Part shown: one piece after another, positions 1-41,930 of the stretch
Position numbering within the stretch: the first letter of the stretch is position 1
Layout of the letters: each line of letters starts with the position of its first letter
Source of the DNA: Paracoccaceae bacterium
Lineage (GTDB): Bacteria > Pseudomonadota > Alphaproteobacteria > Rhodobacterales > Rhodobacteraceae
Assembly: GCA_030066175.1 (NCBI GenBank)
Contig: JASJCC010000006.1
Coordinates: 1-41,930, forward strand
Direction of reading: 5' to 3'
Length of the DNA: 41,930 nt
Position numbers and translations under genes: made by a program
The notes under the pieces: model-generated
The model's input: only the letters and a program-made list of their open reading frames with translations
The model's database searches: none
What the model was told of the DNA's origin: nothing

Positions 1-633
1 CAAAAGCTCGATCGCGGTGATGCCCAGCTTGGTCATGTTCTCGATCACCGCATCCGACGCCACGCCCAGATAGGTGCCGGGCAAGACAACGTCCGGATGC
101 CGCCAGGTCAGGCCTTTGACATGGGCCTCGTAGATGATCGTCGATGCCATGGGCGTGCGCGGCGGGCTTGCGTCACCCCAGGAAAATGACGGGTCCGCCA
201 CCACGCATTTGGCCATGTTGGGCGCGCTGTCGCGTTTGTCAAAGCTGAGATCCGCATCGTCGGCGCCGACCGTGTAGCCCATCAGCGTGTCGGACCAGCG
301 CGGGTAATTCGTCAGCAGCTTGGCATAGGGGTCCATCAGCAGCTTGTTGGCGTTAAAGCGGTGGCCTTCTTCGGGTTGATACGGCCCGTGGGCGCGGTAA
401 CCATAGCGCTGCCCCGGCCTGAGGCCCGAGATATAGCCGTGCCAGACCCCGCCATTACGTTCAGGCAGATCAACCCGGTGGGTTTCGACGTCGTTTTCGT
501 CAAAGAGGCACAGCGTCATCCGCTCGGCATTGTCCGAGAAAACGGCGAAATTCACGCCTTCGCCGTTGAAATTCGCCCCGAGGCGTGGATCGCGGCTGGG
601 CCCGATCGTGATGTTTCTGCTCAATCCGGACAC
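1..633 (-). CDS. glgX: Glycogen debranching enzyme GlgX, N-terminal part (truncated by window edge)
   Basis: Minus-strand reading frame running off the left edge; reads [36 protein letters not shown]..., typical of GlgX N-terminus; lies just downstream of glgA. Start is GTG (633) or TTG (624), so it is not in the ORF list. Confidence 0.85.
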   Translation of the reverse strand, partial: MSGLSRNITIGPSRDPRLGANFNGEGVNFAVFSDNAERMTLCLFDENDVETHRVDLPERNGGVWHGYISGLRPGQRYGYRAHGPYQPEEGHRFNANKLLMDPYAKLLTNYPRWSDTLMGYTVGADDADLSFDKRDSAPNMAKCVVADPSFSWGDASPPRTPMASTIIYEAHVKGLTWRHPDVVLPGTYLGVASDAVIENMTKLGITAIELL

Positions 634-2054
634 CTCAGGCTTTCGTAAAGCGCCGCGTAGCGCGGGGCCGAGGCGGCCCAACCCACCGGCTGCGCCATGC
701 CGTTCTTTTGCATGGTCACAAAGCCGTCGTCACTGTCATAGATGTCGCAGAGGCGGTTCAGCGCTTCGCGCAACTGCGGCGCGGCAACGGGGTTGAACTT
801 GATCCCCGTGGCAACCCCCATCGACAAGGCGGCGACATTGGCGTCGATCACCGTGTCGGACAGGCCACCGGTATCGGCCACCAGCGGCATGGTGCCGTAG
901 CGCAGCCCGTATAGCTGGGTCAGACCGCAGGGCTCGAACCGGGACGGGATCAGGATGGCATCGGCACCGGCGATCATGCGGTGCGACAGCGCCTCGTCAT
1001 AGCCGATCTTGACGGCAACGCCGGGCACCTCTGCCGCGGCCTTGCGCCAGGCCTCTTCCAGCCAGGCCTCCCCCGTGCCCAAAAGCGCAAGCCGGGCGTC
1101 GCGCTCGGCCAGCACGTGCAGGCATTGCAGCAAAAGATCGAGACCCTTTTGTTCGGTCAGCCGGGAAATCACTACGCAGAGCGGCCCTTTTCCAGGCTTG
1201 AGGTCAAACTCCTTGAGCAGAGCCGTTTTGTTTTTCGCCTTACCCCTGGGGCTCTTGTACGGCGTGATCGCAGGATCCTTGGCCGGATCCCAGGCCACCT
1301 CGTCGATCCCGTTCAGGATGCCGGTCAGATCGGCCTCGCGGGTGCGGATCACCCCGTCAAGGCCCATGCCATATTCCGGTGTCAGAAGCTCGCGCGCATA
1401 GGTGGGACTGACGGTGGAAATCCGGTTCGCCGTGACCAGCCCGGCCTTCAGCGCGTTGACCCGTCCGTGGTATTCCAAGAGCTCATGCGTATAAAGCGCC
1501 CGCGGCAGGCGCATGGCACGCAGCTTGGCCGGTTCAGCCCAGCCATGGAACGCGATGTTGTGAACGGTCAGCAGCGTGCCTACGGCATCGTCTGCGGCCA
1601 TCTCTTGCAGGTAGAGCGGCGCCAGCGCACCTTGCCAGTCATGCGCGTGCAGGACATCGACATCGATCCCGTCAATGCCATTGGCCGCGAGACGGGCCGC
1701 CACCCAGGAAAGGGCGGCGAACCGTTCGGGATTGTCCGGCCAGTCCAGCCCATCCGCACCCAGATAGATCGAACCCGGCCGATCATAGAGATGCGGCGCC
1801 TCCAGCACCAAAAGCTCAAGCCCCGCCACTTCGTCGGCCAACACATTGCCCGGCCCGCCAAAGCAGTAGCGTTCGCGCCGCACCCGGCGCGGGTTTTCCA
1901 GCCTCTCCATCACCTGCGGATAGCCGGGCACCAGTGTGATCAGCCGCCAACCTTCGGGCTTCATCGCCGCCGGCAAGGCGCCGACCACGTCAGCCAGCCC
2001 GCCGGTCTTGATCAACGGCGCCACCTCGGAGGCGACCGAAAGAACCGTGTTCAT
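621..2054 (-). CDS. glgA: Glycogen synthase (ADP-glucose type)
   Basis: [28 protein letters not shown]... (KTGGL motif), [25 protein letters not shown]. The start at 2054 overlaps the glgC stop (ATGA). Confidence 0.97.
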
Positions 2055-3334
2055 AGCGCCCCTGCCCTGACGTCCAGCATTTTCTTGGTGATCAGGGTGA
2101 CGCCATTGTCGGAGACGCGGAACCACTTGGCGTCTTCCTCGGGGTCTTCGCCAACCACCAGGCCTTTGGGGATGGTGACGCCGCGATCGACCACCGCCTT
2201 GGTCAGTCGCGCTGAGCGTTCCAGCGTGACATAGGGCAGCAGGACCGAGTCATTCAAGCTGGAAAAGCTGTTGCAATGCACACCCGTGAAGAGCAGCGAA
2301 TTGCGTACCTCGGTGCCAGAGATGATGCAGCCGCCCGAGACCAGGCTCGACAACGCGCTGCCGCGGCGGTTTTCCTCGTCATGGATGAACTTGGCGGGCG
2401 GCATCAGCTCGGAATAGGTCCAGATCGGCCAGTCGCGGTCCCAGAGGTTCAGGTCGGGGGTGAAATCCGTCAGGTCGATATTGGCTTTCCAGAAGGCATC
2501 GACGGTGCCGACGTCGCGCCAATACGCGTTGGCGCCCGGCGCGGCCTGCACGCAGCTTTCGGTAAAGCGGTGCGCCATCGCCTTGCCGTGCTTGACCACG
2601 TAAGGAATGAGATCGCCGCCGAAATCGTGGTTCGAGCCTTGGGTCTCTGCATCCACGATCAGCAATTCGCGCAGATACTTCCAGTTGAAGACGTAGATGC
2701 CCATGGAGGCCAGCGTGAGGTTCGGATCCTCGGGGGTGCCCGGCGGATCCTTGGGCTTTTCGAGGAACTTGGTGATCTGGCCGTCGGCACCCACATCCAT
2801 GACGCCAAAGGCCGAGGCCTCTTCACGCGGCACGGTGAGGCAGCCGACGGTGACGTCGGCGCCAGTCTCGACATGCTCGCGCAGCATGATCTCGTAATCC
2901 ATTTTATACACGTGGTCACCGGCCAGGATCAGCACGTAATCCACGTCATAACTGTCGACGATGTCGATGTTCTGGAATACGGCGTCGGCGGTGCCGAGAT
3001 ACCATTGGCTTTCCGATACGCGCTGCGATGCCGGCAGGATGTCGAGATATTCGTTGCGCTCGGCGCGGAAAAAGTTCCAGCCACGCTGGACATGCCGGAT
3101 GAGCGAATGCGCCTTGTATTGGGTGGCAATCGCCATCTTGCGGATACCTGAATTGAGCGCGTTCGACAGCGCAAAGTCGATGATCCGCGCCTTGCCGCCG
3201 AAATACACCGCGGGTTTCGCGCGGGTGTCAGTCAGCTCCTTGAGCCGGCTGCCGCGTCCGCCCGCCAACACAAAGGCCATCGCCCGGTTCGACAATCGCG
3301 AGCTGATCCTTGCCCCTTCGCCTTTCGTCGCCAT
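2051..3334 (-). CDS. glgC: Glucose-1-phosphate adenylyltransferase
   Basis: [45 protein letters not shown]...; canonical GlgC signature. Confidence 0.97.
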
Positions 3335-5550
3335 TACTGCGTCCTCCCCGGTTCATGTACGAAAATGAGTGTAGATAGCGGTGGCAGGATCATCGGCGCA
3401 GAGAACGGTTGCCCATGCGCGGCACCCGTCCCTGCCTCGACCCCGCCCAGATTGCCAAGACCACCGCCGCCATAGATCGGTGCGTCGGTGTTCAACGCCT
3501 CGCGCCAATGCCCTTCCAGCGGCAGGCCAAGATGCCAGTCATGCCGCGCGACTGGCGTGAAATTACACACCACTGCAACGTGCGGATCCTCCGGCCCACC
3601 GCGGCGCAGCCACGCGTAGACCGAGTGATCGGCGTCATTTGCCTCAATCCACTGAAAGCCATCGGCTTCGCAATCCTTGGCATGCAACGCCGATTCAGAC
3701 CGGTAAAGCGTGTTGAGATCGCGCACCAGCCGGCGCATTCCGGCGTGGTTTGGCGTAGCGGCCGCGTCCCAGTCGAGCTCGGCGTCGTGGTTCCATTCGC
3801 CAGGTTGCGCAAACTCACAGCCCATGAACACCAGCTTCTTGCCCGGATGCCCCCACATAAAGCCATAGTAAGCCCGCAGGTTGGCGAATTTCTCCCACTC
3901 GGTGCCGGGCATCTTTTGCAGCATCGAGCCTTTGCCGTGCACCACTTCGTCATGACTGATCGGCAGGATGAAGTTTTCCGAAAAGGCGTAGTGCAGGCCA
4001 AAGGTCATCTGGTGGTGATGGTATTTCCGGTGCACCGGCTCACGCCCGATATAGTCGAGCGTGTCGTTCATCCAGCCCATATTCCACTTGTAGCCAAACC
4101 CCAGCCCGCCTTCATGCACCGGGCGCGACACCGCAGGAAAACTGGTGCTTTCCTCGGCGGCGGTCAGGATGCCGTCAGCCGCACCATAGGTCACCGTGTT
4201 CATGCGTTGCAGCATGGCGATGGCTTCGAGGTTCTCGCGCCCACCGTGGATATTGGGCACCCATTCGCCGGGATCCCGCGAATAATCGCGGTAGAGCATC
4301 GAGGCGACCGCATCCACGCGCAGCCCGTCGACATGGTATTCTTCCAGCCAGTAAAGCGCGTTGGAGATCAGGAAGTTCGCCACCTCGCGCCGGCCATAGT
4401 TGTAGATCAGCGTGTTCCAGTCCTGGTGAAACCCCTCGCGCGGGTCGGCGTATTCGTAAAGCGCCGTCCCGTCGAACAGGCCCAACCCGTGCGGATCGGC
4501 CGGGAAATGCCCCGGCACCCAGTCAAGGATCACGCCGATGTCGCGCTTATGCGCTGCGTCCACCAACGCGCGAAATTCTTGCGGCGTACCGTGGCGGATC
4601 GTGGGCGCGAACAGGCCCACCGGCTGATAGCCCCATGAACCGTCGAACGGGTATTCGCTCAGCGGCATGAACTCGATATGGGTGAAGCCCATATCGGCGA
4701 CATAGTCGAGCAGCTCTGCAGCGGCCTCTTCATAGGACAGCATACGCCCGTCTTCGTGGTGCCGGCGCCGCCATGACCCCAGATGCACCTCGTAAATCGA
4801 GATCGGCGCGCTGCGGGCGTTGCCCCCGGCGCGATGTTCCATCCAGGCGCCGTCCTGCCAGTTGTAGCCCGCGATGTCGCGCACCACCGACGCGGTGGCG
4901 GGCGGATGTTCGGCGCCAAAACCCACCGGGTCGGCCTTGAGCGGCAAGGCCGCGCCATCCGGTCCGGTAACCTGGTATTTGTAACAGGCGCCGTCACCCA
5001 CGCCAGGGACAAAGATCTCCCATATTCCGGTGGCACCGCGCCGGCGCATCACGTGCCGCCGCGCGTCCCAGAAATTGAAATCCCCCACCAGGGCAACACG
5101 CTGCGCATTCGGGGCCCAGACCGCAAAATGCGTGCCTTGCGTCTCCTCATGTCGGGTCACATGTGCGCCCAGCACCTGCCAAAGCCGCTGATGTGTGCCT
5201 TCGCTGAATAGATGCTCATCCATCTCGCCCAGCACCGGGCCAAAGCGATAGGCGTCCTCAATCTCCCAAGTCGTCTCACCCGCCGTGCCGCGCAAACGGT
5301 AAGGGCCCGGTCCCGGCAAGCCACCGACAAAAACCGCGGGCGCCTCGGGCACGGGTTGCATGGGTTCCACACCATCCTGCGTGACCACGCTCAGCGTCTC
5401 GGCGCCCGGATCGAAGGCCACGACAAACCAGCTCTGACCACGCTGATGCGCGCCCAGCACCGCAAACGGATCGTCATGCGTGCCGTCCTGCACCCGGCGT
5501 GCATCGTCGGAGCTTATCGCAGTGTGAATGTCCTCGGCAGCGAGTTTCAT
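3334..5550 (-). CDS. glgB: 1,4-alpha-glucan branching enzyme
   Basis: 738 aa; CBM48-like N-terminus plus GH13 motifs ([50 protein letters not shown]). TAATG overlap with glgC. Confidence 0.97.
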
Positions 5551-5608
5551 GGCGTCAGCCTAGGCGACCTGCGGGCAAGAGCAACTGTGCAATTCGGACG
5601 CGCATGGC

Positions 5609-7981
5609 CTAAAGCGCGGATTTCGCACCCCAAATGTCGGTCATGTAGCCCCGGATTGCCCGGTCGGAGGAAAACCAACCAGACCGCGCGGTGTTGAGCG
5701 CGGCCTTGCGCATCCAGTTCGCCGGGTCGCGAAACGCCGCATCCACGGCGCGCTGCGTGGCGTAGTAATCGGCGAAATCCGAACAGACGAGGAAGTAGTC
5801 GGCCCCTTTGAGATCATCGGTGACCGCGCGGAACATGTCTGCCGCCTCGGGCGAAAACGTGCCGGCGTCAATCTCGTCGATGGCGCGGGTAAGCGGCGTG
5901 CTGGCGCGGATCGCCTCTTTCGCGTGATCCGGCACCGCGCGGCGCGTTACCACCTCATCCGCCGTCATCCCGAAGAGAAAGAAGTTCTCGGGCCCCACCC
6001 GCTCGCGTATCTCGACATTGGCGCCATCAAGCGTGCCAATGGTCAGCGCCCCGTTTAAGGCGAATTTCATGTTCCCGGTGCCCGAGGCCTCTTTGCCGGC
6101 CGTGGAGATCTGTTCGCTCAGGTCCGCGGCGGGGATCATCCGCTCGGCCGCGGTGACGTTGTAATTCGGCAGGTAGACGACCTTGAGGAACGGGCTGGTT
6201 ACCGGATCGGCGTTCAACACGTCGCCCACCCGGTTAATCAGGTGGATGATTTCCTTGGCCAGCACATAGCCCGGCGCCGCCTTGCCGCCAAAGATCTTGA
6301 CCCGCGGCACCCAGTTGCCATTCGGGTTGTCGCGGATCGCATGCCAGTGGGCGATGGTTTCAAGGATGTTGAGATGCTGGCGCTTGTATTCATGGATGCG
6401 CTTGATCTGGATGTCGAACATCGCGTCGGGATCGACGTCAATTGCCATCCTGTCCGAGATATGCCCGGCCAGCTCCAACTTGTTCGCCCGCTTGACGCTG
6501 GCAAAAGTGTCAAGGAACCCAGCATCGCCGATATGCGGCTCAAGGCTCTGCAACTGCTCCAGATCATCGACCCAGCCATCGCCAATCGTGTCGGTGATCA
6601 GCGCGGATAGCCCCGGGTTGCAGGTGTTCAGCCAGCGCCGCGGGGTGACACCGTTGGTCTGGTTGACGATGCGCTCGGGGTGCAGACGGTGGCATTCCTG
6701 GAACACCGTCTTCTTCATCAGCCCGGTATGCAGGGCCGACACGCCATTCACCTTGTGCGCCATGACAAAGCTCAGCTCGCCCATCTTGACCTCGCCATGC
6801 TCGACGACGGTGATCGCCCGATCCGGGTTGTTCCGCGCATGCCAGTCATCGATCCGTTCGATGATCTGCATGTGGCGCGGCAAGAGATCCGTCATCAGCC
6901 CTTCGGACCAGCGTTCCAGCGCCTCAGGCAGCAGCGTGTGATTGGTGTAGGACAGGCAGCGCTGCGCGGTCACGATGGCGTCGCCCATCTCCATCCCATG
7001 TTCGTCACACAGCAACCGCACAAGCTCGGGTCCGGCGATGGCCGGATGCGTGTCGTTGAGCTGGATCGCCACATGCTTTGGCATTTGCGTCAGGTCGGTA
7101 TGGTCGCTCAGGTAGCGGCGCAGGATGTCCCGCAGCGAGGCCGCGGTGAAAAAGAACTCCTGCTTGAGGCGCAGCTCTTTGCCTTCTGCCGTGGTGTCAT
7201 CGGGATAGAGCACCCGGCTGATCGTCCGTGCAAGGGCCTCAGGCCGGGCGGCTCCGGCATAGTCACCCCGGTTGAAACTCTCAAGATCGAGAATTTTTTC
7301 CGGCAGCGCGCCCCAGAGCCGCAGAGTATTGGCCCAACGCCCGCGCCAGCCCACAATCGGCGTGTCAAAGGCCTGGGCCATGACGGTCTCGTTCGGCGTC
7401 CAAACCGCGTGCTTGCCCGTTTCGCTGACGTCACCGCCAAAGCCGATGTGAAAACTGACTTCGGGCCGATCAAATTCCCAGGCATGGCGCTGCAGCAGCC
7501 AATCCTCGGGGTCTTCGAATTGGCGCCCGTCCAGAAAGCTTTGCCGAAAGAGCCCGTGTTCGTAGCGAATGCCATAGCCATAGGCCGGACAGCCGATGGT
7601 CGAGAGCGACTCCAGAAAACACGCCGCAAGACGCCCAAGACCGCCATTGCCCAGCGCGGCGTCAGGTTCGTCATAAAGCACATCCTCAAGCGACAGGCCC
7701 AAGTCAACCAGCGCGCCCTCAACCACCTCCAAAAGGCCAAGATTGACAATCGCATCCTGCAAGAGCCGCCCGATCAGGAACTCCATCGACAGGTAGTAAA
7801 CCCGCTTGTGATCGCGGGCATAGGTCTCGCGCGTGGCGGCGAACCACGGCTCGACAATCTGATCGCGAATGGCCAGCGACACGGCCGTACGCCAGTCATA
7901 AACCTGCGCGTGTTCGGCATCTTTGCCGAGCGCGAATTTCAGTTGCTTCAGGATGGCATCCCGCATACCGGCCGGAGTCAT
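5609..7981 (-). CDS. glgP: Glycogen/starch/alpha-glucan phosphorylase
   Basis: 790 aa; YYLSMEFLIGRLLQDA, NDTHPAIAGPELVR, IHEYKRQHLN, EASGTGNMKFALNGALTIGTLDGANVEI (PLP site). Confidence 0.97.
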   Translation of the reverse strand: MTPAGMRDAILKQLKFALGKDAEHAQVYDWRTAVSLAIRDQIVEPWFAATRETYARDHKRVYYLSMEFLIGRLLQDAIVNLGLLEVVEGALVDLGLSLEDVLYDEPDAALGNGGLGRLAACFLESLSTIGCPAYGYGIRYEHGLFRQSFLDGRQFEDPEDWLLQRHAWEFDRPEVSFHIGFGGDVSETGKHAVWTPNETVMAQAFDTPIVGWRGRWANTLRLWGALPEKILDLESFNRGDYAGAARPEALARTISRVLYPDDTTAEGKELRLKQEFFFTAASLRDILRRYLSDHTDLTQMPKHVAIQLNDTHPAIAGPELVRLLCDEHGMEMGDAIVTAQRCLSYTNHTLLPEALERWSEGLMTDLLPRHMQIIERIDDWHARNNPDRAITVVEHGEVKMGELSFVMAHKVNGVSALHTGLMKKTVFQECHRLHPERIVNQTNGVTPRRWLNTCNPGLSALITDTIGDGWVDDLEQLQSLEPHIGDAGFLDTFASVKRANKLELAGHISDRMAIDVDPDAMFDIQIKRIHEYKRQHLNILETIAHWHAIRDNPNGNWVPRVKIFGGKAAPGYVLAKEIIHLINRVGDVLNADPVTSPFLKVVYLPNYNVTAAERMIPAADLSEQISTAGKEASGTGNMKFALNGALTIGTLDGANVEIRERVGPENFFLFGMTADEVVTRRAVPDHAKEAIRASTPLTRAIDEIDAGTFSPEAADMFRAVTDDLKGADYFLVCSDFADYYATQRAVDAAFRDPANWMRKAALNTARSGWFSSDRAIRGYMTDIWGAKSAL

Positions 7982-8288
7982 GGTCTTCTCTCTTCAAGCT
8001 CGCAAAGCGCGCGGTGGCAGGGCGCAATGCCATTGGATTCATGTACGTTGATCCACCGGTCCGGGGCGGATGACAAGCAGGTGGGCGGAAATCCCTTATT
8101 ACCACCGGTCGTCCGCTTCCGATCTGGCGAAGTGATCAAAAATTGGGCATATGGCGAATTTCCAGTACGACGATACAGGACCTGTCAGATCAGGCTGCCA
8201 AACGCATACGTTACCTCTGGTGAATTTGGAGGAGACAGATGCCCCGCCACTGGTGTCAGATGACGCTCGACCATCTAGGGAGTCGGCC

Positions 8289-8852
8289 ATGCGCCTGACA
8301 GGACAACTTATGCTGCTGGCGGCGCTCTTCTGGGCGGGGCAAGCGGCAGCGCAACTCGACATCTGCAACGGCACAGAGCTGCGCCAAAGCGTGTCCATCG
8401 GCTATGAGGCGCCAGAGGGCGGCTGGGTCTCCGAAGGCTGGTGGATCTTGGAACCCGGCGACTGCAAAACCGTGATGCGCCGCGAACTGGCGCGGCGCTA
8501 TTTCTACTACCGTGCCACTGTGAATGGCGGAGGGTTTGACGGACCTTTCAGCTTCTGCACGCAACCCGAACCCTACACGATCAAGGGGGATGCTGATTGC
8601 GAGGCACGCGGCTATCGCACTGAACGGTTCCGCAAGATCGACACCAACAACGCCGATCCTTTCACCTTGACGCTGGTCGACGAAACCCAGCGCGACCCCG
8701 AGGAGGACATCGTCTATCTGGATGAGGCAGGGCGCGAACTATCAGTTGATTTCCCAAACGGCAGCATTGGCGAACCCTTCACACAGACCGGCATCTTCAC
8801 AGGGCGTGCCCCCCGACGATGCAGAGCAAGGATTCCTACCGCGTCGAAATAA
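8289..8852 (+). CDS. Secreted DUF1036-like protein, C-terminus possibly altered
   Basis: Signal peptide MRLTGQLMLLAALFWAGQAAAQ then LDICNGTELRQSVSIGYE...GWWILEPGDCKTV...YFYYRA, typical of DUF1036 (recognised by eye). Composition changes abruptly after FTQTGIFTG. Confidence 0.75.
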   Translation: MRLTGQLMLLAALFWAGQAAAQLDICNGTELRQSVSIGYEAPEGGWVSEGWWILEPGDCKTVMRRELARRYFYYRATVNGGGFDGPFSFCTQPEPYTIKGDADCEARGYRTERFRKIDTNNADPFTLTLVDETQRDPEEDIVYLDEAGRELSVDFPNGSIGEPFTQTGIFTGRAPRRCRARIPTASK

Positions 8853-9446
8853 TGGAAAGAATGCCGCCAGCCTCGCCAAAACTCAAAGCCGCCTTATCGT
8901 CATCGGCCGAAGATCGGTCGATGACGTCCTCAAGCGGCTTTGGATACTGGAACCAGCAACGGCCTTCGAAGATGATGATACGCCCATCGTAGTCACCGGC
9001 AGTTTTCAGATTGAACCGGACAGGGCATTTTGAACGCAAAATGTGTATGCGGTGTCTGCGACAGAGCGCAGCGCGGCTGTATCGTCCACCACGTGTTCAC
9101 TATCGTCCTTCGCGACACCAAAGAGTGCCGCAGCTTGCGGTTCCAAAGTCAATCGCGGTGCGTAGGGCGCAAACGAAACATCGCTGGCCTCAAACGGTTC
9201 GATCTCCATCGTCTCAAACCTGTGCGGGTCATTACTTCGAACGGTCAAGTCGACGATGCTGTCGAATTCTCTCAAATTTTCCAGCAAGTTAGGACCTCGC
9301 GCTTTTCCCTTTTTCATGCGCAATTTGGCTTGTGGCAAGTTGATGCGCTTACCGCCGTGCTTTCTAACCGCACAGATCGACGCGCTGATCTTGCCGGAAT
9401 CCTTTGCGCTCCACGCCGCATTTGACGTCCAGCGACTGGTTCGCAA
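8836..9446 (-). pseudogene. Possible frameshifted gene remnant (two protein-like minus-strand frames that join near 9010-9025)
   Basis: Frame 1 (…NLLENLREFDSIVDLTVRSNDPHRFETMEIEPFEASDVSFAPYAPRLTLEPQAAALFGVAKDD…FCVQNALSGSI*) and frame 2 (…KCPVRFNLKTAGDYDGRIIIFEGRCWFQYPKPLEDVIDRSS…) both look protein-like and abut with a frame change. Confidence 0.35.
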
Positions 9447-9785
9447 AACTCTACGCTGTGCAGGGTCGGCTCGGCGCCGACTCCTAAACTATCGCAAATT
9501 TTCCAACGAGTTTGGTGAAATCGCTCACCAGGGCGGTCAGGTCGTTGACCGAGTCCGTGGTTTTCCTCAACAGGTCGAAGCCCTCACTTCAGTATGTGTG
9601 GCCCAATGTTCCCCATCATGCGCTGCGGGGTATGCAAATACCCTTTGTGTTCTCTTTGTCGAAGCGACAGCGCGCATTAGTTTGGGCGTCGTTCCATGAG
9701 AAGTGGATTTGGCTCAACCGCATTGTTCGCCGCAACAATCAGAGAAGATGCCAACGCCAAACCACGCACGTGACAGGCGACGAGG

Positions 9786-10823
9786 TCAGTAGCCTGTCAT
9801 TTCCAGATACCCGCGGCCTGTGTGGCTGCCCGAGACGAAGACCGGGCCTTCCCAGTAGGCGACGCTGGTGTTCATCCAGGCGCGTGGATTGAGCGCTTTA
9901 ACGGTGACGTCGACGCCGCGGCTTGGCAGTTCCAAGCGCCATTGGGTCGGCACGTCGCGCCCGGCGACCTGTGTCTGCTCAAGTGGGCTGGCAGAGAGTG
10001 CGTCATTGGCCAACGGTGTCGTTGTACCGTCCGGGGCAATCCATGTGCCAGCGTTGAAGAGCGTTCCGTCGGTCTGGCGCAGCTGAAAGGCCATCAGTTT
10101 CTCACCCGTCTCGAAATTGAGCGAAAACCAGTCCCAGCCGGTCTGGTTCTCGGCCAGCGGCTGCGATGACCATTCGCGATCGAGCCAGGCCGTGCCCGTG
10201 ACTGGCACGGTCCCCTCCGGCAAGGTGAGCTGGCCGCTGATGGCGAAGAACGGCTGGGAATAATAGTAGCTGGCCTGGCCTTCTGCGGATTTCACCGAAT
10301 AGCCTTTGTCGCCCTGGAAGACCAGCGGCCCTTCCGCTGTCAGAGACATCTCATAGCTGAAATCCGGGCCCGTGGCAGTCAGGTCCATGTCGTCAAAGCT
10401 GTCACCAGCGAGGCGCCAATCGTCGATCCAGGCGTCGAAGGGCGCGGCCGTGACGCCGGCTTGCCCGATCCCGCCGCGGGCAAAACGTTCGGCGCTGAAA
10501 TGCGCGTCCGCGGTGGTGACGGCGGCGTGGGCGAACCAGATCTGCGGGCTGTTCCAGCCGTCGGCCTCTCCCGGCGCCAACGCCGATCGGAAGAGCGTCC
10601 ATTGCAGGCCATAATCGGTGCCTGCGTCGTCCTGCAGGTTGGCCGTCAAGTACCACCATTCGATGCGGTAATCGGGATGCGCGCTGTGATCGGCGGGAAA
10701 GTCGAACACTGGGTCCGGTCGGGGTATGGCAAAGCCCTCGACATCCGTGCCCATGCCGGCGAACCCCTGCGCCAGACCAGTAACAGGTAATGAAAGCAGA
10801 AGGAAAATCAGCACCTTATTCAT
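9786..10823 (-). CDS. Secreted CrtC/AttH-like lipocalin-fold protein (carotenoid 1,2-hydratase-like domain)
   Basis: Signal peptide [40 protein letters not shown]…YGLQWTLFR…WLDREWSSQPLAENQTGWDWFSL, hallmark of AttH/CrtC-type proteins. Confidence 0.88.
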   Translation of the reverse strand: MNKVLIFLLLSLPVTGLAQGFAGMGTDVEGFAIPRPDPVFDFPADHSAHPDYRIEWWYLTANLQDDAGTDYGLQWTLFRSALAPGEADGWNSPQIWFAHAAVTTADAHFSAERFARGGIGQAGVTAAPFDAWIDDWRLAGDSFDDMDLTATGPDFSYEMSLTAEGPLVFQGDKGYSVKSAEGQASYYYSQPFFAISGQLTLPEGTVPVTGTAWLDREWSSQPLAENQTGWDWFSLNFETGEKLMAFQLRQTDGTLFNAGTWIAPDGTTTPLANDALSASPLEQTQVAGRDVPTQWRLELPSRGVDVTVKALNPRAWMNTSVAYWEGPVFVSGSHTGRGYLEMTGY

Positions 10824-13212
10824 TGGCAAACACCTTCAACAATCCCGCCGGCGGGGTGCGGGCCAGGCGAAACGCTGGCCAGGCCGCAGCAAGGAGCGCG
10901 GCGAAAAGCGCCGCAGCTCCCAGGCGGGCATAATCGCCGGGAAAGAGGAACATCGGCAGTCGCCAGCCAAAAGCCTCGACATTGATCACGGCCAGCAGGA
11001 TCCAGGCCAGGGCCAGCCCCAGCGGCATCGCAACCACCAGCGTCAGGGCGGCGAGGATCACGGCGCGCAAGAGCTCCAACCGCCCCAGATCGCGCCGCGT
11101 GACCCCCAGCGCCCAGGCGGGCGCCAATTGCGGCAGGCGGAAGCCTGCGAGGGTCAGAAGGCTCATCAAAATGGCGAATCCCGCCACCGCCAAGGTCAGC
11201 ACGTTCAGCGCGGCGGTGATGGTGAAGGTGCGCTCGAACACCCCCAGCGAAAAGGCCTTGAGCGCGGATTGGTCGATCATCTGCCCCGGCTGTATCCCAA
11301 GCGTGTCGATCAGCGCGCGACGCAGCACCTCGGGCTCCGAGCTGCGCAGGCCAAACCGCGTGGTCTGCACATCGGGAAAGTGATCGCGGAACAGGGCCTC
11401 GCCGATGACGGCCTGGCCAATGGGGTTGCCGTAATCCCCCACGACGCCGGCGATCGGCAGGGTGACCTCGGGCGCGATGGCCAGGCCGTCTCCAGGCCAC
11501 AGATCGGCGCGGCGGGCGAGCTGTTCGTTGATGATCACCGCCTCCCCAGCGGCCACACGCTCCCAAACGGCGCCCTCGCTTTGCAGGAACCGCCAGTTGT
11601 CTTCATAGCTGGGCCCGACGCGCGCACCAAAAAGCTCGGCCGGCTGATCGGCAAGGCGCGTGTCGACGAACAGGATCGGCAGGATGGCGTCGGCGCGGTC
11701 TTCGGCAAACGCTTGCAACGCCTTGGCCTGTGCGGCGGTTTCGGTATTGACGTAAAGCTCGGCGGTCAGGCGTTGATCGAGAAAGCCGATAAAGGTCAGG
11801 CGGAAGCTCGACACCATGGTCGACACCCCCACATTGGCCGCCATCGCCAGCAGCAATGCCATTAGGGCAAGGCTCAACCCTGGCAGTTGCTGGCGTGTGT
11901 CGGCCCAGAACCACTCCCAGACGACGCCCTTGGCGCGTCGTTGCCCCAGCCGCAGGAGCACGTCTAGCAGCAACGGAAGCGCCAGCGCCGCGCCCAGCAG
12001 CAGGCACGCCAGGCTGGCAAATCCGAGGATCAGGCCGTCCCCCAGCAGCACCAGAAGTGCTGCCCCGGCCAGCAGCGCCACCGCGCCAAAGGCCTGCGCG
12101 CCACGATGCCGGCCGGCGGCCATAGCCCAGGCGCGCGCACCGGGGCTCGCCAGCACTGGCATCTGCCCAATGCGCCAAAGCGCCTGCGCCGCCGCGACCG
12201 AGGCGCCCAAAACGGCGATGGCGAGGCCGGAAAGCCACCAGGACGGGTGCAGGCGGAGCGTGCCGGACACTTGCGCGCCATAGAGCCCCTCCAAAGAGGC
12301 CGCGACATCCGGCAGAAGGCTCGCCGCCAACACATAGCCCAGCACCACACCGATACCGCCCGCGATCAGGGCGAGCGCGGCCAGTTCGAGCAGCAACAGC
12401 CAGATCAGGTGGCGCAACGACATACCCAGGGTGCGCAAGGTGCGCAGCATGCCGCGGCGCTGTTCAAACGCCAGCCCGATGGCCCCGTGCACGATAAAGA
12501 TGCCGACAGCAAAGCTGAGCAGGCTGAAGGCAGTCAGGTTGAGGTGGAAACTGTCGGTCAGCTGCCCGATATCCGAGCTTTGCTGCGACGGTTGTTCCAC
12601 CAGCGCAGGCGCGACACTGGCCAGCGGCGGGCGACCCAAGGGCTGTTCGGGTGCCACAATCAACCGGCTGAGCTGACCGGGGCGGTCCAGCACCACCTGC
12701 GCCACGCCGATATCGGTGATCGCGGTGCCGGGGGCGAGCCCGGGATCGCGGATCACCTCTTGCGACAGCTCGGTTTCCAAGGCGTCGGCAATCTCAGGAT
12801 TGGCAAAAACCACGTTGCGCGACAAGAAGGTTTGCAACGGGTTTTCACCCGCTTGCGTGATTGGCCCGGCGCCGCCTGGCATGGTCAGTGGATCGATGCC
12901 GACAAGGCGGACGCGCGTTTCTCCGGCCCAGAGCGTGCCCTCCAGAACCGGGCCAACCTGCCATCCGGCGCGCCGCAGATCGACGAAGGTGGCCCGGTCA
13001 AAGCTGTCACCGGTCCGCGGCACCAACTGGTCGAACTGGCCTTCGCCAAGCACCGCTGCGGCGGCGTCATAGCTTGCCCGCGCCTCGGTATTGAGCGCCT
13101 GCACGCCAGACCAAAGCGCTGTGGCCAGCGCCAGCCCGATCACCAGCGTGAAGAGCTGCAAGAGGTTGCGCCGCCAGTAGGACAGCAGCGCGCTTAGCCC
13201 GGCCGCCGTCAT
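10816..13212 (-). CDS. ABC transporter permease, FtsX/LolE-like, two-repeat (798 aa)
   Basis: Multiple hydrophobic segments with FtsX-like arrangement ([83 protein letters not shown]). Overlaps the ATPase gene upstream and the AttH-like gene downstream. Confidence 0.9.
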
Positions 13213-13865
13213 TCCAGCTGCCCCCGGCTCAGACGCACTTGCCGGCCCATACGTGCCGCCAGCGCCGGCGAGTGCGTCACCATCATCAGCGCGGCACCGG
13301 CCTCTTCCACCAACGCCAGCAACTCGCCCAGCACGACGTCGGCGGTGGCCTCGTCGAGATTGCCGGTGGGCTCATCCGCCAGCACCAGCTTGGGCTGCGC
13401 GGCAAGGGTGCGGGCAATGGCGACGCGCTGCTGCTGGCCGCCGGAAAGCTGCTCGGGGTATTTCCCGAGATGGTCGGATAGGCCCAGCGTGTCCGCCAGA
13501 TGCGCAGCGCGGTCCGGGTCCGCGCGCCCCGAAAGCCGCGCATGAAAGGCGATATTCGCCGCCACCGTCAGCGACGGGATCAGGTTGAACTGCTGAAAAA
13601 CGATGCCAACCGTCCCGCGCCGCAAGGCCGCGCGCCCGCGATCGTCGAGCACGGCAATGTCCTGGCCGTCGATGCGGATGCGCCCACCATCGGCCCGGTC
13701 CAACCCGCCCACCAGATGCAACAGCGTGCTCTTGCCCGAACCGGACTCGCCTGTCAGCGCCAGTGTCTGGCCGGCGGCAAGGCTAAGCGACACGCCGCGC
13801 AGCACCGGGACCGGCCCCTCGGGTCCGTCATACGACTTCTCAAGCGCTTCGATGTCGAGCAGCAT
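13209..13865 (-). CDS. ABC transporter ATP-binding protein, LolD/MacB type
   Basis: Walker [10 protein letters not shown], signature [16 protein letters not shown], Walker [13 protein letters not shown]. Confidence 0.95.
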
Positions 13866-13988
13866 GGCATCTCCTTCCGCCGCAAACCTATTGCAGGCAG
13901 ACGGATTGGAAAGCGCCAAAAGACCGACGTGCCAAATCAAGCCGCCACGCGATGGACTTCGCGGCGGAATAGGATACCTCTTCGCATC

Positions 13989-14681
13989 ATGATGATCCTC
14001 ACGCTTGACACCTTGCGCAACCCGGCCATCCTCGAGACGCGCAGCCTGCCGCGGCGCTTCCTCGGCCGAGTGATGCCTCTGCCGCGCCGGGCTGGGTGGC
14101 GGAACGTTGTGCGTCTGATCTTCGAGATCCAGATCCTGCGCTATCTGAGCGTGCTCTTGCCCTTCGTGATCGCAATGCTGGTCTGGCCCAATCTGGCCTT
14201 TCCACTGGCGCAGGCACCGCTGGCGATGATCGTCGTGATCGCTTTTGTCGAGGTCAAGCTGCTCAGCCTATCCGACACGGCGCGTGAACGGCTGATGTCA
14301 GAGGATGACGCCGAGCGCGTGCTCGACACGCTCCGATTGCGCGCGCGGCAAGTCCTGTCACGCATCGCCGCGCGACACGATCTGGCCGAAGGTGAGCTGC
14401 ATCTGGTGGTCGAGCAATCCGAAATGGCGCGTGTGCCGCCGTTGACTTTGGTCTCCGTCCAAGCCGACACGCCGGCCCGCTTGCTGCGTCTGGACGCGGG
14501 TGACCGGGCCGAGCTTGCGCAGCTTTTTGAAGGCGACCTGTCCGAGCGCGATCTGCATCACGCCAATCTTCGGATGAACGATTTCCTGCGCATGGTCGCG
14601 CTGGAGACGCGCGGCGTGTCGGCCCACCAGAGGCTCGCCGCGCGTCTGCAGCAACGCCGCGAAAAAGAGGCCCCGGCATGA
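13989..14681 (+). CDS. Uncharacterised membrane protein, first gene of a MoxR/VWA operon
   Basis: Two hydrophobic segments (YLSVLLPFVIAMLVWPNLAF; APLAMIVVIAFVEVKLLSL) followed by a soluble helical domain; ATGA overlap with the downstream AAA gene. Confidence 0.8.
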   Translation: MMILTLDTLRNPAILETRSLPRRFLGRVMPLPRRAGWRNVVRLIFEIQILRYLSVLLPFVIAMLVWPNLAFPLAQAPLAMIVVIAFVEVKLLSLSDTARERLMSEDDAERVLDTLRLRARQVLSRIAARHDLAEGELHLVVEQSEMARVPPLTLVSVQADTPARLLRLDAGDRAELAQLFEGDLSERDLHHANLRMNDFLRMVALETRGVSAHQRLAARLQQRREKEAPA

Positions 14682-15775
14682 GCGTCAATGCCCGGCACCT
14701 GCCTGCCGGCGCCGCGCTGGACGTGCTTCGCCAGGCCTGGCGCGCCCAGGCCGCGGGTGATCTGACGGCCAGTTGGATGCTGCATGGCCGGCCGGGTGTG
14801 GGCAAAACCCAGATCGTCGGCGATCTGGCGCACGAGACCGGCGCGCGGCTTTATGATCTGCGCCTGACCACCATCGAGCCACAGGATCTGCGTGGTCTAC
14901 CCTATTACGATCACGAGACGCGCCGCACGGTTTGGTACCGCCCCGACGATCTGCCCGACAAGGGCCCCGCAGTGCTGTTTCTCGACGAATTGACCGCCGC
15001 AGCCCCACAGCTGCAGCCGGTGGTTTACGGGCTTCTGCAAGAGCGCCGGGTAGGGGGCCACTGCCTGCCTGATCAGGTGCTGCTGGTCGCCGCGGGCAAC
15101 ACCGTCGAAGACGGCGCCATCGCTTATGACATGGGCACCGCACTGTCGGATAGGCTGATCCATCTGGTGGTCACCGCCGAGGCCGAGGATTGGATCCGCG
15201 GTTACGCCCTGCCACGCGGTCTGCACCCGGCGGTGACCGCGTTTATCCGCAGCCGGCCTGACCTTTTGGAAACCTCCGAAGACGCCCTGCGCCGCGGCGA
15301 CATGGTGGCCTGCACCCCCCGCAGCTGGGAACGCGCCTCGCAGATCCTACAGGCCGCCCCCGCGCGGCAGATCCGCGATGCCATGTTGGCCGGCACGCTG
15401 GGCGCCGCCGCCGCTGCCGAGTTTGCGCTGGTGGCTGATGAGATCGCGGCGACCGTGCAGCTCGACGACATGCTCGCCGCCTCGCGCCGCGCCCGCAGCG
15501 CGATGTATCCCAAATCGCTGCACGGTCTGACGGCGCTGACCTGCGCACTGCCGCAGGCGGTGCGTCGTGACACGCTGCCCGCCGGTATCGAAATCCTCGA
15601 AGATATGCGGCATCTGGGGGATGAGCCCTTCACCCGCCTGCCGATGTCAGAGCTCGCCGCCTTCGGGTTTGAGGCCCTGATCGCCCGGGCTCTGTCTCAG
15701 GGCTGGGAGGAGGCGTTCGAAGGCTCGGATGCCTACGCGGCCTATGCCGCCGCGCGCGAAAAGGCCGGGCTGTGA
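14678..15775 (+). CDS. MoxR-like AAA+ ATPase
   Basis: Walker A HGRPGVGKTQ, Walker B AVLFLDELTAAAP, sensor-1-like LLVAAGNTVEDGA, DRLIHLVV. Confidence 0.92.
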   Translation: MSVNARHLPAGAALDVLRQAWRAQAAGDLTASWMLHGRPGVGKTQIVGDLAHETGARLYDLRLTTIEPQDLRGLPYYDHETRRTVWYRPDDLPDKGPAVLFLDELTAAAPQLQPVVYGLLQERRVGGHCLPDQVLLVAAGNTVEDGAIAYDMGTALSDRLIHLVVTAEAEDWIRGYALPRGLHPAVTAFIRSRPDLLETSEDALRRGDMVACTPRSWERASQILQAAPARQIRDAMLAGTLGAAAAAEFALVADEIAATVQLDDMLAASRRARSAMYPKSLHGLTALTCALPQAVRRDTLPAGIEILEDMRHLGDEPFTRLPMSELAAFGFEALIARALSQGWEEAFEGSDAYAAYAAAREKAGL

Positions 15776-17010
15776 GCCATTCCGCCCGCGCCGCCCAAGC
15801 GCTGGCGCATCTGGCCGAACGCGACCCGGCGCTGTCCGTATTGGCGCTCTGGTGTGCACATCGCGACGGCGACAGGACCGAAACCGCCGGGACGCAGATC
15901 CGCTACGGCCCTGATTTCGTGGGTTTGAGCCTGGCTGAGCAGATCGGCACGGTCGGCCATCACGTCCTGCACGTCGCCCTGCGCCACTCCGCCCGCCAAG
16001 ACGCCATGGCCGCCCGCTACGGCGGTGATTTTAATCCCGACCTTTTTGGCCTTGTGGCCGACGCTTTGGTGAACGAAACGCTGCTGCTGGCTGAGCACGG
16101 ACTGCCACGCCCGGCCGTCACCGTCACCGGCCTACTGCAAGAGGCTGGTGAGCCGGTCGACACCGCCATCGGCGCGCTCTCCGCCTGGGATGCCGAGCGA
16201 CTCTACCTGAAACTCTCCGCCGATCCGGACCGCGCCGGGCGCGCCAAGGCCTATGGCGACCGGCTGGGCTGGAAGCCCGATCTCGGCACGGGTGATATTC
16301 GTGGCGGGCCCGAGGACGAGGGCAAGACCGATCCGGCGGAATGGCAGGGCCGTTTGGCGCGCGCGATGCAGGCCGGTCGCCAAGCGGGCACCGGGATCGG
16401 GCAAATCGGCGCGCCGCTGGCCGATTTTGCGCCGCCGCAAGTGCCCTGGGAGCGGCAGCTGCGCGGTCTCATCACCCGTGCGCTGAGCGTCGATCCAAAA
16501 CCGGTCTGGCGGCGCCCCGCCGGCCGCTGGGTCGCGATGGAGGCACAGGCCCGCGCCTATGGCCGGCCCACGCCGGTCTTTCAACCGCAGCAACGGCTGC
16601 TGACAGACCGCCCGCGGGTGATCGTCGCGCTCGACACCTCAAGCTCCATCGACGCCCGAACACTGCGCCTCTTCGGCGCCGAGATCGACGGCATCCTAAG
16701 GCGCAGCGGCGCCGAGGCGCGCCTGCTCGGTTTCGACACCGAGGTGCATCTCGATATCGCACTCTCCCCCGCGCAATGGCGCAGCCAACTGCACCGCCAC
16801 CCCCTGCGCACCGGCGGCGGTACGGATTTCGGCCCCGCACTGAAAGAAGCAGCCCGCTATGACCCGTCTATCGCCATCATCCTCACCGATCTCGACGGCC
16901 CCACAGGCCCCGCACCCCGGTTCCCCGTGATCTGGGCCACCCCCAATGACCCACCCGACCCCGGTTTTGGACGGATCCTGAAACTGCCGAACGGCGCCAC
17001 TTATGATTGA
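15772..17010 (+). CDS. VWA-like domain protein with putative metallopeptidase domain (DUF2201-like)
   Basis: GTG start overlapping the AAA stop. N-terminal GHHVLHVALRH; C-terminal MIDAS-type DTSSS…GGGTDF…LTDLDG. Confidence 0.85.
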   Translation: MSHSARAAQALAHLAERDPALSVLALWCAHRDGDRTETAGTQIRYGPDFVGLSLAEQIGTVGHHVLHVALRHSARQDAMAARYGGDFNPDLFGLVADALVNETLLLAEHGLPRPAVTVTGLLQEAGEPVDTAIGALSAWDAERLYLKLSADPDRAGRAKAYGDRLGWKPDLGTGDIRGGPEDEGKTDPAEWQGRLARAMQAGRQAGTGIGQIGAPLADFAPPQVPWERQLRGLITRALSVDPKPVWRRPAGRWVAMEAQARAYGRPTPVFQPQQRLLTDRPRVIVALDTSSSIDARTLRLFGAEIDGILRRSGAEARLLGFDTEVHLDIALSPAQWRSQLHRHPLRTGGGTDFGPALKEAARYDPSIAIILTDLDGPTGPAPRFPVIWATPNDPPDPGFGRILKLPNGATYD

Positions 17011-17421
17011 CCTCGCTTCCACCCCAATTCGCGATTGTCGTCGAATCTGCCGCCTGCAACTCGCAACGCGGTTACTCTGCCGGCCGGATACCTTTGGAAA
17101 ATCATACAAAAGCATCAGCTAGCCCGTGTTTTTGGGCTGTGCTTCTGAGAGCCTTTTGCAAATCTGTTTGCAACGAGCAGAGAACAACCGTGGGGGGGTA
17201 GTGTTCCCCCGTTCTTTCGGCAGTCTATTAGACCCTAAGAAAACAGGGATTGCCGTACAACAATGTTTGGGGGTCAGATTGACGGAAGACTCTGGATAAC
17301 AAGAGTTCCGAAAATCAACCCAAGATTGTGCCTCTACTCTCAGTTTGGGTCATTCGAAACACCCGGGTGTGTCGCCTCGCGATTTCATCAGGTTTGAGCG
17401 CGAATTGTCTGGATCAACCAA

Positions 17422-18255
17422 TTACGCAGCTTTCAGACCAAGGATGTCCCGCGCCTCGGACGGTGTTGCAACGGGTCGTTCGTACTTGGCGCAAAGGTCT
17501 GCTGTGCGCCGGACCAAGGCTGCGTTGGAGGGGGCCAGGGTGTTGCGGTCGAGGCGGACGTTGTCTTCCAACCCGGTGCGGGCGTGGCCGCCGGCGTTGA
17601 TGGCCCAGTGGTTCAACTCGAGTTGGTGACGTCCGATCCCCGCAGCGCACCAGGGGGTCTCGGGACCGAACAGCCGTGCGACGGTTTTGACGTAGTAGTC
17701 GAACACATCGCGGTCGGCCGGCATCGCGTTCTTCACACCCATGACGAACTGCACATAAGGGGTGCCCACGAGAGCGCCCGCATCGGACATCTCTTTGGCC
17801 TTGAGGATATGCGACAGATCAAAGGCTTCGATCTCGGGCTTCACGTCGTATGTCCGCATCTCACTGGCCAGCCAATCGACCAGATCCGGTGGGTTTTCGT
17901 AGACGCGGGTCGGGAAGTTGTTGGAGCCCACCGACAAAGAGGCCATGTCTGGCCGTAAGGGCAACATGCCGCCGCGCGTCTTGCCGGCGCCGGATCGGCC
18001 GCCGGTGGAAAACTGGATGATCATGCCGGGGCAGTGTTTCTCCAGCCCCTCTTTGAGGCGCGCGAATTTTTCTGGGTCGGACGAGGGCGTTTCATCGTCA
18101 TTGCGCACATGCGCATGGCAGATCGTGGCGCCCGCTTCGAACGCTTCATGGGTGCTTTCGACCTGTTCCGACACCGTGATCGGCACCGCCGGGTTGTTGG
18201 CCTTGGTCGGCAGAGAGCCTGTGATCGCAACACAGATGATGCAGGGTTTGCCCAT
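17422..18255 (-). CDS. Beta-keto acid cleavage enzyme (BKACE/DUF849)
   Basis: 277 aa; PCIICVAITGSL, AGATICHAHVR, STGGRSG, GHARTGLEDN; typical BKACE metal/active-site motifs. Confidence 0.93.
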   Translation of the reverse strand: MGKPCIICVAITGSLPTKANNPAVPITVSEQVESTHEAFEAGATICHAHVRNDDETPSSDPEKFARLKEGLEKHCPGMIIQFSTGGRSGAGKTRGGMLPLRPDMASLSVGSNNFPTRVYENPPDLVDWLASEMRTYDVKPEIEAFDLSHILKAKEMSDAGALVGTPYVQFVMGVKNAMPADRDVFDYYVKTVARLFGPETPWCAAGIGRHQLELNHWAINAGGHARTGLEDNVRLDRNTLAPSNAALVRRTADLCAKYERPVATPSEARDILGLKAA

Positions 18256-18257
18256 GG

Positions 18258-19136
18258 TCAGACCTTAGCCAGCACAAAATCAAACTCGACGTCCCAATAC
18301 GGCCCGTCAAAGCCAACCTCCGCCGCGCGGCTGCGATCCTCGACCAGGTTGAAATCAGCCAGCAGGCTTTCCTTCACGCCAAACACCGCGTCCGAGTTGA
18401 TGTAGGGATCATCGGGATCGAAGATATGCGTTGTCAGCGGGTCGTACCCGTCAGCCGTGACAATGTAGTGCAGATGCGCCGGGCGGTTCGGATGCCGCCC
18501 CAGATCAGCCAGCAGTTTTCCCACCGGGCCGTCATCCGGAATAGGATAGTATTTCGGTTTCACAGCCTTGAACCAATAGGTGCCGTCAGCCCCGGTACGG
18601 AAGACGCCGCGCAGGTTGAAATCCGGTTGATGGCCCTTTTGCTGAACGTCGTAGAAGCCTTCGTCATTGGCCTGCCAGACGTCGATCTTGGCGCCTTCAA
18701 TGGGATTGCCGTCAGTGTCGAGAATACGCCCGCGCACCACCATGTCCTCGCCCTTGTGATCCAGACAGATATTGGTGCCCATCGGATAGGCCGGCGCGTC
18801 GGCGACGTGGAACGGGCCCAGAACCGTGTTCTCGGAGGCGCCGGACGGGCGGCGCGAGTTGATCGCGTCGACCAACATGGACACGCCGAGCACGTCGCTG
18901 AGCAGGATGAATTCCTGCCGCCACTCATCACATTTGTGGCCCGTGTCGGTGAGGAACATGATGGCCTGAAACCACTCCTCCTGCGTCGGCTCGATCTCTT
19001 TGACCGCCTCGTGCAGTTTGCGGGTGATGACCTCCATGACCTCCCGCAGGCGGGCGTCTTTGGCATTGGCATTCCGACCGGTGACAACCTCAACGCTGTC
19101 CGCTTCGGTGAAGTAGCCTTTTTCATGTGCTTGCAT
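18258..19136 (-). CDS. Intradiol ring-cleavage dioxygenase, hydroxyquinol 1,2-dioxygenase type
   Basis: 292 aa; LLSDVLGVSMLVDAIN, SENTVLGPFHVADAP, GAKIDVWQANDEGFYDVQ, YYPIPDDGPVG, RPAHLHYIV. Genomic context with maleylacetate reductase supports hydroxyquinol. Confidence 0.93.
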   Translation of the reverse strand: MQAHEKGYFTEADSVEVVTGRNANAKDARLREVMEVITRKLHEAVKEIEPTQEEWFQAIMFLTDTGHKCDEWRQEFILLSDVLGVSMLVDAINSRRPSGASENTVLGPFHVADAPAYPMGTNICLDHKGEDMVVRGRILDTDGNPIEGAKIDVWQANDEGFYDVQQKGHQPDFNLRGVFRTGADGTYWFKAVKPKYYPIPDDGPVGKLLADLGRHPNRPAHLHYIVTADGYDPLTTHIFDPDDPYINSDAVFGVKESLLADFNLVEDRSRAAEVGFDGPYWDVEFDFVLAKV

Positions 19137-19150
19137 TTCGTGTCCCTCCC

Positions 19151-20908
19151 TCAGCGTGCCAGGATCTTGGTCAGGACGCGTTTCAGATCGGCTTCGGGGG
19201 CGTCGGTCATCGTCTCGGCGCGCCAGGCGACGTGTTGGTCGGGCCGGACCAGGATGCAGCCGGAATCGGTGATCTCGCGGGCGCGCGCCCAGTCGCCGGT
19301 GAGATCCTCGATCTCGCGCCGTGGTCCGACCAGATGCACGCGAATGTCCATGCCGAATTCCGCGCCAAGCGCCTTGGCGGCCTCACCCCAGGCCTCACCG
19401 CCGATGCCGGTGAAAAGTGTGAACTGCCCGCGCCCGCTGAGATCAAGGGTGGAGTGTTTGTCACCCGTTTTGTGATCGAAAAGCCAGACATGCGGGATGC
19501 GGGCGCCGGGCCAAGTGGTGGGCTGATAATGCAGCTCGGCGTCAAGCTCAAAGGCAGGCTCGAGCTGGCCATCGGTTTCCACCGCGCTTGACCGGTAGCG
19601 CTGGTTCATCTCGACGCCATGCGCGTCGAACTCGTATTTCTTGAAGGCGATGGCGTCGCGGATTGCTGCACGCTGCTTTTCGGCCGCGGGGGTGGTGTCG
19701 CAGCGGGCTTCGAGGTTTTCCTGCATGATTTCCGGCTTGACCCCTTCGGCCATGCCCAGCGCTTCGAAGATCGGACCGAATTCGCCGATCGACTGGTTGG
19801 CGCGGGTGACGATCTGCTTGGCAACCGGCGCGCGTTCCTCGGAATAGCTGTCGAGCAAGCCCGGACCCGCCTGCCCCTTGAGCACCGCGGCCAGCTTCCA
19901 CGCCAGGTTAAAGCCGTCCTGGATCGAGGTGTTGGAGCCCAACCCGTTGGAGGGCGGATGCCGGTGCGCGGCGTCGCCCATGATAAACACGCGGTCTGAC
20001 TGCATGTTGGTGGCGTACATGTTGTTGACGGTCCAGGTGTTGGCGCTGATCAACTCGATTTCCAGCTCGGGATCACCCACCAATTGCCGCGCCACTTCCG
20101 TCGCCATCGCCTCATCGACTTCAGGCGCCGGCTGGTTGATGTCATACCCCCAGACGATCAGCCATTCGTTCCATGGCCGGACCATGCGCACCAGACCCAT
20201 GCCGATCCCACCCACATCCGCGCCGGGCTGCATCACCCAGTAAAGCACCGACGGCCGGTGGGCGACGTATTTGGACAGATCCGCCTTGAAGAGGATGTTC
20301 ATCGACCCGCCGACGCCCATCTGCCCCTCAAACGGCAGGTTTTCATGCTCGGCCACCAACGAATTGCCACCATCAGCGCCAACAAGGTATTTGGACCGCA
20401 CGGTGAATTCCTTGCCCGAGAGGCGATCAAGACAGGTGGTCGTCACGCCGTCGGCATCCTGTTCATGCCGCAGGTATTCAACCGACATCCGCGCTTGGGT
20501 CCCGCGGCGGCAAGCGGTGCCGAACAGGATCGGCTCCATGAAGGTCTGCGGCAGGTCGATCATCAGGCAGGGCGAGGCCAGCTGATGTTCGGCACGGGAA
20601 AGCGGGTGTTTGCCCCAGCTTTTCATCCGGCCGATTTCTTCGCCCGCCAGGCTTTCGCAAAAGACGTTCTCACCCATCAGATCCTGGTGCGCGCCGTGCA
20701 TATAGGCTTCGGCTTCGACCTCATGGCCCAAATCGCGCAGCACCTCCATGCAACGCTGGTTGGTGATATGCGCGCGCGGCGTGTTGGCCAGCCAGCGATA
20801 GCGGTTCACCGCCATGTTCTCGACGCCGTAGCTCGACAAGAGCGCCGCTGTCGCCGACCCTGCCGGTCCGGTTCCGATGATCATGACGTCTGTTGTGAAT
20901 TCGGCCAT
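19151..20908 (-). CDS. FAD-dependent aromatic (phenol) monooxygenase, TfdB/MhpA-like
   Basis: 585 aa; GTGPAGSATAALL, TPRAHITNQRCMEVLRDLG, YLVGADGGNS, MGDAAHRHPPSNGLGSNTSIQDGFNLAWKLA. Strong resemblance to 2,4-dichlorophenol 6-monooxygenase as I remember it. Confidence 0.93.
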   Translation of the reverse strand: MAEFTTDVMIIGTGPAGSATAALLSSYGVENMAVNRYRWLANTPRAHITNQRCMEVLRDLGHEVEAEAYMHGAHQDLMGENVFCESLAGEEIGRMKSWGKHPLSRAEHQLASPCLMIDLPQTFMEPILFGTACRRGTQARMSVEYLRHEQDADGVTTTCLDRLSGKEFTVRSKYLVGADGGNSLVAEHENLPFEGQMGVGGSMNILFKADLSKYVAHRPSVLYWVMQPGADVGGIGMGLVRMVRPWNEWLIVWGYDINQPAPEVDEAMATEVARQLVGDPELEIELISANTWTVNNMYATNMQSDRVFIMGDAAHRHPPSNGLGSNTSIQDGFNLAWKLAAVLKGQAGPGLLDSYSEERAPVAKQIVTRANQSIGEFGPIFEALGMAEGVKPEIMQENLEARCDTTPAAEKQRAAIRDAIAFKKYEFDAHGVEMNQRYRSSAVETDGQLEPAFELDAELHYQPTTWPGARIPHVWLFDHKTGDKHSTLDLSGRGQFTLFTGIGGEAWGEAAKALGAEFGMDIRVHLVGPRREIEDLTGDWARAREITDSGCILVRPDQHVAWRAETMTDAPEADLKRVLTKILAR

Positions 20909-20911
20909 GGT

Positions 20912-21973
20912 TTAGACCTCCCGTTTTGTGTTGGAACCGCCGACAAGACGGCGACGAATTGGAAAGAGTTGCAGCCCGGTGCGTTCAGAGATCAGCCCCC
21001 AAAGACCGCGCGGCGCAAAGAGCATGACGCTGATGCCAATGAGGCCAAGCACCATCAGGTACCAGCTGCCGTAATCCGCCAGCAGGCTTTGCAGCACGAA
21101 AAAGACCAGCACGCCAAGGATCGGGCCTTCGATTGTGCCGATCCCACCGATCACGACGATAAAGATGACGTAAGCCGTCCAGTCGGTGACGCTGAAAGCG
21201 GCATCGGGCGAAATCCGCGCCTTTTGCAGATAGATCAGCCCACCGGCGAGCCCGGTTCCAAAGGCCGATGTCAGAAACACCACCCATTTCATGCGGCTTG
21301 CGTCGACCCCAACGGACTTGGCGGCCTCGGTGTTGTCGCGGACCGCTGCCAGGGCGAGACCGCGTTTGGTGCGCAAGAGCCAGTAGACGCCGGCAATGGT
21401 GATGACGGCGAGTGTCAAGGCCAGCCAGTAAGACAGGATGTCCCGCGCGGCACTGGCGCGCACGTCAAAAAGCGCACGGATGCCATCGACAAAGGCCAGC
21501 TCGCGCAGCGCATCACGCGGCAGCGACGTGCCGGTGCCGCCACCCACGCCGCGCCATTGCGCGACCGACAGGCGCGCAATCTCGGCAATCACCCAGGTAC
21601 CGATGGCAAAGTACGCCCCCTGCAGGCGGAACGCGAAAAAAGCGGTGGGGATGGCCAGCAACAGGGCGGCCACCCCTCCCAACAGGATCGACAGGATCGG
21701 ATCGGCGCCGCCCAGGATGACCGCGCCATAGAGCGCGTAGGCGCCGATGCCGACAAAGGCCTGCTGCCCCACCGATACCAGCCCGCCATAGCCCGCCAGC
21801 AGGTTCCAGTACTGCGCCAAAGTCAGCATCGTCAGGATGAAGAACAGATCCTGGATCATCCCGCGCGAGGCATAGGCCGGCGCCGCAAAGAGTGCCACGA
21901 TCAGGACCGCGGCGGCGATCAGCGTGGCAGTCGAGGCCGGCGTGCGAAGAGTGACGGAATAGGCGGTAGCCAT
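20912..21973 (-). CDS. Branched-chain-type ABC transporter permease (LivM-like)
   Basis: Hydrophobic; LTLAQYWNLLAGYGGLVSVGQQAFVGIGAYALYG, GVDASRMKWVVFLTSAFGTGLAGGL, VIGGIGTIEGPILG. Confidence 0.95.
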   Translation of the reverse strand: MATAYSVTLRTPASTATLIAAAVLIVALFAAPAYASRGMIQDLFFILTMLTLAQYWNLLAGYGGLVSVGQQAFVGIGAYALYGAVILGGADPILSILLGGVAALLLAIPTAFFAFRLQGAYFAIGTWVIAEIARLSVAQWRGVGGGTGTSLPRDALRELAFVDGIRALFDVRASAARDILSYWLALTLAVITIAGVYWLLRTKRGLALAAVRDNTEAAKSVGVDASRMKWVVFLTSAFGTGLAGGLIYLQKARISPDAAFSVTDWTAYVIFIVVIGGIGTIEGPILGVLVFFVLQSLLADYGSWYLMVLGLIGISVMLFAPRGLWGLISERTGLQLFPIRRRLVGGSNTKREV

Positions 21974-21975
21974 GC

Positions 21976-22836
21976 TCAATTCCCCCTCGGAAACAGGCCA
22001 CGCGGGCGGATCAAGAGAACGACCAGAAAGGCAACATGGCCGGCGAGGATCTGCCATTCGGGGTTAATCGCGGCACCAACGGTCTGCGCGACACCGATGA
22101 TCACACCGCCCAGTAGCGTGCCCCAAAGGCTGCCAAGCCCACCGATGATGACCGCCTCAAAGGCGTAGATCAGGCGCGCAGGACCAATGGAGGGATCGAA
22201 ATTCGCCCGCACACCCAGATAGAGCGCGGCGATGGCAGCCACGACCATGGCAAGGCCGGTCGCCGTGGCAAAGACCCGTTCCGGTTTGATGCCCATCAGG
22301 CTCGCGGTCACCGCATCGTCCGACGTCGCGCGGAACGCGCGCCCGATGGCGGTGCGATAAAAGATGTGGTTCAGCACGACGATCACCAGAATGGCCGAGC
22401 CAAAGGTCAACAGCGGCAGAACCCCCATGCTGATCGGCCCGACACTGATCGAGGCGGTCTCAAGCGCCCCGGCCGAGATGCGCTGACTGTCCGCCGAAAA
22501 CCCTTCGAGCAAGCCGTTCTGGATCACAACCGACAACCCGAAAGTCACCAGAAGCGGCGGCAGGATGTCTTCGCCCAGCGTGCGGTTCAGGACCAGCTTT
22601 TGCAGCGCCCAGCCCAGTGCGAACATCAGTGGCGCGGCGATGAGGATGGCGAAGAACGGATTCAATCCCAGCACCGTGACGCTGATTAGGATAATATAGG
22701 CCCCGAGGATAATCAGATCGCCATGGGCCAGGTTGACCAGACGCATGATTCCGAAAACCAGGCTGAGACCAGCGGCGAACAGGGCGTAAAGCCCGCCCAG
22801 CAGAATGCCTTGGATGATGGTGTCGATCCAGATCAT
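21976..22836 (-). CDS. Branched-chain-type ABC transporter permease (LivH-like)
   Basis: IIQGILLGGLYALFAAGLSLVFGIMRLVNLAHGDLIILGAY; FEAVIIGGLGSLWGTLLGG. Confidence 0.95.
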   Translation of the reverse strand: MIWIDTIIQGILLGGLYALFAAGLSLVFGIMRLVNLAHGDLIILGAYIILISVTVLGLNPFFAILIAAPLMFALGWALQKLVLNRTLGEDILPPLLVTFGLSVVIQNGLLEGFSADSQRISAGALETASISVGPISMGVLPLLTFGSAILVIVVLNHIFYRTAIGRAFRATSDDAVTASLMGIKPERVFATATGLAMVVAAIAALYLGVRANFDPSIGPARLIYAFEAVIIGGLGSLWGTLLGGVIIGVAQTVGAAINPEWQILAGHVAFLVVLLIRPRGLFPRGN

Positions 22837-23627
22837 GCAACAGCTCCGAAATAGGCGGCGTGGATGTCATCGCGGCTGATCTCGGATGGGCGGCCTTCCA
22901 GCGTGACCCGGCCCTCCATCATGCAATAGACCCGGTCCGCCACAGCGAGGGCCTGGCCGATATCCTGCTCGACCACGATCACGCTGGCGCCACTTTCCTT
23001 GATCTTGGGCAGGGCGGCGTAGATGTCTTTGATCACCACGGGGGCAAGGCCCAGGCTGATCTCGTCACAAAGCAGCACATAGGGGTTCGACATCAGCGCG
23101 CGGCCGATGGCGACCATCTGTTGCTGCCCACCGGAAAGCGCCGTGCCGGGGTTGTGCCGCCGTTCGCGCAGGATCGGGAACAGCTCATAAATCGTCTCAA
23201 GCGTCCAATAGCCAGCGCCGTCATGGCCGGCGGCCAGCTCCATCGGGTCCGGCGCACCGGTGAAGCGCGACAGAAAGCTGTCGATCCGGTCACCCAGATC
23301 GCGCCCACCCTTGTGCTGCCCGCCGATGATCAGGTTTTCCTCGACACTAAGCGAGGGAAAAAGCTTGCGCCCCTCCGGCACCATGGCGATGCCGCGCTTC
23401 ATGATGGTGTCGGCGGGCAGATGGCCGATGGGGGTTTCATTATGCAGGATCTGCTCGGGCGCGTTGCGCAAGACCCCGGTTATCGACCGCATCAGCGTAG
23501 TCTTGCCCGCGCCGTTTGCGCCAATGATGGCGACGGTCTCACCCTGCTCCAGATGGATGTCGACGCCGAAGAGCGCCTGGAAATCCCCGTAATGCGCGGT
23601 CAATCCTTTGGTTTCCAGCAAAGCCAT
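22833..23627 (-). CDS. ABC transporter ATP-binding protein (LivF-like)
   Basis: IIGANGAGKTTLMRSITG, LSGGQQQMVAIGRALM, LLCDEISLGLAP. Confidence 0.95.
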   Translation of the reverse strand: MALLETKGLTAHYGDFQALFGVDIHLEQGETVAIIGANGAGKTTLMRSITGVLRNAPEQILHNETPIGHLPADTIMKRGIAMVPEGRKLFPSLSVEENLIIGGQHKGGRDLGDRIDSFLSRFTGAPDPMELAAGHDGAGYWTLETIYELFPILRERRHNPGTALSGGQQQMVAIGRALMSNPYVLLCDEISLGLAPVVIKDIYAALPKIKESGASVIVVEQDIGQALAVADRVYCMMEGRVTLEGRPSEISRDDIHAAYFGAVA

Positions 23628-24346
23628 CAGACGTCGATCCCCAGATAGATTTCCTTGACCTCACGGCTTTCCATGATCTCACCCGGATCGCCGATCCCGA
23701 TGACACGACCGAAATCCAGCACCAGCAGCCGCTCCACCACGCTGGTCAGGGCATGCAGAACATGTTCGATCCAGATGATCGTCACACCTTCGGCATGGAT
23801 GTCCTTGATGGTCTGGATCAGCGATTTGCATTCCGCGTCGGTCAGCCCACCCGCGATCTCGTCCAGCAGCAAGAGCTTTGGCTCCGTCGCCATCGCCCGC
23901 GCCAGTTCCAGCCGCTTGCGCTCCAGCAGCGACAGCGACCCGGCAGGCGCGTTTGCCTTTGGCATCAACCCGGTACGCTCCAGCACATCAGCGCAGTCAC
24001 CCGTCACCTCGGCCTCGGAGGCTCGCCGCCCGTGCGTGGCGGCGACCAGCAGGTTCTCGAACACCGTGAGTTTTTCAAACGGCTGCGGGATTTGGAAGGA
24101 CCGCCCTACCCCGTCGAGGCAACGCCGCATCGGCGGCACGCGGGTGACGTCCTGGCCGTCGAACCGGATGCTGCCCGCATCCGACATCAGATTGCCGGTG
24201 ATCAGGTTGAACAACGTAGACTTGCCAGCCCCATTGGGCCCGATGATCCCAAGCGCCTGGCCCTCGGGGACGTCAAAGCTGACGCCATCGGTCACTTTCA
24301 GTGATCCAAAGCTCTTTGACACGTTTTGAAGGCTCAGCATGGTCAT
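23627..24346 (-). CDS. ABC transporter ATP-binding protein (LivG-like)
   Basis: IIGPNGAGKSTLFNLITG, GVGRSFQIPQPFEKLTVFENLLVA, LLLDEIAGGLTD. Confidence 0.95.
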   Translation of the reverse strand: MTMLSLQNVSKSFGSLKVTDGVSFDVPEGQALGIIGPNGAGKSTLFNLITGNLMSDAGSIRFDGQDVTRVPPMRRCLDGVGRSFQIPQPFEKLTVFENLLVAATHGRRASEAEVTGDCADVLERTGLMPKANAPAGSLSLLERKRLELARAMATEPKLLLLDEIAGGLTDAECKSLIQTIKDIHAEGVTIIWIEHVLHALTSVVERLLVLDFGRVIGIGDPGEIMESREVKEIYLGIDV

Positions 24347-24357
24347 TGGGTGTCCCC

Positions 24358-24378
24358 GCCCCGGGCTTGACCCGGGGC
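24358..24378. repeat. Perfect 8-bp-arm palindrome (GCCCCGGG-CTTGA-CCCGGGGC), REP-like intergenic hairpin
   Basis: Directly visible; lies between the substrate-binding protein gene and livG-like gene of the same operon. Confidence 0.75.
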
Positions 24379-24434
24379 CTCATCCTTGTTCTCGACACCC
24401 CAGGTCGGACCCGGAGCGCGCCATCTGTCAGGTG

Positions 24435-25709
24435 TCAGGTGATGGGTTCCATCACACCGCCGGTGGGCACGTCCGGTGCGGTCTGATTATCGACAATCAC
24501 CAGGTCATAGCCGCCGCCATCCTTCAACCGCCATTGCCCGCCGACCAGCGGCGTTTTGGCGACGTTCTTCGCGGCAAAGGGTGGCAGACCGGCGCCATTC
24601 CAGGCCAGAGGTCCGACGATGGTGTTGAGATTTGTGGCCGCGATCGCCTCGGACACTTCATCGGGGTCGCTGCTGTCGCTGACCCGGCCCATGGCATCCG
24701 CCGCCACCTCGAACAAGGCGTGGACAAACCCGATCGGCTGGGTCCAGGAACGGCCCGTCGCCGTGGTGAACCCCGCCGCCAGATCCCCCGCGCTCATCCC
24801 GTTCAGCGAGGACGAAAACGGATGGGTTGGCGACCACCAGACCTCGGACGACAGGTTGTGACCGGTGTCGCCGAGCGCCTCGACGGCCTGCGGGAACAAG
24901 ATGGCCTTGCCGATCGAGGCTGCCTTGGGCGTGAATCCCTGCTGCTTGGCCTGCGTCCAGAACGTGGTGAAATCCGGCGGGATGACCACGCCGGTGACAA
25001 TCTCGACGCTCGCCGATTTGAACGCGTTGATCTGGGCCGAGAAATCGTCGGTCAGGTTCTGATAGCGGCCCGGATCGGTCAGGGTATACCCTTGCGCGTC
25101 CAGCACTGGGGGGAAGCCGACATTGGGATCACCCCAGGCATTGCCGTCGCCGTCATTGGGAAAGAGACCACCGACCGATTTGTTGGTATCCAGCTGCGCC
25201 CACATGTTGGTGAAGACAGCGATCACGTCCTCCAGCCCCCAGAAGAAGTGATAAGCGTAGTTGAAGGGCTGCCAGCTTGCGGGGTCGCCAGGGTTGCCCT
25301 GCTGGCCGATGAACCACGGCTGCCAGGGCGCGACGGTCGAAATGCAAGGGATCTCCTCGTTTTCGCAGGTGGTTGTCACCGGGTTGGTGGTCTCGGGCGT
25401 CGACGCCACCAGCATCAGATCGATCTCATCATCGACGATCAGCTCCTGCGCCACTTCCGCGGCCCGGTTGGGATTGGATTGGCTGTCTTTGACGATCACC
25501 TCAAAGTTAGCGCCGGCCTCGGTGCCCGCAAAGCCGTCAAGGATGAACTGGTCGGCCTCGGCAAAAGCGGCCAGCGGGCCCGATTGCGGGGTCACATAGC
25601 CGATCCTGATCTTTGCCCCCTGCGCGATGGCCGGGGCCGCCAAGCCACCTGCGGCAAGTGCGACGCCAGACGCGGCGGTCGACTGGAGCAGTTTCCTGCG
25701 TGTGATCAT
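24435..25709 (-). CDS. ABC transporter substrate-binding protein (HAAT/Peripla_BP_6 type) with Tat-like signal
   Basis: MITRRKLLQSTAASGVALAAGGLAAPAIAQ (twin Arg) then KIRIGYVTPQSGPLAAFAEADQF…. Confidence 0.93.
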   Translation of the reverse strand: MITRRKLLQSTAASGVALAAGGLAAPAIAQGAKIRIGYVTPQSGPLAAFAEADQFILDGFAGTEAGANFEVIVKDSQSNPNRAAEVAQELIVDDEIDLMLVASTPETTNPVTTTCENEEIPCISTVAPWQPWFIGQQGNPGDPASWQPFNYAYHFFWGLEDVIAVFTNMWAQLDTNKSVGGLFPNDGDGNAWGDPNVGFPPVLDAQGYTLTDPGRYQNLTDDFSAQINAFKSASVEIVTGVVIPPDFTTFWTQAKQQGFTPKAASIGKAILFPQAVEALGDTGHNLSSEVWWSPTHPFSSSLNGMSAGDLAAGFTTATGRSWTQPIGFVHALFEVAADAMGRVSDSSDPDEVSEAIAATNLNTIVGPLAWNGAGLPPFAAKNVAKTPLVGGQWRLKDGGGYDLVIVDNQTAPDVPTGGVMEPIT

Positions 25710-25734
25710 GTGAAATCCTCCCAATTTCCGTGTT

Positions 25735-26808
25735 TTAGTGTTTTGGCGCCTGTCCGTGGAACGCCGCGTCCAGAAGCGCGCGAATGCCATCGCGCGTCAC
25801 CGGCGCCGGGTTCCAATAGGCGTTTTGCGTGGCCAGATCGGCAGCGCGATCCAGGTCTGCCTCCCGCAGACCCAAATCAGCCAGCCGGGTGGGCGCGCCC
25901 ATCTTTTCGGAGAACGCATGCAGGGCCTGGCCCGCGCTCTCACCGCCGAAAATCTCTGCCACCGGGGCCAGAAGATCCGGCACGGCACCCGCGTTGAAGC
26001 CAATGGCATGGGGCAGAATGATCGCGTGGGTTTCGGCATGCGGCAGGTCAAAACTGCCGCCCAGCGTGTGGCACAGCTTGTGATGCAGCGCCATGCCCAC
26101 CTGCCCCAGAACGGTGCCGCAGAGCCACGCGCCATAAAGTGTCTCGCCCCGAGCATCCAAATCGCCCGGATTCTCAACAACACGCGGCAGCGCCTCGGCA
26201 AAGGCGCGCATCCCTTCGACGGCCAGGGCGCTCGACAGCGGGTTGCGGTCTTGCGCGTAAAGCCCCTCTGCCGCGTGCGCGATGGCATTGAGCGCGCTGG
26301 TGACCGTCATTGGCACCGGCAGGCTTGCCACCAGTTCGGCATCGTAGAGGATCACCTCCGGCTGGACCTTCGGATCCTTCAGCGTGGTCTTCCGCCCGCG
26401 CTCCGTCTGGCCCAGGATCGGCGTTGCCTCGGACCCGGCATAGGTCGTGGGTACAACGATCTGTGGCAGGTCGGTGCGATAGGCGATGGCCTTGGCCAAC
26501 CCTGTGGTCGAGCCGCCACCGACAGCCACAAGACAATCAGCGCCAATCTCCTCAACCTGCGCAATCGCCTCTTCGGTCACCGCAACAGGCGTGTGCATCG
26601 TGGCGCCGGTAAAGACGCCGGCGGCGCGCTCACCCACATCCTTGGCAAAGGCCAGCGCAGTCTCGGCCTGCTGCGGTGTTGACAGGATCAGCGCGCGCTG
26701 CCCACCGATCCGCGCGATTTCCGCGCCGACCTGATGCCGGACGCCCGGACCAAAGCTGACCCGCACCGCGGCGCTTTGGGCGACAAACTCGCGCTGAAAG
26801 AAGGACAT
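25735..26808 (-). CDS. Maleylacetate reductase (iron-containing alcohol dehydrogenase family)
   Basis: FGPGVRHQVGAEI, AVGGGSTTGLAKAIA, VVPTTYAGSEATPILGQTE, MALHHKLCHTLGGSFDLPHAETHAIILPH. Confidence 0.94.
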   Translation of the reverse strand: MSFFQREFVAQSAAVRVSFGPGVRHQVGAEIARIGGQRALILSTPQQAETALAFAKDVGERAAGVFTGATMHTPVAVTEEAIAQVEEIGADCLVAVGGGSTTGLAKAIAYRTDLPQIVVPTTYAGSEATPILGQTERGRKTTLKDPKVQPEVILYDAELVASLPVPMTVTSALNAIAHAAEGLYAQDRNPLSSALAVEGMRAFAEALPRVVENPGDLDARGETLYGAWLCGTVLGQVGMALHHKLCHTLGGSFDLPHAETHAIILPHAIGFNAGAVPDLLAPVAEIFGGESAGQALHAFSEKMGAPTRLADLGLREADLDRAADLATQNAYWNPAPVTRDGIRALLDAAFHGQAPKH

Positions 26809-26855
26809 CGATGCTCCCCACCATGACGTTGCGTGCATCGATAGCAGAGATGAAT

Positions 26856-26901
26856 TTCGAATTTGATCGAATTACAGGGCATCTATATAACATCATGTTA
26901 T
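26856..26901. promoter_or_regulatory. Candidate LysR-type regulator binding region (two inverted repeats)
   Basis: TTCGA-N6-TCGAA at 26856-26871 and ATAACA-TCA-TGTTAT at 26887-26901, in the divergent intergenic region; the second overlaps the regulator start codon. Confidence 0.45.
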
Positions 26902-27847
26902 GAAAATAGACCCAAGACACCTCGAAATCCTGGCGGCCATCGTCGACAATGGCGGTTTGACCGAAGGCGCCGAGGCACTTGGCAAGTCGCAGCCTTCGAT
27001 CTCTCGCACCTTGTCGCAACTTGAAAGCCGCATCGGCGCGCCCTTGTTCCACCCCGGGCGGCGCCCACTCAAGGCGACCGAGCTGGGCTTGTCCCTCGCC
27101 GCGCAAGGCCGCAGCGTCTTAGAGGCAACCCGCGTGGCCGGCCAGATCGTGGACCGGTACCGCACCGGGCATACCGGGCTTGTCCGCGTTGCGGGAACGC
27201 CGGTGTTCATGGACGGCGTGGTCGCTGGCATTATCGCCAGGTTTCAGCAGCACATGCCGGACGTGCTGGTGGAACAAAGCTATGGTTATGCCGACGCCCT
27301 GATCGACCGTTTGCGCAACGCGACGCTGGATCTGGCGATTATCCCGCTCCAGCAAGGGCAAGTGCCGGACGACCTGCGGTTTCAGCCCATTTTGCCGGGG
27401 TTAAACGTAATCGCCTGTCGAAACGGACACCCGCTTTTGCGGCGCAAATCGATCACCCTGTCGGACATTTCGCAATACTCCTGGATCGCCCCACCAACCA
27501 ACAGCCCGCTCTACCGCGACCTTCAAAGGGCCCTCGCCAAGATCGGAGCGAAGGATTTCCGCATCAACTTTTCCGGCGGATCGCTGGCGTCTGTTGTCAG
27601 CATCCTCGCCGGCTCCGACAGCCTGACCGTGCTGCCCTATTCGGTGGTCTTCGAGATGAAAAACCAAAACCAGATCTCGGCCCTGACACTGGAAATCGGC
27701 CACCCTGACCGGATGTTGGGCGTGTTGTCGAAGGAAACGCCAGACAAGAACCCAGCGGGTGAGCGCTTCAAGTCCTTTGTCATCTCACAATTCGAAAGCC
27801 TATCGCGGAGGATCAATCAACATAGGCAAGAGCAACTCTGGCGGTAG
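26900..27847 (+). CDS. LysR-family transcriptional regulator
   Basis: N-terminal HTH (RHLEILAAIVDNGGLTEGAEALGKSQPSISRTLSQLESRIGAPLFHPGRRPLKATELG); divergent from the hydroxyquinol operon. Confidence 0.95.
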   Translation: MKIDPRHLEILAAIVDNGGLTEGAEALGKSQPSISRTLSQLESRIGAPLFHPGRRPLKATELGLSLAAQGRSVLEATRVAGQIVDRYRTGHTGLVRVAGTPVFMDGVVAGIIARFQQHMPDVLVEQSYGYADALIDRLRNATLDLAIIPLQQGQVPDDLRFQPILPGLNVIACRNGHPLLRRKSITLSDISQYSWIAPPTNSPLYRDLQRALAKIGAKDFRINFSGGSLASVVSILAGSDSLTVLPYSVVFEMKNQNQISALTLEIGHPDRMLGVLSKETPDKNPAGERFKSFVISQFESLSRRINQHRQEQLWR

Positions 27848-28943
27848 TCACGTGCACCCACCGTAAGTGGCCAAATCTCGAATCCTCCCCGAAAAATGCT
27901 GGTATGGCTCTTCCATCTTTTTTATTGGTTTTTTGATGGGTCCAGTTTCCGGAAGCGACAAAGCGCGGAACGCCGACCCACTAGTTGCCGAATGCAAAGG
28001 GTTCCAGTTTGATCTTGGTGGGGCCACGACTCTGTTGATTGGCAACGTCTCAAACACCTCATGGCGCCAGTAAAATGAACCATTAAGTTTCTCTTGGAAA
28101 CAACTTCATGACCATCATACGACCGGTTCGAAATGTGACGATCGCCCTTTGGCAACGCTGTGAACACGGCATCGGCCATGGTTTTTCACTCTTTGAGAAG
28201 CCGATACTTGAAGTACTCGTCATCGACCCGGATTTCTGCTCAGATGGCCAGCCAAATCTCGCCATCCCCTTGCAGTGCGCAATATCGAACCAGGATGGGC
28301 TGGCCTTTTTCGTGGCAAGGTTGCGAAAGGTGCAACATGGGCATTGGCGGTTTTTGAGTGGGTCGCAGAACCGGAGGTTCGGACTGAGTGGGTTGCTCAA
28401 AAACTGCCCGTTACAGCGCTGCAAATCCATGCGGAACGATTGCGATTGCCCCAGGCCAAAGTCCTTGGCGCAACTGATTGGAACTTGTCAGAGAGATTGC
28501 CTCGTTCATGCGATCCACGGGCGGTTTATCTTTTACTCGTACTTCAGGCGTTCACGATATAGCTTGCTTTCGAGACTTGGTCAGACACCGCCAAAAACCT
28601 CGCCGCCCTACACAGCAACAGGTAAACTTGATCGCAGGCGGGCGAGCATCGCGGTGCGTCGCGACGAGCTTTGGTTCCTTTGTCGCGAAGCAAATCTGCG
28701 AGTGCGCCTAAAGAGCATTGCAATGCATGGTTTTGGCGAAAATGCTAAGTCTTCTTGCCAACTGAAATGGACGGGCATTGACCCACCAAATCAACGATCA
28801 GCCGCAGCAGTGCAACTGAAAACGTGCTCCGTTGTGCCAGGCGCTTTGTGTCGCGTGCTTTCAGCAGGCGGATTGGCCGCAAGCATAAGCTTTCAAAGAA
28901 AAAGCTGGCCACAAGGTGGTGCCCGTCTTTAAGGTTAAACATC

Positions 28944-28980
28944 CGGATTGCATGCCGGGTCAGCCGGGCAAGGCAATCCG
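28944..28980. repeat. Inverted repeat CGGATTGC…GCAATCCG upstream of the 862-aa gene
   Basis: Perfect 8-bp arms separated by 21 nt, ending about 40 bp before the ATG at 29021. Confidence 0.5.
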
Positions 28981-29020
28981 TTCCGAAGTGGTGGTATCAC
29001 TCAAGGGGGGAGGATGAACC

Positions 29021-31609
29021 ATGTCTGACGACGCATCGAATGCCGAAGAAGCGCTTGTGAATGCGCGGGCGAAAACTGCAGAGACGGTTGCGTTAAGCCG
29101 CGAAGAAATCCGGCAAGAGACCGCGAAGATCGGGTTGGACGCGGTCAAGCGACATCGCGCCGAGACACCCTCCCACCTGGAGCCGCATGGCAATCCCACG
29201 ACTCAGACCGTGTATTACCGTTCGGTGAAAATCACCGATATCGATTTCGATGAAGACGGGCTTGAGCCGATCACCCATGGCATCGATCTGGGGCTGCAAA
29301 CGCCCGAAGGATACGAACGCCCTGCCGTGGGGGTGCGCATCACAACCGAACAGACCTGGCAGCCCATGGGCATTGCGCTGGGCCAGCTGTTGCACAGTAT
29401 CGCGCTTGCACCCGGCGAGGTGACGAAAGTCGCCGTGCTGGATTGGCAACGCCGCGCGGCAGGCCGGGCGTCAGAAAGCACAAGCCAAGACGAAGCGCTG
29501 CGCGCGGAAAACCAACAGGATACAGCCCATAGCGACGTGACCTCGTCGGTTGCGCATGAAACGCAACACGGCAGTTCGAACGTAAATACAAACGGCGCCA
29601 GTTCGCAGTCAGGGACGTCCAATACCAGTATCCTGGGCGGGTTTTTCGGCGGTGGCGGTGGCGGCGGCATCCTCGGAAGCATGCTGGGCGGCGGCGGAGG
29701 CCTTTTTGGTGGCGGGCTTGGTGCCATCGGCAGCATGTTTGGCGGTGGTGGCGGCGGCGGGTTGCTTGGTGGCATCGGGAGCTTGTTTGGCGGTGGCGGC
29801 AGCAAACCATCCTCGATCGGCAGCTCAAGCAACTCGGGCGTGTCGACAAGCGTCAGCCGGACATCGGGCGAAAAGGACGTGTCGCTGTCTGAGACCGATT
29901 GGATTCACAGCTTAACGTCACAAGCGGCGTCCTCCAGCCGCAGCCGTCGCGCCGCCTCGATTCAAGAGACGTCGCAGGACGAAAACGAAACCGCATCGTC
30001 CCGGGTTCTGGCCAACTACAACCACATGCACACGCTGAATGTGATGTATTACGACGTTGTGCAGAAATACCATGTGCGCACCAGGGTCAAATCCTACGAA
30101 CGGCTGCTGTTCATTCCGTTCAAGCCGCTGACATTCGACGCGCATCTGGTCGATCAATACGCACTGGAATTGCTGGCCGCGGCGCTTCATCGGGCCGAAG
30201 TGCATTGGGCGGAAACCATTCTTCGGCGGAACGCGTCCGAAAATGTCGGGCCTGGCCTGTCCCCACCGGACATCGACGGGTTGTGCGGGCATCTCAACAT
30301 CAACACGCTCTATTACAGCTCCGTCATCTGGATGAACATGAACTCGCTGCAGCTCAGCCGGGCGCTGCGCTACTACAGCTATGAAGGGAGATCGGTTGCG
30401 GCCAGCGTGGATTTGCGCCCGGTGGCCATCACCGGGAATTACCTGGGCTTTGTCTGGCCGTTTGCACCGGGTGACAGCGCCCCGACCCCGCAACGCGTCT
30501 ACACATTTACCGAAGACGATCGCCAGCGGCCTGCGGCGGGAACCCTGATGGACGTGAGCCTGCTAAACCCGCGGTACCGGCTAGGGGATGTTCTGGTCAG
30601 CGTGACCACCGTCGATCAGGTGACGACGACCTTGAACATGGGGCCCGCGAACCGGGACGCGAATGAAAGCTTTGTTATCCCGATGCAAGACATCGCGATG
30701 ATCCAAATCGATATCACGGCCATCAGCCCGGTCAAATTCGGTGCGGGGCATCCCCCCGCCTTCACGATCATGGCGTACTTGGGGCTGCAGAAAAATGACG
30801 GGCGGGTGGCCATCCCGACGCTTTTGACGATGTTGCCTGATCCCGATCCCAATGACCCGGCGCGTCAAACGTTCTCGGCCTCGGCCCAGCTGCTGACGGG
30901 CAAAACGATCTACGGCCCGCCCCCGGATGAGGCGGAAGAAGAATGGTACGGTCAGTTCAATGACCATGCGGTCACCGAAGGCGAAATTGACCTGCCAACT
31001 GGTGGTGTTTTTGCCGAAGGTGTGTTGGGCAGCGCCACAGCGGCCGAAAAGCTCGACATGTCGCGGTTCTGGAATTGGCAGGATTCGCCGATTCCGATTT
31101 TGCCGCCCGACATCAACCCGGTCGACGTGGCGTCCCGCTATCAGAACGCGGCCGCCGCGACGCATGGGCTGGAAACGAGTGCTGCAGCGTTGCAGCAATT
31201 GGGGCCGGTGCCGATGCTGCAGGGGCTGCTTGCGGCCAGCGACGTGATGAAATCCAACCTGTTCCGCGACATGAGCGGCGCCAAAGAAGCCGCGCAAAAC
31301 GCCGCGGCGGCGCTGGGCGAGGCCGGCAAGAACGCCGACAGCGCCTCCAAGACAGCGATGGAGGGCCAAATGGCCGCCATGCAGAACGCCGCTGACCTGA
31401 TCGGCAAGGCCATGGACACCATGACCTCGATCGAAGCCCCCGAAGCGACGGCGGCCAAAGGCCTGATGGGTGGCGACGGCGCACCGAAAGAGAGCCTGTC
31501 CGAGAAAGGGGCGGAGGCCAACCTCAAGGAGGTCAATGAAACAACCGAAAACGCCGAAAGCGCGGTAGAGAAAGAAATCATCCAGGACGCGATCAAGGGC
31601 ATCGAATAA
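29021..31609 (+). CDS. Large uncharacterised protein (862 aa) with internal glycine-zipper-like repeat region
   Basis: Intact ORF with SD (GGGGAGGA). Segments: LAPGEVTKVAVLDWQRRAAGRASES; SILGGFFGGGGGGGILGSMLGGGGGLFGGGLGAIGSMFGGGGGGGLLGGIGSLFGGGGS; RVLANYNHMHTLNVMYYDVVQKYHVRTRV; Ala-rich C-terminal helices. Confidence 0.9.
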   Translation: MSDDASNAEEALVNARAKTAETVALSREEIRQETAKIGLDAVKRHRAETPSHLEPHGNPTTQTVYYRSVKITDIDFDEDGLEPITHGIDLGLQTPEGYERPAVGVRITTEQTWQPMGIALGQLLHSIALAPGEVTKVAVLDWQRRAAGRASESTSQDEALRAENQQDTAHSDVTSSVAHETQHGSSNVNTNGASSQSGTSNTSILGGFFGGGGGGGILGSMLGGGGGLFGGGLGAIGSMFGGGGGGGLLGGIGSLFGGGGSKPSSIGSSSNSGVSTSVSRTSGEKDVSLSETDWIHSLTSQAASSSRSRRAASIQETSQDENETASSRVLANYNHMHTLNVMYYDVVQKYHVRTRVKSYERLLFIPFKPLTFDAHLVDQYALELLAAALHRAEVHWAETILRRNASENVGPGLSPPDIDGLCGHLNINTLYYSSVIWMNMNSLQLSRALRYYSYEGRSVAASVDLRPVAITGNYLGFVWPFAPGDSAPTPQRVYTFTEDDRQRPAAGTLMDVSLLNPRYRLGDVLVSVTTVDQVTTTLNMGPANRDANESFVIPMQDIAMIQIDITAISPVKFGAGHPPAFTIMAYLGLQKNDGRVAIPTLLTMLPDPDPNDPARQTFSASAQLLTGKTIYGPPPDEAEEEWYGQFNDHAVTEGEIDLPTGGVFAEGVLGSATAAEKLDMSRFWNWQDSPIPILPPDINPVDVASRYQNAAAATHGLETSAAALQQLGPVPMLQGLLAASDVMKSNLFRDMSGAKEAAQNAAAALGEAGKNADSASKTAMEGQMAAMQNAADLIGKAMDTMTSIEAPEATAAKGLMGGDGAPKESLSEKGAEANLKEVNETTENAESAVEKEIIQDAIKGIE

Positions 31610-31667
31610 CGCGCGCCGCAACTGCACCTGTGCAGAGAGCCAACATAGCCGGTATGCGTTGGTCGGC

Positions 31668-32312
31668 TTAAGGTCGCGCTGTGGGTGGATCGATGGAAGG
31701 GCCTTCACTTGCATCGGGTCGTGTGATTGTGTCCGGCTGGATCGAAAGGGGCTGCTCTTTCGGAACGTTTGCTGGTACCGCAGGACCAGTGTGACCGCGT
31801 GCACCACTGGTCGGTTTTGGCTGTTTCGTTGGCATCATGCCGAATTTTTCCGGGTTTACTACCAACGCCTCGATCAAACGTTGCAAGGGAATACTTGCCG
31901 ATTGTTCTGCCGGTCCTGTTTCTACGCCGGCCTCCTGAGGACTGACATTCGCGACTCTGGTTGAACCGGTTGTTCCAACAGGGTCTTCTGTTAGGCCTTG
32001 CAGTTCAAAATCAGTCTGTGCATGCGGCTGCTCGAACCCCGACATGGTATCGACCAAGGGGACTCCAATCACTATAGGCATACCATCTAGGTCGTAAGCG
32101 ATTTCGAAAGCAATTGGCTGATCAAGCTGGAACGTAAGATCATCTGCTTCGGTCAAGACGTCTTGATAGGTCTCCACGGCGTCTATCTGCGGACCGGCGA
32201 CTTGAATTTCTTGATCTGTTCCTTGTTCTTCTGCATCGGTATCTATTTCGCCTGTATTCGCGTCATAGGTGGAAAGGCCTGCATCGCAACGGGGATGCGT
32301 ACCCTCAGGCAT
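31668..32312 (-). CDS. Hypothetical acidic, Pro/Thr-rich protein, convergent to the 862-aa gene
   Basis: ORF beginning MPEGTHPRCDAGLSTYDANTGEIDTDAEEQGTDQEIQ…; no stop codons over 215 codons; low-complexity composition, no recognised domain. Confidence 0.5.
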   Translation of the reverse strand: MPEGTHPRCDAGLSTYDANTGEIDTDAEEQGTDQEIQVAGPQIDAVETYQDVLTEADDLTFQLDQPIAFEIAYDLDGMPIVIGVPLVDTMSGFEQPHAQTDFELQGLTEDPVGTTGSTRVANVSPQEAGVETGPAEQSASIPLQRLIEALVVNPEKFGMMPTKQPKPTSGARGHTGPAVPANVPKEQPLSIQPDTITRPDASEGPSIDPPTARP

Positions 32313-32819
32313 TGCAAACGTCTGGTATCGAAGGCTGTGAAAGGCGCAGAAGCGCGGCCGGCGCTGTGCTATACCAGAAAAACGGACTTGCCGACGATAC
32401 CTGAAGATTTGAATTACAGTCGCCTGTCCGCACACTACTGTTCATACGCACCGCCGCGCCGGCAATAGGACAGGCTTCTTTGATTTCGGGATCGCGATGT
32501 CGCCAGGCTGAAGTTTTGCCGCACACTTGGACCGTAGCCCCTTAAAGAGCGCACACAAGGAACTGAATTCATCCGCCGGGTTGGAGCGCACTCTGAGAAG
32601 GCTTTAGCAGAAAACGCTAAAGAATACTGCGAGGCCAAAGAGAGTTCCGTGATCAAAGAATTGCTCCTTTGATCGCAGCATCCGAGTGTGCAAAAAGCCC
32701 GCAGTGATCACGCAAACTTCTCCTGCGCGCTCCCCACTCACAAAGTACAGGTGATTACCCAAGACACGGATGGCGAAACTCTGGCTGAAGTGGCATACGC
32801 GCCTTGCGGGTCCTGCAGA

Positions 32820-33374
32820 TCACGCCAGCTGCGGGATTCCTGCGAGGCGGACAACAAGCTCAAGACTATTGCGCGCATCCATCTTTTTTAGAAGGTTTGC
32901 GCGGTGCACTTCCACCGTGCGCGGCGAGATGTCGAGGCCGTGCGCAATCTCTTTGGTGGTCTGTCCTTCGACCATCATCTTGGCCACTTGCCGTTCGCGC
33001 ATCGTAAGGTCCGTTGTCGGACGCTCATCAGACAGGTCGGCAAAGCTCCAAACGGCCTTGGCGAAAGGGGTGTCCGGAGTAAGTGATTGCCCCCTTACCC
33101 GGCACCAAAACAAGGCACCCGAGCGGCGGCGCATGATGCGTTCATCAGCGTAGCTGCCCGTCCTGGCCATCTGCGCGACGCCAAGGGCTCCGATCCGCTT
33201 AAATTCATCCGAAGTCGGATAGAGCTTGGACAGCGACACCCCTTGCAACGCCGTCATTTCATATCCGAACATGGCGGCAAAACGCGGATTGCAGAGCCGG
33301 ATCACCCGCTCTTCGGAGTAGATCATTCCGATCGGTGCATGCTCAAAGGCGATTTTGGCAAGGTTATCCATCAC
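32820..33374 (-). CDS. PAS domain - LuxR (FixJ-type HTH) transcriptional regulator
   Basis: IAFEHAPIGMIYSEERVIRLCNPRFAAMFGYE (PAS) and LTMRERQVAKMMVEGQTTKEIAHGLDISPRTVEVHRANLLKKM (LuxR HTH). Confidence 0.94.
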   Translation of the reverse strand: MMDNLAKIAFEHAPIGMIYSEERVIRLCNPRFAAMFGYEMTALQGVSLSKLYPTSDEFKRIGALGVAQMARTGSYADERIMRRRSGALFWCRVRGQSLTPDTPFAKAVWSFADLSDERPTTDLTMRERQVAKMMVEGQTTKEIAHGLDISPRTVEVHRANLLKKMDARNSLELVVRLAGIPQLA

Positions 33375-33380
33375 ACACAG

Positions 33381-33399
33381 TTACGTAGATTCCCGGAAT
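33381..33399. promoter_or_regulatory. Candidate FixJ-family response element TTACGTAGATTCCCGGAAT
   Basis: Located between the divergent PAS-LuxR gene and the thiolase gene; includes the inverted repeat ATTCC-C-GGAAT; resembles remembered FixJ-like TACGTAG/TTCCC boxes. Confidence 0.35.
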
Positions 33400-33451
33400 T
33401 GGTGGCGTGGCGGATAAAATAGTATTCGAGGAATTGGAAAGGGAGGCAAGC

Positions 33452-34612
33452 ATGGACGCACAAATCGTAGGTTGGGGGCATACGCCGTTTGGCGCGCTGG
33501 CTGACCTTTCGTTCGAGGATCTGATCCTCACAGCCGCAGGCGAGGCGATTGAACACGCAAAACTCGATCCCGCCGATATTGACGCCGTTTGGATCGGGCA
33601 TTTCAACAACGGGCTTGTCCCCGATGCCTTCCCGGCGTCTCTGGCACTCGGACTCGACCCGGCCATGCGGTTCACCCCGGCGACGCGTGTGGAAAACGCC
33701 TGCGCATCCGGCTCGGCGGCCATCTATGCAGCGCGCGACGCGATCCGCGCGGGGCGGATCCGGACCGCGTTGGTTATCGGCGCTGAAAAGATGACAGGTC
33801 GCGACACACAAGCTGTGACAGAGGCTTTGGCCGGCGCGTCTTATCAGACCGAAGAGGCCGGCGTTTCGTTTCAGCAGATCTTCGCACGCTTCGCGCAAGC
33901 CTATTTCCAAGCGTTTGGTGACCAGTCCGAGGCGCTTGCACGGATCGCGGCCAAGAACCATGCGGCCGCACTCGACAACCCGCTGGCACATCTGCGCAAG
34001 GACCTCGGATTTGATACCTGCAACACTGTCTCGGACCGCAACCCAATGATCGCACCACCGCTGCGCATGACCGATTGCTCATTGATCAGCGATGGCGCAG
34101 CGGCGCTGGTGATGGTTGCAGACGACATGGCAGGTGAATTTGCACGCGCCGTCGGATTTCGGGCTGCCGTGCAGATGAACGACGTCATGCCCATGTCGCG
34201 CCGCGACCTAACCGAACTAACCTGCGCGCGGCACACCTTCGCCGCCGCATTTGCAGAGGCGGGAATCACGGTTGATGACCTGGATGTCGCCGAAGTGCAC
34301 GATTGTTTCACCATCGCCGAATTGCTGATCTACGAAGCGATGGGCCTTGCTGAAAAAAGCAAAGGCGCGCTGCTTTTGTCAGAAGGTGCAACGGCCCGCG
34401 GCGGGCATTTGCCGGTGAACCTGTCTGGCGGCCTCAAGGCCAAAGGCCACCCTGTTGGCGCAACCGGCGTGTCGATGCATGTTCTCGCCGCTCGTCAGGT
34501 CACCGGGGCGGCCGAGGCTATGCAGGTCCCGGGCGCCGAACTGGCTGCGGTTTTCAATATGGGAGGTTCAGGCGTGGCCAACTACTGTTCGATCCTGGAG
34601 GCGGTGGCATGA
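33452..34612 (+). CDS. Thiolase family protein (SCP-x / acetyl-CoA acetyltransferase type)
   Basis: MDAQIVGWGHTPFG…, active-site RVENACASGSAAI, VAEVHDCFTIAE, GHPVGATG; SD GGGAGG upstream. Confidence 0.93.
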   Translation: MDAQIVGWGHTPFGALADLSFEDLILTAAGEAIEHAKLDPADIDAVWIGHFNNGLVPDAFPASLALGLDPAMRFTPATRVENACASGSAAIYAARDAIRAGRIRTALVIGAEKMTGRDTQAVTEALAGASYQTEEAGVSFQQIFARFAQAYFQAFGDQSEALARIAAKNHAAALDNPLAHLRKDLGFDTCNTVSDRNPMIAPPLRMTDCSLISDGAAALVMVADDMAGEFARAVGFRAAVQMNDVMPMSRRDLTELTCARHTFAAAFAEAGITVDDLDVAEVHDCFTIAELLIYEAMGLAEKSKGALLLSEGATARGGHLPVNLSGGLKAKGHPVGATGVSMHVLAARQVTGAAEAMQVPGAELAAVFNMGGSGVANYCSILEAVA

Positions 34613-36138
34613 ACCCGGCAATCTGGCTTGAGCGCACGGCCAAACGGATGCCGGACGCACCTGCGCTGTTTTCGGGCGAAGCCTGCCTCGAGGATTACGC
34701 AACTTTTGCTCGTCGGGCCGCGGCTCTGGCTTCGGCTCTTGCGGCGCGGGGCATTGCGCCCGGCGATCGGATCGCCCTGTTCTGCCCCAATCGAACCGAA
34801 TATCTTGAGGCGCTTTTCGGGATCTGGTGGTTGGGCGCGATCGCCGTTCCGATCAACGCAAAACTGCACGCAAAAGAGGCCGCGTGGATCATCGGCGATT
34901 CCGGCGCGCGGCTGGTTTTTGCCGATGACAAGTCCTGCCGCGCTCTGGCCGGAAATATTGAGAACAATGTCGCGTGCCTGTCAGTTGAGAGCGATGAATT
35001 CGCGGACATGTGCCATGGTCAGACGGCCGAGCCCCCGGCCCATATCGACCCGAATGATGTCATCTGGCTCTTCTACACATCAGGCACGACGGGGCGACCG
35101 AAAGGTGTGATGATCACCGCCGGCAACCTTGCATCGATGACGCTGAGCTACTTTGTGGATGTCGATGAGGTGCGCGCGGAAGATGCAATCCTTTATGCCG
35201 CGCCGATGAGTCATGGCGCCGGTATCTATAACTTCATGCACGTTCTGCGCGGGGCACGCCACGTTGTACCCGAAAGCGGCGGTTTCGATGCATCTGAAAT
35301 TCTCGCCCTTGCGCCGCGGATCGGATCGGTCTCGATGTTCGCAGCGCCGACCATGGTGCGCCGCCTTGTCGACGAAGCCAAGGTGACGGGGCAAACCGGC
35401 GACGGGTTGCGCACGATCGTCTATGCCGGTGGCCCGATGTACGAAGCCGATATCCTCGACGCAGTCGAGACCATGGGGCCACGCTTTGTGCAGGTTTACG
35501 GGCAAGGGGAATGCCCGATGGGGATCACCGCGCTTCGAAGGCAGGATGTGGCCAATCGCGAACATCCGCGCTGGCGGGCCCGGCTGAACTCGGTCGGTTG
35601 CGCGCAATCCGAGGTCGCGGTTGCCATCCTCGATGCCGAAGGCCGCGAGGTGCCGCGCGGCACAGTGGGCGAGATCGCCGTTCGCGGGCGGACCGTGATG
35701 AAAGGCTATTGGCAGAAAGCCGAGGCCACCGCCAAAGCGATCCGCGACGGTTGGCTTTGGACCGGGGACATGGGGCACATGGACGAGGATGGCTATGTCA
35801 CCATGCAGGACCGTTCAAAGGATATGATCATTTCCGGTGGGTCAAACATCTACCCGCGGGAGGTTGAGGAAGTTCTGCTGTCACATCCCGATGTGCGCGA
35901 AGTGGCGGTTGTCGGCCAAACTGACCCGGAATGGGGCGAGATCGTCGTGGCTTTTGTGGTGGCGCAGACTGGCAAAGATCTAGATGGCGCCGCGCTTGAT
36001 GCACTGTGCCTGGAACGCATCGCGCGCTTCAAACGCCCCAAGGCCTATCGTTTCACCGACGCCTTGCCAAAGAACAATTACGGCAAGGTGCTGAAGACCG
36101 AATTGCGTTGCATTCTGAAGGCGGAGACAGGGAAATGA
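34609..36138 (+). CDS. Acyl-/aryl-CoA ligase (AMP-forming, class I adenylate-forming enzyme)
   Basis: FYTSGTTGRPKGVMIT, GWLWTGDMGHMDEDGYVTMQDRSKDMIISGGSNIYPREVEE, PKNNYGKVLKTEL. Confidence 0.95.
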   Translation: MNPAIWLERTAKRMPDAPALFSGEACLEDYATFARRAAALASALAARGIAPGDRIALFCPNRTEYLEALFGIWWLGAIAVPINAKLHAKEAAWIIGDSGARLVFADDKSCRALAGNIENNVACLSVESDEFADMCHGQTAEPPAHIDPNDVIWLFYTSGTTGRPKGVMITAGNLASMTLSYFVDVDEVRAEDAILYAAPMSHGAGIYNFMHVLRGARHVVPESGGFDASEILALAPRIGSVSMFAAPTMVRRLVDEAKVTGQTGDGLRTIVYAGGPMYEADILDAVETMGPRFVQVYGQGECPMGITALRRQDVANREHPRWRARLNSVGCAQSEVAVAILDAEGREVPRGTVGEIAVRGRTVMKGYWQKAEATAKAIRDGWLWTGDMGHMDEDGYVTMQDRSKDMIISGGSNIYPREVEEVLLSHPDVREVAVVGQTDPEWGEIVVAFVVAQTGKDLDGAALDALCLERIARFKRPKAYRFTDALPKNNYGKVLKTELRCILKAETGK

Positions 36139-36938
36139 AACAACTGGACGGAAAAACCGCCCTTGTGACCGGATCAGTGCAAGGCATCGGATTGGCCATT
36201 GCCGAAGCTCTTGCCGGAGCAGGTGCGCGGATCGCCCTGCATGGGCTCACCACCCCGGACGAGGCACAATCCGCGGCAGACAGCCTGCGCCAAGCCGGCG
36301 CGCCCGAGGTCCGGTTCTTCGATTCCGATATGCGCGACGTCGATGCGATCGTTGCGATGATGGGCGAAGTTGCGGAATGGGGCGGTGCCGATATCCTTGT
36401 CAACAACGCCGGCATCCAGAAAACCGTCAGCCTCGCCGAGGCCGATGCCGCAACGTGGGATGCGATCCTTGCGGTCAACTTGTCCGGCGCCTTTCACACC
36501 ATGCGCCTCGCCATGCCCTTGATGGCGCAGCGCGGCTATGGCCGCGTGATCAATATCGCCTCTGTGCACGGGCTCGTCGCCTCTGTGAACAAAGCGCCCT
36601 ACGTTGCGTCCAAGTTTGGTCTTGTCGGCATGAGCAAGGTTGCGGCGCTCGAATACGCGCAAGCCGGGACAAAGCGGCAAGGCGGTGTGACCGTGAACTG
36701 TATAGCGCCCGGCTGGACCGAGACCGCGATTATCGAACCGCAGGTGCAGGCGCGCGCATCGCAATTCGGCGGAGATCGCGATAAGGGCATCGCAGATCTT
36801 CTTGCTGAAAAGCAACCAACACGGCGCACATCCGACCCATCAGAGATCGGATCATTGGCGCTGTGGCTTTGCGACCCTATCGCGCACAACGTCACGGGTA
36901 CGACGATCCCTATCGATGGCGGCTGGACCGCGCAGTAG
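36135..36938 (+). CDS. Short-chain dehydrogenase, 3-hydroxybutyrate dehydrogenase-like
   Basis: TGSVQGIG, NNAGIQ, NIASVHGLVASVNKAPYVASKFG, CIAPGWTETAIIEPQVQ, EKQPTRR, TTIPIDGGWTAQ; pattern of bacterial 3-hydroxybutyrate dehydrogenases. ATGA overlap with the ligase. Confidence 0.88.
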   Translation: MKQLDGKTALVTGSVQGIGLAIAEALAGAGARIALHGLTTPDEAQSAADSLRQAGAPEVRFFDSDMRDVDAIVAMMGEVAEWGGADILVNNAGIQKTVSLAEADAATWDAILAVNLSGAFHTMRLAMPLMAQRGYGRVINIASVHGLVASVNKAPYVASKFGLVGMSKVAALEYAQAGTKRQGGVTVNCIAPGWTETAIIEPQVQARASQFGGDRDKGIADLLAEKQPTRRTSDPSEIGSLALWLCDPIAHNVTGTTIPIDGGWTAQ

Positions 36939-37079
36939 GGCGGAAGCTGCCCATACGGTTTTCTAGCGCTTTCGACCAGACAGGTCTAACAAGCCCAGAA
37001 AACTCAGTTGCGCGAGTCACAAGTCTTGCAAAGATCACGTTCTTTAGCGCATCAGCGCCAATGAAGTCCCTATAGCCAG

Positions 37080-37700
37080 TTAGGTTCTGGCCCGATCGCC
37101 AATGCAAAATGGGTCGCCTCGCGCCGCGAAGTTTTGCACAGCCTCTGCAACAAACGCGCTCATGTGCTCCGCCAACGCCTCGCGCGTTGCGGTACCGTAA
37201 ATCCCCGCGACCGTGGGGGATGACACTGCGAAATACTGGATCGCGCCGATAATCTGGTAGGCCCAGGCCAATGCGGCCTCGTCCGGCAAGTCCGCGTGAC
37301 CCGGCATTGCTTTCGTCAAGGCGATCAGCCGGTCAAGATACGGCTTCATCGGCCAGCGGCGGGCCCTTGCGTTGCTGTCCAATAGTGCCCGGACGACAAG
37401 ACGGGCATCGTTGGGATCCGTCTTGGTCGATGCCACCATACCTACGAAATATGCCTCCAGGTGAGCAACCGGATCATTGTCCGCGGCAGCGTCAATCTCC
37501 TTGCAAAGCCGGTTCGCGAGCCCCGTCAAAACTTCGCCGTAGAGCCTCTCCTTGGTGCCGAAAAAATGCAGCAACGCTTGTTTCGTGACCCCCGCCTCTT
37601 TCGCAAGCGCCGCGAGGCTCACCCCATGAAAGCCGTGCTCGGCAAATTGCCGGGTGGCGATGGCGATGTACTCTTCTTGTGGGTCGTCGCTGCGTCCCAT
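37080..37700 (-). CDS. TetR/AcrR-family regulator
   Basis: IATRQFAEHGFHGVSLAALAKEAGVTKQALLHFFGTKERLYGEVL. Confidence 0.94.
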   Translation of the reverse strand: MGRSDDPQEEYIAIATRQFAEHGFHGVSLAALAKEAGVTKQALLHFFGTKERLYGEVLTGLANRLCKEIDAAADNDPVAHLEAYFVGMVASTKTDPNDARLVVRALLDSNARARRWPMKPYLDRLIALTKAMPGHADLPDEAALAWAYQIIGAIQYFAVSSPTVAGIYGTATREALAEHMSAFVAEAVQNFAARGDPFCIGDRART

Positions 37701-37744
37701 TCCGCGCCCTCCTATTGTTACGTTGCGTAGCACGGGATTGATCA

Positions 37745-37779
37745 CTTACCAATCGTCAAGTAACTTACCGATCGGTAAG
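37745..37779. promoter_or_regulatory. Tandem TetR operator candidates
   Basis: Perfect 16-bp palindrome CTTACCGATCGGTAAG (37764-37779) plus a 13/16 copy CTTACCAATCGTCAAG (37745-37760), between divergent TetR and Rieske genes. Confidence 0.75.
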
Positions 37780-37795
37780 CTAAGGGGCGTCTGAA

Positions 37796-38944
37796 ATGGA
37801 TAGGGAAACCGAACTCAGCCTAATCAGGGAAATCATCGGCCTCGCCGAGCAGAAATCGACGCATTTGGACATGTCGGTCACCCACTCCCCTATTTCGCGC
37901 TATGCCAGCCCCGAGCGGTTCGAGCGCGAGATGGCGATGATCTTTCGCCGTAAGCCTGTGGTCGCCGCTCATAGTTCTGAATTGCAGGGCGAGAATGCCT
38001 TTGTTGCCCGCAATTTCATGGGTTTGCCGCTTCTCCTGACTCGTGACGCCGAGGGCAAAGCCCACGCGTTTCTGAACGTCTGCCGCCATCGCGGTGCGAA
38101 ATTGGAACGCGACACCGCAGGCTGCAAGCGCGTCTTCACGTGCCCCTATCATGCATGGAGCTGGACCAACCAAGGCCAGTTGCGTGCGGTACCGCAAGAG
38201 GCGCAGGGGTTTCCCGATCTGCCCCGGGCCGAGCGCGGCCTGCGGCGCCTTCCCGTGGCCGAGGCATACGGGTTCATCTGGATCATCGCCAACCCCGAAG
38301 CCGCCGAAATGCCGGATATCGACGCATGGTTGAGCGGTCTCGCCAGTGATTTTGACTGGATGGGGCTGGCCGACCACCGGATCGCCGTTGTCGAGACCTT
38401 TGAGATCAAAGCCAACTGGAAGGTTCTGGTGGAAGGTGGGCTAGAGGCCTATCATTTCCGTGTCGCCCACAAAAACACGATCGCGCCGCACTTCCCCGAC
38501 AACCTTATGTCCTATCGGCAATTCGGCCATCACATGCGGGGCGTTCTGCCCCGCAACGCAATGGCGGACTTGCACAGCGTACCGGAAAGCGATTGGCAGA
38601 TCCGCAGAGATGCGAACCTTCTCTATACCTTGCTGCCCAACATTCAAATGCTCGTCCAGCAGGATCATTTCATGTGGTTCCACTTCGAACCGGTCTCGGT
38701 CGATACAACACGCTTCCGGATGGCCACAACTGTCCCCAACAGCGCGCCCCAGAACGACGAGATGGAAGCCCATTGGCGTAGAAACCAAAAGATCACTGTC
38801 ACCGCGCTCATGGAAGACTTCGAATTGGGCGAAGAGATCCAGGCCGGTTTTGCGTCACGCGGGAACCCAAGCCATCTTTTTGGCCGCTTCGAAGGCGCGC
38901 TGAACCGGTTCAACCTGGCCGTGGAAGAGATGATTGCGGGATAG
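37796..38944 (+). CDS. Rieske non-heme iron oxygenase alpha subunit
   Basis: Rieske CRHRGA…CPYHAW (CXH…CX2H); mononuclear iron site NWKVLVEGGLEAYHFRVAH and MEDFELGEEIQ. Confidence 0.94.
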   Translation: MDRETELSLIREIIGLAEQKSTHLDMSVTHSPISRYASPERFEREMAMIFRRKPVVAAHSSELQGENAFVARNFMGLPLLLTRDAEGKAHAFLNVCRHRGAKLERDTAGCKRVFTCPYHAWSWTNQGQLRAVPQEAQGFPDLPRAERGLRRLPVAEAYGFIWIIANPEAAEMPDIDAWLSGLASDFDWMGLADHRIAVVETFEIKANWKVLVEGGLEAYHFRVAHKNTIAPHFPDNLMSYRQFGHHMRGVLPRNAMADLHSVPESDWQIRRDANLLYTLLPNIQMLVQQDHFMWFHFEPVSVDTTRFRMATTVPNSAPQNDEMEAHWRRNQKITVTALMEDFELGEEIQAGFASRGNPSHLFGRFEGALNRFNLAVEEMIAG

Positions 38945-39062
38945 CGAACCGGGAACGCGGATCATGAGCTTTCAGAAGGGCCGCATTGCTTTCGCATTGC
39001 GTATTTGACCGGACCGTCACAAGTGCAATCCAACGAATATGCGGCGACTCGGTTCTTAGATA

Positions 39063-39671
39063 TCAATCCGTTTTGGTCGGCGGCAAAAACGCTGCACCAA
39101 CAAGGTGCAGGTAGTCATCTTCCGAAACCGTAATCTCTGTTTTGTCGGCTTTGCCATCAAGCGCCAGGAAGGAATGACCGTGCACCGCGCACCATAGCGC
39201 ATAAGCGCGGGCGTTCACCGCCGGATCGTCCTGCGAACGGCCCATATGTTCGGCGACAACGCGAATAACGATCGCGAACTTACCGCGTCCTTCCTCGGTC
39301 AGCTTGGGCGCTTCGATACGGGAGCCCGCCATCCCGAACATCAGCGCAAAAATTCCCGGCTCGCTGCGGGCAAAGTCGATATAGGATTTGCCCAGCGCGA
39401 CGATGCGTTCCGGATCACCGGCCGGATAAGCGTCGGCTGCGGCTTGCATGGCCTCCCCCATCCGCCGCATGCCAGACAGGATCACTTCATGCAGGATCTC
39501 TTCGCGATCCTTGAAATGCTTGTAGGGCGCTGCGGTGCTGACTCCGGCCGACCGACAGGCTTCGGCAATCGACCAACCATCGGGCCCATGGCTTTCGATC
39601 AGTTGGCGGACTGACTCAACCAACTGCTCTTTCAGATCACCATGGTGGTATTTCTTTTTCTTTTCGATCAA
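39063..39671 (-). CDS. TetR/AcrR-family regulator (TTG start likely)
   Basis: YHHGDLKEQLVESVRQLIESHGPDGWSIAEACRSAGVSTAAPYKHFKDREEILHEVI. Confidence 0.93.
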   Translation of the reverse strand: MIEKKKKYHHGDLKEQLVESVRQLIESHGPDGWSIAEACRSAGVSTAAPYKHFKDREEILHEVILSGMRRMGEAMQAAADAYPAGDPERIVALGKSYIDFARSEPGIFALMFGMAGSRIEAPKLTEEGRGKFAIVIRVVAEHMGRSQDDPAVNARAYALWCAVHGHSFLALDGKADKTEITVSEDDYLHLVGAAFLPPTKTD

Positions 39672-39718
39672 CGCCTTATCAGCCTCATGTTAGTATCACA
39701 AACATTTTTCTTTGACTT

Positions 39719-39735
39719 TGTTAGCGGTACTAACA
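39719..39735. promoter_or_regulatory. Candidate TetR operator TGTTAG-CGGTA-CTAACA
   Basis: 6-bp-arm inverted repeat in the divergent TetR/RND intergenic region; further GTTAG/CTAAC words nearby. Confidence 0.55.
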
Positions 39736-39780
39736 TATGTGAGAGACGCTAACTTCGCAAGCTTTGACACAGGTTTTGCC

Positions 39781-40950
39781 ATGGATACCCCAGATCAGAA
39801 ACCCGCGCGAACTCTTTGGACACGTATGTTGTTGAGCGCGGGGCGGACCGCGCTGACGTTGACACTGGTGGCAGGTGCAGCAGGCACCGGCATCGCCGGA
39901 TACTCAGCTCTATCGGTGCGCGCATCCGAGGCGGAAAGTCCTGCGCCTGCCCCGCGGACAGTGGTATCGCCCGAAATGCTGCGGATCGAAAGCTCTGTCA
40001 CGCTGCCACGCCGCTTCACCGGACAATTTGAGGCGGCACAAGAGGTGGCACTCGGTTTCGAAGAAGGCGGCACCATCGAAGCGGTTTGGGTACGCGAAGG
40101 CGACGCGGTGCATGCAGGCACGATCATCGCCAGGCTCGACACCCGGCTGCTTGACGCAGAGCGCACGCGCCTGCTGGCGTCACAAGCGGCCCTAGCGGCG
40201 CAGGCCGAACTGGCGCGGCGCACGAATGACCGACAGGCCGCGCTCGTAGCCGAAGGTCACGTGACGCAGCAGAGGCTCGACGAAACCTCTCTACAGCTCG
40301 CACAGCTCGAGGCGTCGCTGAGCGAAATCGATGCCGCCATCGCCGCACTCGATGTCCGGATCTCAAAAACGGTGATCCGGGCGCCTTTCGCGGGGCGCAT
40401 CGGTGCACGGCTATTGGATGACGGCGCGGTCGCTGGTCCGGGCGCCGGTGTGGTGACCCTGCTCGAAGCCGGCCCTGCCCGTTTCCGCGTCGCGGTCGAT
40501 CCAGAGCTTGCGGCACGCCTGTTGCCCAATTCAGAAGTAGAGATCGACACCTCAGGACGTGCCCTCTCGGCGCGCCTTGCCGAGCTTGCGCCCGAGCTTG
40601 ATCCCGCAACGCGCAATCAGATCGCCTATTTCGATCTCCTCCCCAGCACCTCCGCGCCACCTGCCCGTACAACAGGCGAGGTGATACTGCCCGACACGCA
40701 AAGCGAGATTGGCGTTTGGGTCCCGCTTTCGGCTTTGCGCCGCGGCCCGCGGGGCGCTTGGACGTTGCTGACGGTAACGAAAGACGATCACGGCATTGCA
40801 ACCGTCGGACAAGAGGCCGCAGAGGTGCTGCATCTTGACGAAAGCCGGGCCTTTGTACGCGGCAGTTTCAGCGATGGCACGCTGTACCTGCCCGGCGGCA
40901 CCCACCGGGTTGTACCCGGCGAGGCGGTGCGCCTTGCGGAGGCGGGCTGA
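39781..40950 (+). CDS. RND efflux system periplasmic adaptor (HlyD/MFP family)
   Basis: N-terminal membrane anchor; RRFTGQFEAAQEVALGFEEGGTIEAVWVREGDAVHAGTIIARLDTRLLDAERTRL; SKTVIRAPFAGRIGARLLDDGAVAGPG. Confidence 0.94.
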   Translation: MDTPDQKPARTLWTRMLLSAGRTALTLTLVAGAAGTGIAGYSALSVRASEAESPAPAPRTVVSPEMLRIESSVTLPRRFTGQFEAAQEVALGFEEGGTIEAVWVREGDAVHAGTIIARLDTRLLDAERTRLLASQAALAAQAELARRTNDRQAALVAEGHVTQQRLDETSLQLAQLEASLSEIDAAIAALDVRISKTVIRAPFAGRIGARLLDDGAVAGPGAGVVTLLEAGPARFRVAVDPELAARLLPNSEVEIDTSGRALSARLAELAPELDPATRNQIAYFDLLPSTSAPPARTTGEVILPDTQSEIGVWVPLSALRRGPRGAWTLLTVTKDDHGIATVGQEAAEVLHLDESRAFVRGSFSDGTLYLPGGTHRVVPGEAVRLAEAG

Positions 40951-41930
40951 TGCGGGGTGCACTTGGATCTCTCACTTGGCGGGAGCCGCGGATCGTCGCT
41001 CTTGCGCTACTTGTGATCATCGCCGCCGGCCTCTCAACGCTTGTCTCGATTGGGCGGCAAGAGGACCCGACGATCACCAATATCTTTGCAACCATCACCA
41101 CCCCGTATCCTGGCGCCGAACCCGCCCGGGTCGAAGCGCTGGTAACCGTCGAAATCGAAGATGCCCTGCGCGAGATCGCCGAGGTCGACGTCATCGAATC
41201 CACCTCTTCCACTGGTATCTCCATCGTGTCGGTAGAGCTGATCGAGACCATCGCCAAGGATCGGATCGAGCAAGTCTGGTCGGAAATCCGCGATGAACTG
41301 GCCGATGCCGCGCAAGGTTTTCCAGACGGCGCGATGGAGCCCGAGTTGGACACCGACGGGGCCGGCGCCTTTGGGGCTATCGTTGCGCTGACGCCAGCGC
41401 GTGCCGAGGTGCCCCAGACACTGATCGGACGCTATGGCGAGGCGCTGGCAGATGTCTTGCGCAACGTGCCTGGCACCAAGCTTGTCGAACTCTACGGCAT
41501 GCCCGACGAAGAAATCACCGTGACGCTTGATGCATCTCGGGCGGCGGCTTTGGGGCTGACCGCCAGCCGGGTCGCACGGGCGGTGCAGGCTGCCGATGCC
41601 AAACTGCGCGCGGGCCAGGTGACCGGCGCCGCCGACGAATTGGTTGTCGAAGTCCAAGGCGAGATCGACAGCCTCGCGCGGCTGACGTCTATCGTGCTCC
41701 GGGAAGGGGCTGATGGCGCGACACTCCGGTTGGGCGATATCGCCAAAGTCGAACGGGGCCCGCGTCTGCCCGCCGCCGAGGCAGCATTGCAGGACGGTCG
41801 ACCCGCAGTGCTTGTCGCAGCAATGCTTGAAGACGGGTTGCAAGTCGATGTTTGGGCGTCCGACATTCGTGACACGCTTGCAGGTTTCGAAACCCAATTG
41901 CCGGGCGGCATGGACCTCGCGCTGGTGTTC
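40950..41930 (+). CDS. RND efflux permease, N-terminal part (truncated by window edge)
   Basis: Overlapping ATG; GRQEDPTITNIFATITTPYPGAEPARVEALVTVEIEDALREIAEVDVIESTSSTGISIVSVEL; open to window end. Confidence 0.93.
   Translation, partial: MRGALGSLTWREPRIVALALLVIIAAGLSTLVSIGRQEDPTITNIFATITTPYPGAEPARVEALVTVEIEDALREIAEVDVIESTSSTGISIVSVELIETIAKDRIEQVWSEIRDELADAAQGFPDGAMEPELDTDGAGAFGAIVALTPARAEVPQTLIGRYGEALADVLRNVPGTKLVELYGMPDEEITVTLDASRAAALGLTASRVARAVQAADAKLRAGQVTGAADELVVEVQGEIDSLARLTSIVLREGADGATLRLGDIAKVERGPRLPAAEAALQDGRPAVLVAAMLEDGLQVDVWASDIRDTLAGFETQLPGGMDLALVF

Follow-up and report, generated by a model that had tools for sequence, protein, structure and literature searches.

A large alphaproteobacterial protein with an enlarged glycine-rich tip as a possible minimal member of an undescribed modular protein family

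A lone gene without a named family

What is the large protein with a glycine-rich block that is encoded by an apparently solitary gene of a Paracoccaceae bacterium, and what might the block be for? The window, which is the whole stretch of DNA analyzed here (41,930 nucleotides), contains an uninterrupted ORF of 862 codons on the forward strand, running from the ATG at 29021 to the stop codon ending at 31609. The initial annotation had placed a single open frame for an 862-aa protein exactly there. The product is called P0001 below.

29003..29013, + strand: Shine-Dalgarno-like AAGGGGGGAGG, 7 nt before the P0001 ATG (read from the sequence)
29021..31609, + strand: CDS of P0001, 862 aa, a single open frame; homologues align along its length

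A LysR-type gene (26900-27847) lies on one side of the gene and a PAS-LuxR gene (32820-33374) on the other. The adjoining DNA on either side (27848-29020 and 31610-32820, about 1.2 kb each) is AT-richer and apparently non-coding, with a GC content of about 0.50-0.56, versus 0.62 for the whole window, and no transposase was seen in these two flanks. A recent horizontal arrival of the gene was considered and rejected, since its codon usage is neighbor-like (0.077 vs. 0.065-0.109 for the other genes of the window), despite its absence from all 36 genomes of the same taxonomic family that were drawn and despite its Streptomyces and Embleya kin (see below). The source assembly has one copy, and inspection of the neighborhood agreed with the earlier view that P0001 stands alone. 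Elsewhere in the window, an FtsX-type permease gene adjoins a CrtC-type lipocalin gene (9786-13212, - strand).

P0001 was searched against Pfam, NCBIfam, PHROGs, PADLOC, and PDB sequences, and no match above the cut-offs was obtained, as had been expected of a protein with no known family. The PADLOC defense systems gave no match, and no toxin domain was recognizable in P0001 itself with Pfam, NCBIfam, or the PDB. An assignment to YidB (PF20159) was discarded; the score of 14.3 bits is below the Pfam cut-off of 24.3, and the match is a low-complexity one over the Gly-rich stretch. Sequence and profile searches of the PDB with the family core found nothing credible, and a literature search confined to open-access papers found no earlier description of the family.

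A patchy family in bacteria and archaea

The initial annotation had tentatively mentioned other large proteins with APGE..DW and NYNHMHxL..YYEV motifs and supposed a widespread family. The supposition was correct. Both motifs are present in P0001 as quoted (LAPGEVTKVAVLDWQRR at residues 129-145 and NYNHMHTLNVMYYDVV at residues 332-347), and about 30 relatives were collected, among them a tandem pair in Aquincola. On the evidence of the alignments, P0001 belongs to an undescribed family of large bacterial and archaeal proteins with one common core. The hosts are Pseudomonadota, Actinomycetota, Cyanobacteriota, and one haloarchaeon, where the genomes outside Pseudomonadota were reached through plasmid records only. 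Plasmid-borne relatives were found in Streptomyces, Embleya, Haladaptatus (the archaeon), Novosphingobium, Polaromonas, Nostoc, and Caballeronia, and further members in Psychrobacter, Miltoncostaea, and Ruegeria. A second family copy on the Haladaptatus plasmid NZ_CP119792.1 (W02; 587139-590920) is split into two reading frames and possibly frameshifted.

The distribution is patchy, at about 1-4% of genomes in profile searches. Whole-genome profile searches found the family in 4 of 399 Pseudomonadota genomes, in 3 of 386 genomes of the window's class, and in 13 of 274 genomes of the class of another carrier (G304), the last count including four short cousins of 430-480 aa and two genomes that match solely via the C-terminal domain. 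Among 60 genomes drawn around the source genome, 36 of them from the same family, none has a relative of P0001. In a tree of three concatenated core blocks, the nearest kin of P0001 are the Streptomyces and Embleya proteins (support 98/97); the tree leaves out the member from genome G777, which was found later, and its branch lengths are approximate for Aquincola copy a, whose third block was drawn from the wrong motif.

The short cousins (430-480 aa; L044:9356-10693, L045:7563-8855, L046:8631-9956, and one in G711, L033) have the layout LLPGE ... NPNxCxxxT ... LPTPG..CxxCE. They are apparently the minimal form of the core. No Pfam match was found for the two tested, and no plasmid match for the one tested.

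Layout of the core

The core of the family, as read from the alignments, is arranged in the order of a LAPGE..DW strand, leg 1, a tip, leg 2, an NxNHxHxxTxxYYEV motif, and an LPTxGVFAExxLG motif. The long-form members are 739-1988 aa in length. The corresponding parts of P0001 are as follows.

Residues 1-48, 29021..29164, + strand: charged N-terminal stretch without a hydrophobic stretch; predicted helix, pLDDT 41-49 (AF2, single sequence)
Residues 49-142, 29165..29446, + strand: N-terminal core region ending in LAPGEVTKVAVLDW (11-sequence alignment)
Residues 143-182, 29447..29566, + strand: leg 1, always 40 alignment columns long in the long forms; 28% charged in P0001
Residues 183-281, 29567..29863, + strand: tip of 99 aa (relatives, 31-80 aa), with 2% charged residues and 39% Gly
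Residues 204-260, 29630..29800, + strand: Gly/Leu/Phe/Ile block of three degenerate units (DNA repeats, shuffles)
Residues 282-331, 29864..30013, + strand: leg 2, always 50 alignment columns long in the long forms; 26% charged in P0001
Residues 332-350, 30014..30070, + strand: NYNHMHTLNVMYYDVVQKY signature strand with invariant N332, N334, Y343, and V346
Residues 423-480, 30287..30460, + strand: HLNxNxxYYSxxIW ... GNYLGF module, shared with relatives
Residues 485-655, 30473..30985, + strand: block without a Pfam match, after the YYSxxIW module
Residues 658-706, 30992..31138, + strand: LPTGGVFAEGVLGxxxxAEKLDMSRFWNWQDSPIP..ASR core domain (alignment)
Residues 731-861, 31211..31603, + strand: Ala-rich helical end with FRDMSG (AF2 single sequence, pLDDT about 41-62; alignment)

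Across 11 members, 25 columns are invariant, among them W113, G121, LAP129-131, N332, N334, Y343, G662, E666, E676, and D679; in the N-terminal core region, the 11-sequence alignment has W113, G117, G121, S126, and LAP129-131 as invariant residues. The legs are gap-free in the long forms, with a charge of 20-55% in leg 1 and 16-28% in leg 2 (27-sequence alignment). Helical and strand/hydrophobic periodicities of the legs were tested and were not significant. Leg 2 is a helix in a three-sequence AF2 model of an Aquincola relative, at a pLDDT of only 54-67. The mean pLDDT is 41.2 for that model and 34.8 for the single-sequence model of P0001, and these low-confidence models suggest C-terminal helices in P0001, as had been proposed initially.

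P0001 differs from its relatives in the second half. The YYSxxIW module sits earlier, 99 aa past NYNH compared with 239-477 aa in relatives, and the variable block, which precedes the module in the relatives measured, follows it in P0001. The length after the module is 227 aa in P0001 versus 70-130 aa in relatives, a range that ignores a larger figure for G304, which is a second motif match near the C-terminus. The CxxC of several relatives is missing from the domain at residues 658-706.

The glycine-rich tip

The three degenerate Gly units of the initial annotation are present at about residues 204-260. Chance does not come close to producing such a block. The richest 63-aa window of P0001 has 35 Gly residues, whereas 2000 shuffles of P0001 gave at most 18, and the longest uncharged run is 78 residues, versus at most 64 among 2000 shuffles. 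The block is not an insertion as had been described. Relatives hold a shorter Gly-rich, low-charge segment at the equivalent place, and thus what looked like an insertion is an enlarged conserved tip. Throughout the family, the tip is Gly-bearing, 31-99 residues in length, and 2-13% charged (27-sequence alignment), and no other feature of the core is as variable as its length. Units 2 and 3 of the P0001 block are 88% identical in DNA over 40 nt and lie 48 nt apart; they are therefore in-frame tandem duplicates. As far as the aligned sequences tell, the tip of P0001 is the longest in the family and has been lengthened through in-frame tandem duplication.

Is the tip a membrane element? The most hydrophobic 15-residue window of the leg-tip-leg hairpin falls in the tip in 26 of the 27 sequences (e.g., GIGAILGPVGALFGI and GLFGGIGAIVGGVGF). 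The hydrophobicity is modest, with a 15-residue Kyte-Doolittle maximum of 1.24 in P0001 and 0.4-2.0 in relatives. Residues 200-262 of P0001 contain 18 overlapping GxxxG motifs, and hydrophobicity is low there. The Gly block might instead be neutral, a tolerant loop that has grown by replication slippage and has no membrane function. The high identity of the units in DNA and the large variation of the tip length would be natural outcomes of such growth. This explanation is unlikely, however, when it is considered that all long-form relatives retain a Gly-bearing, low-charge tip that includes the hairpin's most hydrophobic window.

Variable modules on a constant core

The earlier picture of a protein family was right, but that of an inserted Gly block was not. 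The family is modular, and its N- and C-terminal modules vary and include a cell-wall enzyme. The constant core is combined with differing C-termini across the members, as in polymorphic toxin/effector systems. The C-terminus of the Caballeronia member matches a solved lytic transglycosidase PDB chain (E 1e-40), the Haladaptatus plasmid member has a DUF2272 module (E 3e-15), and the Psychrobacter member has an OmpA module (E 4e-6). A conserved HExxH domain is common to three members, with HELGH in a fourth, and one member has a weak DUF3238-like C-terminal match. A GH19 assignment for the Nostoc C-terminus was rejected (Pfam E 0.18 only, no PDB match). Several members have an HHH_3 (HhH) module at the N-terminus. 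The two closest actinomycete relatives, from Streptomyces and Embleya, have tectonin in the middle block, and the Embleya protein also has a weak jacalin match (E 0.005). A recognizable enzyme is present in a minority of members only. P0001 has no enzyme module at its C-terminus, and the C-terminal module is absent both from P0001 and from the 739-aa G777 relative. At two further loci, G683:C34:71852-72277 (L036) and G481:C216:8068-8463 (L037), the match to the second-subfamily profile is confined to its C-terminal part; the one in G683 is an ORF of 280 aa that is similar to the Caballeronia member's transglycosylase.

The Caballeronia transglycosylase also matches a PDB entry named 'Internal protein' (E 7e-6), as would be expected if the family were derived from a phage tail or ejection protein. 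This origin has been largely refuted, since the family is missing from PHROGs, from 50,697 phage records, and from three viral-contig scans.

OmpA, tectonin, and the possible jacalin domain suit a different explanation, in which the core is a large structural or adhesive platform that the end and middle modules, including those that bind or cut the cell wall, fasten to glycans or to the envelope of the producing cell, with the Gly tip as a flexible loop. Such a scaffold or surface protein would also account for neighborhoods that lack recognized toxin-type genes or an immunity gene. On the other hand, P0001 has no visible hydrophobic export signal at its N-terminus, and, since the haloarchaeon has no peptidoglycan of its own, its peptidoglycan-type hydrolase module better fits an outward target. 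The scaffold explanation is possible but somewhat doubtful.

Neighborhoods and delivery

Members stand alone in nearly every neighborhood inspected. No small neighbor recurs beside the P0001 gene and the other inspected members, and no immunity gene was recognized by inspection. The initial statement that there is no known partner is true for P0001 but does not apply to one subclade (Novosphingobium, Ruegeria, and the G993 genome), in which a conserved gene of 326-412 aa (36% and 59% identity) lies directly downstream of the core gene. The one product tested has no Pfam domain. In Novosphingobium, a neprosin-family gene lies directly upstream of the core gene.

L056:10163-11161: conserved downstream partner gene, Ruegeria
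L007:15739-16977: conserved downstream partner gene, Novosphingobium
L082:11474-12454: conserved downstream partner gene, G993

How might P0001 leave the cell? The N-terminus was read directly and has no hydrophobic segment, in line with the earlier remark that a signal peptide is lacking. TssB of the T6SS was found in 1 of 14 carriers tested, a gp19 tube in 3 of 14 (vs. 24 of 399 genomes at large), and CIS_tube was absent or below the cut-off in 6 of 7. No machine is common to the carriers tested, and T6SS and eCIS were thus rejected as a general delivery route. The source genome itself has an extracellular contractile injection system (eCIS) at positions 1398-12988 of contig C98 (locus L072 of G000), consisting of a sheath, two gp19 tubes, CIS_tube, a VgrG-like hub, baseplate J, and a possible fiber; the P0001 gene is on a different contig. 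The presence of this system, a gp19 tube in Aquincola too, and the occurrence of gp19 in 2 of 4 carriers versus 22 of 395 non-carriers (one draw, Fisher p 0.02) raise the idea that P0001 is eCIS cargo. This is very unlikely, because gp19 is missing from 11 of the 14 carriers tested and CIS_tube from two more carriers, the surroundings of the G304 pair contain no eCIS genes, no member was seen beside an eCIS, and Pfam reported no DUF4157 in P0001.

Comparison with known systems

The family resembles the TANFOR proteins (PMC7073777) and the WHIX T6SS effectors (PMC12135965) in its constant core, variable termini, cell-wall-active enzymes, and patchy distribution, and, in one subclade, in a conserved next gene. 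However, its core is unrelated to theirs by any library search, and it has no recognized immunity genes. Among TANFOR proteins, about 87% carry a Sec signal (PMC7073777), while P0001 has no hydrophobic signal; more than 98% of WHIX genomes have a T6SS (PMC12135965), while 13 of 14 carriers of the P0001 family do not. Tde1 needs a glycine zipper to cross the target membrane (PMC10240207), and the Gly-rich, low-charge block of P0001 with its overlapping GxxxG motifs is similar. The zipper of Tde1 is N-terminal and beside a DNase, whereas the P0001 block is in the middle of the core between long legs, with no toxin domain. Like eCIS-associated toxins (PMC8213781), the family is modular and found in environmental microbes, one of which, the source, has an eCIS; unlike them, it lies outside eCIS operons, has no DUF4157, and is mostly carried without an eCIS. 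Archaeal cell-wall (peptidoglycan) hydrolases kill bacteria (PMC12352652), and the DUF2272 module of the Haladaptatus plasmid member is reminiscent of them. Those tested have Tat signals, and the main text of PMC12352652 names neither DUF2272 nor Haladaptatus.

A possible carrier

The reading preferred here, at a probability of about 38%, is that P0001 is a minimal member of an undescribed modular family whose core is a membrane-active carrier that brings end modules to a target. The fixed-length legs, the low-charge tip, and the variable ends of the family are seen in the sequences. Polymorphic effectors likewise keep a core constant while exchanging its ends, and Tde1 is a precedent for the Gly tip; from these I infer a carrier and, with it, that the protein is exported, meets a membrane, and acts on another cell. 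The patchy distribution of the family and its occurrence on plasmids point the same way. Points against the carrier are the poor models, the non-significant periodicity of the legs, the modest hydrophobicity of the tip, the lack of a recognized immunity gene or a shared delivery system, and the small share of members with a recognizable enzyme, P0001 not being among them. The core hairpin may present the Gly-rich tip to a membrane, by analogy with a fusion loop or the Tde1 glycine zipper. In most relatives, the core would bring the end module (a cell-wall enzyme, a possible protease, or a binding domain) to the target, probably another cell. P0001, whose tip is the longest and which lacks an end module, would thus either use this tip directly to permeabilize or anchor, or carry a partner in trans. 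As no hydrophobic signal was seen, the protein is assumed to leave the cell through lysis or by a non-Sec route. A bolder version of the carrier reading is speculative and quite improbable as a whole: a hitherto undescribed class of bacterial and archaeal proteins that would deliver themselves. Their helical hairpin, with a Gly tip resembling a fusion peptide, would insert into target envelopes and bring along exchangeable cell-wall enzymes, proteases, or lectins without a dedicated secretion machine, and P0001 would be a tip-only form acting directly on membranes.

The family occurs in both bacteria and archaea, is found repeatedly on plasmids, and is absent from the protein libraries searched, and its single invariant core is joined to a wide range of exchangeable end modules. 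Were the core a delivery device, it would represent a new chassis by which enzymes could be moved into other cells; as a scaffold, it would still be a large, conserved, and nameless module. P0001 combines the longest tip with the absence of an end module and is a natural choice for studying the core alone.
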